Assembly (NCBI GenBank): GCA_903859705.1
Contig: CAIONQ010000123.1
Coordinates: forward strand, 1-59,663
Origin: an uncultured Chthonomonas sp.
Lineage (GTDB): Bacteria > Armatimonadota > Chthonomonadetes > Chthonomonadales > Chthonomonadaceae
Length of the DNA stretch: 59,663 bases
Direction: 5' to 3'
Positions 1 to 59,663 of the stretch are shown in pieces. The number at the start of each line of letters is the position of its first letter. The first letter of the stretch is position 1. A program made the position numbers and the translations under genes. A model generated the notes under the pieces. The model searched no databases, had not been told where the DNA came from, and was given only the letters and a program-made list of their open reading frames with translations.

Positions 1-1
1 C

Positions 2-136
2 GATCGGGAGCTTGTGGAAGAACTTATGCCAGATCTATTGGCGATAGCCTCAACGGTTCCACTCGACGCTGATGAGGAGTACCTGCAGGACACAGTAGTG
101 AGATTACTTGAGGCACATAACAACTTTGACTCTTAA
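2..136 (+). CDS. C-terminal 44 residues of an unidentified protein (5' truncated)
   Basis: An open frame enters from the left edge and ends at TAA (134-136). The 44 visible residues are acidic and leucine-rich (ending LLEAHNNFDS), which suits the helical end of a small soluble protein. No family can be assigned. It lies just before Rhs debris, so an immunity-type or polymorphic-toxin-associated protein is possible, but nothing in the residues shows this. The start lies outside the window. Confidence 0.5.
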   Translation, partial: DRELVEELMPDLLAIASTVPLDADEEYLQDTVVRLLEAHNNFDS

Positions 137-187
137 TAGTGAGATTCCCCCTACATCGCTGGTGGCTATTTTAGGACGCTGCGCTCT

Positions 188-275
188 GCGAGGAAGGCGA
201 GGAGAGTTAGGCCGCTTCGCTCAGTTAGGAAGCCGAGGACGCTTCGCTTAGCGAGGGAAGCGAGGATGCCTCGCG
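188..275 (+). repeat. GCGAGG-rich repeat, copy 1
   Basis: The purine-rich stretch has repeated GCGAGGAAG and GAAGCGAGG words around AGTTAGG. The same composition and word order appears as its reverse complement at 35198-35229, where it follows a CGCAATTTCTACCGCG repeat unit. I read it as a dispersed non-coding repeat. No protein is supported here. Confidence 0.6.
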
Positions 276-280
276 ACCTC

Positions 281-333
281 ATGCATTCAGCACTGAAAGT
301 GCGTTATACGATAGCGAAGGGCGATAGCCCTGG
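281..333 (-). repeat. TTCGCTATCGTATA element, inverted left arm of the first pair
   Basis: Read on the minus strand this is a ~53-bp unit: a hairpin (GGGC-TATC-GCCC), an invariant TTCGCTATCGTATA linker, then a second hairpin (GCACT-TTC-AGTGC). The plus-strand partner at 423-476 has the same linker with both stems changed by compensating substitutions. The two copies face each other across 89 bp and would also pair with each other. Two further copies are at 3835-3881 and 3912-3965, and a single one at 35017-35070. Confidence 0.75.
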
Positions 334-422
334 TAATATCGAGCACAAACCTGCCCCCCTGTTGTTGCCGCGCCGTTGGCGCGGCAACAGGATGGAGATT
401 GGTTTTTTTGGACATCTAATTT

Positions 423-476
423 CCAGCCCTATCGGGCTTCGCTGTCGTATACCGCCCCGTTGGGGCTGAAATGCGC
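423..476 (+). repeat. TTCGCTATCGTATA element, right arm of the first pair
   Basis: Hairpin AGCCC-TATC-GGGCT (425-438), linker TTCGCTGTCGTATA, then hairpin GCCCC-GTT-GGGGC (454-466). Compared with its partner at 281-333, the stem bases differ but remain fully paired. That is the signature of selection on a folded RNA or cruciform rather than on a protein. The surrounding 137-656 holds no credible gene. Confidence 0.75.
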
Positions 477-656
477 GCCTACCGGCGCGGAGTTGGGCAT
501 TAAAGATTGGGGATTGATGCCGAGTGCGCCTGCGGCAATTTGTTGCACGCTTCTCATGCTGGGCGTGAGCCCGGAGCACAGCGGCAGGGAACTACCCTAC
601 CGCTGCAACTTCGCTCGCGCTCGGCGGCCCAGCAGGCTTACTGTGCCACTTTGTGA

Positions 657-682
657 GTGTTTTATCGCCAGATCGGCGATGG
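657..682 (+). repeat. GTGTTTTATCGCC hairpin repeat, copy a
   Basis: GTGTTTT is followed by the hairpin ATCGCC-AGATC-GGCGAT. Related copies occur at 3772-3797 (+), 4184-4209 (-) and 31121-31145 (+). The stem letters differ between copies but mostly remain paired. Two copies sit next to Rhs remnants and one upstream of the BlaI-type gene. Confidence 0.6.
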
Positions 683-1103
683 CTCTTCCCGTTCAGAGAC
701 GAACTCCAGCCAGAGCGTAACCGACACCAAACGGTATGATGCCTTTGGCATGCTGATTGCTGCTACTGGCTCAAACCCGACCCCCTTCGGGTTTGTGGGC
801 GGAAGCCAGTACCAGACAGATGCCGACAGCGGACTGATGCTCCTCGGGCACAGATACTACGATGCAAGCATAGGGAGGTTTATTTCCAGAGATCCAATCT
901 ACGCCGGCGATTTCCCCCTACCGCGCTTCCCTCGATTCTCTCGGCGCGGCAGTGCACCCGGTACGCAAAACGGTTGGTTCCCCTCTCGGCAACCTCTATT
1001 ACGCAAAGAGGACATTTTTGAATCGCTCGCCGAATCTGGGATCACTGCTGGTTCATATAAGCAAGAATTTAATAATAAATCAGTGGCGCACATTAATTTT
1101 TGA
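657..1103 (+). pseudogene. Rhs repeat-associated core remnant 1
   Basis: The frame carries a recognisable C-terminal Rhs core: RYDAFG, a PFGFVGG-like turn, then QYQTDADSGL, LLGHRYYD, IGRFISRDP. This is the wall-closing segment that precedes the variable toxin tail in full Rhs proteins. Everything upstream is missing: the YD repeats that should extend for about 1,000 residues are absent and the frame begins inside a hairpin repeat. After RDPIYAGD the sequence looks like low-complexity drift, so no toxin domain is recognisable. I treat it as a decayed gene end. A related fragment with the same SVTDTKR-DAFG start occurs at 4299. Confidence 0.8.
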
Positions 1104-1113
1104 GCAAATATCG

Positions 1114-1143
1114 TGGACATTGTCGCGATTGATGCAATAATAT
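1114..1143 (+). promoter_or_regulatory. Candidate sigma70 promoter for the secreted protein gene at 1233
   Basis: TGGACA (1114-1119) and TAATAT (1138-1143) are separated by 18 bp. The predicted start of transcription near 1150 would give a leader of about 80 nt. The -10 box is imperfect, so confidence is limited. Confidence 0.4.
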
Positions 1144-1232
1144 CACTCTGACGGATGTTTGGTTTATCCAAACCGCTAACGTCAGGTAGCCATGTCGCAT
1201 CGTTTACATCCCATGAAGGAGATATGCCTGAA

Positions 1233-1736
1233 ATGATCCGATTTGTTAAGTTACGCGTACTTTTGTGCTTGATAGCGGTATTGGTGGCTTGCACGTCGAC
1301 GTCACACGCACAGGTGGCGTTCACGTACACCGTTGTGAGTAGCGGTTACGAAACCAACAGCCCACGTACCACATACACAGCCTCGGGCTCACCCGCTGTT
1401 GCAGCTGTCGATGTAAATGCGTCAGCACAATTTTCTGTTTACAATACACTTAGCCAGACTAAGACAGCTCAAACACAATTAGACGCTGATAGCGGATTGG
1501 AAGCAGGCACGCCCCCAACGACTGTTTTCGACAGTGGACTTACTTATTACGGTGTGTACTCACAATCAATTGCTCCTACATCCTACGGATCTGTTACGTA
1601 CACCGCATCCGTATACGCGAGCGGCAACGTTTCTCCTGGAGCATACACGGCCCAGGCTGGATTTTATATTGACGACATCAAGACCGGAGACTGGATGTCT
1701 TACACCCTTTCCCCGGTTTATGTTTCGGTGAATTAA
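1233..1736 (+). CDS. Secreted protein of unknown function
   Basis: The protein has 167 residues. The N-terminus MIRFVKLRV followed by LLCLIAVLVAC and SHAQ is a signal peptide. It could be cleaved after SHA or used as a lipobox (LVAC), so an outer-surface lipoprotein is possible. The rest is rich in Thr, Ser, Tyr and Val with alternating beta-strand character and no catalytic motif that I recognise. AAGGAG (1216-1221) favours ATG 1233 (11-nt spacing) over ATG 1224 (2 nt). A weak stem (ATCGGCC 1749-1755 with GGCCGAT 1785-1791) follows the stop and may end the transcript. The gene stands alone between an Rhs remnant and another secreted protein. Confidence 0.75.
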   Translation: MIRFVKLRVLLCLIAVLVACTSTSHAQVAFTYTVVSSGYETNSPRTTYTASGSPAVAAVDVNASAQFSVYNTLSQTKTAQTQLDADSGLEAGTPPTTVFDSGLTYYGVYSQSIAPTSYGSVTYTASVYASGNVSPGAYTAQAGFYIDDIKTGDWMSYTLSPVYVSVN

Positions 1737-1828
1737 CTTGTGGTTGTGATCGGCCTGTTTGTGCACTGGTAACATAGCAAAGCGGGCCGATTACAGACCG
1801 CTCCCTGTACCTCTGTGGGAGTATGAAC

Positions 1829-3622
1829 ATGCAACGATTAAGCGTTGTTGTTTTGGTATTCTTGATTTGCGGTTTGATTGTGGGATCAAGAGCTTACGCC
1901 GATCCCCCCTTATCAGCTGCAGTTGATTTCCCCGATGCCGCTGCGGTCGACCCGCGCTTAAACAAGCCAGTTTCAATCGTGGAGCACTCGATCACACTAA
2001 AGAGTTTGCTTGATGAAGTGTCCCGGCATACCGGTGTAGATATCTCGATTGACCCACGCGAAGCTTCATCCAGTTACCAGATATTTATCCGGTGCGATAA
2101 GCTTCCAGTTTATAAAGTAATGGATGCCCTGTGGAGCGCACTCAGCGTGCAACATCGCGAATGGAAGTGGATGCGGACCAACAAGAGTGCTGCAACAACC
2201 AGTGATTACGCCTACATGTTGCTTGAGCCACAGTTTGCCAGAGATCGGACTGCGTTTCACCATACTATCATCAGGGAGTTACTCGAAAAATTCACACAGT
2301 TCATGCAGGATAATGCTGCTCTGAAACCAGAGGAAAGGATCAAGCACAAGTCGGAATTAGCCAGGATCCTCATGATAGATGATCTATCGCTACTTGCCGG
2401 GTTTTATTCTGGGGAGCAGAGCGAATGGTTTTGGAGCCAGGCTGCCTTCTTTACTCAGGCACTTAGCCGGGAGCAACAGTTGCAGGTATTGGGTGGCGGA
2501 ACAGCGGATGTGGACCTGAAATCGTTACCTGAGAATGTGTACGCCTTATATCACCAGCATTATCTGTTTACCAACGCAACATTTACTGATCCAACTGGCA
2601 CTGTGACACGCTTGCCAGAAGCTACTTCGGTAACATTTTACAATCAACCTGCGGCCCTGCAATCCGGTGTTCTTGCCCCAATGGTAATGCTTAAAGAACA
2701 TGGAAAACAGTACGGTGGCTCCTGGATGGGGACTGGGATACTGCAAATATCAGTTGGCAACGCTGTAAAGCACGCCTGGATGCTACCAGGTGATTCGTTT
2801 GCAAGCGATTTAGAAAAGCGAGTGGTAAAGGCCCCAGAGACATCAAACGGAGTTGCACTGGAAGCGAATCCAGATTCCGCATCTGGTATTCGCCCTTCCG
2901 CCAGCGAAGTTCTGCGCGGTTCGCGCCACGAACCTGTTGTGCCATTAGAAACCAGACTGTCGCAGGTTTCACAAGGCGCAAACATTCCGGTAATTGGGGT
3001 ACTTCCATTAACGTACCAATACCGGTTTGCAGATCCCAACGGTCAGCGTGCAAGTGAGTTTTTGTCGACTGTGGAGGGCAACACGAAACATCATATGTAC
3101 AAGTGGCGTGATGGGACCCTTATCGTTTCATATCCATTAAGGTTTTTAGTTCCGTCTCACCAAATTCCGGTAGCGATGCTACAACGTCTCGAACCTGATG
3201 CCAATGGGTTTGCAGGCGTATTGCAGTGGGCCAAGTTCGTTTCCGATATCGACGATCCGCAACTCAAATGGCTGATTGACGTTCTGAGCGCAAGTGGTGA
3301 TCCAGTGCAGCTGAGAAGCATCCTTTCGCTGATCAAGCGCCGCCCGGAACTCTTAAACGAAACGGGTGCATTCCTGGATACGGATACCCTGAGAACAATT
3401 TTCAAGCAGGGCCTTATCACCGATGAACGAGCTTTAGCGGGAGAACATACGCGGGTACGCATCGTTACGGATGCCTCCAGTAATTCATCCGCTGGTATGA
3501 ACATCGCGATTCAGTGGCGAAGCGATAATGCGCAGTATTGGACACGGGGTGCATTTACAATTATCCCGAACCTTAAGAGGCTTGGATCTACCGCGGGAGG
3601 TAATGCCAGGGACAAAAAGTGA
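1829..3622 (+). CDS. Secreted protein with an N-terminal STN-like (secretin/TonB short N-terminal) domain
   Basis: The protein has 597 residues with a clear signal peptide (LVFLICGLIVGSRAYA). Residues ~45-110 resemble the STN fold seen in secretins and TonB-dependent receptors: a Pro-Val-Ser-Ile strand, SLLDEVSRHTGV, a strand ending IFIRCDKL, then a helix. This fold usually binds peptide or peptidoglycan in the periplasm. The remaining ~480 residues have no domain I can name and no membrane segment. A second STN-like copy may lie at ~390-460 (LETRLSQVS followed by a Tyr-Arg-Phe strand). GGGAG (1817-1821) is 7 nt from ATG 1829 but only 1 nt from ATG 1823, so 1829 is preferred. No partner gene is adjacent. 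Confidence 0.7.
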   Translation: MQRLSVVVLVFLICGLIVGSRAYADPPLSAAVDFPDAAAVDPRLNKPVSIVEHSITLKSLLDEVSRHTGVDISIDPREASSSYQIFIRCDKLPVYKVMDALWSALSVQHREWKWMRTNKSAATTSDYAYMLLEPQFARDRTAFHHTIIRELLEKFTQFMQDNAALKPEERIKHKSELARILMIDDLSLLAGFYSGEQSEWFWSQAAFFTQALSREQQLQVLGGGTADVDLKSLPENVYALYHQHYLFTNATFTDPTGTVTRLPEATSVTFYNQPAALQSGVLAPMVMLKEHGKQYGGSWMGTGILQISVGNAVKHAWMLPGDSFASDLEKRVVKAPETSNGVALEANPDSASGIRPSASEVLRGSRHEPVVPLETRLSQVSQGANIPVIGVLPLTYQYRFADPNGQRASEFLSTVEGNTKHHMYKWRDGTLIVSYPLRFLVPSHQIPVAMLQRLEPDANGFAGVLQWAKFVSDIDDPQLKWLIDVLSASGDPVQLRSILSLIKRRPELLNETGAFLDTDTLRTIFKQGLITDERALAGEHTRVRIVTDASSNSSAGMNIAIQWRSDNAQYWTRGAFTIIPNLKRLGSTAGGNARDKK

Positions 3623-3771
3623 GAGGCTAAGAGGTAGGAGGGACAGGTAGCGTAGGCTTTCGAGTTACTTCGCTGCGACAGACCATTCGGCTCTACAGCT
3701 TCATCCGTTCAAGCTCGCCGCTCTCAGATAACACCATGGTTACTTCGAGGGAAGTGCTTCCCGCTTTATGG

Positions 3772-3797
3772 GTGGTTTTAGCGGCAGATCGCTGCTT
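3772..3797 (+). repeat. GTGTTTTATCGCC hairpin repeat, copy b
   Basis: GTGGTTTT is followed by the hairpin AGCGGC-AGATC-GCTGCT, with one G-U pair. A separate perfect hairpin, GGGAAG-TG-CTTCCC (3749-3762), lies just upstream. The stretch 3623-3834 holds only these structures and no credible gene. Confidence 0.5.
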
Positions 3798-3834
3798 GCT
3801 TGGTCGGGAAGGTGTGGAAGCATGGCGACCTCGC

Positions 3835-3881
3835 GCATCCAGCGCTGAAGGGCGCGTTATACGATAGCGAAGGGCAACAGG
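3835..3881 (-). repeat. TTCGCTATCGTATA element, inverted left arm of the second pair
   Basis: Minus-strand copy with the same TTCGCTATCGTATA linker and a GCGCC/GGCGC-type stem (3842-3855) that closes with one G-U wobble. The outer GGGC-TATC-GCCC hairpin is eroded here (TGTTGCCC). Its partner lies 30 bp downstream, repeating the head-to-head arrangement at 281-476. Confidence 0.7.
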
Positions 3882-3911
3882 AGGGGGGATTATAGGCGTA
3901 TGCGTTGGTTT

Positions 3912-3965
3912 CCAGCCCTTGCGGGCTTCGCTATCGTATACCGCCCCGTTGGGGCTTCCGCGTCA
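3912..3965 (+). repeat. TTCGCTATCGTATA element, right arm of the second pair
   Basis: Hairpin AGCCC-TTGC-GGGCT (3914-3927), linker TTCGCTATCGTATA, hairpin GCCCC-GTT-GGGGC (3943-3955). It is nearly identical to the 423-476 copy except in the first loop. Confidence 0.75.
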
Positions 3966-4183
3966 CCAAGTCGCTTGTGTGATTGCCGCGCGTCTGCCGA
4001 CGACGTGACCGTGTGTTCCATGCCCTGTACCCTAAGAGGAACGGCGGAAATGCAAAAATCCGTTGGAACCACTCTGAAAATACTCCCGCCCGAAAGGGGC
4101 GTCAATACAGCGAGTTTAGCACTCGGCGCACAACACCAGGTGCTTCTACCATGGCGATGCCCTGGGTTCCACAAGAAGCCAGA

Positions 4184-4209
4184 CCATCGGCGAACTGCCG
4201 ATAAAACAC
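4184..4209 (-). repeat. GTGTTTTATCGCC hairpin repeat, copy c (inverted)
   Basis: The reverse complement reads GTGTTTT then the hairpin ATCGGC-AGTTC-GCCGAT. The stem differs from copy a by a compensated G-C swap. It lies ~90 bp upstream of the second Rhs remnant; copy a lies just upstream of the Rhs core in the first remnant. Confidence 0.55.
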
Positions 4210-4298
4210 TTGCAAAACAGGAACTGTTGCATTGCGCTGTAGCTTCGAGCTTGCGAGGAGCGTTTAACAGCAGTGGCTTCATTACAGCGTCGTCTTAG

Positions 4299-4879
4299 AG
4301 CGTAACGGACACCAAAAGGTGTGATGCCTTTGGCAATGCCGTGGCCACCACGGGTTCTACTGGTAGCAGCTATCAGTTTGGGGCAACATCCGGCTACCGC
4401 AACGATGGTGATGCCGGATTGCTCAAAGTCGGATGCCGGTACTACGATCCGCAGCTCGGCGCATTCACCAGGCGTGACACCTATCTAGATCAGCGGCCGT
4501 AACGCTACTGTGAGCACGATAAGGAACAAAGGCTTTTCAATGTGTGGCGGGATACGGTGGCGGAACCGTCGGGCCAAGACCTCGCAAAAAATAACTGCCA
4601 GGTTTTATTGCCAGGCTTTCGCGGGGTGAAGCGGGGGCACCTATAGGCCGCACGCTGGAAGGCATAGGTGGTGATGTTGTCGGCGCTGATTTCGGAAAAG
4701 TGCTTGGCAGCACCTTCGTGGACCTGATTGACGAGACAAAATGGGATGTTCCCGAACCATTTCCTCCGGGACATCATACCGGCGTTCCGGCAGTTCCATT
4801 AGCAGTTAATGGAGTAGAGGGAACGCACTATTTCTACGAGTATATATGCTATTCGGACCATTCAATAGAATTCATGTAG
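4299..4879 (+). pseudogene. Rhs core plus C-terminal tail remnant 2, broken by stops and a frameshift
   Basis: From 4302 one frame reads SVTDTKR-type sequence, DAFG, YRNDGDAGLLKVGCRYYDP, then a RRDTYLDQ motif: an Rhs core end. A TAA at 4500-4502 interrupts it within what should be a TYLDQHP-like motif, and the same frame then continues as YCEHD, the usual next motif. A different frame opens at 4595-4879 and reads EAGAPIGRTL, GGDVVGADFG and HTGVPAVPLAV, ending at TAG 4877-4879. That looks like the former toxin tail. An in-frame TAG sits immediately before the remnant (4296-4298). At least one stop mutation and one frameshift separate the parts, so no functional toxin is expected. Confidence 0.75.
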
Positions 4880-4931
4880 AATGGCCCAAGCCGATGTTAC
4901 AGGTGTATCAGCACTGGAAAGGACAGAGATT

Positions 4932-5183
4932 ATGGTAACTACTAACATGCCCAAACCTTTATTAATGCGGCGATGTCTTACCTTGTCGATTGTAGCAACT
5001 GCGAGTTGGGCATTCTCACGTTACCTATCCAGCCTACGAGGCGGATCACATTCATTTTGGGCCCTGCTGCGCGAGGAAGCGCCATTTTGGTTTTTATGCA
5101 CATTGCCAGCGGTAGTACTTACCGCAGTTGGGCCCGACCTAGTTGAAGCTTTCAGAAATTGGCGGAAGTCAAAAAGCAAATGA
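4932..5183 (+). CDS. Small membrane protein, possible orphan immunity protein
   Basis: The protein has 83 residues with two hydrophobic segments (CLTLSIVATASWAF and FWFLCTLPAVVLTAV) separated by a charged loop, and a basic C-terminus (RNWRKSKSK). The start at 4932 has AAAGGA 7 nt upstream. An in-frame ATG at 4881 lies 1 nt after the stop of the Rhs tail but has no ribosome site. Small membrane proteins directly downstream of Rhs toxin tails are often cognate immunity proteins. That is inference from position alone, because the toxin is decayed and the family is not recognised. Confidence 0.55.
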   Translation: MVTTNMPKPLLMRRCLTLSIVATASWAFSRYLSSLRGGSHSFWALLREEAPFWFLCTLPAVVLTAVGPDLVEAFRNWRKSKSK

Positions 5184-5358
5184 AACGACACTGGAAACCC
5201 AATGGGATCCCTCAATCTCCCGGATGGCTACTTGTTGTAACCGGGTAGCCTTCAGTGCGCAACCAGATTATCTGCCAGCCTCGTAGGAGTGGATTGGGAC
5301 ATACGCCGGAGGGTTGTAGGCCCAACATGCTTAATCTCCTCCAAAAATCTACGCAGGA

Positions 5359-6489
5359 TTGTTGCCCAGCAGTTTAGAAATAGCGCTGCAAGCCTTTACC
5401 TACCGGTTGCTCCAAGGAGTGCATACTCTGGACAGCTTTAAACCCCGCACTTTGCCCTCCTCCAAAATAAGAATTTTGCCTGGCCTTGTAGCCGCTGCAG
5501 CCCTGCTGTTTGCACTGTATGGGCTCATGCCTGCCCGGATGGCCATGCCTCGTCAGATTGCTGACCGTGTTACCGGGGTACGCTGTGCTCAATCTGCCGA
5601 TGGTGCCTGGTACTGGCTGGAACAGCGTGGTGGCCAGTGCGCCATTGTAAAAACGGATGGCAGGGGCAATACGGTGATTGCCACCGAACCTGCTATCCTG
5701 GATCTCAGTGTTGACCAGAGCCAATCCGCCTGGATTGCGCTTTCTGTGGGGCAGGCAAGCATTCGATCTTGCGCCGGTAGCACGCCGACAACGCTGTGCC
5801 CGGCAGCGCCTACTGCTCGCTCTTTGTGCCTCCGGAACGGCATTGTGTACTGGGCAGAACAGCAGCCGGAAATGCTATCTGGTATCCAGGCTCTTCCTTC
5901 CATCGGCATCCAAACTGTTATCAAGGCGATATCGGTATCGGGTGGCTCATCGTCAACGGTTGGCAGCCTGCTTGAGGCCGGGGACGTAAAGATTGTTGGC
6001 TTGAGCGGGGATAAGCTGGTGGTTATGTGCACCCGCAGCGGTATGCGCGGGGTGTCTGCTCTGTATCTAATGCCCACAAAAGGGGGCGAGCCAGCACGTG
6101 TGGCCGCCGCTGTTGGCACACAGCATGCCACGGTAACCCGCCACGGGAAGGCGTACTACACAACTGCTGGCCGTGATACCTCCAACCCGGCGCTACTAGC
6201 GGCCATCAATGCCCTCAACGCCGATGGTAGTTCCTCTCCCCTTTCAGATTGGCTGCCAGCCAACGGCGAAATATATGCCGCCAACAATCAACTGCTGTAT
6301 CTGGATGGCTCGGTGTATCCAGCATTGTGGAAACCCGGAAGCGAGCGCTCTCTGCCAGAAAAGCTGACAGTCCCGGCCGGGTACACACCTCTTGCAGTGG
6401 GAGACATAGGCGGACCCAAAGTGCTGCTGCGACCCGATTTTGCCATCAGTGGAACGTACCCTTTGTATGAAGTGAGGCTGCCAGAGTGA
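5359..6489 (+). CDS. Membrane-anchored beta-propeller-like protein, first gene of the ABC/NHL operon
   Basis: The protein has 376 residues. After ~38 residues comes one transmembrane segment (LVAAAALLFALYGLMPA), then an exported domain of repeated ~45-residue beta units (GAWYWLEQ, IVYWAEQ, KLVVMCTRSG, KAYYTTAG, QLLYLDG). This pattern is typical of DUF5050-like or PQQ-like beta-propellers. Several Trp/Tyr-Trp positions recur at equivalent blade positions. The TTG at 5359 is the longest option but has no good ribosome site, so the N-terminus is uncertain. The stop overlaps the next gene's GTG by 4 nt (GTGA), which implies translational coupling. It probably acts outside the membrane with the NHL protein and the ABC exporter encoded downstream. 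No enzyme signature is visible. Confidence 0.7.
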   Translation: MLPSSLEIALQAFTYRLLQGVHTLDSFKPRTLPSSKIRILPGLVAAAALLFALYGLMPARMAMPRQIADRVTGVRCAQSADGAWYWLEQRGGQCAIVKTDGRGNTVIATEPAILDLSVDQSQSAWIALSVGQASIRSCAGSTPTTLCPAAPTARSLCLRNGIVYWAEQQPEMLSGIQALPSIGIQTVIKAISVSGGSSSTVGSLLEAGDVKIVGLSGDKLVVMCTRSGMRGVSALYLMPTKGGEPARVAAAVGTQHATVTRHGKAYYTTAGRDTSNPALLAAINALNADGSSSPLSDWLPANGEIYAANNQLLYLDGSVYPALWKPGSERSLPEKLTVPAGYTPLAVGDIGGPKVLLRPDFAISGTYPLYEVRLPE

Positions 6490-7622
6490 AACAGCGTGGC
6501 CCCTCAAACTTCAAACGCCAGGTAAGCCCCGGGCTGGCCGCTGTTATGGTAATTGCCGTTCTGGTTGTGGTGCAGTACGTGTGGTACGTTGGGCTGGTTA
6601 AAAAGCCCACCACACCTATGGGGCAGCCAAAATCCGGCGGTGCGCCCCCGCCGGCCAATAAAGAGCTGCTGTTGCACGGCAAAGATTACATTGTGGTAGA
6701 CACTATTGCTGGCGACCTGGACCCGGGCAATGCCGATGGACCTGGGTACAAGGCACGCTTCGATCGGCCAACTGGCCTGGCCATTGATCCAGCTGGCGTG
6801 CTGATAATTGCCGATTCAGGCAACAACAGCATACGATCTATGAGGCCAGATGGCGTTGTAACTACCCTTGCTGGCAATGGCACCCCGGGCAAAGTAGATG
6901 GTGCCGCTTCTAACGCGCAGTTCAAGTATCCAACCGGTGTGTGCGTTGGCGCAGATGGCACTATCTACGTTGCCGATACGGGCAACAATGCTATTCGAGC
7001 CATCAAAGCCGGACAGGTAACCACTATTGCAGTTGCGGGCAAGGGTGGTATTCCCAATGGTGCGTACAGCCCTGTATCCATCGCTTTCAAATCCGATAAT
7101 TCCCATGGCGGTACACTGCTCGTTGCCGATGCCGCTGGCAAGGCGGTTTGGGAACTCCAAACTGGTGGAGGAGTTATTGCTAAAAATGTGCTTGCCGCCG
7201 CGCCTACCTCGGTCAGCGCAAACGGCGATGCTATCTTTTGTCTGCCACAGGCCGGCATGCTGCAAATAGGATCGGGCCAAACACAGAATGCCTATATAGC
7301 GGGTTCCGACGAGTTGGATGATGTAAAGCGCCGTCCGCGCCTTTCTCATCCGCTCAATGCTATTCATCTCGGCACAGCTGTGGCAGCGGTGGATGCGGCC
7401 CACACCTGCGTGTTTCTGGTGAAAAACGGCCGGGCGGAGGTGCTTGCCGGGCTAGCCTCCTCCGCAGGGCCTGCGCATGATTACAAGGATGGCAACGGCG
7501 AGGCGGCGTTCTTCAACCAGCCTACCGGCTTAGCTACGGATGGCAAAAGGGTTATCTATGTTGCGGATACTGCAAGCTGCTGCATCCGCCGGTTAACCGC
7601 ACCCGATTTTTTGTTTCACTAA
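6486..7622 (+). CDS. Membrane-anchored NHL-repeat beta-propeller
   Basis: The protein has 378 residues with a single N-terminal transmembrane helix (residues ~18-37), a Pro-rich linker, then NHL repeats. Repeats of the form FDRPTGLAIDPAG-LIIADSGNNSIR, FKYPTGVCVGADG-IYVADTGNNAIR and FNQPTGLATDGK-IYVADTASCCIR are plain. Typical DGVVTTLAG turns link the blades. In animal NHLRC2 and many bacterial relatives, an NHL propeller is fused to a thioredoxin-like domain. Here the thioredoxin-like domain is on the permease two genes downstream, so the parts seem to be split across the operon. It starts with GTG overlapping the preceding stop. The likely role is an extracytoplasmic binding or scaffold subunit. 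Confidence 0.85.
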   Translation: MKQRGPSNFKRQVSPGLAAVMVIAVLVVVQYVWYVGLVKKPTTPMGQPKSGGAPPPANKELLLHGKDYIVVDTIAGDLDPGNADGPGYKARFDRPTGLAIDPAGVLIIADSGNNSIRSMRPDGVVTTLAGNGTPGKVDGAASNAQFKYPTGVCVGADGTIYVADTGNNAIRAIKAGQVTTIAVAGKGGIPNGAYSPVSIAFKSDNSHGGTLLVADAAGKAVWELQTGGGVIAKNVLAAAPTSVSANGDAIFCLPQAGMLQIGSGQTQNAYIAGSDELDDVKRRPRLSHPLNAIHLGTAVAAVDAAHTCVFLVKNGRAEVLAGLASSAGPAHDYKDGNGEAAFFNQPTGLATDGKRVIYVADTASCCIRRLTAPDFLFH

Positions 7623-7644
7623 ATTTAGCCTCGCAGACGAGAAC

Positions 7645-7658
7645 AGGAGACGGCCCTG
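7645..7658 (+). promoter_or_regulatory. Ribosome binding site defining a CTG start
   Basis: AGGAG (7645-7649) is followed 6 nt later by CTG (7656-7658). From this codon the frame runs straight into the canonical ABC N-terminus. No ATG, GTG or TTG in the frame would keep the Walker A motif: the first ATG (7788) lies after it. Confidence 0.8.
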
Positions 7659-8540
7659 AAAGTTGAGATACAAAACCTGCGCAAGGAGTATGAGGGCGGA
7701 GTTGTTGGCCTGCAAGATCTCAGTTTAACCATTGAAGATGGCATATTTGCCCTACTTGGCCCCAACGGAGCAGGCAAGAGCACACTCATGTCGATCCTAT
7801 CTACGCTGGTTGATCCAACCTCGGGCACGGCGATTATTGACGGGAATGATGTTCGGCACAAGAAGCATGAAATTCGCCAGCTTCTGGGCTTTTTGCCGCA
7901 AGACTTTGGCCTCTACCCCGTGCTAACCGCCTACGAAACACTGGATTATATGGCGCTGTTGTGCAGTTTGCACGATCCTATTGCAAGGCGGGAGCGAATT
8001 GAGGGCTTGCTTGCCAGAATGAACCTGACCGCCGTGAAAGATAGACCCGTTGGTGGCTTCTCTGGCGGCATGCGTCAACGTGTCGGCCTGGCACAGGCTC
8101 TGCTAAATTCGCCAAAACTGCTGATTGTGGACGAACCTACTGCAGGGCTCGATCCTGAAGAGCGTATCCGGGTACGCTCACTTCTGGCAGAGCTCAGCGG
8201 CGAGCGAGTTATTTTGCTATCTACGCATCTTATAGAAGATGTGCAGGCGGTTGCAGACCGGGTGGGCATTTTGCACAAAGGGCGCCTACGTTACGTTGGC
8301 GATATTCCGGGAATGCTCGCAACGGTTCAGGGCAAAGTGTGGGAGATTGAGGCCAGGCCAGAGGAGCTAAACGAACTGCGGGGCAAGTATCTGGAAACTG
8401 GCCTGTTGCGGGCGGGCAACCTCTTGAAAATCCGCGTTGCTGCTGACAGGGTCGACCACCCAAAGGTGCGCTCTATAGAGCCGAATTTGGAGGATGCATA
8501 CATCTGGCTAATGAGAGAGCCGGAGGCAACTGCATCTTGA
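7656..8540 (+). CDS. ABC transporter ATP-binding protein with probable CTG start
   Basis: The protein has 294 residues. It begins LKVEIQNLRKEYEGGVVGL, the usual start of an ABC-2 type ATPase. Walker A is GPNGAGKST, the Q-loop region is LGFLPQDFGLYP, the signature is GGFSGGMRQR, Walker B is LLIVDEPTAGLDP, and the H-loop is STHL. This is the CcmA/drug-export branch (COG1131-like), with ~90 residues of C-terminal extension after the nucleotide-binding domain. Starting at ATG 7788 would delete Walker A, so the CTG at 7656 with AGGAG 6 nt upstream is preferred. The stop overlaps the TTG start of the permease gene (TTGA). It should energise the two membrane proteins encoded next; the substrate is unknown. 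Confidence 0.9.
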   Translation: MKVEIQNLRKEYEGGVVGLQDLSLTIEDGIFALLGPNGAGKSTLMSILSTLVDPTSGTAIIDGNDVRHKKHEIRQLLGFLPQDFGLYPVLTAYETLDYMALLCSLHDPIARRERIEGLLARMNLTAVKDRPVGGFSGGMRQRVGLAQALLNSPKLLIVDEPTAGLDPEERIRVRSLLAELSGERVILLSTHLIEDVQAVADRVGILHKGRLRYVGDIPGMLATVQGKVWEIEARPEELNELRGKYLETGLLRAGNLLKIRVAADRVDHPKVRSIEPNLEDAYIWLMREPEATAS

Positions 8541-9829
8541 GCAATCAATCGCAATCTGCAGGCTTTACCACGTGGCTGTTGCTGTTTAAGTATGAGCTGC
8601 TAACCGGGCTGCGTACCGCGGCATGGCGCGGCATCGCGCTTGCTGCACTGCTTTATGGCCTTAGCCTGGGGCATGTGGATGGCACTGGCTGTGGGGTAAC
8701 CGCACTGGATGCAGGGGAAACTGGCTGCCGCCTGTTTGCCCTCGTTACTGCCGTATGGATGTCTCTGGCTGCTGTTCGAGACACGGCAACACGCACCCGT
8801 GTAATTGTGCAGTCTCGCCCACAGCGCAGCGAAACTCTGGCAAGCCTCCGGTTTACCGGTGCCTTCGTGCAGGCATTGGGGTTGCTTGCCGCCCTGTTTG
8901 TGGGTGCTGCATTGGCGCGTATTATTGGTGGCAGCGGATTGCTACAGGTTGGTGCGTTTGTGCCGCAGTTTATCCGGGCATCGGGCGTTTGCCTCTTCTC
9001 TGCAGCGCTATCCTTTGCGCTGGCATCACTATCCGAGTCTCCCATCGCCGGGCTGTTGGGTGGCCTGTACTCACTGCTTGTGTTGGCTGGCAAGGAGTAT
9101 CTGGCACGGCTATACGATCCGGCGCCCGTGCAAAACCTATCGGCGTATGTTGCCGTATCGCTGTTTATCTTGATGTTAACCATGCGTTTCTCTGCGGCGC
9201 GCAGGCGTGGTTCATCTCCGCCGCCCTTGCTCGCAGTGCCGGGGGCTCTTCTATCGCTCGCTGCTGCCATCCTTCTGTTTACAAACATCGCCAGAAGCGG
9301 GCACGATCCCCACATTCGTCTCAACCCAACTCTTGAATTGATGGCTGCTCAGGACACGCAGGCCGGAGCCAGGGCGGCAGGATTTCTGTTTCCTGACCAG
9401 CACGGAAACCCAACATCTCTTGCGGATTACCCCGGCAAAGTGCTTGTAATAGCGCTGCTATCTCCACATGATGTGGATACGGGCAGCATGCTAACCGCAC
9501 TCAATGCGCTGCAAAAAAAGTATGGGGCGCGCGGCGTACAGGTAGTGGGTGTGTGCCTCTCGGAAGATAACAGCGCAGCCCCTGCACTTGCAATTGGTGA
9601 AGGCCTGGTGTTCCCGCTGGTTACCGATTGGGGAACTTCCTCTGTGCCCGAGAAGCTCGCGATGTCTCCTCTGGCCGGTGCCTACCGCGCCACGGCACTA
9701 CCCTCGGTGGCAGTTACCGATCGTCGCCGTAGGATAATCGATATCGTACGGGGAGCATCCGTTACCGATGGGCGCTCGGTTACAGACCTGGTGGAACAGG
9801 CTTTGAAGGCAGAGCCAAATTGGCAATAG
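8537..9829 (+). CDS. ABC-2-like permease fused to a cysteine-less redoxin domain
   Basis: The protein has 430 residues. Residues ~1-260 hold six or seven hydrophobic helices, as in ABC-2 permeases. From ~275 a peroxiredoxin/TlpA-like domain follows: FLFPDQHGNPTSLADYPGK, a VLVIALLSPHD strand, a helix LTALNALQKKYG, VQVVGVCLSED, then a cis-Pro-like region TALPSVAVTDRRRRI. Active redoxins carry Cys after the central strand (PxC or CxxC); this one has SPHDVDTG. The fold seems kept with redox chemistry lost, so binding or structural use is inferred. The start is TTG, overlapping the ATPase stop, with GGAGG 10 nt upstream. A permease-redoxin fusion beside an NHL gene is unusual. Confidence 0.75.
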   Translation: MSNQSQSAGFTTWLLLFKYELLTGLRTAAWRGIALAALLYGLSLGHVDGTGCGVTALDAGETGCRLFALVTAVWMSLAAVRDTATRTRVIVQSRPQRSETLASLRFTGAFVQALGLLAALFVGAALARIIGGSGLLQVGAFVPQFIRASGVCLFSAALSFALASLSESPIAGLLGGLYSLLVLAGKEYLARLYDPAPVQNLSAYVAVSLFILMLTMRFSAARRRGSSPPPLLAVPGALLSLAAAILLFTNIARSGHDPHIRLNPTLELMAAQDTQAGARAAGFLFPDQHGNPTSLADYPGKVLVIALLSPHDVDTGSMLTALNALQKKYGARGVQVVGVCLSEDNSAAPALAIGEGLVFPLVTDWGTSSVPEKLAMSPLAGAYRATALPSVAVTDRRRRIIDIVRGASVTDGRSVTDLVEQALKAEPNWQ

Positions 9830-9878
9830 GCAACATATGCTTGCTGCGGTTGAGTGCGGATGAAATGGTAACCGACTT

Positions 9879-11432
9879 ATGAACCAGGCTGCCCTGTTAA
9901 AATACAACTTTCGGGTTATGATGCTGAATAACTGGCTCTTGCTTGCCTTTCCGGTGGCAGTAAGCCAGTTAACCGTGTTCTGGCTGGTGCTTACCCGGCA
10001 GTTTACTCAAGAGCTTCCCGCAATGAGCGTGGAGATGGTTTCCCCCATACTTGCGGCATTTCTGGGGGCGCATCTGCTTAACTCAGAATACAGGAGCCGG
10101 GTGGGTGCTATCCTCGCATCCAGGCCAGTAAATATCGGCAAAATTGTGTTCTCGCGGCTCGTAGTTATGCTCTTCATGGTGTGGGGATTGGCATTAATAT
10201 CGCTGCTGGCCTACCGGTTTATGGGCAAGCCATTTGATATTGTTCCGCCGTTTATTGCCTGCATTCCCAGCACTCTGTTCCTGGCCATGCTTGCGCTCAC
10301 ATTTGCAACGCTGTTCCGCAGCGCTCTTGCCGGCTTTGCCGTTGCAGCCCTTTACTGGAGCCTGGATCTTGTGCCAGGAGCACCCCTGTTTCCATACCTA
10401 TCGCTCCGATCGCTTGCTGCCTGGTATGCAGTTCAAAACAACCCCATGCATCAAACCTTTCTCACCGATTGGTGGATTGCCAAGGTGTTGTTGCTGGCTC
10501 TTTCTGTTGCACTCTATCTGGTTCACAACCGCATGGTGTTCAGTGTGGGGTCTGCCCTTACTATGCGCAGTAGAAGGAGAAGCGTTATTAGCGCCGGAGT
10601 AATTCTAACGGCATACCTTCTTTCCGGGGCTGTCCTCAAAGTTTCATACGGCTATATGCATCGCGGGGAACTATCGCGTGGCGATCTGGCGTGGTTTAGA
10701 TACCAACTTGGCCCCTTTGGGCCAATACCCGTAGAGGCTTTATTCGGCAGTGACTTCCGCGCTTATGTGGGGGATATTGGCAACCCATGGAGGCCATCTG
10801 CTGAAGAGGCAGACCTGTTGGGGGCAACCGCTGAACACAATACTCGCCTTCATGCTTCGCTGGCCGCGCATCCTAACTCAATGTGGGCAACGAGCATCGC
10901 GTATGCTCTGTGTCAGTTGGAAGGACGTAATAAGAAGACGCCCGATCAGGCCGTTGCTTATCTGCGCGATGTGCTGCAGAAGTACCCGTACGGCCCGTAC
11001 GTTGGCCCAGAACTGCGCGATATTGCCCGAATATATCTGGATGACAACCGGCCAGATCAGGCGCTTGCCCCATTTGAAGAACTGCTGAAGCGCGCGCCTA
11101 CTTCCAGCTGCCGATCTGAGGCATTCAGGTACTTGTATGAGCATGCGATGGCGGCTGGGAATAAGCAGGAAGCTCTAACGCGTGCTCAGAGCTGGGCGCA
11201 GAGCGCACCCATTTTTGAGGAGTTTGAGGCCCTGTTTGATGCGGCCCAACTCAAAGCAGAACTGGGAGACACGGCCGCTGCCCGAGACCTGGCAAAGCAG
11301 GCAGTAGCGGCAGCAGGAAAGTTTGATGCGGCCGCAGATGCTGGTGGTGTTACACTTGGTCCGAAGTTGATGAACGATAGGAAACAGCTTTCCCGGCGCA
11401 TTGCCCGGGATGCCGAACGGCTCGCACGGTAG
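9879..11432 (+). CDS. ABC-2-like permease with C-terminal TPR domain
   Basis: The protein has 517 residues. About six hydrophobic helices occupy residues ~12-250 (for example LLLAFPVAVSQLTVFWLVL and LALISLLAYRFM), as in ABC-2 permease subunits. A region from ~270 onwards is helical and contains tetratricopeptide-like units: SMWATSIAYALCQLEG, DQAVAYLRDVLQKYPYGPY, DQALAPFEELLKRAP, RSEAFRYLYEHAMAAGNKQEA. It likely pairs with the preceding permease as a heterodimer driven by the ATPase, with the TPR arm docking a partner. It starts 49 nt after the previous gene with no strong ribosome site and ends just before a bidirectional terminator, closing the operon. Confidence 0.75.
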   Translation: MNQAALLKYNFRVMMLNNWLLLAFPVAVSQLTVFWLVLTRQFTQELPAMSVEMVSPILAAFLGAHLLNSEYRSRVGAILASRPVNIGKIVFSRLVVMLFMVWGLALISLLAYRFMGKPFDIVPPFIACIPSTLFLAMLALTFATLFRSALAGFAVAALYWSLDLVPGAPLFPYLSLRSLAAWYAVQNNPMHQTFLTDWWIAKVLLLALSVALYLVHNRMVFSVGSALTMRSRRRSVISAGVILTAYLLSGAVLKVSYGYMHRGELSRGDLAWFRYQLGPFGPIPVEALFGSDFRAYVGDIGNPWRPSAEEADLLGATAEHNTRLHASLAAHPNSMWATSIAYALCQLEGRNKKTPDQAVAYLRDVLQKYPYGPYVGPELRDIARIYLDDNRPDQALAPFEELLKRAPTSSCRSEAFRYLYEHAMAAGNKQEALTRAQSWAQSAPIFEEFEALFDAAQLKAELGDTAAARDLAKQAVAAAGKFDAAADAGGVTLGPKLMNDRKQLSRRIARDAERLAR

Positions 11433-11451
11433 CTGCTATTGTGCATAAAAC

Positions 11452-11498
11452 AATACAGCCCGGCTCCCTTAACCGGGGTAGTCGGGCTGTCTTGTATT
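11452..11498. terminator. Bidirectional intrinsic terminator between convergent operons
   Basis: Arms ACAGCCCG (11455-11462) and CGGGCTGT (11483-11490) pair perfectly. They are flanked by A-rich sequence on the left and TTGTATT on the right, so the structure can act on both strands. It separates the ABC/NHL operon from the convergent respiratory operon. Confidence 0.7.
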
Positions 11499-11512
11499 TG
11501 CGCTGATGCGAT

Positions 11513-12970
11513 TTATCGAAGCGTTACCTTCTTATCGGGAGTGGCCGCTGCAGTTGGTGCAGTGGGCGCTACCGGAGCAGGCGTTGGGGCGGCCGGTGTA
11601 GGTGCCAGTTTTAAGGGGGCCTCGGCGGGCTTTACTGAGATAGTTGCCAGGTAATCTCCCAGTGCATCTATCTCATCCTGCTTTCCAACCAGTGGCGGCA
11701 TGTACTTGCGGTACATGGAGTCTTTAGGCGGATCGTGCAGGGTTGCCAGCAACTGGCCAATTGCCTTGCGATCGCGGCCCTGCAACAGCTGTGTCATTGC
11801 CCGATAACCACCAACGGTGTGGCAGCTCATACACTGCCCTCTAAACACCTGGTGCCCCAGAGTGACAGTGTTTGAAGTTACTGGTGTCCAGATTGAGCGA
11901 GACAGATAGCCCTCCGCATTAATGCGAGCCACATCTCGCTTGCGAACTCCATTGGAGTACATATGCGCGCTGATGACATATGGTTTTCGCACGGTTTCTC
12001 GAGCATACTCTGTGGATGCAGTTGCGATTACTGCAAGGCCAAGCAGCGCTATAGAGTGACCCAGCGAGAGATCTCGCGGCCATTTGTAAGCAAACAGATA
12101 CACCACACCGGCGATTGTTAGCGTTGTAATGATTGTTAGCATAGCGATGCGGGTTACCTGAGTAAACGCACCGGAGCCAATGGTGTTCATTCCAAGCTCT
12201 AGCAGGCCACGGTTCTCAGATGGGATCTGATGCAGGAACCACAGCAGTGTTAGCGGCATAAGCAGGAACATCGGCGCCAGCCAACCAGCTGTCCAGCGAA
12301 CCATGTGAATGCGGGACTTCGCAAGCGCTTCCTCATCCGACCGAGAGTACGTAATCAGAGCATATATGCCAGCCAGCGAAAGGCAGGCAAGAATGCGCAT
12401 GATGAGCGATGGGAAGTAGGTTGGGTTGAAGAACGCCCACCAGAAGCGGCTTGCTTCCGTTCCTGTTCCTGCCACATCCAGCCATGCCCGGCCCGGTGTA
12501 AGCATAAACGACAGAATGCCGTTGATGATTACAAGTGTCAGCAACGATGCGATGGCATACAGGTATCCTACCTTAAGGTGCAGCTCTCGCGGAATACGGT
12601 TCCAGGTGTAGTAATACACCGCTGCCGCCGCCAACTCCACCACAAAGAACACCCATTCGATGGCCCATCCGAACACAAAGTTGTGAATGAGTGTGGAGGT
12701 TGCCTCCGGGTGCACCAGGCCAATAGAGAACCAGATGCCAACTCCGGATACCGCTCCAAATATGCTTGTTAGTACCAGGAAGAAGCGCGAGTGCTTCATC
12801 AGCACCGGCAGCCAGTCTTCCCTCTTTTCACGATACAACTTCGATTCTGCCATTGGCAGATACAGCCCGCCGCCAACCGCAAACCAGGCGATGAGAACAT
12901 GGAATATAGATACGATTCCGATCACCCAGGCCCCGCCGAGTTTGGGCACTTCCCATACAGGATAGTTCAT
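11513..12970 (-). CDS. Cytochrome bd subunit I-like protein fused to a C-terminal cytochrome c
   Basis: The protein has 485 residues with about nine transmembrane helices followed by a haem c domain. The N-terminal half matches the CydA plan: a helix with FHVLIAWFAVGG, a glutamate-bearing helix with GWAIEWVFFVVE, and a TPGRAWLD-type loop. I see no GRQPW-type Q-loop, which in classical cytochrome bd binds quinol. Residues 380-384 are CMSCH with a downstream Met in a YMPPL context, the expected sixth ligand. A Pro/Ala-rich tail ends the protein. As last gene of an operon with cytochrome b and Rieske, it may take electrons from the bc part through its own haem c and reduce oxygen. This is inference. 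Related quinol-site-less bd branches exist, but which one this belongs to needs a tree. Confidence 0.8.
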   Translation of the reverse strand: MNYPVWEVPKLGGAWVIGIVSIFHVLIAWFAVGGGLYLPMAESKLYREKREDWLPVLMKHSRFFLVLTSIFGAVSGVGIWFSIGLVHPEATSTLIHNFVFGWAIEWVFFVVELAAAAVYYYTWNRIPRELHLKVGYLYAIASLLTLVIINGILSFMLTPGRAWLDVAGTGTEASRFWWAFFNPTYFPSLIMRILACLSLAGIYALITYSRSDEEALAKSRIHMVRWTAGWLAPMFLLMPLTLLWFLHQIPSENRGLLELGMNTIGSGAFTQVTRIAMLTIITTLTIAGVVYLFAYKWPRDLSLGHSIALLGLAVIATASTEYARETVRKPYVISAHMYSNGVRKRDVARINAEGYLSRSIWTPVTSNTVTLGHQVFRGQCMSCHTVGGYRAMTQLLQGRDRKAIGQLLATLHDPPKDSMYRKYMPPLVGKQDEIDALGDYLATISVKPAEAPLKLAPTPAAPTPAPVAPTAPTAAATPDKKVTLR

Positions 12971-12993
12971 TGCAATAACTCCAGTGCTCTATC

Positions 12994-14061
12994 TCAGACG
13001 CTGAGGTAACCCCAGACGGTCATTACGATGGTGAACGTGATTACCGCGATACCGAAGTAGGTGGCCTTTTTTGCTCTTGAAGATGCGGCGCCACGAATAT
13101 CGTAGAACGGTATTAACGCCCACAGAGCAATGCCAACGGTAAACAGTGTCATACCCAGTGCTTCTCCAGCATAGCCGGGGAACAGCTTGCCAAACACTTT
13201 AAGCGTTTGGAACTGGCTCATGAAGTACCATTCGGGATGAATACCCACCGGCGCCGAACCCAGCGGATCAGACATCTCCCCGAGCTGCCATGGGAACAGA
13301 GCGGCCAGCAGCGCAATTACGTTGAGCGTAATCAGCCACATTGCCAGATCTTTCGCAACAAAGTTGGGGAAGAACGGAATGGACTTGCGCTCTGCAACCG
13401 GCTTCGTTTCTTCGCCGGGCGGTACGGCATTTCCGTGCTTCTGTACCAGCCACAGGTGGAGGCCCAGCAGCGGCAGGAAGAGCAACGGCAGGATTACCGC
13501 GTGCAGTGTAAAGAAGCGCTGAACCGTAAACTCTCCTACTTCAAGTCCGCCGCGAATAAGGTTCGCAATTGGCGGGCCAACAATCGGGATGGAGCTTGGA
13601 ATATCCAGGCCAACTTTTGTCGCGAAGTAGGCGAGGGTATCCATTGGCAGCAGGTATCCGCTGAAGCCGAAAAGCATACCAATACCCAGAAGGCCCAGGC
13701 CGGTGAACCATCCGAACTCTCTTGGAGAACGGTATGCCTTCATGAAGAATACCGAGAACATATGGATGAACACGGAGGCCAAGAAAAGGCTTGCAGACCA
13801 GTTGTGCACGGATCTTATGAGCCAGCCGAAGTGCGTTTCATACGTAATTTGGCGAACCGAATCGTAGGCTTCTGGTCCGGGCCGATAGTACAGCAACAGC
13901 AAAATGCCGGATACCAGCTGTACCAGGAAGCAGAAAAGGGAGATACCGCCCCAGTAGTACCAGAAGCTGTATTCATGTTTCGGAACGGTCTTATTGCGTG
14001 CATGGGCCAGTACCTCCCCAATGCCGAGCCGCTCCACAATGTAATCTTGCGTTTTAGACAT
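12994..14061 (-). CDS. Cytochrome b subunit of a Rieske/cytochrome b complex (b6-type)
   Basis: The protein has 355 residues, a fused b6 plus subunit-IV-like protein. Bis-haem ligands are visible in SVHNWSASLFLASVFIHM and TLHAVILPLLFLPLLGLHL. The second pair is separated by 14 residues, as in b6-type proteins, rather than 13 as in mitochondrial-type cytochrome b. The quinol oxidation site motif PEWY is present (HPEWYFMSQF). About eight helices are expected in the inner membrane. The gene follows Rieske by 9 bp and precedes the bd-I-like gene by 23 bp. It should oxidise quinol and pass electrons to the Rieske cluster. No separate cytochrome c1 or f gene is present; the only haem c in the operon is on the bd-I-like protein. 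Confidence 0.95.
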   Translation of the reverse strand: MSKTQDYIVERLGIGEVLAHARNKTVPKHEYSFWYYWGGISLFCFLVQLVSGILLLLYYRPGPEAYDSVRQITYETHFGWLIRSVHNWSASLFLASVFIHMFSVFFMKAYRSPREFGWFTGLGLLGIGMLFGFSGYLLPMDTLAYFATKVGLDIPSSIPIVGPPIANLIRGGLEVGEFTVQRFFTLHAVILPLLFLPLLGLHLWLVQKHGNAVPPGEETKPVAERKSIPFFPNFVAKDLAMWLITLNVIALLAALFPWQLGEMSDPLGSAPVGIHPEWYFMSQFQTLKVFGKLFPGYAGEALGMTLFTVGIALWALIPFYDIRGAASSRAKKATYFGIAVITFTIVMTVWGYLSV

Positions 14062-14070
14062 CTCTTTTCC

Positions 14071-14577
14071 CTACGCTCTCCGCACCGTAACGCTGCCCTG
14101 CCCAACCGTAATGTCGAACTTCTTCAACGGTTTTGGGGGTGGGCCGGAGATGTTTTCGCCGGTTTTTGCATCGTACTTGCCGCCATGGCAGTGGCACTCA
14201 ATTTGTGCCGTGGCGGGGTTGAACGCAACCGTACAGCCCATGTGGGTACAAACCGCGCTCAGGGCAATCCACGAATCGTCTGCGTGGTGTATGAGCAGGC
14301 TGGGCCGCACACCGAACTTGAACATCAGCGCACTGCCTTTCAGCAGCTTGTCTGCATTCGGGAGCACTACCTCTTTAACGGCGGCGAGCTCAGCGGACTT
14401 CTCTACCGGTGTGCTCAGGTAGCGATAGATGGGGTATCCAATAGCGCCTGCGTAGGCCACCCCGGCTCCGCCAACGGCTATCTTTAGAAATCCCCTGCGA
14501 GAAAACTCACGGGCTTCTTCGTCTTCAAACTCATCGGCAGTGGTGCCGGCTGCCGCAGCTGTCTCTTTCTTGCTCAT
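14071..14577 (-). CDS. Rieske [2Fe-2S] protein
   Basis: The protein has 168 residues. A twin-arginine-type anchor (SRRGFLKIAVGGAGVAYAG) follows an acidic N-terminus, giving an uncleaved membrane anchor with a periplasmic cluster domain. Cluster motifs are CTHMGC and CHCHGGKYD, followed by the Pro loop GPPPKPL. The start overlaps the stop of the upstream gene (ATGA) and the stop lies 9 bp before cytochrome b. It is the high-potential acceptor for the cytochrome b protein. Confidence 0.96.
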   Translation of the reverse strand: MSKKETAAAAGTTADEFEDEEAREFSRRGFLKIAVGGAGVAYAGAIGYPIYRYLSTPVEKSAELAAVKEVVLPNADKLLKGSALMFKFGVRPSLLIHHADDSWIALSAVCTHMGCTVAFNPATAQIECHCHGGKYDAKTGENISGPPPKPLKKFDITVGQGSVTVRRA

Positions 14578-15713
14578 CTGCCCGCCTCCACAGTCTTGTT
14601 CAGAGTAATGGTCTCATTGGGAGCTGTGGCTTTCTTCATAACCATCAGCAGCCAGAACAGGATAACCAGCATGATAACGAACAGTAACAGGAACAATCCG
14701 ACTACTGACCAGTTTGCGTACTCCGGCTGGTTCCACACGTTGTAGCCCTTGTGCAGTAACGTTGCATCGCGAATGCCATCTCGATAGAGCACGGCACCCG
14801 TGGTTGCCAGGAACGCTGTAAGCAGCCCGGTTACGGCCAACGGAATATTGGAGATAGCCTTCAGGCCCTGCAGGCCAGCAACAAGCGCTGTAACGGCAAT
14901 GGTTGCAACAAACAGCAGGCCGCCAACCTTTGCGAGCATGTTTGCGCCTAGTGCCTCGGTAACAAACCCTGGCTGGCTGTGTGTTACTGCCAGTGCGCAG
15001 CCAATTTGCAGCAGTGCCCCCACAGCGGCCATGCATCCGCCGCTGGTGCGAAGGTACTTCTTAATGCCATCGCCGATGTGGCCCATGTTGGAGAGCATCA
15101 GCGCCCACAGGCCGCCAAACACGAGGCCGCCACACATAACAAACATCCAGCGGGGAGTGGTAGTGGGGTCACCATGGTAACCCTGCAGGCCGGATGGGCT
15201 GTGCTGGTACATTGCCTGCCATACTTCCGGGCGAAGCATAAGCGTCATGTTCATGGCGTATATTTGGCCGATGCCCATGGTAACGAACAGTGCAAGCAGC
15301 GCCAGAGGCAGAGCTTTGCGCCCGCCTTCAATGGTGCTAACAATGCGATAAATCAGCCAGTAATCCAGCATTACCAGCAGAATTACTGAGAACCAGGAAA
15401 CGCCAATGAGTACGCTGCTGGAGTAAATAGCGCGCCCGTAAAGCGTTTGCACAAACAGCAGTGGGGGAATGCCCAGGTTTATAACAAAGGTCATCAACAC
15501 CGGCATTCTGCGAGCGATTACAAAGGAGGCAGATACCTGCTCGGAGCTCTTCTTACTGTGGCCAACAGAGTTATGCCAGCACACCAGAAGAAGGCAACCT
15601 ACAAGGATCATAACCGCCGAGAAATGGAGAGCCAGCGTAACGTGGCTCAGGAGCTTCATTAGCCAGATCGGGGCTGGAAGCGGGATGGGGTCGATTGCTG
15701 GAAAGGACATCAT
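14574..15713 (-). CDS. Multi-helix membrane protein leading the respiratory operon
   Basis: The protein has 379 residues and about nine to ten hydrophobic segments. Early helices carry LLSHVTLALHFSAVMILVG, with His residues well placed for a haem or the proton path. A long middle loop holds MYQHSPSGLQGYHGDPTTTPR and the C-terminal helix ends with a charged tail. I do not recognise a named family with certainty. The layout, with a His-rich first helix and a paired position with a bd-I-like gene, suggests a divergent partner subunit of that oxidase. It is first in the operon and overlaps the Rieske gene by 4 nt, so co-translation and equal stoichiometry are likely. No Walker, cofactor or Cys motifs are present. 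Confidence 0.65.
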   Translation of the reverse strand: MMSFPAIDPIPLPAPIWLMKLLSHVTLALHFSAVMILVGCLLLVCWHNSVGHSKKSSEQVSASFVIARRMPVLMTFVINLGIPPLLFVQTLYGRAIYSSSVLIGVSWFSVILLVMLDYWLIYRIVSTIEGGRKALPLALLALFVTMGIGQIYAMNMTLMLRPEVWQAMYQHSPSGLQGYHGDPTTTPRWMFVMCGGLVFGGLWALMLSNMGHIGDGIKKYLRTSGGCMAAVGALLQIGCALAVTHSQPGFVTEALGANMLAKVGGLLFVATIAVTALVAGLQGLKAISNIPLAVTGLLTAFLATTGAVLYRDGIRDATLLHKGYNVWNQPEYANWSVVGLFLLLFVIMLVILFWLLMVMKKATAPNETITLNKTVEAGR

Positions 15714-15978
15714 AGAACCTCGGTTTATTCCAGGTCAGTTCCGCTCAAACGCAGAAAACAGAGCGGAAACACAGCTTACTGAGGAATTATAGGATCAGCG
15801 TGATTTGTTCATCATCCACAAATCGGCGGATTGTGAAAGCCTTCACAGAGTATAAGAATGAGATTAGTCCGGTCGGTCTGTTGGATTGCGAAACTGTTGC
15901 ATCAAGCAGGCAGGAAGGGGAAGAAGAGACACTCAAATATAGGTTACGTATGTACTGATTTACTGTGGGAGACGTACT

Positions 15979-18321
15979 ATGAGTGTTTGGTTAGCAGCAT
16001 TGCTTGCCGCGGGTGCCGGGCAGCCGCATCGAGAGATTCCGGTGCCTTTGCCTGGGCATCCCGGCAACATCTTCCTGGCTGGCGAAAATGTAGTGGTTCC
16101 GATTCCGGCAACGCTCGGATGGGTATTGCAGGACTACGATGGCAGAGCTCTTGGCTCCCCGCGCATTGTTAACGGCGCTGCACAGCTTGGGAACTTGCCC
16201 GTGGGCTTTTACAGGCTTGTACGGCCGGCGGAACCCAAGGCAGAATGGGTATCCATCGGTGTTATCAATCGGCTAAAGCAGGCAACTTCGTTTACGTCTC
16301 CCATATGTATCGATGCCGCAATGGCCTGGTTTTATAAAGATCCGTTGCAGATCAAAAACGCCAGCAATCTGTGTGCGCTGGCAGGAGTTAACAGGGTTCG
16401 GGATAGGTTGGCGTGGGGTGAGATAGAGACCGCGCGCAGAGTGTTTCCGCAGAACACGCGCTACGATGCATCCCTTCATATTCAGGCTGCGGCGGGTTTG
16501 CAAACCCTTACCGTTAACCATCAGTCGCCAGCCTGGGCCACCACGGATACGGAACACTTCCCTCCAGATCTGCGCGATATCTATGGCTTCTACAAAATGG
16601 TATCCGCACGCTGGAAGGCAACGGCTGGGGCCATAGAACCCTGGAATGAGAGCGATATAGAAGGGTTCGGCGGGCAAACCGGCACAGAGATGGCCGCATT
16701 GCAGAAGGCTGGATATCTGGGGTTAAAAGATGGCAACCCGGGCATAACGGCTTGCCTTAATGTTTGGGCTCAGCATATACGGTCCAAACTACAGGACTTC
16801 AATGAGAACCATGCCTGGGCGTATTTTGATACCTATAACCTGCATCACTATGAGGATTTTGAAGCCTATCCCGGATTGTATGCTGATCACCGGGCAATCT
16901 CCGCTGGGAAGCCACTATGGGTTACCGAATGCGCCGTTCCGGTACGCTGGAGCGGAGATCCGCTACGTAAGGAACTGTCTGACCTGGATCTCAAGCTGCA
17001 GGCAGAACGGCTGGCCAAAGTTTACGCGTGCTCCATCATGCAGCGTGCTTCGGCGGTGTACTACTTTATCCTGGGAGATTACGTAGAGGGGCAAACTCAG
17101 TTCGGAATTATCCGGAAAGATCTTACGCCGCGTCCTGCCTATGTTGCACTGGCGGCAGCGGGTCGTTTGCTGGCCGATGCAATTCCGGCGGGCAGCATGC
17201 AGGTGCCTAAGGGGGTGCATGCCAACCTGTTTAGTACCAGAATGGATGGCCAGAGCAGGGTGGTGGCGATGATCTGGGCAGATAAGGCCGATAGTATCGA
17301 ACCAATTGCTTTGCCAGCCGAACCGCTTGCAATGTACGATGTGATTGGCAGACAGTTACCTAAGTCTCGCACTATCTTGCCGCAGGCATCGCCCATCTAC
17401 GCAGTGTTGCCAGCCGATACGCCGGCCCAGCTTGTGCCACCCCCGGCCCCGGCAAAGGTTCTTGCGGCTCGCGCTGGCAGGGTTGTTCTTCAACCGCTCT
17501 GGCCAAGATCCAGAACGGCGCTTGCTCAGTCATCCTGTAGAATATCCCTTGCGGCACCCTCAGAATTCTCTGTTTATGCTTATAACTTCGGCAAGTCATC
17601 GGTAAGTGGCACCGTAAAGGCAACCATCGAAGGAGGCTGGAAAGTTGCGGGAGGTGGTGCTATCACTCTGACTCCAATGGATCGCCAAAAGATTACACTG
17701 AGGATTACGCCTGGAGAGCCCGCGGCTGCTGGCTTTGTTCGGTTGCATGTATCGGGAGACTTTGGCCCCGGTGAACAGCCGGTTGCCTCGGTGCGGTTTA
17801 CTCCGGAAAGTTCGGATCTCGCTGAGCGTACGGGTACGCCTGCCGGCTCGTTGCAGCCGGCAGACTGGGAGTTGATGGTTGCAAATGGCCCCCAGCCAAC
17901 CGCAGAGCGTGAAGGCGAAACAATAACGTTTTCTGCCGCACCAACAGGTGATCCCTGGTTCTATCCAAAGGTAAAGCTGCCGTCGATGGGTGCGATACCA
18001 GCCGGTGCAATAGGGCTGGCCTGTTCTATCACGGTTCTGGAGGGGGATGCTGGCTTCAAGTTTATCTTCGATGAAGCGAATAATGCCTCGTATGTATCCG
18101 ATGCCGTTATACCGCCAACTCCTGGCAAAACGGTTAAAACCATCGGGTTGTTTGCCGAGGCTGTGCATGGCGATGGCTGGTCTGCACCGGATCCAAAAGG
18201 AGAGATAGACCCCACGCAAATTGTGGCGTTCAAAATTGGATGCAACGGTAAGAAGCAGGGAACTATTCGGTTTAAAGTAGGCGATATCCGGTGGATTATT
18301 GTAAAAAAGGCTGGCAAATAG
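15979..18321 (+). CDS. Secreted clan GH-A glycoside hydrolase (GH39/GH5-like) with C-terminal accessory domains
   Basis: The protein has 780 residues with a short signal peptide (MSVWLAALLAAGAGQP). A beta-sandwich-like region is followed by a TIM barrel from ~95. LAWGEIE, the acid/base motif EPWNESDIEG (Glu near 223) and the nucleophile motif LWVTECAVP (Glu near 317) fall on predicted strands 4 and 7, as in retaining GH-A enzymes. The barrel ends around 400 (ARPAYVALAAAGRLL-type helix), then two beta-sandwich domains follow, one NEW3-like with an SVSGTVKATIEGGW strand. The substrate is unknown. Coupling to the sulfatase that starts at its stop codon suggests a sulfated polysaccharide. The start ATG is 16 nt after a poor ribosome site, but the frame is unambiguous. 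Confidence 0.75.
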   Translation: MSVWLAALLAAGAGQPHREIPVPLPGHPGNIFLAGENVVVPIPATLGWVLQDYDGRALGSPRIVNGAAQLGNLPVGFYRLVRPAEPKAEWVSIGVINRLKQATSFTSPICIDAAMAWFYKDPLQIKNASNLCALAGVNRVRDRLAWGEIETARRVFPQNTRYDASLHIQAAAGLQTLTVNHQSPAWATTDTEHFPPDLRDIYGFYKMVSARWKATAGAIEPWNESDIEGFGGQTGTEMAALQKAGYLGLKDGNPGITACLNVWAQHIRSKLQDFNENHAWAYFDTYNLHHYEDFEAYPGLYADHRAISAGKPLWVTECAVPVRWSGDPLRKELSDLDLKLQAERLAKVYACSIMQRASAVYYFILGDYVEGQTQFGIIRKDLTPRPAYVALAAAGRLLADAIPAGSMQVPKGVHANLFSTRMDGQSRVVAMIWADKADSIEPIALPAEPLAMYDVIGRQLPKSRTILPQASPIYAVLPADTPAQLVPPPAPAKVLAARAGRVVLQPLWPRSRTALAQSSCRISLAAPSEFSVYAYNFGKSSVSGTVKATIEGGWKVAGGGAITLTPMDRQKITLRITPGEPAAAGFVRLHVSGDFGPGEQPVASVRFTPESSDLAERTGTPAGSLQPADWELMVANGPQPTAEREGETITFSAAPTGDPWFYPKVKLPSMGAIPAGAIGLACSITVLEGDAGFKFIFDEANNASYVSDAVIPPTPGKTVKTIGLFAEAVHGDGWSAPDPKGEIDPTQIVAFKIGCNGKKQGTIRFKVGDIRWIIVKKAGK

Positions 18322-19760
18322 TGCAGCTACCGTTAAACTACTTGGCCCTGCGCCTGGCCACTTCGCTCAGCCTGCTTTCTTTACCGCTTGCCGTTGCATC
18401 TGGAGCGGCACCGCTCAAAACTGGCCGGCCAAACATCATTCTGATTGTGGCGGATCAATGGCGGCAGGAAGCATTTGGCTTTGCTGGCAACGCGGATGTT
18501 AAAACACCCTACCTTGATAAGTTCGCCGCCGAAAGCGTGCGGTTTGAAAACGCCGTTGCCACCATACCGGTATGCACTCCCACGCGTGCATCGCTGCTTA
18601 CGGGCCGATACGGCACCAGCACCGGTATGTATATGAACGATGTGCCGTTGCCGGCAAACATTCCTACACTGCCCTCTGCGCTTGCTTCGGTGGGTTACCA
18701 AACGGCGTTTATTGGCAAGTGGCATCTGGATGGCCATGGCCGATCGGCATTTATCCCGTCGGAGCGGCAGCACGCATTTCAGTACTGGAAAGGCCTGGAG
18801 TGTACGCATGATTACAACCGCTCTTACTATTACAGCGGCAGTAACCCCAAGCAGCTTCAGTGGCCCGGCTACGATGCAGATGCGCAGACTGCAGATGCCG
18901 CGAATGTAATAAGAGAGCGGGCTGAAAGTAACAAGCCGTTCTTCCTGATGCTAAGCTGGGGGCCTCCTCATGAGCCGTACCAAACGGCGCCTGAAAGGTA
19001 CCGTGCAATGTACGCTGCCGATAAACTGCATTTGCGCCCTAATGTTCCGGCAGAGAAGGCGACGGCGGCTCGCACAGACCTGGCAGGTTATTATGCCCAT
19101 TGCTCTGCCATAGATGACTGCTTTGGCCGACTAATGGAATGTTTACGGCAGGTGGGTGCAGACAAGAACACCATTGTAGTGTTCACTTCAGATCATGGGG
19201 ATATGATCGGATCTCATGGTTCTGCCAAGAAGCAACAGCCATGGGAAGAGTCGTGCCGGGTTCCTCTGATGGTAAGGTATCCCGCCCAATTATCTGGTTC
19301 TGTAAATGCATCTGCCATTGCAACAGAAGACATCATGCCAACCTTGTTGGGGCTGGCAGGGATCCGGGCACCACGTGGAGTGCAGGGGCGAAACTTTGTT
19401 GGGTGTTTGAGCGGTGGGAAAGACCCTTCAAATGGCGCGGCGCTGGTTATGTGCCCGGCACCGTTTGGGCAATGGGCGCGATCCATTGGCGGCAAAGAAT
19501 ATAGGGCTATTCGCAGCGTGCAGTATACGTATGCCCGCGATCTAAATGGGCCATGGTTGCTGTTTGATAACAGAACCGATCCGTATCAGCTGCACAATCT
19601 GGTGAACAATCCGCCCACAATGCAGATACAGCTATCACTTGATACGGAGCTCAGAAGGCGGTTAAAACAACGCGGAGACCGGTTTGAACCGGCCTCCGTG
19701 TTGATAAAGCGCAATGGCTATCAGGTAGATGCTACAGGCACAGTAACCTATGAACCTTAG
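18321..19760 (+). CDS. Secreted sulfatase (arylsulfatase family, Cys-type)
   Basis: The protein has 479 residues with a signal peptide (LALRLATSLSLLSLPLAVASGA). The alkaline-phosphatase-superfamily signature is intact: RPNIILIVADQ (metal Asp), CTPTRASLLTGRYG with Cys85 as the formylglycine site, GKWHLDG, and FTSDHGDMIGSHG (metal-binding DHG). The GTG at 18321 shares its G with the last base of the preceding TAG stop, so the gene is translationally coupled to the GH-A hydrolase. An earlier ATG (18291) in the same frame lies inside that gene and is less likely. No formylglycine-generating enzyme lies in the window. It probably desulfates the glycan cut by its partner. Confidence 0.93.
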   Translation: MQLPLNYLALRLATSLSLLSLPLAVASGAAPLKTGRPNIILIVADQWRQEAFGFAGNADVKTPYLDKFAAESVRFENAVATIPVCTPTRASLLTGRYGTSTGMYMNDVPLPANIPTLPSALASVGYQTAFIGKWHLDGHGRSAFIPSERQHAFQYWKGLECTHDYNRSYYYSGSNPKQLQWPGYDADAQTADAANVIRERAESNKPFFLMLSWGPPHEPYQTAPERYRAMYAADKLHLRPNVPAEKATAARTDLAGYYAHCSAIDDCFGRLMECLRQVGADKNTIVVFTSDHGDMIGSHGSAKKQQPWEESCRVPLMVRYPAQLSGSVNASAIATEDIMPTLLGLAGIRAPRGVQGRNFVGCLSGGKDPSNGAALVMCPAPFGQWARSIGGKEYRAIRSVQYTYARDLNGPWLLFDNRTDPYQLHNLVNNPPTMQIQLSLDTELRRRLKQRGDRFEPASVLIKRNGYQVDATGTVTYEP

Positions 19761-19772
19761 TTGAGCTCATCT

Positions 19773-21425
19773 TCAGGATTGTGCCGGAGCGGTAAGCAGG
19801 GCCCGCACGCGCTCTGGCTTTAGCGCAAGAAACAGCGTTGGCAAACGCGGCCCAGTATCTGAAGAGCAGATGAGCTGATACAACGCGATGAAGAATCGGC
19901 GCTGCACAAGCTTTAACTCTTCTGTAGGCTTAATATCTAGCGGGAGATTAAGCAGCTGCTTGGGTACGCCATACAGCAGCCCGGTTAAGCCCGTTAGGCT
20001 CCAGTTATCTTCCAGTTGGGCCAGCAACAGGGAAATGCCTCGCCTGTCTTCATCCGTGAGTGCCGCGTACTTCTCTGCCTGAAACTCAGCATTGATGATA
20101 GTTCGTTCATCTTCTGGCAAGAACTCGGATGCCCACCGGATTGCGCAGGATAGGCGTGGTTCCAACTCTTGCTGAAGGGCGCTAAGATCTGTTCCCTCTT
20201 CCTGATCGGCTCCGATAACTCGCAGCATTTCATCGGGATCTGCAAGTGTTACATCGGCGAGCGATGAAAGCAGGCGGAAGGATATGGGCTTAGTGGGGGC
20301 GGGAACTGCCCCATCCGCAGTCGCAACGCTCCTGCTTAAGATGTCTCGCTCAAGCGCCGTGCCACTGCCCTGTGCCACTTTCTTTGCCAGGCTATCCCAC
20401 TCGTCGTAAAGGCGTAGTACTTCCTGCCCGAAATCGATGTTGAATTTCTGCCTACACTCTCTTCGGCAGTACAGCCAGCGCATTACACCCGGTTCCAGAA
20501 TACGCAGTGCCATGGCGGGAACAATTTTGGTGCCTGTGGAGCTCGAAAGTTTGGTGCGACCAGCGGCCCCAACAAAGCCATACATTATGAAGTGCGGCGC
20601 AACGCCACTAAATACATCCCGCACAAGCTCTTTGCCAACCGTGTAGCTGCTGCCGGGCGAGGCATGGTCTTCCCCACCGGGCTCAAAGGCGACGCCTTCG
20701 TAGTGCCAGCGCATTGGCCAGTCGATTTTCCACGCCAGCTTGCCCGGGCACTTTTCGTCCAGATTGAACACAGCGGTATGGCCGCATGATGAGCACGAGT
20801 AAGCGATGGTACCCGTTGCCTCATCATACTCATTGATTTTGGTAGAGTCCTTGTTACATGCCTCGCAGTAAACACGGTAGGGATAGTACTCGTTGCGTTT
20901 GTCGGCGCCCTCGTCGCCGCCGTCACCCTGGGTCTGGTGCTTTGCCAACTCATCGAAAATCGCAAGGCGCGCCGCCATAGCTATTTTGATCTGCGGCACG
21001 TAGGCGCCGCTTCTGTACGATGCAGCCTGCCGTATGTACCGAGGATTAATACCCAGCTGTGCAACGCTCTCTTGAAAGGCATGCACGTGCCGATCCGCGT
21101 AGCTCGCGAACTCACCAAACGGATCCGGGATTTCGGCAATCGGCCTGCCAATATTCTCGCTGAACGATGGGTCCACGCCGAAGGGGATTTTGCGCAGGCG
21201 ATCAAAGTCATCCCAGGAGTGGATGTGATCCACTTCTCGGCCTCGCCGCCGTAATTCGTCGGCAACAAAGTGAACCGTCATCAATTCGCGCAGGTTACCC
21301 AGGTGAATGGGGCCGGAAGGGCTAATGCCAGAAGCGCAAACAATCTTGCTGCTATCGGGATGGTGCTGTCCGTGGAACGCCTCCACTTTGTCGGCGACTT
21401 CCTGTATCCAACTATCGTGACTCAT
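19773..21425 (-). CDS. lysK: Lysyl-tRNA synthetase, class I
   Basis: The protein has 550 residues, the usual length for class I LysRS. It charges tRNA-Lys with lysine in the cytoplasm. The HIGH-like motif is GPIHLGN (residues ~38-44) and the KMSKS-like motif is TKLSSSTG (292-296 KLSSS). A zinc-ribbon pair CEAC / CSSC (187-190, 211-214) lies between them, as in this family. The C-terminal half is the helical anticodon-binding cage. Class I LysRS is normal in archaea and found in scattered bacteria. It is monocistronic, convergent with the sulfatase 12 bp away, and no T-box is evident upstream. Confidence 0.97.
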   Translation of the reverse strand: MSHDSWIQEVADKVEAFHGQHHPDSSKIVCASGISPSGPIHLGNLRELMTVHFVADELRRRGREVDHIHSWDDFDRLRKIPFGVDPSFSENIGRPIAEIPDPFGEFASYADRHVHAFQESVAQLGINPRYIRQAASYRSGAYVPQIKIAMAARLAIFDELAKHQTQGDGGDEGADKRNEYYPYRVYCEACNKDSTKINEYDEATGTIAYSCSSCGHTAVFNLDEKCPGKLAWKIDWPMRWHYEGVAFEPGGEDHASPGSSYTVGKELVRDVFSGVAPHFIMYGFVGAAGRTKLSSSTGTKIVPAMALRILEPGVMRWLYCRRECRQKFNIDFGQEVLRLYDEWDSLAKKVAQGSGTALERDILSRSVATADGAVPAPTKPISFRLLSSLADVTLADPDEMLRVIGADQEEGTDLSALQQELEPRLSCAIRWASEFLPEDERTIINAEFQAEKYAALTDEDRRGISLLLAQLEDNWSLTGLTGLLYGVPKQLLNLPLDIKPTEELKLVQRRFFIALYQLICSSDTGPRLPTLFLALKPERVRALLTAPAQS

Positions 21426-21937
21426 AGTTTTAAGGCTCTATTCAGGCAGATTTGCACTGCATCGTGCTTAATTTATATGGTAGGCAGTATACCATGGCGC
21501 CGGGGTAAACCGGTTGACTGGGGAGGTATCACCAGCAGGCGATATCTCATGCATAAACTATCCCTTTGTCTTCTCTTGTAACAAGTAATTGACACCGATA
21601 AATTGCAATCGAGCAGAACTTCTTGAATTTCGCTAAGGTATTGGTGCAGCAATCATCATTAAATTTCGTGAATCAACAAAACATGCCGTTCTGCCGATGT
21701 GATAGTATGAACCGGCCAAGGTAAAATAGTAATTGAATTCAACAGGCACAGAACTCGACCAGGTTAGGAATCGTGTAAGTCCGTGCGGCTTGCTCGGCAT
21801 CCGCACGTGGCTGTTGTATCTGTACGTACATACCTGAACTGCGCTGAGAAAGCTTAGATGGAATTGCTGGCCTCGCTGTCTGTAATAAACGGTAGTTGCG
21901 CATGTTCTAGTTCCGCACGAAAGGAAAGGTATTGCAC
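21426..21937 (+). other. Gene-free 5' region of the PEP-CTERM gene with a candidate leader hairpin
   Basis: No credible gene lies between lysK and the PEP-CTERM gene. A GC-rich hairpin (CGTGCGG 21782-21788 pairing with CCGCACG 21801-21807, 12-nt loop) stands out in AT-rich sequence about 130 nt before the start codon. AAAGGAAAGG precedes the ATG. I cannot match it to a known riboswitch; it may be a structured leader or the end of a small RNA. Confidence 0.4.
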
Positions 21938-22720
21938 ATGAAGTTTCGGGGAGTTCTTTTGCCATCATTCGCGCACTTAATAGCTGCTGCGGGTGTTGTG
22001 CTGTTATGTGCTGGTACTGCTTCTGCAGACTCCGTAACAAAGAGTTCGGGTACCATCGCAAACACGAATACATCGTGGTACACCGTTGGCACGGGCACGG
22101 TGCCCAGTGGGCAAACTCCTATATCGGATTTGTCCGTTGGGAAGTTTGACTCGTCACTGGGCATACTGAAACAGGTAAGTGTTTCGCTGTATTGGACTGC
22201 TCACCTTGAGTATTCTGTGACCAGCACCGTAGCCGAAGACCAGGTGTTCTTCGAGTCTGACAAGGTAACTCTGTCAGCGAAACTGCCAAATGGTCAGTTC
22301 ATTACCTCAGGGCCGCCAGAACTGGATCTCGGATCACAGGAATATGATCCTATATTCCAGGTATACAACCCTACTGGGGTGCTTCATGGATTTGAGACGA
22401 TAAGTGCAGGGCCACTCGATCTCAGCGGGTCGAGCCTGCTCTCTTTCAGCACACTGAATGGGGACAATCTTTCTGCGTTTATTGGTACGGGTAACTACGA
22501 TTTGCCCGCGAGTGGTATCGCAGAATTTACCTTGAACAACGACAGTGGCAATATCGTAACCACGCCGAATACTCTGGCAGGCGTAAGCCTCTCTGTAATG
22601 TATACTTACGATACGTTTGGAGAAACGCCAGAGCCAGGTTCGTGCGCACTGATAATTGCGTCATCAGCGGTATCTCTGCTTGCAGTGGCACGGCGCCGAA
22701 AGCGACGCATGGCAGAGTAG
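21938..22720 (+). CDS. PEP-CTERM surface protein
   Basis: The protein has 260 residues. It has a signal peptide (LIAAAGVVLLCAGTASA) and an all-beta domain with a LGILKQVSVSLYWTAHLEYS strand and a GTGNYDLPASGIAEFTLNN strand, resembling choice-of-anchor-type modules. The C-terminus is a textbook sorting signal: PEPGSCALIIASSAVSLLAVARRRKRR (hydrophobic helix plus Arg/Lys tail). Exosortase would cleave this and anchor the protein, probably after glycosylation; no exosortase gene is in the window. AAAGGAAAGG upstream favours ATG 21938. A terminator-like hairpin follows at 22766. The function is unknown. Confidence 0.88.
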   Translation: MKFRGVLLPSFAHLIAAAGVVLLCAGTASADSVTKSSGTIANTNTSWYTVGTGTVPSGQTPISDLSVGKFDSSLGILKQVSVSLYWTAHLEYSVTSTVAEDQVFFESDKVTLSAKLPNGQFITSGPPELDLGSQEYDPIFQVYNPTGVLHGFETISAGPLDLSGSSLLSFSTLNGDNLSAFIGTGNYDLPASGIAEFTLNNDSGNIVTTPNTLAGVSLSVMYTYDTFGETPEPGSCALIIASSAVSLLAVARRRKRRMAE

Positions 22721-22765
22721 CCGGTTAGCAACCACCAATTGGTAGTGCATTATTAATTGCTTCTT

Positions 22766-22797
22766 ATCGCCCCTGGCTCTCCCCGGCCCGGGGCGAT
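22766..22797 (+). terminator. Rho-independent-like terminator after the PEP-CTERM gene
   Basis: ATCGCCCC (22766-22773) pairs perfectly with GGGGCGAT (22790-22797) over a 16-nt loop, followed by TGTTATG. The U-tract is weak. Confidence 0.6.
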
Positions 22798-23105
22798 TGT
22801 TATGTGGGGCAAGTGTGCTCGCGTTGTTACCTGTAAATACTGAGCGCGGTTAATGCAACGTTCCAGCGTGTAATCTCTTGTAACCCAATTCCGGCGCTTT
22901 CAGAAATTCCGCCAGGAAGCAAACCCGCATCAATCTGTTTGATTACGATTCAAAAGGCGACAGGGCCGCCATTCGTGGCTATAATACCAACGGTCACGGA
23001 GTAAATCCGTAAAATATGCCACGACACATTTCGGGATTGCTGCATAGGAATATCGTCGGTGTGCTGCCTACCAGTTTGTAGGTATCGCAAATAGGAGATT
23101 TGATT
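22798..23105 (+). other. Gene-free leader of the GH2 operon
   Basis: This 308-nt stretch has no supported gene. It contains a small hairpin, ACGGA-gtaaa-TCCGT (22996-23010), and an AGGAG ribosome site (23093-23097). A TATAAT-like box near 22980 has no convincing -35. It presumably holds the promoter for the GH2-GH110 operon. Confidence 0.4.
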
Positions 23106-26100
23106 ATGGGCCATGCCGCTCATAAGCTGCCATGGATGGGGGATGGAATGCCAATACGCTGTTTCAAAATTGTTGGTGCCGCGGCGCTGGCATTGCCATT
23201 GCTCGCTGGTATCGGTGTGAATTCCCGTGCCGATACACCGCAGGCCGTTGTAAGAAACTGGGTAACCGGGCCAGCACGCTCGGTGCTCAGTTTGGATGGG
23301 GTATGGGATGTTCAGCCCATTCGTGGACTAGAGTTTCACTTTCCGCCGGGGCAGGGCACGTGGCAAAAGGAAAAGGTACCCCACGAGGCCAGTCGGTTTA
23401 TCGAAACATTTCGAGGGCCCTACATCCCCACCATCAAAGACCTGTTGAATAAGGAAGGAACCGGCTTCGCACACGAAGACCGGATGGCAGCGTGGTTCAA
23501 ACGATCGTTCTCAATGTCTCTAAATCAGTTTGCTGGCAAGCGAGCCATACTCACATTCAAAGGCGCCGCATTTAAATCCAGCGCCTGGTTAAACGGGCAC
23601 CTGCTTGGAACCTCTGTGCAGTGTGCTGTTCCCTTTGAATATGACGTTACTTCTGCACTAAAACCTGGCACAAACGAGCTTGTGGTAGGTATTTTAGGCA
23701 GAGAAGGCATTGTAGATATCGCCCATAAGTGCTACACAACGCCCTGCAATGGCATGATGGCCGGCTTGTGGGGGAGTGTGCAAATTGAGCTCCGACCAAC
23801 CGTATCCATTGAAGACGTGTATGTTCAAACGGCAGTTAAGGCACACAAAGTGAGTGTGCAGGTAACCGTTTCCAATTCAGAAAAAGCCGATATGTCGGGA
23901 ACACTCAGTGCGCTAATTGTGGATAAGAGTGGCATGCCGCAGTGCACTCTCGGCCCGGTTACTATTTCTGCAAGGGGTGGGCATACCGGTGTGGTAAGTC
24001 TTACCCGAGATTGGCTTGCACCGCATCTGTGGTCTCCAGATTTTCCGGAACTTTACACCGCCATTGTTAGCTTCAAGAGGGGCGGTAAGGAGCTTGATAC
24101 TCTTTCAACCCGCTTTGGTTATCGAGAGTTTGAAATCCGGGGCACCGATTTTTATCTGAACGGCTTTCGAACCGTGCTGTTCAGAAACAGCACCCTGATC
24201 CACCTTGGTGCCAACAACCCGGCATTCCCAGAAATCCGATCCACGGTTACTCGCCCATACAACTGCGTGCGATTGCACCTGGGGCAGGGCAATATTAATG
24301 AACTGGATGCTTGCGATTCGTTTGGGATGATGGCTATACCAGAGTCGTCGTTTTCCTGGACAGACGTTTATCCATCTGCGCAAAAGCAGTACTGGCTGCC
24401 AAACACGTTAGAGTTTTATCGGCGGTGGGTGCGATTACACCGGAACCGCCCATCTGTAATTTTGTGGAGCCTGTGTAACGAAACCTACTGGGATAACAGG
24501 CTGCCAGAAGATATGGCGATTGCCGACCAGATAATTGCTACCGTTAAGAAGGAGGATGCAATACGCCCCCTACAGGGTGATGGGGAAGCAAGCTGGGATG
24601 GCAGATTACCGGTGACTAACGTTCACTACCCGGAAGGCGATGCCGGAGTTTTTCGTACAGAATTTCCCAACTCGGGGTTGGTGATACCGAACGATTTATG
24701 GTGGATTAAAGACAAAGGACAGAACGAAAGCTGGCGTGCACACTTTAAAATGGATAGGCCGTTAATGTTGGGCGAGTACTGGCTGATGGACGGCGTGCCT
24801 GAGATGGAATCCAGTTTTGCAGGCGACAGCGCATACGACTGGGAGCTATGGAAGAACCCACACTCTCCACGGCAGATTGTGAAGGATACCGATACTGCCG
24901 CGCTTCAGAAGGCCACAGACTATTATCGGCTGGCGGGCGTGGCCTGCCTTAATCCATGGTCGGGCAATCGCGAGCTATTTATGCGCCGGATTGATGTGCG
25001 CCCCATGGATTACTACCCGAACTTTGCTGCCGGCAAAACAACTAGCCGCAAAGTAGCGGTGTTTAACGATACGCCGGAAGGGCCAACCGAGCCACACCTG
25101 GATTGCAGGCTTGCTATAGGCGGGCGCACGGTTTGGAGCGGAACCGTAAAGGTTGAAATGCCAGTTGGCAGTGCCTCGGTTGCTGAGATACCTGTTGCGT
25201 GCCCTGCGCTCTCTGCACCTGCCACCGCACAGCTAACGGTTCGCCTGAGAGAAGTGCATGGCTTTGAGCTGGCGAGGTATGAAGAAACTATCCACATTCT
25301 GCCAGTGGCGCATATTGCAGGAGTGGTTCCCACAGATGTCCTATTGTTGGATTGCTCGGGCAAAACCAGAAAGGCGCTGGCTACAATTGGGCTAATTCTG
25401 CCTGAACAAGCACTTACATCCGAATCACTTTCAAAAGCGAAAGCACTGATCATTGGTGAGAATACGGATGCATCTGCCTATGCAGATACCATCCGGGCCT
25501 GGGCAAATGATGGTGGCCATGTGCTGCAGTTACGGCAAGAAGCAGGCAAATCTATTGGTGGTTTGCTGCCAGATATCGATGCGAAACACGCCTCATCAAT
25601 AGCATGGATTCGCAGCCCGGATCATCCCATTCTTGCTGGCCTGACGGAAGATCAATTGAGGTGGTGGCGGCCTGATCATCTGCTTACCAGAGGCACGCTT
25701 CAGAAGCCTGTTACCGGGCGATACCGCACCATTCTGGAAGCAGGTGGCCGGTACGGCATGGAGTGGTCACCTCTGGCCGAGATAGGCGCTGGCAAAGGTT
25801 TGTATGTTGCTTCTCAGCTTCTAATTGCAGACCGCATAGGTATTGAACCGCTTGCAGCCGAGATGTTGAGCCGGTTGGTGCGCTATGTGGCGGCTGCCAG
25901 TGTGCAGCCTCATTCCCCGCTTCAGCTGCTTGCAGGTTCCAATGCAAAGTTACGAACTACCCTGCAGGCGTGTTCTGTGGTTACCGCCGACGGTGTTGAG
26001 GGCAGCGGCCCGCTGTTGCTAGATGCATCTCAGCAGCTTACAGCCTCCCAATTGGCAGGCATCAAGAGCCGGCTGGAGGCTGGTGGAACTTTGTGGCTAC

Positions 26101-27776
26101 ACCGCTTTACACCGGAGACAATCGCAAAACTTGCAGGCATAATTCCTGCTGGTGTTAAGTTGGTTCCGTTTGATAGCAAAACAAAGACTGCTGCTGTTCG
26201 GCAACTGCACGCCTGGGCAAGCGGCATTGCCAGTTGCGATCTGTATTGGGCGCATGGGGATATGGATACCGCGCAGGCCACTGCAAAACTGGGCGATTTT
26301 GTTGCTTCATTGGATGTGGCAGATGCGGGGCAGCCGTTGACCGCACCGGAGTTTCTTACCCATGTGCCGGCTGCCGCCGGGCACATCTTGCTGGATTGCC
26401 TGAACTGGGAAGATGCATATGGCCCCGAGCCTATTCATGTAACTCGCCTGGTTAGCACGCTTGTGAATAACCTTGGTGGTGATATTCGGCCCACAGTAGA
26501 GCCCCAATATCGATATTCTAATGTGGATCTGAGCGCCTATGTGAACATGGGCTATTACGACAAAACTGCGGGTGACGGCAAAGGCGGGTGGACGGATCAG
26601 GGGGAGAACGACATGCGCTTCTTCCTGATTAACCACACGGGCCGCGAAGGCGGGAAAGAGGGAGCGCCGGAGATTGCTGTGGAGACCTGGCCGTCTGAAG
26701 TTCGCTTCAACGGTCGCCCTTTCCGGTTAACAGATCCAACAAAACGCGAGCAAAAGGGAGTACTGGTGCTGCGTGGCAAGGAGCATTGTGCATTTTTGCC
26801 CGGCCAGGTTAATGGCATTAAGGTTGGCAAAAAGGCTGATAAGGTGTGGTTTCTGCACACCGCAGGCTGGGCGGTAACCGACCAACTGAACGCTGAAATC
26901 GGTAGATATGTGATGCACTATTCAGATGGTACTCTTGCAATCTTCCCGCTGCGTTACGGCATAGAGTTACAGGATTGGTGGAACCCTGCACCGCTGCCAG
27001 GCAGCGAAGTTGCCTGGACCGGCCGCAATCTGGCTCACTCGCCGGTGGGTATCTGGACATCGGTATGGGAGAACCCGTATCCCGAGAAGACGATAGATAG
27101 TGTGGACCTGGTAGGAGACAAAACACAAACGCAGATTGTTTTACTGGGTATTACTCTTGGTATTCAAGAAGGTGGAGAGCGTGCGGAGAAACTGGTGGCA
27201 AACTGGCGATTTGCAGATTTCGCTGGTGCGGAAGTTCCAGATCGAACGGGGAAAACAGGCGTGCTGCATCCAGGCACTCCTGCTCCTACGGTATTCCGTT
27301 CCCCGGGGCATGCTGGTATGCACTTTACGGCAGGGCAGTCCGTATTTGCCAATGAGGACGCAGGAAAAGCAATTGCATCTGGCACACCCCTTACTCTTGA
27401 GATGACGATGATGCCCGAAAGGGCCCCCGTAGGTTACATGGCAGGCCTTTTCGAATGGGCACAGTTCGGTACCTCCGGGTTTAGGCTGGTGTACTATCAG
27501 AACATGAAGCTGGGTGTTGAAATCTACTCAGGAGCCGGTAAGGCAGCATATCTATCCGGCCAAACCGCGCTTACGCCAGGCAGATATTATCGCATTCAGC
27601 TGCGTTTTGACGGCCAGCGGGCACAGTTGTTTCTGGATGGAAAGCTCGAGGCAAGTGTAGATACTCCGCTTCCTGCTGCATGCCCCGTTGGATTCAGACT
27701 TGGCGCTGCCGCCGGTAAGGACTATAATCTGGAAGGTGTAATAGAGGAAGTATCTATCAGGAAGCCAGCACATTGA
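23106..27776 (+). CDS. Very large secreted GH2-family glycoside hydrolase with GATase-like and LamG-type domains
   Basis: The protein has 1,556 residues with a signal peptide (VGAAALALPLLAGIGVNSRA). Domains in order: GH2 sugar-binding sandwich (~50-215, with FKSSAWLNGHLLG), immunoglobulin-like domain (~225-340), TIM barrel with acid/base motif SLCNETYW (Glu ~459) and nucleophile motif LMLGEYW (Glu ~557), then beta domains. Several glutaminase-fold-like stretches follow (VLLLDCSG to ALIIGENTD), as in beta-galactosidase trimerisation-type domains. The C-terminus is a concanavalin/LamG-like jelly roll (~1360-1555). The family's usual reaction is retaining hydrolysis of beta-galactosides, mannosides or glucuronides. 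ATG 23106 has AGGAG 8 nt upstream; TTG 23100 would be too close. It lies 21 bp before the GH110-like gene, so joint glycan degradation is likely. Confidence 0.85.
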   Translation: MGHAAHKLPWMGDGMPIRCFKIVGAAALALPLLAGIGVNSRADTPQAVVRNWVTGPARSVLSLDGVWDVQPIRGLEFHFPPGQGTWQKEKVPHEASRFIETFRGPYIPTIKDLLNKEGTGFAHEDRMAAWFKRSFSMSLNQFAGKRAILTFKGAAFKSSAWLNGHLLGTSVQCAVPFEYDVTSALKPGTNELVVGILGREGIVDIAHKCYTTPCNGMMAGLWGSVQIELRPTVSIEDVYVQTAVKAHKVSVQVTVSNSEKADMSGTLSALIVDKSGMPQCTLGPVTISARGGHTGVVSLTRDWLAPHLWSPDFPELYTAIVSFKRGGKELDTLSTRFGYREFEIRGTDFYLNGFRTVLFRNSTLIHLGANNPAFPEIRSTVTRPYNCVRLHLGQGNINELDACDSFGMMAIPESSFSWTDVYPSAQKQYWLPNTLEFYRRWVRLHRNRPSVILWSLCNETYWDNRLPEDMAIADQIIATVKKEDAIRPLQGDGEASWDGRLPVTNVHYPEGDAGVFRTEFPNSGLVIPNDLWWIKDKGQNESWRAHFKMDRPLMLGEYWLMDGVPEMESSFAGDSAYDWELWKNPHSPRQIVKDTDTAALQKATDYYRLAGVACLNPWSGNRELFMRRIDVRPMDYYPNFAAGKTTSRKVAVFNDTPEGPTEPHLDCRLAIGGRTVWSGTVKVEMPVGSASVAEIPVACPALSAPATAQLTVRLREVHGFELARYEETIHILPVAHIAGVVPTDVLLLDCSGKTRKALATIGLILPEQALTSESLSKAKALIIGENTDASAYADTIRAWANDGGHVLQLRQEAGKSIGGLLPDIDAKHASSIAWIRSPDHPILAGLTEDQLRWWRPDHLLTRGTLQKPVTGRYRTILEAGGRYGMEWSPLAEIGAGKGLYVASQLLIADRIGIEPLAAEMLSRLVRYVAAASVQPHSPLQLLAGSNAKLRTTLQACSVVTADGVEGSGPLLLDASQQLTASQLAGIKSRLEAGGTLWLHRFTPETIAKLAGIIPAGVKLVPFDSKTKTAAVRQLHAWASGIASCDLYWAHGDMDTAQATAKLGDFVASLDVADAGQPLTAPEFLTHVPAAAGHILLDCLNWEDAYGPEPIHVTRLVSTLVNNLGGDIRPTVEPQYRYSNVDLSAYVNMGYYDKTAGDGKGGWTDQGENDMRFFLINHTGREGGKEGAPEIAVETWPSEVRFNGRPFRLTDPTKREQKGVLVLRGKEHCAFLPGQVNGIKVGKKADKVWFLHTAGWAVTDQLNAEIGRYVMHYSDGTLAIFPLRYGIELQDWWNPAPLPGSEVAWTGRNLAHSPVGIWTSVWENPYPEKTIDSVDLVGDKTQTQIVLLGITLGIQEGGERAEKLVANWRFADFAGAEVPDRTGKTGVLHPGTPAPTVFRSPGHAGMHFTAGQSVFANEDAGKAIASGTPLTLEMTMMPERAPVGYMAGLFEWAQFGTSGFRLVYYQNMKLGVEIYSGAGKAAYLSGQTALTPGRYYRIQLRFDGQRAQLFLDGKLEASVDTPLPAACPVGFRLGAAAGKDYNLEGVIEEVSIRKPAH

Positions 27777-27797
27777 GAACTGGCACGGGGGAATGAC

Positions 27798-29582
27798 GTG
27801 TTTGAAGAAGTGGAAGAGTATTTGCCGGCCGATCTGTATGCTGCTGAGAGCAATCGGATAGAGTCTCCAGGTGGGGCAACTTACTATGTGAGCCCGAATA
27901 CCGGGGATGATGCCGCCTCCGGAGCATCAGACGCAGAGGCCTGGCAGAGCTTTGCTGCCGTAAACCGGATGAGGCTTCGTGCTGGAGATCGCGTTATTGT
28001 GAGCCCCGGCGATCACCATGTAACGCTAAAGCCGGATGCCATCGGTACGCAGGGTGCACCGGTGAACATCGATTTCAAAAAGGGTGTGCATGCGTTTTAT
28101 GCTGATAAAGCGGCGCGGCTTCGATACTACATATCTAACGCGGCAGATAATCCAAAACTTCCACGGCCAATCGGTATTCTGCTGCAGGGCTGCCAACATC
28201 TGAAGATTTCTGGTGAAGAGGGTTCTGATCTCATTTTTCACGATCGGATGATCTACTTTGTGAATGATGGTTGTGAGAACGTAAGCTACCAGTCGGTTAC
28301 TTTTGATATGCACCGGCCAACCGTTTCGGAACTGCTTGCCGTTGCTGTAACGCCTACGGCCGCAGTTTTCAAAGCTGCATCGGGCTCCGAGTTCAAGATT
28401 GAAAATGGCAAATTTGAATGGATCGGGGACCTGGGCGAAGGATGGACTATGGTGCAGGAGGCTGTGCCTGGCGATGGGCGCTGCTGGCGGCTGGGGCAGT
28501 GGAACCCGTTTAAGAACACAGTTGCCACATCGGAAGGTGCTGGTACGTTTCGGCTGGAGTACAGAGGTGAAGGTACCCCACGGCCAACGCAGGGGCATCA
28601 GTACCAGTTTCGGCGGATAGTTAGAGATAATGTTACTGCCTGCAACGTGAGATGCAGAAACGTTAAGTTTAATAATGTAAGGTTTTATGCCATGCCGGGT
28701 ATGGGCGTGGTTAGCCAGTTTACCGAGAATATCTCATTCATCAAAACGCATGTGGAGCCGCGAGCTGCTTATGGCCGAACCTGCCCGGCGTGGGCAGATT
28801 GTTTTCACTTTTCGGGATGCCGGGGGCACGTGATGATCGAGGGATGCAGGTTCTCTGGCACCCAGGACGACCCGATAAATGTGCATGGCACCCACCTGCG
28901 GCTTTCTGCCGGCACGGGTCCACGGAGCGTGCGCGTTCAGTATATGCATGGCCAAACCTATGGGTTCGAGCCATTTCAGAAAGGCGATCGCGTTGCGTTT
29001 GTAAGCCATCGCCTGCTGAGGCCCTATTTTGAGGCCGTTGTGCTGCGCTCGCAGGGAGTGAATGAGAAAGAGTGGCTGTTGGAGCTGGATAGGCCGCATG
29101 CCGTATTTGAAGCGGGAGACGTTGTTGATAACCTTACCTGGTACCCAGAGCTCATGGTGAAGCACTGCTCCATAACTATGGACTCTTGCCGGGGGATACT
29201 CACAACCACCCGCGGAAAAACAGTTATAGAAAACGTAGAGTTCCAGAACACTACGATGACTGCAATCGAGGTTGCGGATGATGCCAACAGCTGGTTTGAA
29301 TCTGGGGCGGTTCGGGATCTAACAATCAGGGATTGTACATTTCGGCATACCGGCGATCCGGCAATTAACATTCATCCTGAAACGGAGTCTCGAGACCCTG
29401 CCCTGCCTGTTCACAGCGGCATAAAGATTGAAAACTGCCGCTTTGAAAGCCCGGGCGGAATTTACGCAAGATGCGTGCAGGGCCTTACTATTACTGGCAA
29501 CCATTTTGCAGGAGGCGGGCAGCCGATACACACTGAGGCCTGTACTGAGGTAAAGTTGTTAAATAACAAAACTGGCCAGTAG
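27798..29582 (+). CDS. GH110-like alpha-1,3-galactosidase (right-handed beta-helix)
   Basis: The protein has 594 residues in a parallel beta-helix with repeated short strands (ISGEEGSDLIFH, NVSYQSVTFDM, LTIRDCTFRHTG, IKIENCRFESPGG). The segment DCFHFSGCRGHVMIEGC then DDPINVHGTHL matches the conserved Asp-rich active-site region of GH110 exo-alpha-1,3-galactosidases, which invert alpha-1,3-linked galactose as found on B-antigen-type or carrageenan-type glycans. A GTG start with GGGGGA 5 nt upstream is used. No signal peptide is visible at this start, so export is unclear, although the upstream partner is exported. The 21-bp gap to the GH2 gene implies one transcript. Other beta-helix enzymes are the main alternative. 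Confidence 0.8.
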   Translation: MFEEVEEYLPADLYAAESNRIESPGGATYYVSPNTGDDAASGASDAEAWQSFAAVNRMRLRAGDRVIVSPGDHHVTLKPDAIGTQGAPVNIDFKKGVHAFYADKAARLRYYISNAADNPKLPRPIGILLQGCQHLKISGEEGSDLIFHDRMIYFVNDGCENVSYQSVTFDMHRPTVSELLAVAVTPTAAVFKAASGSEFKIENGKFEWIGDLGEGWTMVQEAVPGDGRCWRLGQWNPFKNTVATSEGAGTFRLEYRGEGTPRPTQGHQYQFRRIVRDNVTACNVRCRNVKFNNVRFYAMPGMGVVSQFTENISFIKTHVEPRAAYGRTCPAWADCFHFSGCRGHVMIEGCRFSGTQDDPINVHGTHLRLSAGTGPRSVRVQYMHGQTYGFEPFQKGDRVAFVSHRLLRPYFEAVVLRSQGVNEKEWLLELDRPHAVFEAGDVVDNLTWYPELMVKHCSITMDSCRGILTTTRGKTVIENVEFQNTTMTAIEVADDANSWFESGAVRDLTIRDCTFRHTGDPAINIHPETESRDPALPVHSGIKIENCRFESPGGIYARCVQGLTITGNHFAGGGQPIHTEACTEVKLLNNKTGQ

Positions 29583-29622
29583 GCGCATCATGGAAATAGG
29601 CGCAGGAAAGTGATAGAGATTA

Positions 29623-29913
29623 ATGAAGCACACAGATACCAGGCCAGGGCAGAAGCGATTGCCAATAGTGCCAGTGGTGATTGTATTAGCCCTGATAGCG
29701 TGTAGTGCCATGGCAACTGCCGTAAACCGAAATGGCAAATATGGGCAGGTTAACGTTGAGTGTGTGCCTTCAGGTTACTGGGGTGTGAGCGGTGGCGCCA
29801 TCATGCTCAACGGCTGCGGTCCTACCCATTCTACAAGCACCGTGGTTGGGCGAGAGATCCAGTTTGTTTTTATTCGGTTTGAATACTGGCAGCCTTTGAG
29901 AGCCGAGAAATAA
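29623..29913 (+). CDS. Small anchored or secreted protein of unknown function
   Basis: The protein has 96 residues: a basic N-terminus, one hydrophobic segment (VPVVIVLALIACSAMATA), then a short exported part with two Cys. AGGAAAG lies upstream. A different frame that stays open from 29883 overlaps its last ten codons and continues into the HEAT-like gene. The C-terminus may therefore be a frameshift product. Confidence 0.45.
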   Translation: MKHTDTRPGQKRLPIVPVVIVLALIACSAMATAVNRNGKYGQVNVECVPSGYWGVSGGAIMLNGCGPTHSTSTVVGREIQFVFIRFEYWQPLRAEK

Positions 29914-29966
29914 GTGGCGTTGAAGATGCACAACCCGCACTAATAGAACTGGCAAGGAATGATGCC

Positions 29967-30824
29967 TTGACTGCCGATAAGCAATCCATTCATGAACTGG
30001 TTTCAAAGGTTGTTTACAACCGAGGTTACGACGGGCTTGATGGCCTTGACCCACTGCGCCGGTTGTTGTGGAAGGATGAAGATGGCACCGTGGCGGGTTG
30101 GCTGGAACTGGAACTGGGAGTAGCGCCAGAGAAGGTCCGTGGCGGCATTGCGTATCTGCTTGGTGCACGGTATTTGGAATTAGGCCGTCTGGACTTAATC
30201 CAGACGTTGGTTACGTCTGCCGATGCAGAGGTGCAGGCATCCGCACTGGGATCGTTGACCGGCGATACACGCTCCCACTCAGACCTCGGAAACGGCATTG
30301 TGGCCCTGGCAATTGCTGGCACTGCAACCGGTTCGCCGGCAGTTCGCGCTGCGGCCTGCAGCGTTTTAATGAACCAGTGTGCATGGGGCGTTGACGTTAC
30401 CGATGCGGTGAATCCCCTCTTCGCTCTTCTGGAGGATGCCGATGCCGCGGTTCGGCAAAGTGCGGCATATGCGGTGGGGCACTTTGCTAAAGGGAAGCGA
30501 TATGAGCTTACAGCTCACATTGCCATGCTCGGCCGGCTACTGCGAGATGAGAACGGTGGTCCGGGCACCGCAGCCGCCTGGGCGTTGTGGAAGCTTGCTG
30601 GAAAGCGTGATATCGTGTGTGCTATTCCAGCCCTCGTTTCAGTACTGGAACAATCTGCTGCAAACAGTGCAATACAAAAGTATGCAATCGGCGCTCTGCT
30701 TGCGTGTGCAAAAAAGTCCGTGGAGAGCAGGGATCAGATACAGGCACTGGTAGCATCGGTCGGCATTGATATGCACCGGAAAGACATGGTACGTTTTCTG
30801 CAGCAACTCGGTGAAATTGTGTGA
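29967..30824 (+). CDS. HEAT-repeat-like helical protein
   Basis: The protein has 285 residues with repeated paired helices typical of HEAT/PBS-lyase arrays: ADAEVQASALGSL, SPAVRAAACSVLMNQCA, DAAVRQSAAYAVGHFAKG and GPGTAAAWALWKLAG. Such scaffolds usually bind proteins; no catalytic residue is seen. The TTG at 29967 has AAGGA 8 nt upstream. The same frame is open back to 29883 and reads as convincing protein (FESREISGVEDAQPALIEL), so the real start may be upstream or joined to the previous gene by a frameshift. No signal peptide is present. It ends the GH2/GH110 run. Confidence 0.65.
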   Translation: MTADKQSIHELVSKVVYNRGYDGLDGLDPLRRLLWKDEDGTVAGWLELELGVAPEKVRGGIAYLLGARYLELGRLDLIQTLVTSADAEVQASALGSLTGDTRSHSDLGNGIVALAIAGTATGSPAVRAAACSVLMNQCAWGVDVTDAVNPLFALLEDADAAVRQSAAYAVGHFAKGKRYELTAHIAMLGRLLRDENGGPGTAAAWALWKLAGKRDIVCAIPALVSVLEQSAANSAIQKYAIGALLACAKKSVESRDQIQALVASVGIDMHRKDMVRFLQQLGEIV

Positions 30825-30911
30825 GAAAAGCAGCAAGGGTGGGGTGAGTCCAATTCATTATGAACCCTCGTGTTTTCGTTCTGATTTGCAGGAGCAGGCG
30901 TTATATAAAAT

Positions 30912-31080
30912 TGGCGTTGCATTTCGGTGAATGAGCTTTGCAGTTATCAGCGCTGCCATACACCATTTAGCTGTGCAGTAGTTGGCGCTGCTATACACTT
31001 AATGAGATTTATTGTTGCCAGCGCTGTTTTACACTGAGTGAGCCTTGTTGTTGTCAGCGCTGTTTTACGCTACTCGCGGG
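30912..31080 (+). repeat. 36-bp tandem repeat array, five degenerate units
   Basis: GCGCTG/GCGTTG cores recur at 30914, 30950, 30985, 31021 and 31057, giving spacings of 36, 35, 36 and 36 bp. Each unit ends near a T/A-rich TACACT..TGAG stretch. The repeats are contiguous with no unique spacers, so this is not CRISPR. The array lies ~120 bp upstream of the promoter of the BlaI-type gene. Confidence 0.75.
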
Positions 31081-31120
31081 CTCGTAGCTACAGCGCGGGC
31101 GTATTCTGGCTGTTTCGCCG

Positions 31121-31145
31121 GTGTTTTAGCGCCAGGTCGCAGCTT
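31121..31145 (+). repeat. GTGTTTTATCGCC hairpin repeat, copy d
   Basis: GTGTTTTAGCGCCAGGTCGC followed by AGCTT. It matches copies a-c at the outer sequence, but the stem is partly mispaired. It sits between the tandem array and the BlaI-type promoter. Confidence 0.45.
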
Positions 31146-31171
31146 AATTCCATCTTATTTGGTCGATCTCA

Positions 31172-31248
31172 AAATGTGCTGTTTTTTTAGCATTTAATCT
31201 TGACATGGCTTGCAGGAAGTGCTAATCTTTCAGCACATTACATGTGCT
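31172..31248 (+). promoter_or_regulatory. Promoter with three overlapping palindromes, probable BlaI-type operators
   Basis: TTGACA (31200-31205) and TAATCT (31223-31228) are 17 bp apart. Three related palindromes flank or overlap them: AAATGTGCT..AGCATTT (31172-31195), GTGCT-AATCTTTC-AGCAC (31219-31236) and AGCACAT-TAC-ATGTGCT (31232-31248). The last two cover the -10 and start region, where a bound repressor would block transcription. The half-site GTGCT/AGCAC repeats six times. Autoregulation by the downstream BlaI-type protein is the natural reading. Confidence 0.7.
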
Positions 31249-31264
31249 GCTTTCAGGAGCTGTT

Positions 31265-31663
31265 ATGCCTAGAATGATTGGTGGTGGACTTAGCCGCAGG
31301 GAACGGCAGATATTAGAGATCCTACATCGCCTAAAAAGTGCGAGTGTTGCTGACGTGTTGAGCCAGTTGCCAGACCCTCCCGGTTATTCTGCAGTGCGCT
31401 CAATTATGAGGATTATGGAGGAGAAGGGTTACCTCACCCATGTTGAAGACGGCAAGCGCCACCTTTTTTCACCGAGTGAGTCGCCACAAATTGCAGCCAA
31501 GTCTGCTTTGCGTGGTGTGTTGGAAACGTTCTTTTCTGGAAGTATTGAAAACGCAGTGAAGAGCCTGATTTCGGACGAAGATGCAAATATCTCGGAAGAG
31601 GATCTGACACGCCTTGAAATTCTGATTGCGAAAGCGCGCGCCGCTGGGAGGGTAGCAGAATGA
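31265..31663 (+). CDS. BlaI/MecI/CopY-family transcriptional repressor
   Basis: The protein has 132 residues. The winged helix is plain: GGLSRRERQILEILHRLKSASVADVLSQL, the recognition helix near YSAVRSIMRIMEEKGYL, and a wing THVEDGKRHLFSP. The C-terminal part (SGSIENAVKSLISDEDANISEEDL) forms the dimerisation helices and includes the region normally cut by the M56 partner. GGAG lies 5 nt before ATG 31265; the longer ATG at 31244 is inside an operator and has no ribosome site. The stop overlaps the M56 gene start (ATGA), the standard blaI-blaR1 arrangement. Confidence 0.93.
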   Translation: MPRMIGGGLSRRERQILEILHRLKSASVADVLSQLPDPPGYSAVRSIMRIMEEKGYLTHVEDGKRHLFSPSESPQIAAKSALRGVLETFFSGSIENAVKSLISDEDANISEEDLTRLEILIAKARAAGRVAE

Positions 31664-34542
31664 GATATGATGCAACCGACGGTCAATTTGTGTCGCTGAT
31701 AACCGCTGTCCTCATTCAATGCACAGTGTTGCTATGCGTAACATTTGTTGTTCTTGGATTAACGCATAAGACATCAGCAGCCAATCGTCACTATGTTGCT
31801 ATGGGTGTGCTATTGGCGCTTCCATTATTGCCTGTGCTATTTGTGTTGGCATCACACCGCGTGAAACCAGTGAGCGTACACCAGGCATCCGTAATTGAAG
31901 TGAATTTGCCACGCTTCAACTATGGCCCAGCATCACCACTCCCGCTCGCCTCGAACAAACCCGCGGAAATGGCCCCAATACAGGGCGGTTCTGATGCTAT
32001 TCAGATGCCTGCGGGGGGTGTCGTCGCCAACCAAACCACACAGCTAGCTACTATTCGGAAAGGGTTGCCAGTTTGTCTTTGGATGGTAGGCGTGGTTGTT
32101 TCGATGTTAAAGTTATTGATCGGATTACTGCGGTTGAGGCGTGTTGCACGCTACCAGAGTAAGCAAGTATCAGAGACATTGCGAGCAGAGATTGAGCGTA
32201 TGCTCCGCGAAATGCACTTTACGCGTAGTGTACGCATACTGCAGGGTGACCCATCTGCGAGAGTCTTTGCTCCAGTGGTATGGGGGGTCCGAAGGCCAAC
32301 GTTGCTTCTCCCCAACGACGTTTCCTCGTGGCCATCAGGGCGCCTTGGAGTGGTATTGCTTCATGAAATGGCTCATATCGACCGTGGTGACTGGCTAACT
32401 CAGATTATACGAACTGTAGTTTGCGCAATGTACTGGTTTCATCCACTGGTTTGGGCGCTAAACCGGTTTTGCCAGGCCGAGGCGGAGAGAGCCTGCGATA
32501 ATGTTGTGATTCAGGCTGGCGTACAACAAGCAGACTACGCTGAACATTTGCTGGGCCTGGTGTTATCGGCGCGGTCAAATAAGCACACTATTGGACCAAT
32601 GCTTTCATTTGCGCGCACAACACAGATCCAGTACAGAATGAGATCAATCCTTGACCCAAGGCAAATTCGCTCTTCGTCAACCGCAACGGTGAGAGGCGCA
32701 GTAGGCGTCGTAATGGGCCTGACATCGGTACTGAGTACTCAGATTCTTACGCACTCACACGCGTTCGAGCAATCTGATCGAAGCAGAACAAATGTAAATG
32801 CTGTTCAGGGTAGTGGGGCAACATTGCCAGACGGGACATCCGTTGAGCTGGTGGCTGTAGGATCTCACCCACAAGGTGTTGGCGATGACTGGTGGTCCCC
32901 AACCGGGCAGCCATTGATGGAGATCCCTGAGCAGCAAGTGACCCTATATAGGCCAAGTGGCTATGAGTTCCCGGCCAACAAAGTGTTGGTGCGCACTTTG
33001 TTCGTGCGAATGCGCACGAAACAATCAAGAGATATCAGTGTCACCGGATGTGTAGTCGATCGCGACAAACGCTTGCAAACGGGCCTGTATCACTACGGCA
33101 GGGGACCCCGCATTAACTCAGGCGTTCATAGTTCCAAGTACAGCGTTTCCGGTATTTTGCCAGTTGGGCTGGCGGCCAAAGAGACAAAATGCATCTATCG
33201 CATCGGCGTAGCTACCGGACCCTGGGAGACTGTTTCCAGCACAAGGATTACGCTGAATCCAAGGCCATCCCGTGCTCGATCGGAATACGACTTATCCAAC
33301 AGATCTGCCACTTTGTTTCTTGATAACCAACCACATGTTGAGTATTGGGATGCGGCGGGACACCGACAGACTCTGGAGATTACTCCAAATTCTATATCCC
33401 TTGGGGATGTTGCACGTAAGGTCGTAGTGATTGGGCCAGACGGGCAAGAGATTCCGCTGGAATTGTTGCGTGATGAGATGACGGGCGGAACTCAGAACGT
33501 GCCGGCCGTGACGGTTGCCACAAAGGTGGAACTGCGCCTTCAAACACGGCCGTACCAGTGGGTGGAGTTCAAAAACATTGTGCTGAATCACCTCGTAATT
33601 AGAGCCGCAAACCCTATTGCAACTCCGGCAGCTCTACCGACGTATGTCCACAAATTTAAGTGTGGCGTCACACTTACTGCACGGGCCATAACCGAGCGGC
33701 ATGTGGATGGTGGTCGATGGTGGATGCCAGACGGCAAATTACTGGCTGGGCCAATTAAGGAGTATCTTACCGAGGCCAATCAGAATTATTGGCGGCATGG
33801 TACTCATCCACGTCTTGTTGCGCTCGAATTCACAAGCCGCAACACGGTGAGTTTCACAGAGTTTAGTAGCTTTACGGGCAGTTTACCGGACATACGTGAT
33901 GAATTTGACCCAGGGATTGATACCCGCTTGATTGCGCGGCAGACGTGCCTATCAACTGACGGCAGAGAGTTTTCGCCAGGATTGAAGCAAACTACATTGC
34001 GCTTTGGAATTGCATCTGGCCCCTGGAAAACTGCTGCAGTTGTTGCATTTCCGACCAATTTACACGCTTCCGATCGCAAGGTATCTCCTTATGCCAATGA
34101 TATCACCCTGGCCAATTATGTTAACCCTGGGCCGCGGGAAGTACCCCAGTTGCAATACACCAGTCTGGATGGTCGGGCTATGAAGATTCCGTTTCAAATT
34201 GTGGATCGAACTTATAACTCACGCGTGGCGCGTCGCTTTGTTGCAGTAGGAAAGGATGGCACGATCACTCCATTGATGAACACATGCGCAGCAGAGCTTA
34301 AACATGACACGAGCGGAATGCCGATACCGAAGGACCCAGCAAATATTGGGGCAACTGAGCTGATGGTTTCAGATTACTACCACAGGTCGATAATACAGGC
34401 GCGGCTGGATCTTGGCAATAACAATATGAGTTCTACGATGGGCCGCCCTCTTAACCTCAAGAATGTTCGGGAGTTCCGTCTCGAATACCGACCGTACGAG
34501 TGGGCAGAATTCCGAGAGATTTCCCTTGCCCCCCGGAGGTAA
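31660..34542 (+). CDS. BlaR1-type M56 membrane metalloprotease with a duplicated non-penicillin-binding ectodomain
   Basis: The protein has 960 residues. N-terminal transmembrane helices (residues ~10-60 and ~140-165) lead to an M56 peptidase with HEMAH (235-239), WFHPLVWALNRF and the third-ligand region AEAERACDN (Glu276). BlaR1 has a transpeptidase-like sensor after this; here none is seen. Instead residues ~385-655 and ~660-960 look like two copies of one module. Each begins near a D-x-WW/R-WW-P-D/T-G motif (DDWWSPTGQ, GGRWWMPDGK), has a central GPWET/GPWKT, and ends RPYQWVEF or RPYEWAEF. The last module ends 5 residues after that motif, so it occupies the whole C-terminus. It should sense an unknown extracytoplasmic ligand and cleave the BlaI-type repressor. 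Confidence 0.85.
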   Translation: MRYDATDGQFVSLITAVLIQCTVLLCVTFVVLGLTHKTSAANRHYVAMGVLLALPLLPVLFVLASHRVKPVSVHQASVIEVNLPRFNYGPASPLPLASNKPAEMAPIQGGSDAIQMPAGGVVANQTTQLATIRKGLPVCLWMVGVVVSMLKLLIGLLRLRRVARYQSKQVSETLRAEIERMLREMHFTRSVRILQGDPSARVFAPVVWGVRRPTLLLPNDVSSWPSGRLGVVLLHEMAHIDRGDWLTQIIRTVVCAMYWFHPLVWALNRFCQAEAERACDNVVIQAGVQQADYAEHLLGLVLSARSNKHTIGPMLSFARTTQIQYRMRSILDPRQIRSSSTATVRGAVGVVMGLTSVLSTQILTHSHAFEQSDRSRTNVNAVQGSGATLPDGTSVELVAVGSHPQGVGDDWWSPTGQPLMEIPEQQVTLYRPSGYEFPANKVLVRTLFVRMRTKQSRDISVTGCVVDRDKRLQTGLYHYGRGPRINSGVHSSKYSVSGILPVGLAAKETKCIYRIGVATGPWETVSSTRITLNPRPSRARSEYDLSNRSATLFLDNQPHVEYWDAAGHRQTLEITPNSISLGDVARKVVVIGPDGQEIPLELLRDEMTGGTQNVPAVTVATKVELRLQTRPYQWVEFKNIVLNHLVIRAANPIATPAALPTYVHKFKCGVTLTARAITERHVDGGRWWMPDGKLLAGPIKEYLTEANQNYWRHGTHPRLVALEFTSRNTVSFTEFSSFTGSLPDIRDEFDPGIDTRLIARQTCLSTDGREFSPGLKQTTLRFGIASGPWKTAAVVAFPTNLHASDRKVSPYANDITLANYVNPGPREVPQLQYTSLDGRAMKIPFQIVDRTYNSRVARRFVAVGKDGTITPLMNTCAAELKHDTSGMPIPKDPANIGATELMVSDYYHRSIIQARLDLGNNNMSSTMGRPLNLKNVREFRLEYRPYEWAEFREISLAPRR

Positions 34543-35016
34543 TAGTGGGCAATTCCACACGGATGGTATTGTGATGCATGGCAGTATTCGCTTTGAACAT
34601 CGATGAACCTACGGTTGGACACAGAAAGTGGAACGAGCTTAAGTTTATGCTGGCTGCCGTATGTGTTTGCTCGTGCCATGGTGATGTTTGGGCGTTAGCG
34701 CCCACTTTTCCGTCACTCGGGGTGCGGCAGCCAATGCGGATGCGTGCCCGCCGGATGGGTGGTGGGTGCTGAACCAGGTGGGTTAACTGTCGTATGCAAT
34801 GTCTCGCATTGTGCTTGGTAAGATAACCTATGCCGCCCTTTCATGGCTCAGAATTTTTTCTGTAACGCCTGGTTCCAGCTACACAGAAGAGGTAGCTTAT
34901 GAAAAGCAATTTCTACCGCGCTGCTCTTTCTTTCACGCGAAAGCCACACGTTCTGCACAGTTAGGTAACCTATGCCGGCCCTACAGGCCTCAGGATTCTT
35001 TTTATCTCTTTGTATA

Positions 35017-35070
35017 CCAGCCCTATCGGACTTCGCTATCCTATACCGCCCTTTCAGCGCTGAAATGCCG
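35017..35070 (+). repeat. TTCGCTATCGTATA element, single copy
   Basis: CCAGCCCTATCGGACTTCGC, then TATCCTATACCGCC and a TTTCAGCGCTGAAA palindrome. It is a plus-strand member of the 423-476 family without an inverted partner. The second stem is again different but self-complementary. Confidence 0.65.
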
Positions 35071-35197
35071 CCTCCGGATGGGTGTGTGGAAGAATATTAC
35101 GAGCAATTTCTACCGTGCTGCGCTTGAGAGAGCAGGCGGGGCCGGGAGTCGGCAAGGATGTTTATGAAACGCAATTTCTACCGCGCCACGCTTGCTC

Positions 35198-35229
35198 CCT
35201 AACCTCCTCGCCTCCCTCGCTTCCTCGCC
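35198..35229 (-). repeat. GCGAGG-rich repeat, copy 2 (inverted)
   Basis: The reverse complement reads GCGAGGAAGCGAGGGAGGCG then AGGAGGTTAGG, matching the block at 188-211. It directly follows a CGCAATTTCTACCGCG unit, so two repeat types are joined here. Confidence 0.6.
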
Positions 35230-35308
35230 ACTTTTATGAAAAGCAATTTCTACCGCGCTGCGCTTGGTGGTGCGGGATGGCAGCTCGGGCCGGCAGAGTT
35301 GTGCTGGC

Positions 35309-36778
35309 CTACACAAACAGGTCTTTGTGTAGTGTGGCTTCGCTGGTGGGGCCGATGAGGCGGTAGTTGAGGCCCTGGTATTTGTAGGATAGCCGGTAGG
35401 CATCTATTCCCATTCTGTCCAGAATGGTGGCCTGCAGGTCTCGGATGGTCATTTTGTCTTTGACGATGCGGTAGCCAAACTCGTCGGTTTCGCCGTAGAC
35501 CTGCCCGGGCTTTATGCCGCCGCCTGCCATCCATACGCTGTAGCAGTGGGGATGGTGATCGCGGCCAAGGAATTTGGAGCCGCCACGCGCTTCGTTCATT
35601 GGCGTTCGGCCAAATTCGCCGCCCCACACCACCAGGGTACTATCCAACAATCCGCGTTGTTTTAGGTCTTTGACGAGTGCTGCTGCAGGTTGATCCATCT
35701 GTTTGCATTTGCTCGGGAAGGCGTTCATCAGGTCATCGCCGGGGCCCGTACCGTGGATGTCCCATCCCCAGTCGTACAGCTGAACGTACCGTACGCCCTG
35801 CTCTACTAGGCGGCGCGCCAGCAGGCAGTTGTTGGCAAACGAACCCGCCCCGGGCCTGGCGCCGTACATATCCAGGGTTTGCTGGTTCTCGCGGGATATA
35901 TCCATTACATCTGGAACAGCCATCTGCATTCTGTACGCAAGCTCGTACTGTTCTATGCGTGTTCGGGTTTCTGGGTCGCCATACTCTTTTGCCTCTAACT
36001 CATTCAGCTTATCCAGCGCATTGAGGCTTTCTCGCCGCGTTTGCCTGCTCATGCCTGCCGGATCTGTGAGGTAGAGGATGGGGTCTCCAGTGGAGCGGCA
36101 CTGCACTCCCTGATATACCGAAGGCAGGAAGCTGCTGCTCCAAAGGCTTTTGCCGCCCGTTGGGTCTGTGCCGCCAGAAATCAGTACTACGAACCCGGGT
36201 AGGTTCTGGTTTACAGAGCCCAGGCCGTAGGTTAACCAGGAGCCCATAGCGGCGCCATTGCCTGCGAGTGCGTTGCCTGTGAACATAAATAGCTCTGCAG
36301 GGGCATGGTTGAACTGATCGGTACTCATGGAGCGGACGATGGAGATGTCATCCACAATGCCCGCCGTGTGCGGCAGCATTTCGCTGATGTAGGCACCACT
36401 CTGGCCGTGCTGTGCAAATTTGTACGGTGTGCCCAGCATGCGGGGTACGCCCTTAATAAATGCGAAGCGCTCGCCTTTCATTAGGGAATCTGGGCAGGGC
36501 TGCATGTTTAGTTTTACCAGCTCTGGCTTGTAATCAAACATATCCAGGGTGGGGGGCGCTCCAGACATGTGGAGGTAGATTACCGATTTTGCTGTGGCTT
36601 TGTGCATTGGTGGCCGGGGCGCCATTGGGCCTTTGTGGCCGTTCTGATCCAATGGTTGTGCGCCGGCATCGGAGCCGGACATCAGGGCGTTTAATGCCAT
36701 GGCGCCGATGCCCAGGCCCGTGTTTCCGAAGAAGGTTCTTCGGGTCATGCTATGAATTTTCTCTATCTCAAATGCCAT
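35309..36778 (-). CDS. DUF1501 protein, Tat-exported
   Basis: The protein has 489 residues. A twin-arginine signal (SMTRRTFFGNTGLGIGAMALN) precedes a DUF1501 domain of the alkaline-phosphatase/sulfatase-like fold. Recognisable blocks are KSVIYLHMSGAPPTLDMFDYK near the start, HTAGIVDDISIVRSM, YDWGWDIHG (metal-type Asp/His) and a GRDHHPHCYSVWMAGGG motif near the end. ATG 36778 has GGAG ~9 nt upstream; a longer start at 36808 would hide the Tat signal. It is 42 bp downstream of the PSCyt1/DUF1549/DUF1553 gene. This is the conserved planctomycete-type pair whose biochemical role is still not established. Confidence 0.92.
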   Translation of the reverse strand: MAFEIEKIHSMTRRTFFGNTGLGIGAMALNALMSGSDAGAQPLDQNGHKGPMAPRPPMHKATAKSVIYLHMSGAPPTLDMFDYKPELVKLNMQPCPDSLMKGERFAFIKGVPRMLGTPYKFAQHGQSGAYISEMLPHTAGIVDDISIVRSMSTDQFNHAPAELFMFTGNALAGNGAAMGSWLTYGLGSVNQNLPGFVVLISGGTDPTGGKSLWSSSFLPSVYQGVQCRSTGDPILYLTDPAGMSRQTRRESLNALDKLNELEAKEYGDPETRTRIEQYELAYRMQMAVPDVMDISRENQQTLDMYGARPGAGSFANNCLLARRLVEQGVRYVQLYDWGWDIHGTGPGDDLMNAFPSKCKQMDQPAAALVKDLKQRGLLDSTLVVWGGEFGRTPMNEARGGSKFLGRDHHPHCYSVWMAGGGIKPGQVYGETDEFGYRIVKDKMTIRDLQATILDRMGIDAYRLSYKYQGLNYRLIGPTSEATLHKDLFV

Positions 36779-36820
36779 TGGTTGCTCCGGGTGCGATGCG
36801 CCGCACATATGGGCAGTTAA

Positions 36821-39226
36821 TTAGTGAACGGTAAGTACGCCATCCATATTCAGAATAACGTTGCAGGCTATGGTGAGCGCCGCGAGCTCTGCTGGCGATG
36901 CTTTCAGGTCTGCAGGGATTGGACCCAGGGGATCAGATGCCAGTTTCTTTGCCGCATCGGCATTTTGTGCTGTGGAGTAGGCGGCGCACTGGGCATTAAA
37001 CAGATCTGTGAGTGTTTTAACTTGTGCTGCGGATGGCGGGCGGCTCAGGGCCAGTTGCAGGCCATAGGTTATGCGTGATGCCGGCGTACTTCCGCCCTCC
37101 CGAACAAGCCTACGGGCCATGGCCTGTGCCATTTCAACGTACACAGGGTCGTTCATGGTTACCAGCGCCTGGAGGGGTGTGTTGGTGGCAAATCGGCGGA
37201 AGGTGCAAATTTCGCGGCTGGGTGCATCAAATGCTGCCATATTGGGCGGAGGGACCGTGCGCCGCCAGAACGTGTAGAGCCCGCGCCGATACTTATCTGC
37301 ACCGGTGCTTGTTGGGTAGTTACGCTCGCCATTAAATGCTGCCTGCCACAGGCCGCCCGGCTGTGCCGGAAATACCGAGGGGCCCCCAATGGTAGGAGTT
37401 AGCAACCCGCTAATTGCCAGTGCCTGATCTCTCAAGTTTTCGGCGGCAAGGCGCCTGCGAGGATATCGAGATAGCATTCTATCTCGGGGATCTTTCTCGA
37501 GTGCAAGGGGCGTTACCACAGAGCTTTGCCTGTAAGCGGTTGAGCTGACTATGAGTTTGATGATCCGTTTTACATCCCACGCGGTTCCACCGTGCGAGGG
37601 GCTCATAAACTCCATCGATAGCCAGTCGAGCAGTTGCGGGTTGGAGGGCAGGGTGCCCTGCAGGCCAAAATCTTCTTCGGTTTCCACCAAACCAGTGCCA
37701 AACAGGCCGGCCCATATGCGGTTGATGGACACACGTGCTGTGAGTGGATTCTCCCTGTTGGTTAGCCAGCGAGCGAGATCCAGGCGCGTGCCGACATCTT
37801 TTGTGCTGCCCGAGAAGGCGGCGGGTATGCCGGGGCTAACTTCATCACCGCGCATCAGGAAGTTGCCCAGGGTTAGTACAAAACTCTTTCGGCGCTTATC
37901 TGCGGCAAGCTCTTGCATAACAGGCAGCTGGACCGGTTTTAGCGCTGCATCTGCTGCCTTTTGTTTGGCGGCGATTTCGGCGGTTACTTCGGGCGATTGT
38001 GGGCCGCACTTCAGAACGGCAATTTCACGAATAAGATCTGAGTGGCGCTGTTTCTGCAACTCAGCAACCACCGGTAAGGTAGGTGCCTCATTAGGCTGAT
38101 CGTTATCTGTGGTCTGGTTAAATACCGCAACCATGCGGTAGAACTCTTTGTTCGTTATCGGGTCGAACTTATGGCTATGGCACTGGGCGCACCCCAAAGT
38201 GACGCCCATTACTGCCTGCATGGTGGTTACGGCACGGTCTTTAATAGCAGCAGTTCGAAACTCTTCTCTGTCTGTGCCACCTTCGGTATTGGTCATCGTG
38301 TTGCGATGAAATGCTGTTGCAATCTTCTGCTCTTCGGTTGGTGCGGGCAGCAGATCGCCAGCTATCTGATCAATTAAGAACTGATCATAAGGCAGATTTT
38401 TGTTGTAAGCATTGATCACCCAATCGCGGTAGGGCCAGAGATTTGGGCGCAGGGGATCGGACCCATAGCCTGCAGAATCGGCATAGCGCGCCAGATCCAA
38501 CCAGGGGCGCGCCCACTTTTCGCCGAAGTGTGGGGATGCAAGCAACCTGTTTACAAGGCGGCCATATGCATCGGCAGACTTATCACCGATAAAAGCTTTC
38601 ACTTCGGCGACGGTGGGAGGCAGGCCTGTGAGATCCAGAGTGAGCCTTCGGATGAGCGTGAATTTATCTGCGAGTGGCGCCGGCGGGATGGAGTTGCGTG
38701 CAAGCTCCTTCAACAAGAAGGCATCTATCGGGGTAGTTACATGCGCTTTCAATGCCGGGGGAAGTACTGGAATTCCCGGGCGAATGGGCTTAACAAAGGC
38801 CCAGTGTGGAGCATAAGGTGCACCCTGTTGCACCCATAGCTTAAGCGTTTGAATTTCGGATGGCATGAGATGCTTACCACTTGCCGCAGGCGGCATCTGG
38901 AGCGCGCCATGATCCAACACACGCGCAACAAGGCTGCTTTCGGCCAGTTTGCCGGGTGTAACGGCCCTGCTGCCAGAGGCCAGGCGAGCAAATGCAGCCT
39001 CTTTAATATCCAGGCGGAGCCCCGCCTGTCGCTTCTTTTCATCCTGCCCATGGCAAGTAAAACAGTTGGTGGCCAGTATGGGGCGTACATCGCGCAGGTA
39101 ATCCAGGGTGGGCACTGTTGGCACGGGCTTTCGTTTTACTGGCCCGGCGATGGCACATATGCTGGATGCCGCTGCGATGGTACACGCAGACGCGCAAAGC
39201 AGGGATCTGAAGAAGGCAGTTTTCAC
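36821..39226 (-). CDS. PSCyt1/DUF1549/DUF1553 protein with haem c motif
   Basis: The protein has 801 residues with a signal peptide (LCASACTIAAASSICAIAG). The N-terminal PSCyt1 domain has CFTCHG, then DUF1549 (PSCyt2; GEKWARPWLDLARYADSAGYG, DWVINAYNKNLPYDQF, ATAFHRN) and DUF1553 (PSD1; NRIWAGLFGTGLV, NPQLLDWLS, TFWRRTVPPPNMAAFDAPSRE). The CQAH-like motif GCAQCHSHKFDP gives a second haem c site. It starts with GTG. It pairs with the DUF1501 gene downstream. The haem motifs suggest an extracytoplasmic oxidoreductase or electron-transfer partner, but no substrate is known for the family. Confidence 0.93.
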   Translation of the reverse strand: MKTAFFRSLLCASACTIAAASSICAIAGPVKRKPVPTVPTLDYLRDVRPILATNCFTCHGQDEKKRQAGLRLDIKEAAFARLASGSRAVTPGKLAESSLVARVLDHGALQMPPAASGKHLMPSEIQTLKLWVQQGAPYAPHWAFVKPIRPGIPVLPPALKAHVTTPIDAFLLKELARNSIPPAPLADKFTLIRRLTLDLTGLPPTVAEVKAFIGDKSADAYGRLVNRLLASPHFGEKWARPWLDLARYADSAGYGSDPLRPNLWPYRDWVINAYNKNLPYDQFLIDQIAGDLLPAPTEEQKIATAFHRNTMTNTEGGTDREEFRTAAIKDRAVTTMQAVMGVTLGCAQCHSHKFDPITNKEFYRMVAVFNQTTDNDQPNEAPTLPVVAELQKQRHSDLIREIAVLKCGPQSPEVTAEIAAKQKAADAALKPVQLPVMQELAADKRRKSFVLTLGNFLMRGDEVSPGIPAAFSGSTKDVGTRLDLARWLTNRENPLTARVSINRIWAGLFGTGLVETEEDFGLQGTLPSNPQLLDWLSMEFMSPSHGGTAWDVKRIIKLIVSSTAYRQSSVVTPLALEKDPRDRMLSRYPRRRLAAENLRDQALAISGLLTPTIGGPSVFPAQPGGLWQAAFNGERNYPTSTGADKYRRGLYTFWRRTVPPPNMAAFDAPSREICTFRRFATNTPLQALVTMNDPVYVEMAQAMARRLVREGGSTPASRITYGLQLALSRPPSAAQVKTLTDLFNAQCAAYSTAQNADAAKKLASDPLGPIPADLKASPAELAALTIACNVILNMDGVLTVH

Positions 39227-39257
39227 GGCTGGCAGCGCTTTCCGAAAGAGTTCTATG

Positions 39258-40289
39258 TTAAGGGTTGATGATCACTTTATTACGTTCTGGCGAGCCCATA
39301 ACCTCCACCGCATCCTCAATTTTGCTGAGGGGAAAACGGTGGGAAATTACAGGTTCTGGGTTTACAAGGCCACGCTCCATCAGGCGCAGCGCCTTCTCCA
39401 TCGCCAGCGGATTGGTGCCAAAGCTGGCGTCCATACGGGCTTCCAGAAAGTGCATTAGCCCACCATCCAGCTCAAACGGCTCATGGGTGGTAATCCCAAA
39501 AATATTCCAGCGCGTGCCGCGCCTTAGTAGGCGCACCATTAGTTTTACTGCATCTATTGGGCCGGCAGCTTCGATAACGAGGTCGGGCCCGTTGGGCAGT
39601 ATCTTCTGGATAACGGCCTGTGCATCGCATGATCTTGGGTTTACTGTGTGCGTGGCCCCGAGCTTTTTTGCGGTTTCCAATGCGAAATCGCTTACATCCA
39701 CCGCTATCAATCGGCCTGCGCCTGCGGCTTTTGCCACCATGAGGCAGTACATACCGATGCTGCCCGTGCCGATAACAACAACGTCATCGCCTACCTGCAT
39801 CTCGGATGCGTGGATAATGCCCTTCCACGCTCCGCTTACCGGCTCACACTGGCAGGCGGCATCAAAGCTGAGGGTTTCTGGTTTAAGGTAGAGGGTGTTT
39901 GCCCCCGTTACTACGTATTCGGCGAAACTGCCGGGGCGCACATCTTCCGGGCCATCTCCGCCCGTTGTATAACTGTTGTCGCAGTAGTGGGTTAGCCCCA
40001 GTCGGCAGTTATGGCACAGGCCACAGTAGCCACTTGGCTGGATGATTACAGCATCTCCCACCTTAAAGTTTGATACATGGGGGCCAATGGCGGCAACTAC
40101 TCCCGCCGGTTCGTGGCCGGGAACCAGTGGGAATTTGACGTTGCGCCGAATGCCTTTTATTGCTTTGTAATCTGTGGCGCAAAACCCGCAGGAGTGCACG
40201 CGCACCAGCGCCTCGCCAGGGCCTGGCTCTGGCATTGGTAGATCTTCAAGGCTGAGTTGGTTATAATCGCGCAGCACTGCGGCAAGCAT
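39258..40289 (-). CDS. Zinc-dependent alcohol dehydrogenase (MDR superfamily)
   Basis: The protein has 343 residues with a GroES-like N-terminal part and Rossmann C-terminal part. Catalytic zinc ligands are CGFCATD and GHEPAG; the structural-zinc Cys cluster is CGLCHNCRLGLTHYC. The NAD(P) motif is GTGSIGMYCL and an acidic residue after the second strand (IAVDVSDFA) suggests NAD over NADP. It resembles sorbitol/threonine dehydrogenases (COG1063). GGAG lies 7 nt upstream of the ATG. It is 26 bp downstream of the CehA-type gene and 31 bp upstream of the PSCyt1 gene, so co-transcription is likely. The sugar or polyol oxidised cannot be read from sequence. Confidence 0.92.
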   Translation of the reverse strand: MLAAVLRDYNQLSLEDLPMPEPGPGEALVRVHSCGFCATDYKAIKGIRRNVKFPLVPGHEPAGVVAAIGPHVSNFKVGDAVIIQPSGYCGLCHNCRLGLTHYCDNSYTTGGDGPEDVRPGSFAEYVVTGANTLYLKPETLSFDAACQCEPVSGAWKGIIHASEMQVGDDVVVIGTGSIGMYCLMVAKAAGAGRLIAVDVSDFALETAKKLGATHTVNPRSCDAQAVIQKILPNGPDLVIEAAGPIDAVKLMVRLLRRGTRWNIFGITTHEPFELDGGLMHFLEARMDASFGTNPLAMEKALRLMERGLVNPEPVISHRFPLSKIEDAVEVMGSPERNKVIINP

Positions 40290-40315
40290 ACGTAGTTCTC
40301 CAGTAATTGTTAAGA

Positions 40316-42622
40316 CTATTCCGCTTCGGCCGCTGTTTCAGCCAGAATCTTTTTGTACTCATCCCGAGCATGATCATAAGCCCGCGTGGCTTCGGCGGTT
40401 TCACCGGTTTGTGCATAAAACTGCTGCTTTGATTTCCAGCACTGCTCCACCCCTGCCAGGCACCATTCGGCACTGCGCTTGCTGGCACGTATGGGTTTGC
40501 CTTCCACAAGCACAAACACCGGGTTGGTGTGAGAGGAACCGAGAATGCGCACGGCAACCCAGGAGCTTTGCTTGATGGCTACCTGAAAGGAGAGTGATTT
40601 GCGGCTTCCGTCTGCCGTTAAGATCTCTTTTGCTACAGGCTTGCCGTTAACAATTACTTCTACCGGTACGGTGCGAGAGGCACCGATGCGGGCACGCTCT
40701 ACGCTCCAATACGAATCTGTGGGCGGGGATGGCGGCGCTGAGGATGCGAGCATTGTAGCCGCGTTCACGTTTATCTGTACGGTGCCGGGCGCATTCAGGG
40801 TGAGTTGGCTGCCATTTTCGCCCACTCCCAGCCCGTTTACGCTGAAATCCATGAGGTGGCTCAGGCCATCACTCACATAGCAACGTCCATCGTGAATGCC
40901 CTGGGTCCAGGCATCGAAATCCAGCTGTTTATCCAGCTTAACATAGGAGCGCCCTTTGCCTACGCGTTCGCCAGAGATGCAGGGGAAGTCGGTTTCGCCA
41001 CTGATACGGGTTCGGTAACCGCAGTTTAGTGTGTGGTACCAGATGTTGAGCTCGTTGAGGTAGGGCGTATCGCAGGTGGACATAAAGTCGACCGCCTGTA
41101 CGGGCGTACCATCGGCGCCCGGTACCAGGTGCGTAACATCCACGATGTATTCGTTTGCCCCAATTCCATTAAACTTCGGCACATTGTAGGATGGCAGGTC
41201 TGTGGTTCCGGTTTCGATACCAAATCCGGAGTGAGCAGGCCCACACACGGCGCCCTGCGCCTTGGCCCAGCGCAGCGTGCTTAGCCCGAGCTTGGGCCAG
41301 TGATGGTAGCTATCTCCGCCCGGGTAGATCTCGTTCTTGAGCCTCAGCAGGCACAGATGCCCGGATTCGTGAGACCCAAAACCCGATACTTCCACATCGT
41401 ATCTCAGCAGATATGGGTAGCGGGATACTTTGTCGATACTCCCGGTAAAGAACTGTTTTTGATAATCGAAGCACGGTCCCCAGGTAAGGTTGCAGCCCAC
41501 CTTCAGATCTTCACCCAGGCAACTTCGCATCATATCTGCAGCCGTTACACCGGCAGTTGGGTTGGTGTAGTGCTTGCAGCCCGCCGCGTGAATGTGGTGA
41601 TCGCCAGACCACCATCCTCCGGCCGATGGATCAATCCAACGTGCCAATTTTACAGATAGCGATTTGTGCGTGGCATCAAACACATGCTGGCTTGTTTCTA
41701 CTTTGTATTCCGGCCCTCTGCCTGCCATAACTGTAAAGGCTCCGGCAGGCAGGTGAACTTTTTCGCCATCTGCACGGTAAACCTGTGGCTGAAAGAAGAA
41801 ATCTGGCGCGAGGCGCCCAACTTCTGATGGGTATACATGCCCGGCCGCATCGCGAAACTGAAACATGGCCATGGATGGCGCGCCTTTTTCATCGCGCACG
41901 TGCAGCGTTACTTCGAGAGTGGGTTGGCATCTGAACAGCATATCGGCTTCGTTTCTAAAGCCCAGATCCTGCGTTCCCTGCCCAACATCAAACCGCAACT
42001 TTGCCTGCCTCATGCCTGCATCCCGGCTATAAATCTGAACAATTCGGTATTCAACGGGCAGGCCAGTAAGGGGCTTATCGGCGGGCGGGGCGGGATCGTT
42101 GCCGTTGTAGTTAACCCAGTTTTGCTGGGAGTACACCTTCATATCCAGCCAATGATCCTGGTTTTTATCCGCAATGCCCGTCATCAGCTCCGGGCTGGAA
42201 GGATGCAGCGGAGCGGTTACTCCCGCCTGGTTGTAAACCTTAATAAGGTACAGCTTCCACTCTTTTTGTAGAAGTGTTGGGCGCGCCGGGCCAGGCACAA
42301 CCGTAACTCTTGACTCCGGGTTGATCTGCAGTGCAAGCAGGCAGTTTTGATCCAGGATTTGCTGAATTCTTTCTACCTGACGTTCTTCTTTTGGTTCCGT
42401 CATTGCTGCTGCCATTGCAGTTATGGTGTTGTATGGCAGTGGTGAACCAAGCGCATTGCACGTATCAATTATCGTGCGTACCTGGGCTCGTAATGGCTGA
42501 GCTGGCACATCGGCAGCTACAGGCAAGTTATTTTGCGTTTTTGCAATGGATGGGGAGCCCGCAGACGAAAGCAGTGTGCCTGCCAGAAGGCACATGCTAT
42601 AAAGTTGACGAATTCGCATCAT
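40316..42622 (-). CDS. CehA/McbA-type metallohydrolase (PHP-like), secreted
   Basis: The protein has 768 residues with a signal peptide (RQLYSMCLLAGTLLSSAGS). A beta-rich N-terminal half is followed by a PHP-type domain beginning WWSGDHHIHAAGCKHY, whose His pair is the usual start of PHP metal sites. Further motifs are the CGPAHSGFG and RTRISGETDFPC regions. The family name derives from CehA carbaryl hydrolase, but most members from this kind of genome are uncharacterised secreted hydrolases. A longer frame from 42835 exists; I chose 42622 because GGGGA is 7 nt upstream and the signal peptide begins there. It is divergent from the gene at 42821 and heads an apparent four-gene minus-strand operon. 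Confidence 0.85.
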   Translation of the reverse strand: MMRIRQLYSMCLLAGTLLSSAGSPSIAKTQNNLPVAADVPAQPLRAQVRTIIDTCNALGSPLPYNTITAMAAAMTEPKEERQVERIQQILDQNCLLALQINPESRVTVVPGPARPTLLQKEWKLYLIKVYNQAGVTAPLHPSSPELMTGIADKNQDHWLDMKVYSQQNWVNYNGNDPAPPADKPLTGLPVEYRIVQIYSRDAGMRQAKLRFDVGQGTQDLGFRNEADMLFRCQPTLEVTLHVRDEKGAPSMAMFQFRDAAGHVYPSEVGRLAPDFFFQPQVYRADGEKVHLPAGAFTVMAGRGPEYKVETSQHVFDATHKSLSVKLARWIDPSAGGWWSGDHHIHAAGCKHYTNPTAGVTAADMMRSCLGEDLKVGCNLTWGPCFDYQKQFFTGSIDKVSRYPYLLRYDVEVSGFGSHESGHLCLLRLKNEIYPGGDSYHHWPKLGLSTLRWAKAQGAVCGPAHSGFGIETGTTDLPSYNVPKFNGIGANEYIVDVTHLVPGADGTPVQAVDFMSTCDTPYLNELNIWYHTLNCGYRTRISGETDFPCISGERVGKGRSYVKLDKQLDFDAWTQGIHDGRCYVSDGLSHLMDFSVNGLGVGENGSQLTLNAPGTVQINVNAATMLASSAPPSPPTDSYWSVERARIGASRTVPVEVIVNGKPVAKEILTADGSRKSLSFQVAIKQSSWVAVRILGSSHTNPVFVLVEGKPIRASKRSAEWCLAGVEQCWKSKQQFYAQTGETAEATRAYDHARDEYKKILAETAAEAE

Positions 42623-42820
42623 CGCGTGGTCCCCATAATCACATAGAATAGAAAATGCCGTTTCAGCTCCGCCTGCGATCTTGATATGTGTACAGAGGCG
42701 GCGGATGCCATTGCGAGTATTTTGCACTTTTGTGTGCCGTTTCCCTGCGGAACAACTGCATTGGGGCGGGGTGGCCCTGAAAGCGCAGGACTTGCCTACC
42801 CATGCGCCTAACACAGTTGC

Positions 42821-45250
42821 ATGATCATCACTCACTCACTCTTTCGCTGTGTAACCGTTGTGGCACTTGTCGTTACGGCACTGTGTATCTCTAATATGAC
42901 AAACGCATCCCCAACGCCTAAAGCCGATATTGGCCAGATAGACCTGGCGCATTCCGTTATCGTAGACCTTACAGCTCATCTGCCATCTGAGAAGATGGCT
43001 GCCCGAATGCTGACAGAGGAGATTGCGCGGCGCACACACATCGCAATGCCCCTGGTGCAAACACCATTGGAAGCAGACACCCGGATAGTTGTTGGAACAA
43101 AGCAGGAGTTTGATGCCGCCCGGATTTCTTACGCTGCTGCGCCAGCGCTGAACAAGGCCGAGGGATTTGCCATACAGGCAGTTTCCGCATCAGGCAAGCA
43201 CACTGTTAAAGTTGTGGGTGCTGATTCTCGCGGAGTGCTGTTCGGTGTGGGGTGCCTACTTAGAACCGTGATACTGCAGCGCGAGCATGTGCTGATATCT
43301 GAAGACATATCGATATCCAGCAGCCCATCGCAGGCAATGCGTGGCCATCAGCTGGGGTACCGCCCCAAAACGAACTCTTATGATGGCTGGACCATTGCGA
43401 TGTGGGAGCAGTACTTCCGAGATTTGATAGTTTTTGGAACTAACGCCATCGAGTTAATTCCACCGCGATCCGACGATGCCGCCGATAGCCCCATGTTTCC
43501 CGAACCGCCTATGCGGATGATGGAGAAGATGTCGGCTTTGCTGGATGATTACGGGCTGGATGTGTGGGTGTGGTTCCCTGCGATGGATGCAGATTACACC
43601 GATGCAGCCACGGTGGATAGATCGATTGCCGAATGGGCAGATGTGCTTAAGCGCCTGAAGCGCGTGGATGCTATCTTCGTGCCGGGCGGCGACCCCGGGC
43701 ATACAGACCCGGATGTGCTGATGCATTTGCTTGGCAAACAGGCGGTAAATATCCATGCCTACCATCCCAAAGCAAAGTTGTGGGTATCTCCGCAGGGCTT
43801 TACCGAAGAGTGGACCAATCGCTTTCTTGGATACTTAAAGAAGGAACAGCCTACCTGGTTTGGTGGGGTAGTGTTTGGACCCCAGGTACGTATGCCTCTT
43901 CCCGAATTGCGCAAGCAGGTGCCGCCTCAGTACCCCATCCGTCACTATCCGGATATTACGCACATGGTGCTTTGCCAGTTTCCTGTTGAAAACTGGGACA
44001 TGGCATGGGCGTTAACCGAAGGGAGAGAGGGCATCAATCCCCGCCCGGAAGCGCAGGCAATCATCTGCAAATGGCACCAGAACGGCACTGTTGGATCCAT
44101 CTCATATTCTGAGGGATGCAACGACGATGTGAACAAAATGCTCTGGAGCGCTCTGGAGTGGAACCCAAATCAGAGTGTGCGAGACATTCTTAGGGAGTAT
44201 GCTCGCTACTTCATAGATTCTCGATTTGAAGAGAGCTTTGCCGATGGGCTGATTGCCCTCGAGCAAAACTGGGTGGGGCCGGCAGATACAAACCCTCACA
44301 TTCAGGCGACACTCGGCCTGTTTCAGGCAATGGAGCGCCAGGCAATGCCGGGTAACAAGCTTAACTGGCGGTTTCAGCAGGCGCTTTACCGCGCTTATTA
44401 TGATGCGGTGGTGCAGGCGCGGGCGAAGGCCGAACGCGCCGGTGAAGCAAAAGCGATTGCTGCCCTGGCGGCAGCCCATCAGCATGGGGCGCTAAAAGCA
44501 GTTGATGAGGCGGGAAAGGCACTGGCTGCGTCCACAGGCGGCGCATCCGTAGAGAATCTCAAGGCAAATGTTGCGAGGCTGGCGGAGGCACTGTTTCAGA
44601 GTATTCACATGCAGCTAAGTGTGAAGCAGTATTACGCGATTGGTGCAGAACGTGGTGCCAACCTGGATCAGATTGATGTTCCGGTGAACGATTCCATCTG
44701 GCTGCGCAAGCAGTTTGCCGGCATTCGGGCTTTGCGAGACGATGCCGAACGACTGCGCAGGATTGATATGATTGTGCACTGGGAAGATGCGGGGCAGGGG
44801 GGCTATTACGATCTGCTTTCCGATCCTATGCGCAGGCCACACCTGATTACTGGAGCCCCATTTGCCGACGACCCCGGGCACCTCAATTCCGTTCGCATTG
44901 GGCACAATGTAACCTTTGGTGGCAGGCTGCGCAGTGCAAGCTGGGCCGAAACCCTTTATGATGTGCCAATGAAGCTGCACTACGCGGGCCTGAAAAGCGG
45001 CGTTAACTACAGAGTGCGCGTTGTGTATGGCACGGATGTGCCGCAGGTGAAGATTAAGATGGAGGCCAATGGCGTGATGGTACACGATTGGCTAACGAGA
45101 ACGGTTCCGGCCGCTCCCGTAGAGTTTGCGCTGCCCGCAGGTGCTGTGAAAGACGGGGAGCTTGCGCTCACCTTTCGGAGGGAACCAGGCCTGGGCGGCA
45201 ACGGCAGGGGATGCCAGGTAAGCGAAATATGGCTCCTGCCTGCCAATTAG
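42821..45250 (+). CDS. Secreted protein with GH20-N-like domain and (beta/alpha)8-like hydrolase core
   Basis: The protein has 809 residues with a signal peptide (VVALVVTALCISNMTNA). Residues ~30-150 form a GH20/GH67 N-terminal-like domain (AARMLTEEIARRT, ADTRIVVGTK, GADSRGVLFGVGCLLR). A long barrel-like region follows (QAMRGHQLGYRPKTNSYDGW, YGLDVWVWFPAMD, IFVPGGDPGHTD, WVSPQGFTEEW). This resembles the GH67/GH84/DUF4838 group of secreted hexosaminidase- or uronidase-related enzymes. Candidate acids include GDPGHTDPD and YSEGCNDD, but the pair is not certain. It is the first gene in a plus-strand group and shares a 198-bp intergenic region with the divergent CehA-type gene. The substrate is unknown. 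Confidence 0.7.
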   Translation: MIITHSLFRCVTVVALVVTALCISNMTNASPTPKADIGQIDLAHSVIVDLTAHLPSEKMAARMLTEEIARRTHIAMPLVQTPLEADTRIVVGTKQEFDAARISYAAAPALNKAEGFAIQAVSASGKHTVKVVGADSRGVLFGVGCLLRTVILQREHVLISEDISISSSPSQAMRGHQLGYRPKTNSYDGWTIAMWEQYFRDLIVFGTNAIELIPPRSDDAADSPMFPEPPMRMMEKMSALLDDYGLDVWVWFPAMDADYTDAATVDRSIAEWADVLKRLKRVDAIFVPGGDPGHTDPDVLMHLLGKQAVNIHAYHPKAKLWVSPQGFTEEWTNRFLGYLKKEQPTWFGGVVFGPQVRMPLPELRKQVPPQYPIRHYPDITHMVLCQFPVENWDMAWALTEGREGINPRPEAQAIICKWHQNGTVGSISYSEGCNDDVNKMLWSALEWNPNQSVRDILREYARYFIDSRFEESFADGLIALEQNWVGPADTNPHIQATLGLFQAMERQAMPGNKLNWRFQQALYRAYYDAVVQARAKAERAGEAKAIAALAAAHQHGALKAVDEAGKALAASTGGASVENLKANVARLAEALFQSIHMQLSVKQYYAIGAERGANLDQIDVPVNDSIWLRKQFAGIRALRDDAERLRRIDMIVHWEDAGQGGYYDLLSDPMRRPHLITGAPFADDPGHLNSVRIGHNVTFGGRLRSASWAETLYDVPMKLHYAGLKSGVNYRVRVVYGTDVPQVKIKMEANGVMVHDWLTRTVPAAPVEFALPAGAVKDGELALTFRREPGLGGNGRGCQVSEIWLLPAN

Positions 45251-45404
45251 CGAGAGCACATGCGATATGCAACTTTGTGTGAGCATGCGCGACAAACCAG
45301 ACACAATTCCGTCGATTACAGAGAGTGATCCTCGAGAGTAACGATCTGTGTGGTTGCGGGGGCTATGGGTAGTTTGTTGTGATTGCCCCGGCCCGGGAGA
45401 AGCA

Positions 45405-47744
45405 ATGAACGGAACGGACCGAAAAAGCAAGATCCTGATGGCGGGCGTGGGGGCATCTGCCCTAATGCTCGCAGTATCGGCATCCATGCCATCTGCCCAA
45501 ACGGCTGCCACGGCATCTAAGCTTGCCGGGCAGGCCGCTTACCGCCGGCAATGCTCTGTGTGCCATGGCGAAAAAGGCGAGGGCTCTAAGAAATACTCTC
45601 ATGCGCTCGCTGGATCTCGCACTGCTGCCTCGCTTGCCGCGTATATCTCAAAGAGCATGCCGCCCGGTCCGGCGGCAAAGCGTTGCACTTCGTCCGATGC
45701 CAAGCTGATTGCAGATTACATCTACGATGCCTTCTATTCGCCGATTGCTCAGGCTCGCAGCCAGCCAGCCAGCTTCAGCTTATCTCGACTTACCGTTCGG
45801 CAGTACCGAAACAGTGTTACAGATCTCCTGGGATCGTTTGGCAGCCAGGCCGGCGCAGATCCGGCCGAGCGTGGGCTGAAGGCCGAATATTATAAAACTG
45901 GGCGACCCAATGGTGGCAGCCGCGTTATTGAGCGCACAGATGCAACGGTACACTTTTCATTTGGTACCGGCACGCCTGGCCCTGCGGTACCAGACCCTTA
46001 TCAGTTTTCAATGAAGTGGAACGGCAGCGTGTATGCGCCAGATACGGGTGAGTACGATTTTATTGTGCGCTCGGAACATGCCATTCAGCTGTGGGTGAAT
46101 GATGACAGAACGCCACTGATAGATGCAGAAGTTAAATCTGGCGATCGTAATGAGTATCATGGCACCCGTTTTTTGCTTGGTGGGCGGTGGTACCCCATAT
46201 CTGTGCTGTTCGAAAAGGGTGTAACCGGTGTAGATAATATCGAGAAGGTTAAGAAGAAGCCGCCCGTAACCGCCAGCATATCGCTGGAGTGGCAGCGGCC
46301 GAAGCTTCCCGCAGAGGTTATTCCAGAACGTTGCCTTACTCCGCGCTGGAGCCCGGCCATTTACACGCCATCGGTGCCATTTCCGCCTGATGATCGCAGT
46401 ATAGGTTATGAGCGTGGTACCTCGGTAACACGTGCCTGGGAGGAAGCAGAAACCTCGAGTGCACTGGATACTGCAGGCTTTGTTTCAACCCACCTTCGCC
46501 AGCTCTCTGGTGTGCCGGATGATGCACCGGATAGAGAGCTAAAGCTCAAGCAGTTCTCCAAACGGTTTGTGGAGCGGGCATTCAGGCGGCCGTTAACGCC
46601 CGATCTGCAAGAGAAGTATGTAGACAGGCACTTCTTGCCTGGGCAGGATCCGGCTCTCTCTGTAAAGCGCGTTGTAATTCTCACGCTTAAATCGCCGAGG
46701 TTTTTATACACAGATCTGGCTGCAGCGGGTTCTGCTCCGGATCCCTACGACGTAGCTTCTCGCCTTTCGTATGCACTTCTGGATTCGCCACCCGATGGGG
46801 AGCTTGCCAGGGCTGCTGAGGCCGGGGAGCTGCTAAAACCGGAACAGGTAGAGCGGCAGGCAAACCGACTGCTGGCAGACCCAAGAGCATGGGCGAAGCT
46901 GCGCGAGTTCTTCTTGCTGTGGTTTAAGGTGGATCAGGTGCCGGATCTGGCAAAAGATCCTAAACAGTATCCAGAGTTTGATGCGCGTGTTGCCTCCGAT
47001 CTGCGGACATCGTTCGAACTGGGGTTAAAGCAGATTGCCTTTGGGGAAAATACGGGCTACCGCGATCTTTTCCTGACACGCAAAGTGTTTCTGAATGGCA
47101 GGCTGGCGAAGATATACGGTGCCAACTTGCCAGAGGATGCTACTTTTCAGGAGGTTGAGGCCAGCCCGGATGAGCGGTGCGGAATGCTAACACATCCTTA
47201 CTTGATGTCTGCATTTGCGTATCTTAAAGGCAGTTCTCCCATCCACCGTGGCGTGCTCATCTATCGAAACATGCTCGGGCGTATTCTGGAGCCACCGCCC
47301 GCGGCCTTTGCGCCGCTTGCTTCGGATGTTCATCCAGACTTCACTACGCGCCAGCGCGTGGAGTTTCAGACGAAGCCCCCGTTTTGCAATGGATGCCACC
47401 AGTTAATAAACCCGGTGGGATACACACTGGAGAAATATGATGCCATTGGGCGTGTAAGAAAAACCGACAATGGAAAGACAGTAGATTGTTCTGGCGAGTA
47501 CATTACTGGCAGCGGCGACAAGGTGCGGTTTACCGGCCCGGATGCGCTGGAGAAGTACATCGCAGAGTCGCCAGAGGCACACAAAGCCTTTGTGGAGAAG
47601 CTTTTCCAGTTCCTGGTTAAGCAGCCTGTGCGGGCATATGGCAAGCAGATGCTGCCAGAGATGGTGCAGGCGTTTGATAGCTCAAACTGCAGCATCCGCG
47701 GTCTTCTTGTGCGCACTGCAGTACAAACGGCACTCAAGAGGTAA
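45405..47744 (+). CDS. DUF1592/DUF1588-type protein with cytochrome c motifs and an inserted PA14 domain
   Basis: The protein has 779 residues with a signal peptide (MAGVGASALMLAVSASMPSAQ). A cytochrome c domain (CSVCHGEKGEGSKKY) is followed by the DUF1587-type motif SRLTVRQYRNSVTDLLG. A PA14-like carbohydrate-binding insertion comes next (LKAEYYKTG, FSMKWNGSVYAPDTGEYDF, AIQLWVNDD). Then DUF1595/DUF1592 (FVERAFRRPL, PRFLYTDL, DVASRLSYALLDSPPD) and DUF1588/DUF1585 with haem motif CNGCHQLINPVGYTLEKYD. ATG 45405 has GGGAGAAG just upstream; the longer start has no signal. It is 57 bp before the DUF1552 gene, the conserved partner. The function of this pair is not established; the haems point to redox work outside the cytoplasm. 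Confidence 0.93.
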   Translation: MNGTDRKSKILMAGVGASALMLAVSASMPSAQTAATASKLAGQAAYRRQCSVCHGEKGEGSKKYSHALAGSRTAASLAAYISKSMPPGPAAKRCTSSDAKLIADYIYDAFYSPIAQARSQPASFSLSRLTVRQYRNSVTDLLGSFGSQAGADPAERGLKAEYYKTGRPNGGSRVIERTDATVHFSFGTGTPGPAVPDPYQFSMKWNGSVYAPDTGEYDFIVRSEHAIQLWVNDDRTPLIDAEVKSGDRNEYHGTRFLLGGRWYPISVLFEKGVTGVDNIEKVKKKPPVTASISLEWQRPKLPAEVIPERCLTPRWSPAIYTPSVPFPPDDRSIGYERGTSVTRAWEEAETSSALDTAGFVSTHLRQLSGVPDDAPDRELKLKQFSKRFVERAFRRPLTPDLQEKYVDRHFLPGQDPALSVKRVVILTLKSPRFLYTDLAAAGSAPDPYDVASRLSYALLDSPPDGELARAAEAGELLKPEQVERQANRLLADPRAWAKLREFFLLWFKVDQVPDLAKDPKQYPEFDARVASDLRTSFELGLKQIAFGENTGYRDLFLTRKVFLNGRLAKIYGANLPEDATFQEVEASPDERCGMLTHPYLMSAFAYLKGSSPIHRGVLIYRNMLGRILEPPPAAFAPLASDVHPDFTTRQRVEFQTKPPFCNGCHQLINPVGYTLEKYDAIGRVRKTDNGKTVDCSGEYITGSGDKVRFTGPDALEKYIAESPEAHKAFVEKLFQFLVKQPVRAYGKQMLPEMVQAFDSSNCSIRGLLVRTAVQTALKR

Positions 47745-47801
47745 GATAAGAATCACTGAGTTGAAATAGGATAGGTGTGCAGACGCTAACGGGAGGCTTC
47801 G

Positions 47802-49118
47802 GTGGCTGAACTGAATACGAGACGCGAGTTCCTGAAAACGATTGGTGCCAGCGCAGCGGTGCTCCCGCTCATTTGTGGTCTGCCATCGCTGGCAGAAGGC
47901 CATGGCGGCAAACGCAAACAGAGGCTGATTATTATGTTTAGCCCGGACGGAGTGATTCAGGAAAACTTCTGGCCAGATGAAGAAGGAACGGATTTCAAGC
48001 TTAAAGAGAGTTTGAAACCACTGGAGCCATTCAAGAAGCAAACGGCTATTCTGCACGGCGTTTGCGATAAGATACGTGGAGATGGCGATGGCCATATGCG
48101 TGGCATTGGCTGCCTGCTAACCGGCATTGAACTGTTCCCGGGCAATGTGCAAGGTGGATCGGATACGCCCGCTGGCTGGTCTTCTGGTATTTCCATCGAT
48201 CAAGAGATCCGAAACTTCCTGCAGAAGGATCCGGCTACGCGTACGCGCTATGGATCGTTGGAATTCGGTGTTATGGTTCCTGAGCGCGCAGATACCTGGA
48301 CCCGTATGAGCTATGCCGGGCCGAATCAGCCCGTTGCTCCAATAAGCGATCCTTACCAGATGTTCGGCAGGCTTTATGGCAGGGTGAAAGACCAGGAGAC
48401 CCTGAAGAGCGTGTTGGACGATTTGAAAGAAGACATTGGGCGGGTACGCTCCAACGTAAGTGCCTCGGATCGGAAAATTCTGGACGATCATACGACGCTG
48501 GTGCGTGAGCTGGAATTGGATTTGAAGAATACGGGTAAAGAGCTGGCGCATGCTGTGCCGGTTATAGAGCCGGGTGTGCGGATTGATAACGACAATATGC
48601 CGGCAATCAGCCGCCTGCAGATAGAGCTGTTGGTGAATAGCTTTACCGGTGATCTCACGCGCGTTGCAACCCTGCAGTACACCAACTCTGTTGGTGAATC
48701 TCGGCATAGGTGGCTAGGAATTAATGAAGGACAGCACTCATTGTCTCATGAGCCGGATACCAATAAGGATGCTCAGGATAAGCTGACCCGTATTAACAAA
48801 TGGTACTGTGAGCAGCTTGCATATCTTGCCAAGCGGCTGGCGGAAACTCCGGAGCCGGGTGGCCAGGGCAGCCTGTTGGATAACACAACCATTGTGTGGA
48901 CCAACGAACTTGGCAAGGGCAACTCTCACACGCCAGATAATGTTCCGTGGGTTATGGTTGGTGGCGGCCTGGGCTTCCAGATGGGCAAGAGCTACAAATT
49001 TCCGCGGGTGGCACACAACCGACTGCTGCTATCTTTTGCTCATGGCTTTGGGCACAGGATTACTAAATTCGGGAATCCGGATTTCTGTGGCGAAGGTCCA
49101 CTGCCGATTTTTAGCTAA
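47802..49118 (+). CDS. DUF1552 protein, Tat-exported
   Basis: The protein has 438 residues. A twin-arginine signal ([19 protein letters not shown]) is followed by DUF1552: [80 protein letters not shown] and [22 protein letters not shown]. Like DUF1501 it has the alkaline-phosphatase superfamily look, with paired His/Asp motifs. GTG 47802 has GGGAGG 6 nt upstream. It is the expected partner of the DUF1592 protein. No biochemical activity has been assigned to the family. Confidence 0.92.
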
Positions 49119-49150
49119 TTCGGCGTTCCGGGATCACTCCTTACCATTCA

Positions 49151-49237
49151 GGCAGTTCCTCCCTTTTTTGACAGTTCCTGCCTTTCCGACAGTTCCTGTC
49201 TTTCCGACAGTTCCTGTCTTTCCGACAGTTCCTGTCG
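49151..49237 (+). repeat. 18-bp tandem repeats abutting the GH5 start codon
   Basis: CAGTTCCT recurs at 49153, 49172, 49190, 49208 and 49226 (spacings 19, 18, 18, 18). The last unit runs into CCTGTCGATG, whose ATG starts the GH5 gene. The unit length is a multiple of three, and the GH5 frame stays open upstream through four units to a TGA at 49169. Unit copy number therefore sets the 5' leader, and no ribosome site separates it from the ATG. Confidence 0.8.
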
Positions 49238-50347
49238 ATGGAGACAGATTTGATTTTCTCATCGCTCATTGTTGCTTTAGGGCTCCTGCCGTGCGCATCC
49301 AGCGCCCGGTTGGAGCCTGTTGTTTCAGCGCTTCCTGCGCTGCATGTTGCGGACAAGCATCTGGCCGATAGCGTCGGGAAACGCGTGCGTTTGCGGGGTG
49401 TGAACGTGGCGTCTCTGGAATGGTCGACAAATGGGGAAGGCCATGTTCTGGATACTTTGCGGGTGGCCACGCATGATTGGCACTCAAACATCGTGCGCCT
49501 GCCGTTAAGCCAGGATAGATGGATGGGTAAGGCTACAGATCAGCATGGAGATGCCGCGCCTTATCGTAAGCTGGTTGCGGCGGCTGTGGAGGCCTGTGAG
49601 AATAACTCCAGCTATGCCATTCTGGATTTGCACTGGTCTGATGCAGGTGTTTGGGGGAAGCAGATTGGCCAACATAAAATGCCGGATACAAACAGCATCG
49701 CCTTCTGGAAAGAGGTGGCTGCTGCGTACAAGAACCGTTCTTCCGTGATTTTTGATCTGTACAACGAGCCTCACAACGTTACCTGGGATGTGTGGAAAAA
49801 GGGTGGGGAGATCGACGAGAAGGACGAAAAAACCGGGGAAGTTACGCGTTATACCGGAGTTGGTATGCAGGCATTGTTGGATACCGTTAGAGCGACCGGC
49901 GCAAAAAATGTAGTGATTGCTGGTGGGTTAGACTGGGCATACGATATGTCTGGATTTTTGCAGGGCAATACATTGCAAGATGCCAGCGGAAACGGGGTAG
50001 TGTACGCCAATCACACCTACCCATTTAAAGGCGACGCATTTGTAACGTGGCAACGCAAAATAAGGTTTGCGGCCTCGCAGATACCTGTTATTGTATCGGA
50101 ATTTGGCCCTGTTCCAAAAAAGAACGATCCAAACCGCGATGAGTGGATTCGGCAAGTTCTGCAGGAGCTAAAGGATACGGATTTGGATTGGACAGCCTGG
50201 GACATGCACCCAGGAGCATCGCCTTGCCTGATATCTGGTTGGGATTACAAGCCAACCGATTTCTTTGGAACTTATGTAAAGCAGGCACTGGAAGGCAAGC
50301 TTGCCCCGTACACAGTGCCTGATACTGCCGGGGATCGTAAACCTTAG
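49238..50347 (+). CDS. Secreted GH5-family glycoside hydrolase (endoglucanase-like)
   Basis: The protein has 369 residues with a short signal (LIFSSLIVALGLLPCASSA). Barrel motifs: VRLRGVNVASLEW, HSNIVRLPLSQDRW, AILDLHWSD, IFDLYNEPHNV (acid/base Glu177), YANHTYPFKG and IVSEFGP (nucleophile Glu288). This is the classic GH5 retaining set (NEP and EFG), typical of cellulases and other beta-glucanases or mannanases. The start is immediately downstream of 18-bp tandem repeats with no visible ribosome site, so the real N-terminus could be within the repeats. It ends 1 bp before the convergent phosphonatase-like gene. Confidence 0.88.
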   Translation: METDLIFSSLIVALGLLPCASSARLEPVVSALPALHVADKHLADSVGKRVRLRGVNVASLEWSTNGEGHVLDTLRVATHDWHSNIVRLPLSQDRWMGKATDQHGDAAPYRKLVAAAVEACENNSSYAILDLHWSDAGVWGKQIGQHKMPDTNSIAFWKEVAAAYKNRSSVIFDLYNEPHNVTWDVWKKGGEIDEKDEKTGEVTRYTGVGMQALLDTVRATGAKNVVIAGGLDWAYDMSGFLQGNTLQDASGNGVVYANHTYPFKGDAFVTWQRKIRFAASQIPVIVSEFGPVPKKNDPNRDEWIRQVLQELKDTDLDWTAWDMHPGASPCLISGWDYKPTDFFGTYVKQALEGKLAPYTVPDTAGDRKP

Positions 50348-50348
50348 C

Positions 50349-51041
50349 TCACTCTGGCCGGGCAATTCCGAGCAGAGCCGGCAACTCTGCGACGGTGTGG
50401 ATAAGGTGGGTGAAAGGGCAGGCTTCCAGCTCCTCGCGAGTGTGAGAACCGCCGGTAACGCCAATTACCCATCCACAACGGGCAGAAGTGCCTTCATTCA
50501 GATCGCTGGGTGTATCTCCCACCTTCATAACGCTTTGCGTGCTATTAACCCCGGTTCGCTCCATCGCCTCAAATATCATATCCGGGTATGGGCGGCCATT
50601 TTCTACTTCATCGCTGGTTACGGTAGTATCCAGCAAGCCAGGATTGTTCCAGCCCAGCCTTTCAAGAATGGCATCTGCAATGTCTCGTGAAAAGCCGGTA
50701 TCCAGTGCCACCTTCACCCCGCTTGCCCTCAGCGCAGTAAACACGTTGGTAGCACCGGCGATCTCAACCACGCTTTCATCTTCCCTATAGAACTTAAGCA
50801 TGCGCTCCACAAAGTCGGCGTGGATTTTATCTACTGTGGCCAGATCTACGTGGCCTTGCTCCTGAAGCACAATCTCAATGGCCCGAGGCTTTGGCAGCCC
50901 CATTACGGTGTTGATCTGTGAGCGCGTGGTGTTTATGCCCGCCGCAGCGAGCGCTTCTGCAAGGCAACGATGAACGGCATCCCCATCATGCACGGTGGTG
51001 CCAGCCATATCAAAAACAACAAGTTCAGGGAGAATGGTCAT
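50349..51041 (-). CDS. Phosphonatase-like HAD hydrolase (TIGR03351-type)
   Basis: The protein has 230 residues. HAD motif I is VFDMAGTTVHDG; a cap motif MGLPKPRAIE carries Lys51 at the position of the Schiff-base lysine of phosphonoacetaldehyde hydrolase (PhnX). Motif II is ALDTGF and motif IV is KVGDTPSDLNEG. The expected reaction is C-P cleavage of phosphonoacetaldehyde or a close analogue to an aldehyde and phosphate. It is 27 bp downstream of the flavoprotein gene on the same strand. TIGR03351 and TIGR03364 proteins are known neighbours in aminophosphonate catabolism. No phosphonate transporter gene lies in the window. Confidence 0.85.
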   Translation of the reverse strand: MTILPELVVFDMAGTTVHDGDAVHRCLAEALAAAGINTTRSQINTVMGLPKPRAIEIVLQEQGHVDLATVDKIHADFVERMLKFYREDESVVEIAGATNVFTALRASGVKVALDTGFSRDIADAILERLGWNNPGLLDTTVTSDEVENGRPYPDMIFEAMERTGVNSTQSVMKVGDTPSDLNEGTSARCGWVIGVTGGSHTREELEACPFTHLIHTVAELPALLGIARPE

Positions 51042-51068
51042 GAATCCAGATTCCTACCTATCACTACG

Positions 51069-52208
51069 TCAATCCAGGGTTGTGGTTATCACGCGCTCGG
51101 CAAGGCCAAATGAAAGCGTCATGCCGTTGCCTCCTACGCCGGTTGTAATAACAACTCCCGGTTCCGGTCTCCCAACGAAGTAAAGATCTGTTGGGTGTTT
51201 CAGGTAAATGCCGTGCCATCGCTGCGAGATTCGCAAATCCGGGCAATTTAGAAAACCACTGAGGTAGTTAAGGATCAGCCCGTCTATTTCTTCACGGTCG
51301 AACGGAGTAATATCCGCTCCGTACTCGTGCGAATCGCCGATGGTAACCTCGCCATTTCCATTTTGAGATGCCATTACGTGAATGCCATACCTGTCAAAAT
51401 CCGGATTTCGTTCCGCGTATCGCGCTTGAAGTGCAGGCAGGGTTGGGCAATCTTTAAACGAGGTGTAGTGGCGGAGCGTGAGACCCGCAGCCAACATAGG
51501 GCCAAGGCGAAAAACATTGCCGTAAGGCTGGGACCGCATCATTTGCAGTTTGCAGCGTCTGAAACCCTGATTTTCCAGCAGTTCCGGGTAGAGGGTCTGG
51601 GTATCGTCACCCGAGCAGACCCAGAGCCGCTCTGCATGCCACTGTTCACCGCCTGCAACTACACGCGGTGAATGGAAAGCTGTAACGGCAGTGTTGAATG
51701 CGAATTTCACCCCATACTTCGCTTCTAAGAACGCAGGAATGGAAGCAACGGTAAGCCTGGGATCCACGCATGTTTCATCTGCACTCCAGAGAGCGCATCG
51801 AAGGTTCTCGGCAAGTATGGCGGATGACTTGTTTAGTGCCTGGGCTGCGGTAAGCAGTTCATAGCCATACCGTTCGGCTTCTCTATCTGCAAACTCATGT
51901 AGCACAGCCGCTTCATCATCGGCGTAAGCCAGGTGCAGAGATCCCACTCTTTCGTGCCAGATACCGGCTTCAGCAAGTAGTTCCAGCCATATTTCACGGC
52001 TGCGGAGCGCAAGCTCACGGTTGTGGCCAGCCGTTTGGCCAATGGGCCAAATCATACCGAAGTTGCGTACAGAGGCTCCCTGAGCTCGCTGCGATCGCTC
52101 AAATACGATGACTTTGCGGCCCCTCCTGGCAAGAGTGTAAGCATGTGCCAGGCCGAGAATTCCCGCGCCAACAACGGCATCGTCAAAACTAATCGAACGA
52201 AAATCCAT
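51069..52208 (-). CDS. FAD-dependent oxidoreductase, TIGR03364-type (aminophosphonate-linked)
   Basis: The protein has 379 residues. The Rossmann FAD motif is DDAVVGAGILGLAHAYTLARRG with the acidic end VFERS. A family-like block GASVRNFGMIWPIGQ follows, and a C-terminal FAD loop PEPGVVITTGVGGNGMTLSFG. It belongs to the glycine-oxidase/DAO branch. TIGR03364 members were noted for synteny with the TIGR03351 phosphonatase-like enzymes and are expected to oxidise an aminophosphonate, releasing an imine or aldehyde. The start is ATG 52208 and a shared 200-bp region separates it from the divergent RidA gene. Confidence 0.85.
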   Translation of the reverse strand: MDFRSISFDDAVVGAGILGLAHAYTLARRGRKVIVFERSQRAQGASVRNFGMIWPIGQTAGHNRELALRSREIWLELLAEAGIWHERVGSLHLAYADDEAAVLHEFADREAERYGYELLTAAQALNKSSAILAENLRCALWSADETCVDPRLTVASIPAFLEAKYGVKFAFNTAVTAFHSPRVVAGGEQWHAERLWVCSGDDTQTLYPELLENQGFRRCKLQMMRSQPYGNVFRLGPMLAAGLTLRHYTSFKDCPTLPALQARYAERNPDFDRYGIHVMASQNGNGEVTIGDSHEYGADITPFDREEIDGLILNYLSGFLNCPDLRISQRWHGIYLKHPTDLYFVGRPEPGVVITTGVGGNGMTLSFGLAERVITTTLD

Positions 52209-52256
52209 ACTGTCTCCCAGTTACAAGAGTATGCTGCCAGTTCCCGGCTATTTATA

Positions 52257-52269
52257 CCTGCCTGGCAGG
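52257..52269. promoter_or_regulatory. Perfect 6-1-6 palindrome in the divergent region, candidate operator
   Basis: CCTGCC T GGCAGG (52257-52269) lies in the only intergenic region shared by the flavoprotein and RidA genes. Its exact symmetry and position suit a shared operator, but no regulator gene is adjacent. Confidence 0.4.
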
Positions 52270-52408
52270 CAATCCTATACACCAAAATATGTGTGTCGCA
52301 AACATTTTACAGAGATTTAACAATTCCGGGTCCAGAAACCGTGCAGGGAGTAGAGGAAGCCGCATCGAACAGCACCCGGGAACTGAACACTGAAGGGAAC
52401 CGCAACCG

Positions 52409-52888
52409 TTGATAGTAGAAGCCAAACTGGAAAAGCTGGGGCTTTGGCTGCCGGAGCCGATTAAGCCGCCAGCCGGGGTAGTGTTGCCATTTGCAATGGT
52501 GCACGTAAAGGGAAAGCGGGGCATAATTGCCGGGCATGGCCCACAAAACCCGGATGGCACTGTGGCGGGGCCATTTGGAAAGGTGGGGGCTGAGGTAAGC
52601 GTAGAACAAGCGTATATGGCAGCAAGATCCACAGCGCTCTCTATGCTGGCAAATATTAAGCGCGAGTTGGGGGATCTGGATAGAGTGGCTTCCTGGGTGC
52701 GCGTGTTTGGTATGGTAAACTCAGCGCCGGAGTTTGACAGGCACCCTTCGGTAATAAATGGATTTTCAGACCTGATACTGGAGCTATATGGGCCGGAACG
52801 CGGAAGGCATGCGCGTTCGGCCATTGGAGTTGCCGCACTTCCATTTCGCATCTGTGTGGAAGTTGAAGCTGAAGTGGAAATCGAATAA
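52409..52888 (+). CDS. RidA/YjgF/YER057c-family protein
   Basis: The protein has 159 residues. Typical family features: GIIAGHGPQNPDGTVAGPFGKVG, a helix VEQAYMAARSTALSMLANIK, RVFGMVNSAPEFDRHPSV and the closing RSAIGVAALPFRICVEVEAE. The C-terminal Arg of canonical RidA (near RSA) is retained, a residue used in imine hydrolysis. The TTG start has GAAGGGA ~10 nt upstream. The gene is divergent from the flavoprotein gene. RidA proteins destroy reactive enamine/imine products, which is exactly what a flavin-dependent amine oxidase produces. Confidence 0.88.
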   Translation: MIVEAKLEKLGLWLPEPIKPPAGVVLPFAMVHVKGKRGIIAGHGPQNPDGTVAGPFGKVGAEVSVEQAYMAARSTALSMLANIKRELGDLDRVASWVRVFGMVNSAPEFDRHPSVINGFSDLILELYGPERGRHARSAIGVAALPFRICVEVEAEVEIE

Positions 52889-53052
52889 TAGCATTGTCTT
52901 ATGGTTATCTTCAAACGGCCGTGCAATAAAATAGCCACTCTCAGGGTAAAATAGTGGAGTGACACAGCGGTTCTACGTGTCCTCTTTCAATTCACTGTGG
53001 TTTGCCGTCCAGTCTTACCCCATCTCTATGGTTTCCAGATCCAACTGCTGAT

Positions 53053-54297
53053 ATGTCCAGGAAATATCGTATAGCCGTCGCAGGCTTCGGAGTGGCAGGT
53101 GCTGCCGCCGCTGCAATGCTTGCTCAAGCGGGTCATTCCGTAACGGTTTTTGAACAAGCACCCGAACTGTTGCCAGTAGGGCACGGGATTTTGCTGCAGG
53201 TATCGGGCCAGATAGTGCTCAAACGCCTGGGCCTGCTACGCATTGTCACGGCTCAAAGTGAGCCGCTTGATGGGGTGCACGTTCAATCTGCCACTGGCCG
53301 CACGTTTTTACGCTTGAGATATGAAGAGGCGATGCCTGGCTACAGAGGCTACGGTGTTTCGCGGGCAGTATTGATGGAAGCCCTGAAGTTTGCCGCCGAT
53401 CGTGCGGGTGTCGAAGTAGTAACCGGTGTCGAAGTTGCAGACTGGTTTGAAGAAAACAACGGGGTTGAGCTTGTATCTGGTACTGCAGAACTGCTAGGAC
53501 ATTTCGACTTTATTATTGCTGCGGACGGTTCGCGTTCGAGGTTGCGTGGTAGGTGCTTCCCGGTTCTAAAAGTGCCGGAATACAGCTACGGCGCGTTCTG
53601 GATTACTGGCAAGAGCACTCAGGTTCGCGGACACTTGAAACAGGTTGTTTATGGATCCGAGCGTCTGTTGGGGATACTGCCTGTTGGTGATGGTAACTGC
53701 ACACTTTTCTGGGGCTTGCATAAAACTGCAATGGAAGGTGCCCGCATCCGGGGGGTCGATGACTGGTGCTCCCTTGTAGAAGAATATTGCCCTGAAGCTA
53801 GAGAAATATTGAGCGACGTATATAACTGGGAACGTGTAGTTCCAGCCACATATCGCCGCTGTTCGTTGGATACAATATTCACCAGGAATGCGGTATTTAT
53901 CGGCGATGCGGCGCATTCTATGAGCCCACACCTCGGTCAGGGTGCCAATCTGGGACTGATGGATGCTGCGTTATTGACCGATGCGCTGGAAACCACAAAC
54001 AGTTTTGAAGAGGCAGCTGCTGCCATGCAGCGCTCACAGCACGGAATGGTGAGGTACTACTATGGGTTATCTCGCTGGTTATCACCGTTTTTTCAAACCG
54101 ATGCAACTCCGCTGGCATGGGCACGAGATATCGCATTGCCTGTGATGAACAAAGTATCGCCTGTGCGAAAGGTGATGACCAAATCAATGGCTGGTGTAAA
54201 ACAGGGAATGTTTTCATCCATTGATTACACAAACCTTTTGCCAGCGAGTGTAAAAAAGCCAGCCAGACAAGAGAACCCGGAGAATACCACTTCATAG
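53053..54297 (+). CDS. FAD-dependent monooxygenase (PHBH/UbiH-type)
   Basis: The protein has 414 residues. The N-terminal Rossmann motif is RIAVAGFGVAGAAAAAMLAQAG with VFEQAP. DFIIAADGSRSRLR gives the DG motif and FIGDAAHSMSPHLGQGANLG the GD FAD-binding loop, diagnostic of class A flavoprotein hydroxylases. The substrate is unknown; the family includes phenol, kynurenine and quinone-pathway hydroxylases. No pathway partner is close. A longer start at 53002 is possible but no strong ribosome site precedes either. Confidence 0.88.
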   Translation: MSRKYRIAVAGFGVAGAAAAAMLAQAGHSVTVFEQAPELLPVGHGILLQVSGQIVLKRLGLLRIVTAQSEPLDGVHVQSATGRTFLRLRYEEAMPGYRGYGVSRAVLMEALKFAADRAGVEVVTGVEVADWFEENNGVELVSGTAELLGHFDFIIAADGSRSRLRGRCFPVLKVPEYSYGAFWITGKSTQVRGHLKQVVYGSERLLGILPVGDGNCTLFWGLHKTAMEGARIRGVDDWCSLVEEYCPEAREILSDVYNWERVVPATYRRCSLDTIFTRNAVFIGDAAHSMSPHLGQGANLGLMDAALLTDALETTNSFEEAAAAMQRSQHGMVRYYYGLSRWLSPFFQTDATPLAWARDIALPVMNKVSPVRKVMTKSMAGVKQGMFSSIDYTNLLPASVKKPARQENPENTTS

Positions 54298-54349
54298 TGT
54301 CTGGTTACATTCGGCAACTGTAAGGTTATGTTTGACCACCGAGGCCACA

Positions 54350-54847
54350 ATGAACAAACTTGGCTATATTATTTCGCTGTTCGTGCTTACAATGATTATT
54401 TGCGACGGCACGTTGTGCCAGGAAACCAGGCATTTCGCGATCCAATGCGAAGTTACCGGCCTGAGAAATCAACGCGGAAAGTTGCATCTCGCTCTTTTTG
54501 GCGGAATGGCAGGTGGTAAAGGATTCCCGGGGTCGGACAAAGATGCCCTGAAGGTACAGACCCTCCAGGCAGACACTGCAATTGCCGCCCCAGTAATTGC
54601 GGGAAAACCTCAGGTATATACTCTCAAATGTAGTTTTGCAGACCTGCCTCCGGGCCGGTATGCTATAGCCGTATACCATGATGAGAACTCAAACGGAAAG
54701 CTTGATACCTATTGGTACGGCAAACCGCGAGAGGGAGCCGCGGCTTCCAACAATCCCCATCCCAGTTTCCGTGCGCCTAACTTTAAAGAATCGAGCTTTG
54801 AACTCTCGGATAGTCAAACTATTGCGTTGAAGATGTGGTATCCCTGA
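54350..54847 (+). CDS. DUF2141 secreted protein
   Basis: The protein has 165 residues with a signal peptide (LGYIISLFVLTMIICDGTLC). The mature part has the DUF2141 hallmark near its end: LPPGRYAIAVYHDENSNGKL, then WYGKPREGAAASNNPHPSF and APNFKESSFEL. This is an extracytoplasmic beta-sandwich family of unknown function. GAGG lies upstream of the ATG. The lipid kinase gene follows 57 bp downstream. Confidence 0.9.
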   Translation: MNKLGYIISLFVLTMIICDGTLCQETRHFAIQCEVTGLRNQRGKLHLALFGGMAGGKGFPGSDKDALKVQTLQADTAIAAPVIAGKPQVYTLKCSFADLPPGRYAIAVYHDENSNGKLDTYWYGKPREGAAASNNPHPSFRAPNFKESSFELSDSQTIALKMWYP

Positions 54848-54904
54848 TTTAGAATATATCCAGCTTCTCCCATGGTAAATGCCGCAGAAAGGCGAAGTCG
54901 TATA

Positions 54905-55855
54905 ATGACGCGTCGCGTTTGCGCAGTGCTTAACCCAACAGCTGGCAGTTGGAAAAGATACCGGCAGGGAACCACCGCTGAGGGCCGCGATCACATCGTC
55001 AATAGCTGGTTTGCAGGCAGCCCTCATCCCTTTGAGCTAACAATTCTGGAAACGCGCACTGCCGGAGACGGCTCAGAATGCGCCATCCGCGCCGTGCGAA
55101 GTGGTGCTGATACCGTTATGGCGGTGGGCGGCGACGGTACAATAAGGGAAGTACTGGAAGGACTGTGTGCCTGTAATGATGCCGCTCGGCTCGGCATCAT
55201 ACCCACAGGGACGGCGAATGTGCTTGCCAGAGCCATGCGTATTCCAGTAAACGATGCGCCAAATGCGGCCAACATAGCCGTAGGCGAGTTTGAAAAGCGC
55301 ATCGACCTTGGCACCTGTAATGGCCAACTGTTCGCCCTCCATGCTGGTATCGGCTTAGACGCAATGGCAGTGCATTCCATCTCACCCAGACTCAAACTCA
55401 GAACTGGCAAATTTGCATATGTGGTATCTGCAGTAAAGGCGGCTGTGGGGGCGCGCTCATGCGCCTTCACCGTGACATATGGTGAAGGCAATTCTGAAGT
55501 TGCAACCTCGACTTATAGTTCCGATCAGCTGTTCGCTGCAAATTTTCGCTTATATGCTGGCAGTTACGCTCTGGCACCTGAAACAGAGGTAAGTGCGCAT
55601 GATGGCTATCTTAACCTGATTGTTTGTAAGCCGGCTAGTTCAGGGTTAACGGCGTTATTTCGTGAGGCCATCCACTTACAGCGTGGAACGACCTTTGAGC
55701 ATGCCGCCACCAGATATTCAGGGGCAGCGTTTAGTGTGACATGCAACCCACAGATGCCAATTCAGCTGGATGGAGACCCATCCGGGTGGACTCCCGCGAA
55801 GATAAAGGTTATTCCCGGAGCAGTTCGGGTAGCCTGCCTACCAGACAATCAGTGA
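54905..55855 (+). CDS. Diacylglycerol/lipid kinase-family protein
   Basis: The protein has 316 residues. Family motifs are NPTAG (near residue 10), AVGGDGTIREVLEGL and IIPTGTANVLARAM, followed by the C-terminal lobe with AGIGLDAMAVHSI. These residues bind ATP and the lipid hydroxyl in DagK/YegS-type kinases. The substrate may be diacylglycerol, sphingoid base or a polyprenol-type alcohol; it cannot be told from sequence. ATG 54905 is preferred, because the family starts close to the NPTAG strand; a longer start at 54872 is weak. It is a soluble or peripheral membrane enzyme. Confidence 0.92.
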   Translation: MTRRVCAVLNPTAGSWKRYRQGTTAEGRDHIVNSWFAGSPHPFELTILETRTAGDGSECAIRAVRSGADTVMAVGGDGTIREVLEGLCACNDAARLGIIPTGTANVLARAMRIPVNDAPNAANIAVGEFEKRIDLGTCNGQLFALHAGIGLDAMAVHSISPRLKLRTGKFAYVVSAVKAAVGARSCAFTVTYGEGNSEVATSTYSSDQLFAANFRLYAGSYALAPETEVSAHDGYLNLIVCKPASSGLTALFREAIHLQRGTTFEHAATRYSGAAFSVTCNPQMPIQLDGDPSGWTPAKIKVIPGAVRVACLPDNQ

Positions 55856-56108
55856 AACATTTTGGTGCTGCACTTTGCCGTTTTAGTGCAGCCAAACCGA
55901 GCGGATTTCAATATCCAAATTATGTGGAGATTGTAACGAATTGATTGATGCAGCAACAGATGCCAATTGTTGTTGCTTGCATCGGGTAAACTCCTGTTGC
56001 CCATAAGGGGCATTATGTTAGCCCGAACGCGCACGCAAGAGATTAGCAGCTATGGATTCTGCACCCCTCTGGCTACTTGCGTATATCCCGTTTACATAGT
56101 GTTAAATG

Positions 56109-56138
56109 TAGACATAAGTCTATTTTATGCAGTATAAT
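56109..56138 (+). promoter_or_regulatory. Promoter of the DinB-like gene
   Basis: TAGACA (56109-56114) and a perfect TATAAT (56133-56138) are separated by 18 bp. The leader would be about 25 nt and carries AAAGGAG ahead of ATG 56170. The rest of 55856-56108 shows no gene. Confidence 0.75.
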
Positions 56139-56169
56139 CGTGCCAGCAGTTCACAAAGGAGTACCCAAT

Positions 56170-56622
56170 ATGAAACCAACCCCACAGCTGTTTATCAGCT
56201 CGCTTACAACCAAGGCCGCCGCGGACCTGACCACCGCCGTAGAAGCACTGCCCGAGGAAAAACGGGCGTGGCAGCCACTGGATAAGGGACGATCGGCCCT
56301 GGATCAGGCTGCAGAGTGCGCTATTCTCAACGGATTTACCGTACAGCTTATCAACTCTCGCGTGTTTCCTTCAGATTTTAGCTACGAAGCATTCACGGCC
56401 AGCAAAGAGGCTTTGGCTGCCAATTGGGATGCTGTGAAGGCGGAACTGGAAGCGAATACTGCGGCCGTAGTGGCCGCCATCGAAACTGTATCCGATGACG
56501 ATCTGGCAATTGAAATTGATATGCCCTGGGGCCGCCATACCATGGGCCAGATAATGGCGTATCCTTACTGGAATATGAGCTACCACGAGGGGCAAGTTAA
56601 CTTCATCGCGTCTCTGCTTTAA
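56170..56622 (+). CDS. DinB-like four-helix protein
   Basis: The protein has 150 residues and is all-alpha. It reads like the DinB/YfiT superfamily: LTTAVEALPEEKRAWQPL, RSALDQAAECAIL, then WGRHTMGQIMAYPYWNMSYHEGQVNFI, whose last helix carries the His typical of the metal site. The usual first-helix His is replaced (DQAAECAIL), so the metal site may be altered. DinB-like enzymes include bacillithiol- or mycothiol-dependent transferases, but no specific reaction can be given. AAAGGAG and a good promoter precede ATG 56170. A strong terminator follows. Confidence 0.82.
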   Translation: MKPTPQLFISSLTTKAAADLTTAVEALPEEKRAWQPLDKGRSALDQAAECAILNGFTVQLINSRVFPSDFSYEAFTASKEALAANWDAVKAELEANTAAVVAAIETVSDDDLAIEIDMPWGRHTMGQIMAYPYWNMSYHEGQVNFIASLL

Positions 56623-56650
56623 TCGCGGCGACTCTCCCTGAAACAGTCTC

Positions 56651-56684
56651 GAGCCTGTTCCATATCAAATGATGGAACAGGCTC
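56651..56684 (+). terminator. Strong intrinsic terminator after the DinB-like gene
   Basis: GAGCCTGTTCCAT (56651-56663) pairs perfectly over 13 bp with ATGGAACAGGCTC (56672-56684), 8-nt loop, then GTTGTGATT. The stem is long; the U-tract is modest. Confidence 0.75.
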
Positions 56685-56773
56685 GTTGTGATTAAAGTGC
56701 GTAGGATATCCTGTTGCTACAGAGGAATACTGCTTTATTGATTAGGTTACAGATGGCACCAGGGAGACAAGCG

Positions 56774-57574
56774 GTGAACAAATCAGAAGCTCCAGAGACT
56801 ACAAAAGCACGCAGAAGGTTTCTGTTCTCCGGGCTGTTGGCGGGCGTAACCGCCCTGATTAAACCTAACTCTGCTGCTGCGGAGCAAGACGATACCCTTC
56901 GGCAAGGTGGAGTGGTACATGATCGCCTGCGGAAGGGCAATCCAACCCAACAACCGTTGGATTCTATGGTAGTGTTTGAACGCGGCGACACAAGTAATGG
57001 ACGCGCAATGACCCATGAGGTGCTTTCACTTATCCATGAGGAGAAAGGGAAGAAGTCATTTCCATGGACCCTTTATGCCAGCCTCGACACGCATCATGAA
57101 CAGGGCGATGCGTGTGTTGTTTGCTCTCGATTACACAAGCATGGGCCGGGCTGGTCTAGCGGCTTGCACTCCGAGGTGTTTACTCACAGCCGTGCAGTAG
57201 CTCTGGGTGTAAACATTGAAATGAGCTGCGATTATGTTGGCCCAGAAGCTACTAACGTAATTGGCCTGAACATTCAGGCTGTAGGTGGGCCAACTGTGAT
57301 GCAGTATGGCATTCAGGTGCATGATGGACAGGGAAGCTTTCAAACTGGGATCGGGCTAAATGGCAAGGGCAAAACCGGGTTGGATATTGCTGGGAAATTC
57401 GGCACCGGCATAAATATGAATGGAAACAGCATTCGTCTTGCAGAGGGTGCCACTATCGAGTTTGGAGATCAGGGTCAAATCAAGCTTCGGTACCATAACG
57501 GCAGGATCGAGTTTATGAATGGAGATCGCTGCATTGGCCATCTCGATGTAAACGGTGCGGACCACGCGTTATGA
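56774..57574 (+). CDS. Tat-type secreted protein of unknown function
   Basis: The protein has 266 residues. A Tat-like signal (KARRRFLFSGLLAGVTALI) precedes a charged linker (DTLRQGG) and a Gly/Asn-rich C-terminal part (GIGLNGKGKTGLDIAGKFGTGINMNG), which resembles the glycine-rich trimeric stems of surface or tail-spike-like proteins. The closing FMNGDRCIGHLDVNG suggests a final beta unit. GGGAG (56762-56766) lies 7 nt before GTG 56774; upstream ATG and TTG starts are poorly placed. It overlaps the next gene by 4 nt (ATGA). No catalytic motif is visible. Confidence 0.6.
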   Translation: MNKSEAPETTKARRRFLFSGLLAGVTALIKPNSAAAEQDDTLRQGGVVHDRLRKGNPTQQPLDSMVVFERGDTSNGRAMTHEVLSLIHEEKGKKSFPWTLYASLDTHHEQGDACVVCSRLHKHGPGWSSGLHSEVFTHSRAVALGVNIEMSCDYVGPEATNVIGLNIQAVGGPTVMQYGIQVHDGQGSFQTGIGLNGKGKTGLDIAGKFGTGINMNGNSIRLAEGATIEFGDQGQIKLRYHNGRIEFMNGDRCIGHLDVNGADHAL

Positions 57575-57967
57575 TGAATTTGTTGGGTTGTATAGTTACA
57601 TTAATAGCCTCCGGTATTACCGCACCCGGGCAGAAACCCTTAGTAGCGCCGCCTGTGGATGTAAAGCAGGGACAGAGAAAAGGTGCTCTAACCAGGGCAT
57701 TTGCCACGGTAAATCTTGGAACCAATGGCGGGCCAGTGGCTGTGCATGTGTACCAGGCTCCCATCAAGAGACGGCGCGGAAAGTTATGTGCGAAGCAAGA
57801 AACTGCGGGGCACAGCACGGGTTATAGACACAAACCAGTATACGCTGCTTGCTCCTGGCAAGTTTGCGGTTACGCTTGGGGCACAAGTTTCTCAGGAGCG
57901 TGCACGGTCAATAGAAGTGCGCCTGCTCAAATCTGGTATAAAAACGCAGGTGAAACGGGCATGGTAG
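57571..57967 (+). pseudogene. Small secreted protein gene broken by a +1 frameshift
   Basis: The ATG at 57571 gives MMNLLGCIVTLIASGITAPG, a signal-type start, and continues in frame to about 57773 (VAVHVYQAPIK). That frame then loses protein character. A frame one base ahead takes over as GAESYVRSKKLRGTARVIDT, QYTLLAPGKFAVTLGAQVSQ and RLLKSGIKTQVKRAW, ending at TAG 57965-57967. The two halves make a sensible ~130-residue secreted protein if one base is removed near 57765-57785. Either the gene is inactivated or there is a sequencing insertion. It lies between the Tat-type protein and the DUF4838 gene in a coupled row. Confidence 0.65.
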
Positions 57968-57995
57968 CCAGCACCTGTTCGGTGGAGTGTTGAAT

Positions 57996-59663
57996 ATGAA
58001 ACTAAAACCATTTCGAGGAATTCTCTGGCTGCTGGCCAGTGCAGCTGTACTCGCATCTCACACAGCTAGCGCCAATGTTCCAATCGCTTCCCATGGACAG
58101 GCGAGAACGGTTATTGTGCTGCAGAGTGGGGCATCGCCGGCTGAAGCGCGTGCTGCCGAGGATCTTGCTGCAACGTTGAAGCAGATAACAGGGGCGAGTA
58201 TTGACATACTTAAGGCTCCAAGACAGTTGCCTGCTGCCTGCATAATTGTTGGGCAGGGAGCCGATGCGTCCTCAGCATTTCCTGATGCAAAGTTATCTGA
58301 ACTTGAGCCAGAGCAAACTCTGATTGTTGCTCGGGGCACCAGGCTACTATTGGCTGGAGGGCACCCACGCGGCACTCAATTGGCCATCTACAGATTTCTG
58401 CAAAAAATGGCCGGGGTTCGCTGGTGGACGCCCTGGGCAAGCAGTATCCCCAATAAGCCCAGTTTTTCGGTGCCAGAAACTACGCTAACCGAAAAGCCTG
58501 CTTTTGAGTCTCGCGATCCATTCTGGTATCCGGCCTTCAACGCAGATTGGGCGGTAAGAAACTATTCCAACAGCCAGAACGCACATATCGATGAGGCACA
58601 TGGCGGTGCAATCAACTATGAAGGTTTCGTGCACACGTTTTATCCGCTGGTGCCTCCGGAACAGTACTCAGCGGCTCACCCTGAGTGGTTTGCCCTGGTA
58701 AACGGCAAACGCATTTTTGACAACGCACAGCTGTGCACAACCAATCCAGAGCTTCGAGAGCTAATCCTTCAGCACATTCGGGATCGAATAAAGGCAAACC
58801 CAGGCGCAAGTATTGTCTCGTTATCTCAAAACGACTGCTTTAATCCTTGTACTTGCCCCATCTGCAAAGCCATTGATGACGCCCAGGGCAGCTATTCCGG
58901 GACTATGCTTACGTTGGTTAACTGGGTTGCAGAGCGGATTGGCAAAGAGTATCCAAACGTTGCCATCGATACCCTTGCCTATCAGTACACGCGTAAGGCA
59001 CCGAAAGATATTAAGCCGCTTCCCAACGTCATTGTACGGCTCTGCTCCATTGAATGTAATTTTGCGGCACCACTGGCAGATGCAACCAACAAGAAGTTTG
59101 CAGAAGATATCATTGATTGGAACCGCCTGACTCAGCGCCTGTACATCTGGGACTACACCACAAACTTCTCGCACTATGTGCTGCCACATCCTAACTATTT
59201 TGTACTGGGACCTAACTTACGGTTCTTTCATGATCACGGAGCTAAAGGTGTGTTTGAGCAGGGTGCTTATCAGTCGGTTGGTTCTGAGATGTCCGAACTG
59301 CGGGCATGGGTAATTGCTCAGCTGCTATGGAACCCAAATCAAGACGATACGGCACTCATAAAAGAGTTTCTGCACGGATACTACGGCGCAGCTGCTCCCA
59401 GCATTTTCGAATACCTCCAGCTAATGGCGCACGCTACAAAGGGAATAAAGGTCGGTTGTTTTTCTGGCCCAGATGCAAAATTCCTTAATATCGATACTCT
59501 CTCAAGAGCCGAACAGCTATGGGAGGCTGCGGAAAAGAGTGTGCAGGCTGGCAGTGAACTGCAAAAGCGCGTTAAGCAGGCGCATTTGCCCGTGCTGTAT
59601 GCATTCCTGGCTCGCTGGCAGCAGTTGCGGTTGGCAGGTATTCGGGAAGGAAAGCCCTGGCCG
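57996..59663 (+). CDS. Secreted DUF4838 protein (3' truncated by the window)
   Basis: The frame runs open from ATG 57996 to the last base, 556 residues, with no stop. A signal peptide (ILWLLASAAVLASHTASA) precedes a GH67/GH20-N-like domain (EARAAEDLAATLKQITG, ACIIVGQGAD, TLIVARGTRLLLAGG, GTQLAIYRFLQKMAGVRWW). The DUF4838 core follows (HPEWFALVNGKR, NPELRELILQHI, VSLSQNDCFNPCTCPICKAI, YPNVAIDTLAYQYTRKAP, RLCSIECNF, WDYTTNF). The CTCPICKA motif is conserved in this family. DUF4838 proteins are secreted hydrolase-like proteins usually with C-terminal carbohydrate-binding parts, which here lie beyond the edge. Confidence 0.9.
   Translation, partial: MKLKPFRGILWLLASAAVLASHTASANVPIASHGQARTVIVLQSGASPAEARAAEDLAATLKQITGASIDILKAPRQLPAACIIVGQGADASSAFPDAKLSELEPEQTLIVARGTRLLLAGGHPRGTQLAIYRFLQKMAGVRWWTPWASSIPNKPSFSVPETTLTEKPAFESRDPFWYPAFNADWAVRNYSNSQNAHIDEAHGGAINYEGFVHTFYPLVPPEQYSAAHPEWFALVNGKRIFDNAQLCTTNPELRELILQHIRDRIKANPGASIVSLSQNDCFNPCTCPICKAIDDAQGSYSGTMLTLVNWVAERIGKEYPNVAIDTLAYQYTRKAPKDIKPLPNVIVRLCSIECNFAAPLADATNKKFAEDIIDWNRLTQRLYIWDYTTNFSHYVLPHPNYFVLGPNLRFFHDHGAKGVFEQGAYQSVGSEMSELRAWVIAQLLWNPNQDDTALIKEFLHGYYGAAAPSIFEYLQLMAHATKGIKVGCFSGPDAKFLNIDTLSRAEQLWEAAEKSVQAGSELQKRVKQAHLPVLYAFLARWQQLRLAGIREGKPWP

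Follow-up and report, generated by a model that had tools for sequence, protein, structure and literature searches.

Double-hairpin repeats in a Chthonomonas genome as probable ends of non-autonomous elements linked to Y1 transposases of subclass 1.2

Canonical REP/BIME sequences, as described by Di Nocera et al. (2013, PMC3733652), are single palindromes of 20-40 bp with a GTAG or CGTC tag. For some Y1 genes the same paper mentions terminal inverted repeats (TIRs) that are 'double palindromic'. In the classification of Quentin et al. (2018, PMC6006769), 20 of the 26 TIRYTs belong to subclass 2.1, six to subclasses 2.2 and 2.5 and none to subclass 1.2. The signature of TnpAY1 subclass 1.2 is Y---Q--HH, and 'no' REP-like or IS end structures are listed for it in that classification.

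The window, i.e. the whole 59,663-nt stretch of Chthonomonas DNA analysed, holds five copies of an arm of about 51 nt, arranged as two head-to-head pairs and one single copy (Table 1). On sequence evidence, we consider it probable that these arms bound a REPIN/MITE-like element, non-autonomous and once moved by a Y1 HUH (IS200-like) transposase with the motif Y---Q--HH, belonging to TnpAY1 subclass 1.2.

Arm architecture in the window

Each arm consists of a hairpin H1 (5-bp stem, 4-nt loop), a conserved unpaired linker of about 15 nt (GCTANCNTAT), a hairpin H2 (5-bp stem, 3-nt loop) and a short tail. Read from H1 to H2, its sequence is CC-AGCCC-TATC-GGGCT-TCGCTATCGTATACC-GCCCC-GTT-GGGGC-TGAAATG. 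The original prediction had placed arms at 281-333 and 423-476, a second pair at 3835-3965 and a single copy at 35017, and all were recovered at the positions given in Table 1. It had also described paired changes in both stems (GGGC-TATC-GCCC versus GCCC-TATC-GGGC, and GCACT-TTC-AGTGC versus GCCCC-GTT-GGGGC), which we observe as well. The second pair and the single copy are likewise present, but with the stem defects listed in the table. Contrary to the original claim, the linker is not fixed: it is exact in three of the five window copies, with one change each at 438-451 and 35032-35045, and it varies at two or three sites.

In the first element, the 5' ends of the arms (H1) point inward and H2 outward. 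Spacers of the window pairs measure 25–101 bp and contain no gene. The palindrome within the first spacer includes an H2-half match at 366-382 (13.8 bits).

Two other repeats were seen in this context. The palindrome TTGCCGCGCC-GTT/GTA-GGCGCGGCAA is itself dispersed (window 361-390, L033:1589-1609 and L049:1589-1609) and looks like an extended H2 half-unit. The second, likewise dispersed, is built around AGCAATTTCTACCGCGCT(T/A)CGC; it is present several times in the window (34886-34930, 35095-35125 and 35160-35195) and also adjoins many arms; at L060, L085, L087 and L091 it is joined to the arm linker, replacing H1.

Table 1. Arms, their parts and inverted arm pairs in the window (contig C123) and on other contigs of the same genome.
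Feature	Position	Strand	Score or basis
Whole first element (left arm -, spacer, right arm +)	268..473	.	Homology with the C76 pair; same arrangement in five strong pairs
Left arm, pair 1, type AGGGC-TATC-GCCCT	283..333	-	72.2 bits, E=1.6e-16
Parts of left arm, pair 1	H1 318-331, linker 303-317, H2 290-302 (GCACT-TTC-AGTGC)	-	
Central palindrome GTTGTTGCCGCGCC-GTT-GGCGCGGCAACA in pair-1 spacer	361..390	.	Core scores as H2 half-unit
Right arm, pair 1, type AGCCC-TATC-GGGCT	423..473	+	75.4 bits, E=2.2e-17
Parts of right arm, pair 1	H1 425-438, linker 439-453, H2 454-466 (GCCCC-GTT-GGGGC)	+	
Left arm, pair 2 (H1 stem lost; linker and H2 retained)	3835..3886	-	49.3 bits
Right arm, pair 2	3912..3962	+	66.7 bits
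Parts of right arm, pair 2	H1 3914-3927, linker 3928-3942, H2 3943-3955	+	
Single arm, one mismatch per stem	35017..35067	+	69.7 bits
Strong pairs, contig C123 (window)	283-/423+ and 3835-/3912+		
Strong pair, contig C54	39527-/39666+		
Strong pair, contig C108	2010-/2151+		
Strong pair, contig C76	67543-/67695+		

Copies, covariation and inverted pairs in the window genome

A covariance model (R1) was built from 18 window-genome copies (alignment A2) and searched against the 6.24-Mb window genome, as the original prediction had proposed; it retrieved 40 copies at E<1e-4, far more than chance would give, and 47 when the threshold was E<1. The linker pattern alone, at two mismatches, remained near background (26/27 forward/reverse matches versus 19/16 for the control). 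An arm variant at L084:1493-1543 and 1843-1893 has a 7-bp H1 (CTGGGCC/GGCCCAG) and the linker GGCTACCCTAT, and is nearer to copies of the congeneric genome G001 (L061). A plasmid similarity search gave no match.

The proposed selection on a fold was borne out, with covariation exceeding both shuffles and register-slid controls. Among 54 distinct rows, paired cells amount to 88.2% versus 73.9% after shuffling, and the covariation is 0.267 versus 0.105±0.011. In the alignment that spans several phyla (62 distinct rows), the paired share is 92.7%, double changes occur at eight of the ten pairs, and covariation reaches 0.307 versus 0.101±0.010 when shuffled, falling to 0.093 or less when the register is slid. 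Stem changes thus stay paired beyond chance, and the refuting outcome set by the original prediction, changes paired no more often than expected, did not occur. Most weight goes to the register-slid controls and to the rows spanning phyla, since shuffling leaves relatedness in place and the model itself had served to fit the alignment. The covarying arms come from genomes G000 and G001 and from Ignavibacteria and Verrucomicrobia. The sequence of H1 is nearly free, yet its pairing is kept; the conserved parts of the arm are the linker core GCTA..C.TAT and H2.

Five strong inverted pairs were found in the window genome, with H1 inward in all of them, together with two weaker pairs (C67 and C68) and single arms spread over many contigs. 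In each pair, one end is of the AGGGC/GCCCT type (H1 being lost in one) and the other of the AGCCC/GGGCT type, as though the element had separate left and right end types. Window positions 1-589 match contig C54 in a single block at 88% identity, and 164-589 are common to C108. Since this duplicated block spans them, three of the five strong pairs (window 283-/423+, C54 and C108) were copied with their surroundings and are not independent insertions. Homology between the C76 pair and the window is confined to 268-468 (82.6%), the element itself. Window positions 1-589 and 819-966 are duplicated on C54 and C108 (~87-90%), and the duplicated block includes an upstream gene end and an RHS-like fragment (GRFISRDPI), which suggests a repeated RHS-tip cassette region.

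Arms and Y1 transposase genes in other genomes

Y1 genes were present in 23 of the 41 genomes comprising the window genome and its relatives, most of them with Y---Q--HH. In the phylum sample, 18 of the 26 Y---Q--HH genes have flanking inverted repeats that outscore every one of 200 shuffles, and many of these repeats contain two hairpins. IS200-type genes of that sample had no significant flanking inverted repeats save L072, whose motif is near-1.2. At Y1 locus L067 of the congeneric G001, the best R1 match was the right inverted repeat of the gene (1943-1982, E=0.005, filters off).

When named genomes were scanned with a pattern, matches came from Verrucomicrobia (Prosthecobacter, Luteolibacter) and from Ignavibacteria MAGs. 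In G043, an Ignavibacteria genome, R1 (trained on window-genome copies only) detected 27 copies. This genome encodes a Y1 protein at L160:1405-1857(-) with the motifs ADHIH, WQDG and YIENQHEHHK, and its gene is flanked by six arms, three on each side, inverted and with H1 inward. A further model, R2, found matches in 35 of 291 genomes of the phylum to which the window belongs and in 28 of 294 genomes of the class of G043.

For nine '-/+' arm pairs 540–650 bp apart, picked from lists of best matches, an enclosed Y1 gene of the Y---Q--HH type was predicted beforehand, and a Y1 gene was found in nine out of nine (L227-L235). A tenth '-/+' locus, L238, also encloses a Y1 gene; the '+/-' pairs L236 and L237 enclose none. 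All ten test loci were absent from the training sets of R2 and of the protein profile. Y---Q--HH is present in all ten enclosed genes but L235, whose frame is truncated ahead of the Tyr motif. Pfam PF01797 was confirmed in nine of the ten test proteins (L233 was not submitted) and in that of L160. A C-terminal tail that closes with ER(Y/F)-x-W-(D/E) is common to the proteins at the test loci. Several test loci carry closely related proteins, and because those of the G043 class resemble each other, independent events number fewer than ten. The closest solved protein to the arm-associated Y1 is ISHp608 TnpA (PDB 2a6m, E=3e-6), with HUH and the catalytic Tyr/Gln conserved. At L160 (1383-1402 and 1885-1908), and also at L230, L231, L232 and L234, H2-only half-units lie next to the transposase gene, separating it from the full arms on one side or on both.

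Long-tail Y1 genes were defined as profile matches at E<=1e-40, a cut-off set after the gap in scores was visible. They occur in 27 of the 35 arm-bearing genomes of the phylum versus 20 of the 256 others (Fisher p=1.4e-18, phylogeny uncorrected) and, by genus, in 17/20 versus 9/136 (p=1.3e-13, likewise uncorrected). Eight arm-bearing genomes lack such a gene, the window genome and its congener included; neither of the two Y1 proteins of the congener has the C-terminal tail seen in the best-associated group. In the window genome (assembly 95.7% complete), no match to Y1_Tnp or to the long-tail profile was found, and a congeneric Y1 protein had no match better than E=0.41. The tyrosine-transposase link of the original prediction thus stands in other genomes, but in the window genome no such gene is detectable, and for this genome the putative link between enzyme and arms is drawn entirely from relatives.

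The window pairs 283-/423+ and 3835-/3912+ have the same orientation as the arms around the Y1 genes at L160, L227-L235 and L238. The window copies share these ends but enclose no gene; they are thus non-autonomous, and probably orphaned from a subclass-1.2 transposase. Each arm would fold as single-stranded DNA, and the transposase may recognise both hairpins and the unpaired linker, cutting and joining at or near the latter, so that the unit between two arms would move as ssDNA. Judging from IS608 TnpA and TnpAREP as analogues, the most likely functional form of the arms is an ssDNA hairpin, with the linker serving as a cleavage or guide region. The window genome may have lost the enzyme, or the gene may sit in an assembly gap, and the copies would then be decaying relics; that many copies are degraded agrees with such a loss. 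More generally, we lean towards the view that subclass 1.2 has its own double-hairpin ends across phyla, recognised through two hairpins and an unpaired linker, and that two-ended non-autonomous units spread by it may outlast the loss of the enzyme.

Alternative explanations and comparison with known systems

Part of the REP/BIME resemblance proposed originally holds, as the arms are multi-copy, dispersed, mostly extragenic and often in inverted pairs, and flank a Y1-family gene in other genomes. However, it is very unlikely that they are canonical REP/BIME, that is, tagged single palindromes with class-2 RAYTs (Y---NP) as their transposases. The window arm is a 51-nt two-hairpin structure with a conserved linker, it contains neither GTAG/CTAC nor CGTC/GACG, and the proteins associated with arms elsewhere have Y---Q--HH and score far under the NCBIfam REP_Tyr_transpos cut-off. 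We give just as little credence to a transcribed cis-regulatory or small RNA (a terminator or a stabiliser of mRNA 3' ends) retained for the structure of the RNA. Strong stem covariation, short loops and the fact that 19 of 30 copies are not covered by a frame of at least 130 aa would agree with an RNA. Nevertheless, G-U pairs (8) make up just 1.5% of standard pairs and are outnumbered by C-A mismatches (24), the arm has no match in Rfam 15 at the gathering score, and a terminator/promoter scan detected nothing at the arms. The rarity of G-U, together with an arrangement in which the arms are inverted repeats flanking an ssDNA-type Y1 transposase gene, favours DNA over RNA and speaks against the 'mobile RNA' first suggested.

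Another explanation, unlikely but less so than the previous two, is that the arms spread with larger duplications or via another transposase, their likeness to Y1-associated repeats reflecting shared ancestry only, with nothing mobile now. The block shared with C54, the lack of a Y1 gene in the genome and the divergence of the copies are in line with it. Against it stand the C76 pair, homologous within the element only, and the single arms on many contigs.

As probable ends of a Y1-mobilised element, the arms are of a known kind, namely REP-like hairpin repeats with a Y1 transposase. The open-licence papers searched contain no description of repeats for TnpAY1 subclass 1.2, and the double-hairpin-plus-linker arm and its link to this subclass are absent from them. 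The arms provide a candidate DNA substrate for a subclass listed without end structures (Quentin et al. 2018, PMC6006769), making direct binding and cleavage assays possible, and R2 allows annotation of a repeat family, absent from Rfam, in at least three bacterial groups.

REPtrons and REPINs (REP doublets with RAYT/TnpAREP; PMC3116915, PMC6006769) share with the arms dispersed hairpin repeats, inverted pairs and a flanked Y1 HUH gene; the arms differ by their double hairpin and conserved linker, by the lack of a GTAG foot in the window copies and by the transposase motif Y---Q--HH in place of Y---NP. TIRtrons, according to Di Nocera et al. (2013, PMC3733652), also have a Y1 gene between long inverted repeats, some of them repeated in the genome; their 'double palindromic' TIRs may overlap with the arm family, although TIRYTs fall in subclasses 2.1, 2.2 and 2.5 and the arm-flanked Y1 in 1.2. 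In IS200/IS605, whose ISHp608 TnpA is the closest solved relative with HUH and Tyr/Gln, a subclass-1.1 TnpA acts with non-inverted ends bearing subterminal hairpins, whereas the window element has no TnpA and its ends are inverted. Compared with the subclass-1.2 element defined here by its arms, the window copies do not have the autonomous form enclosing a Y1 gene, but their arms fit the H1-linker-H2 model and their pairs are inverted with H1 inward.
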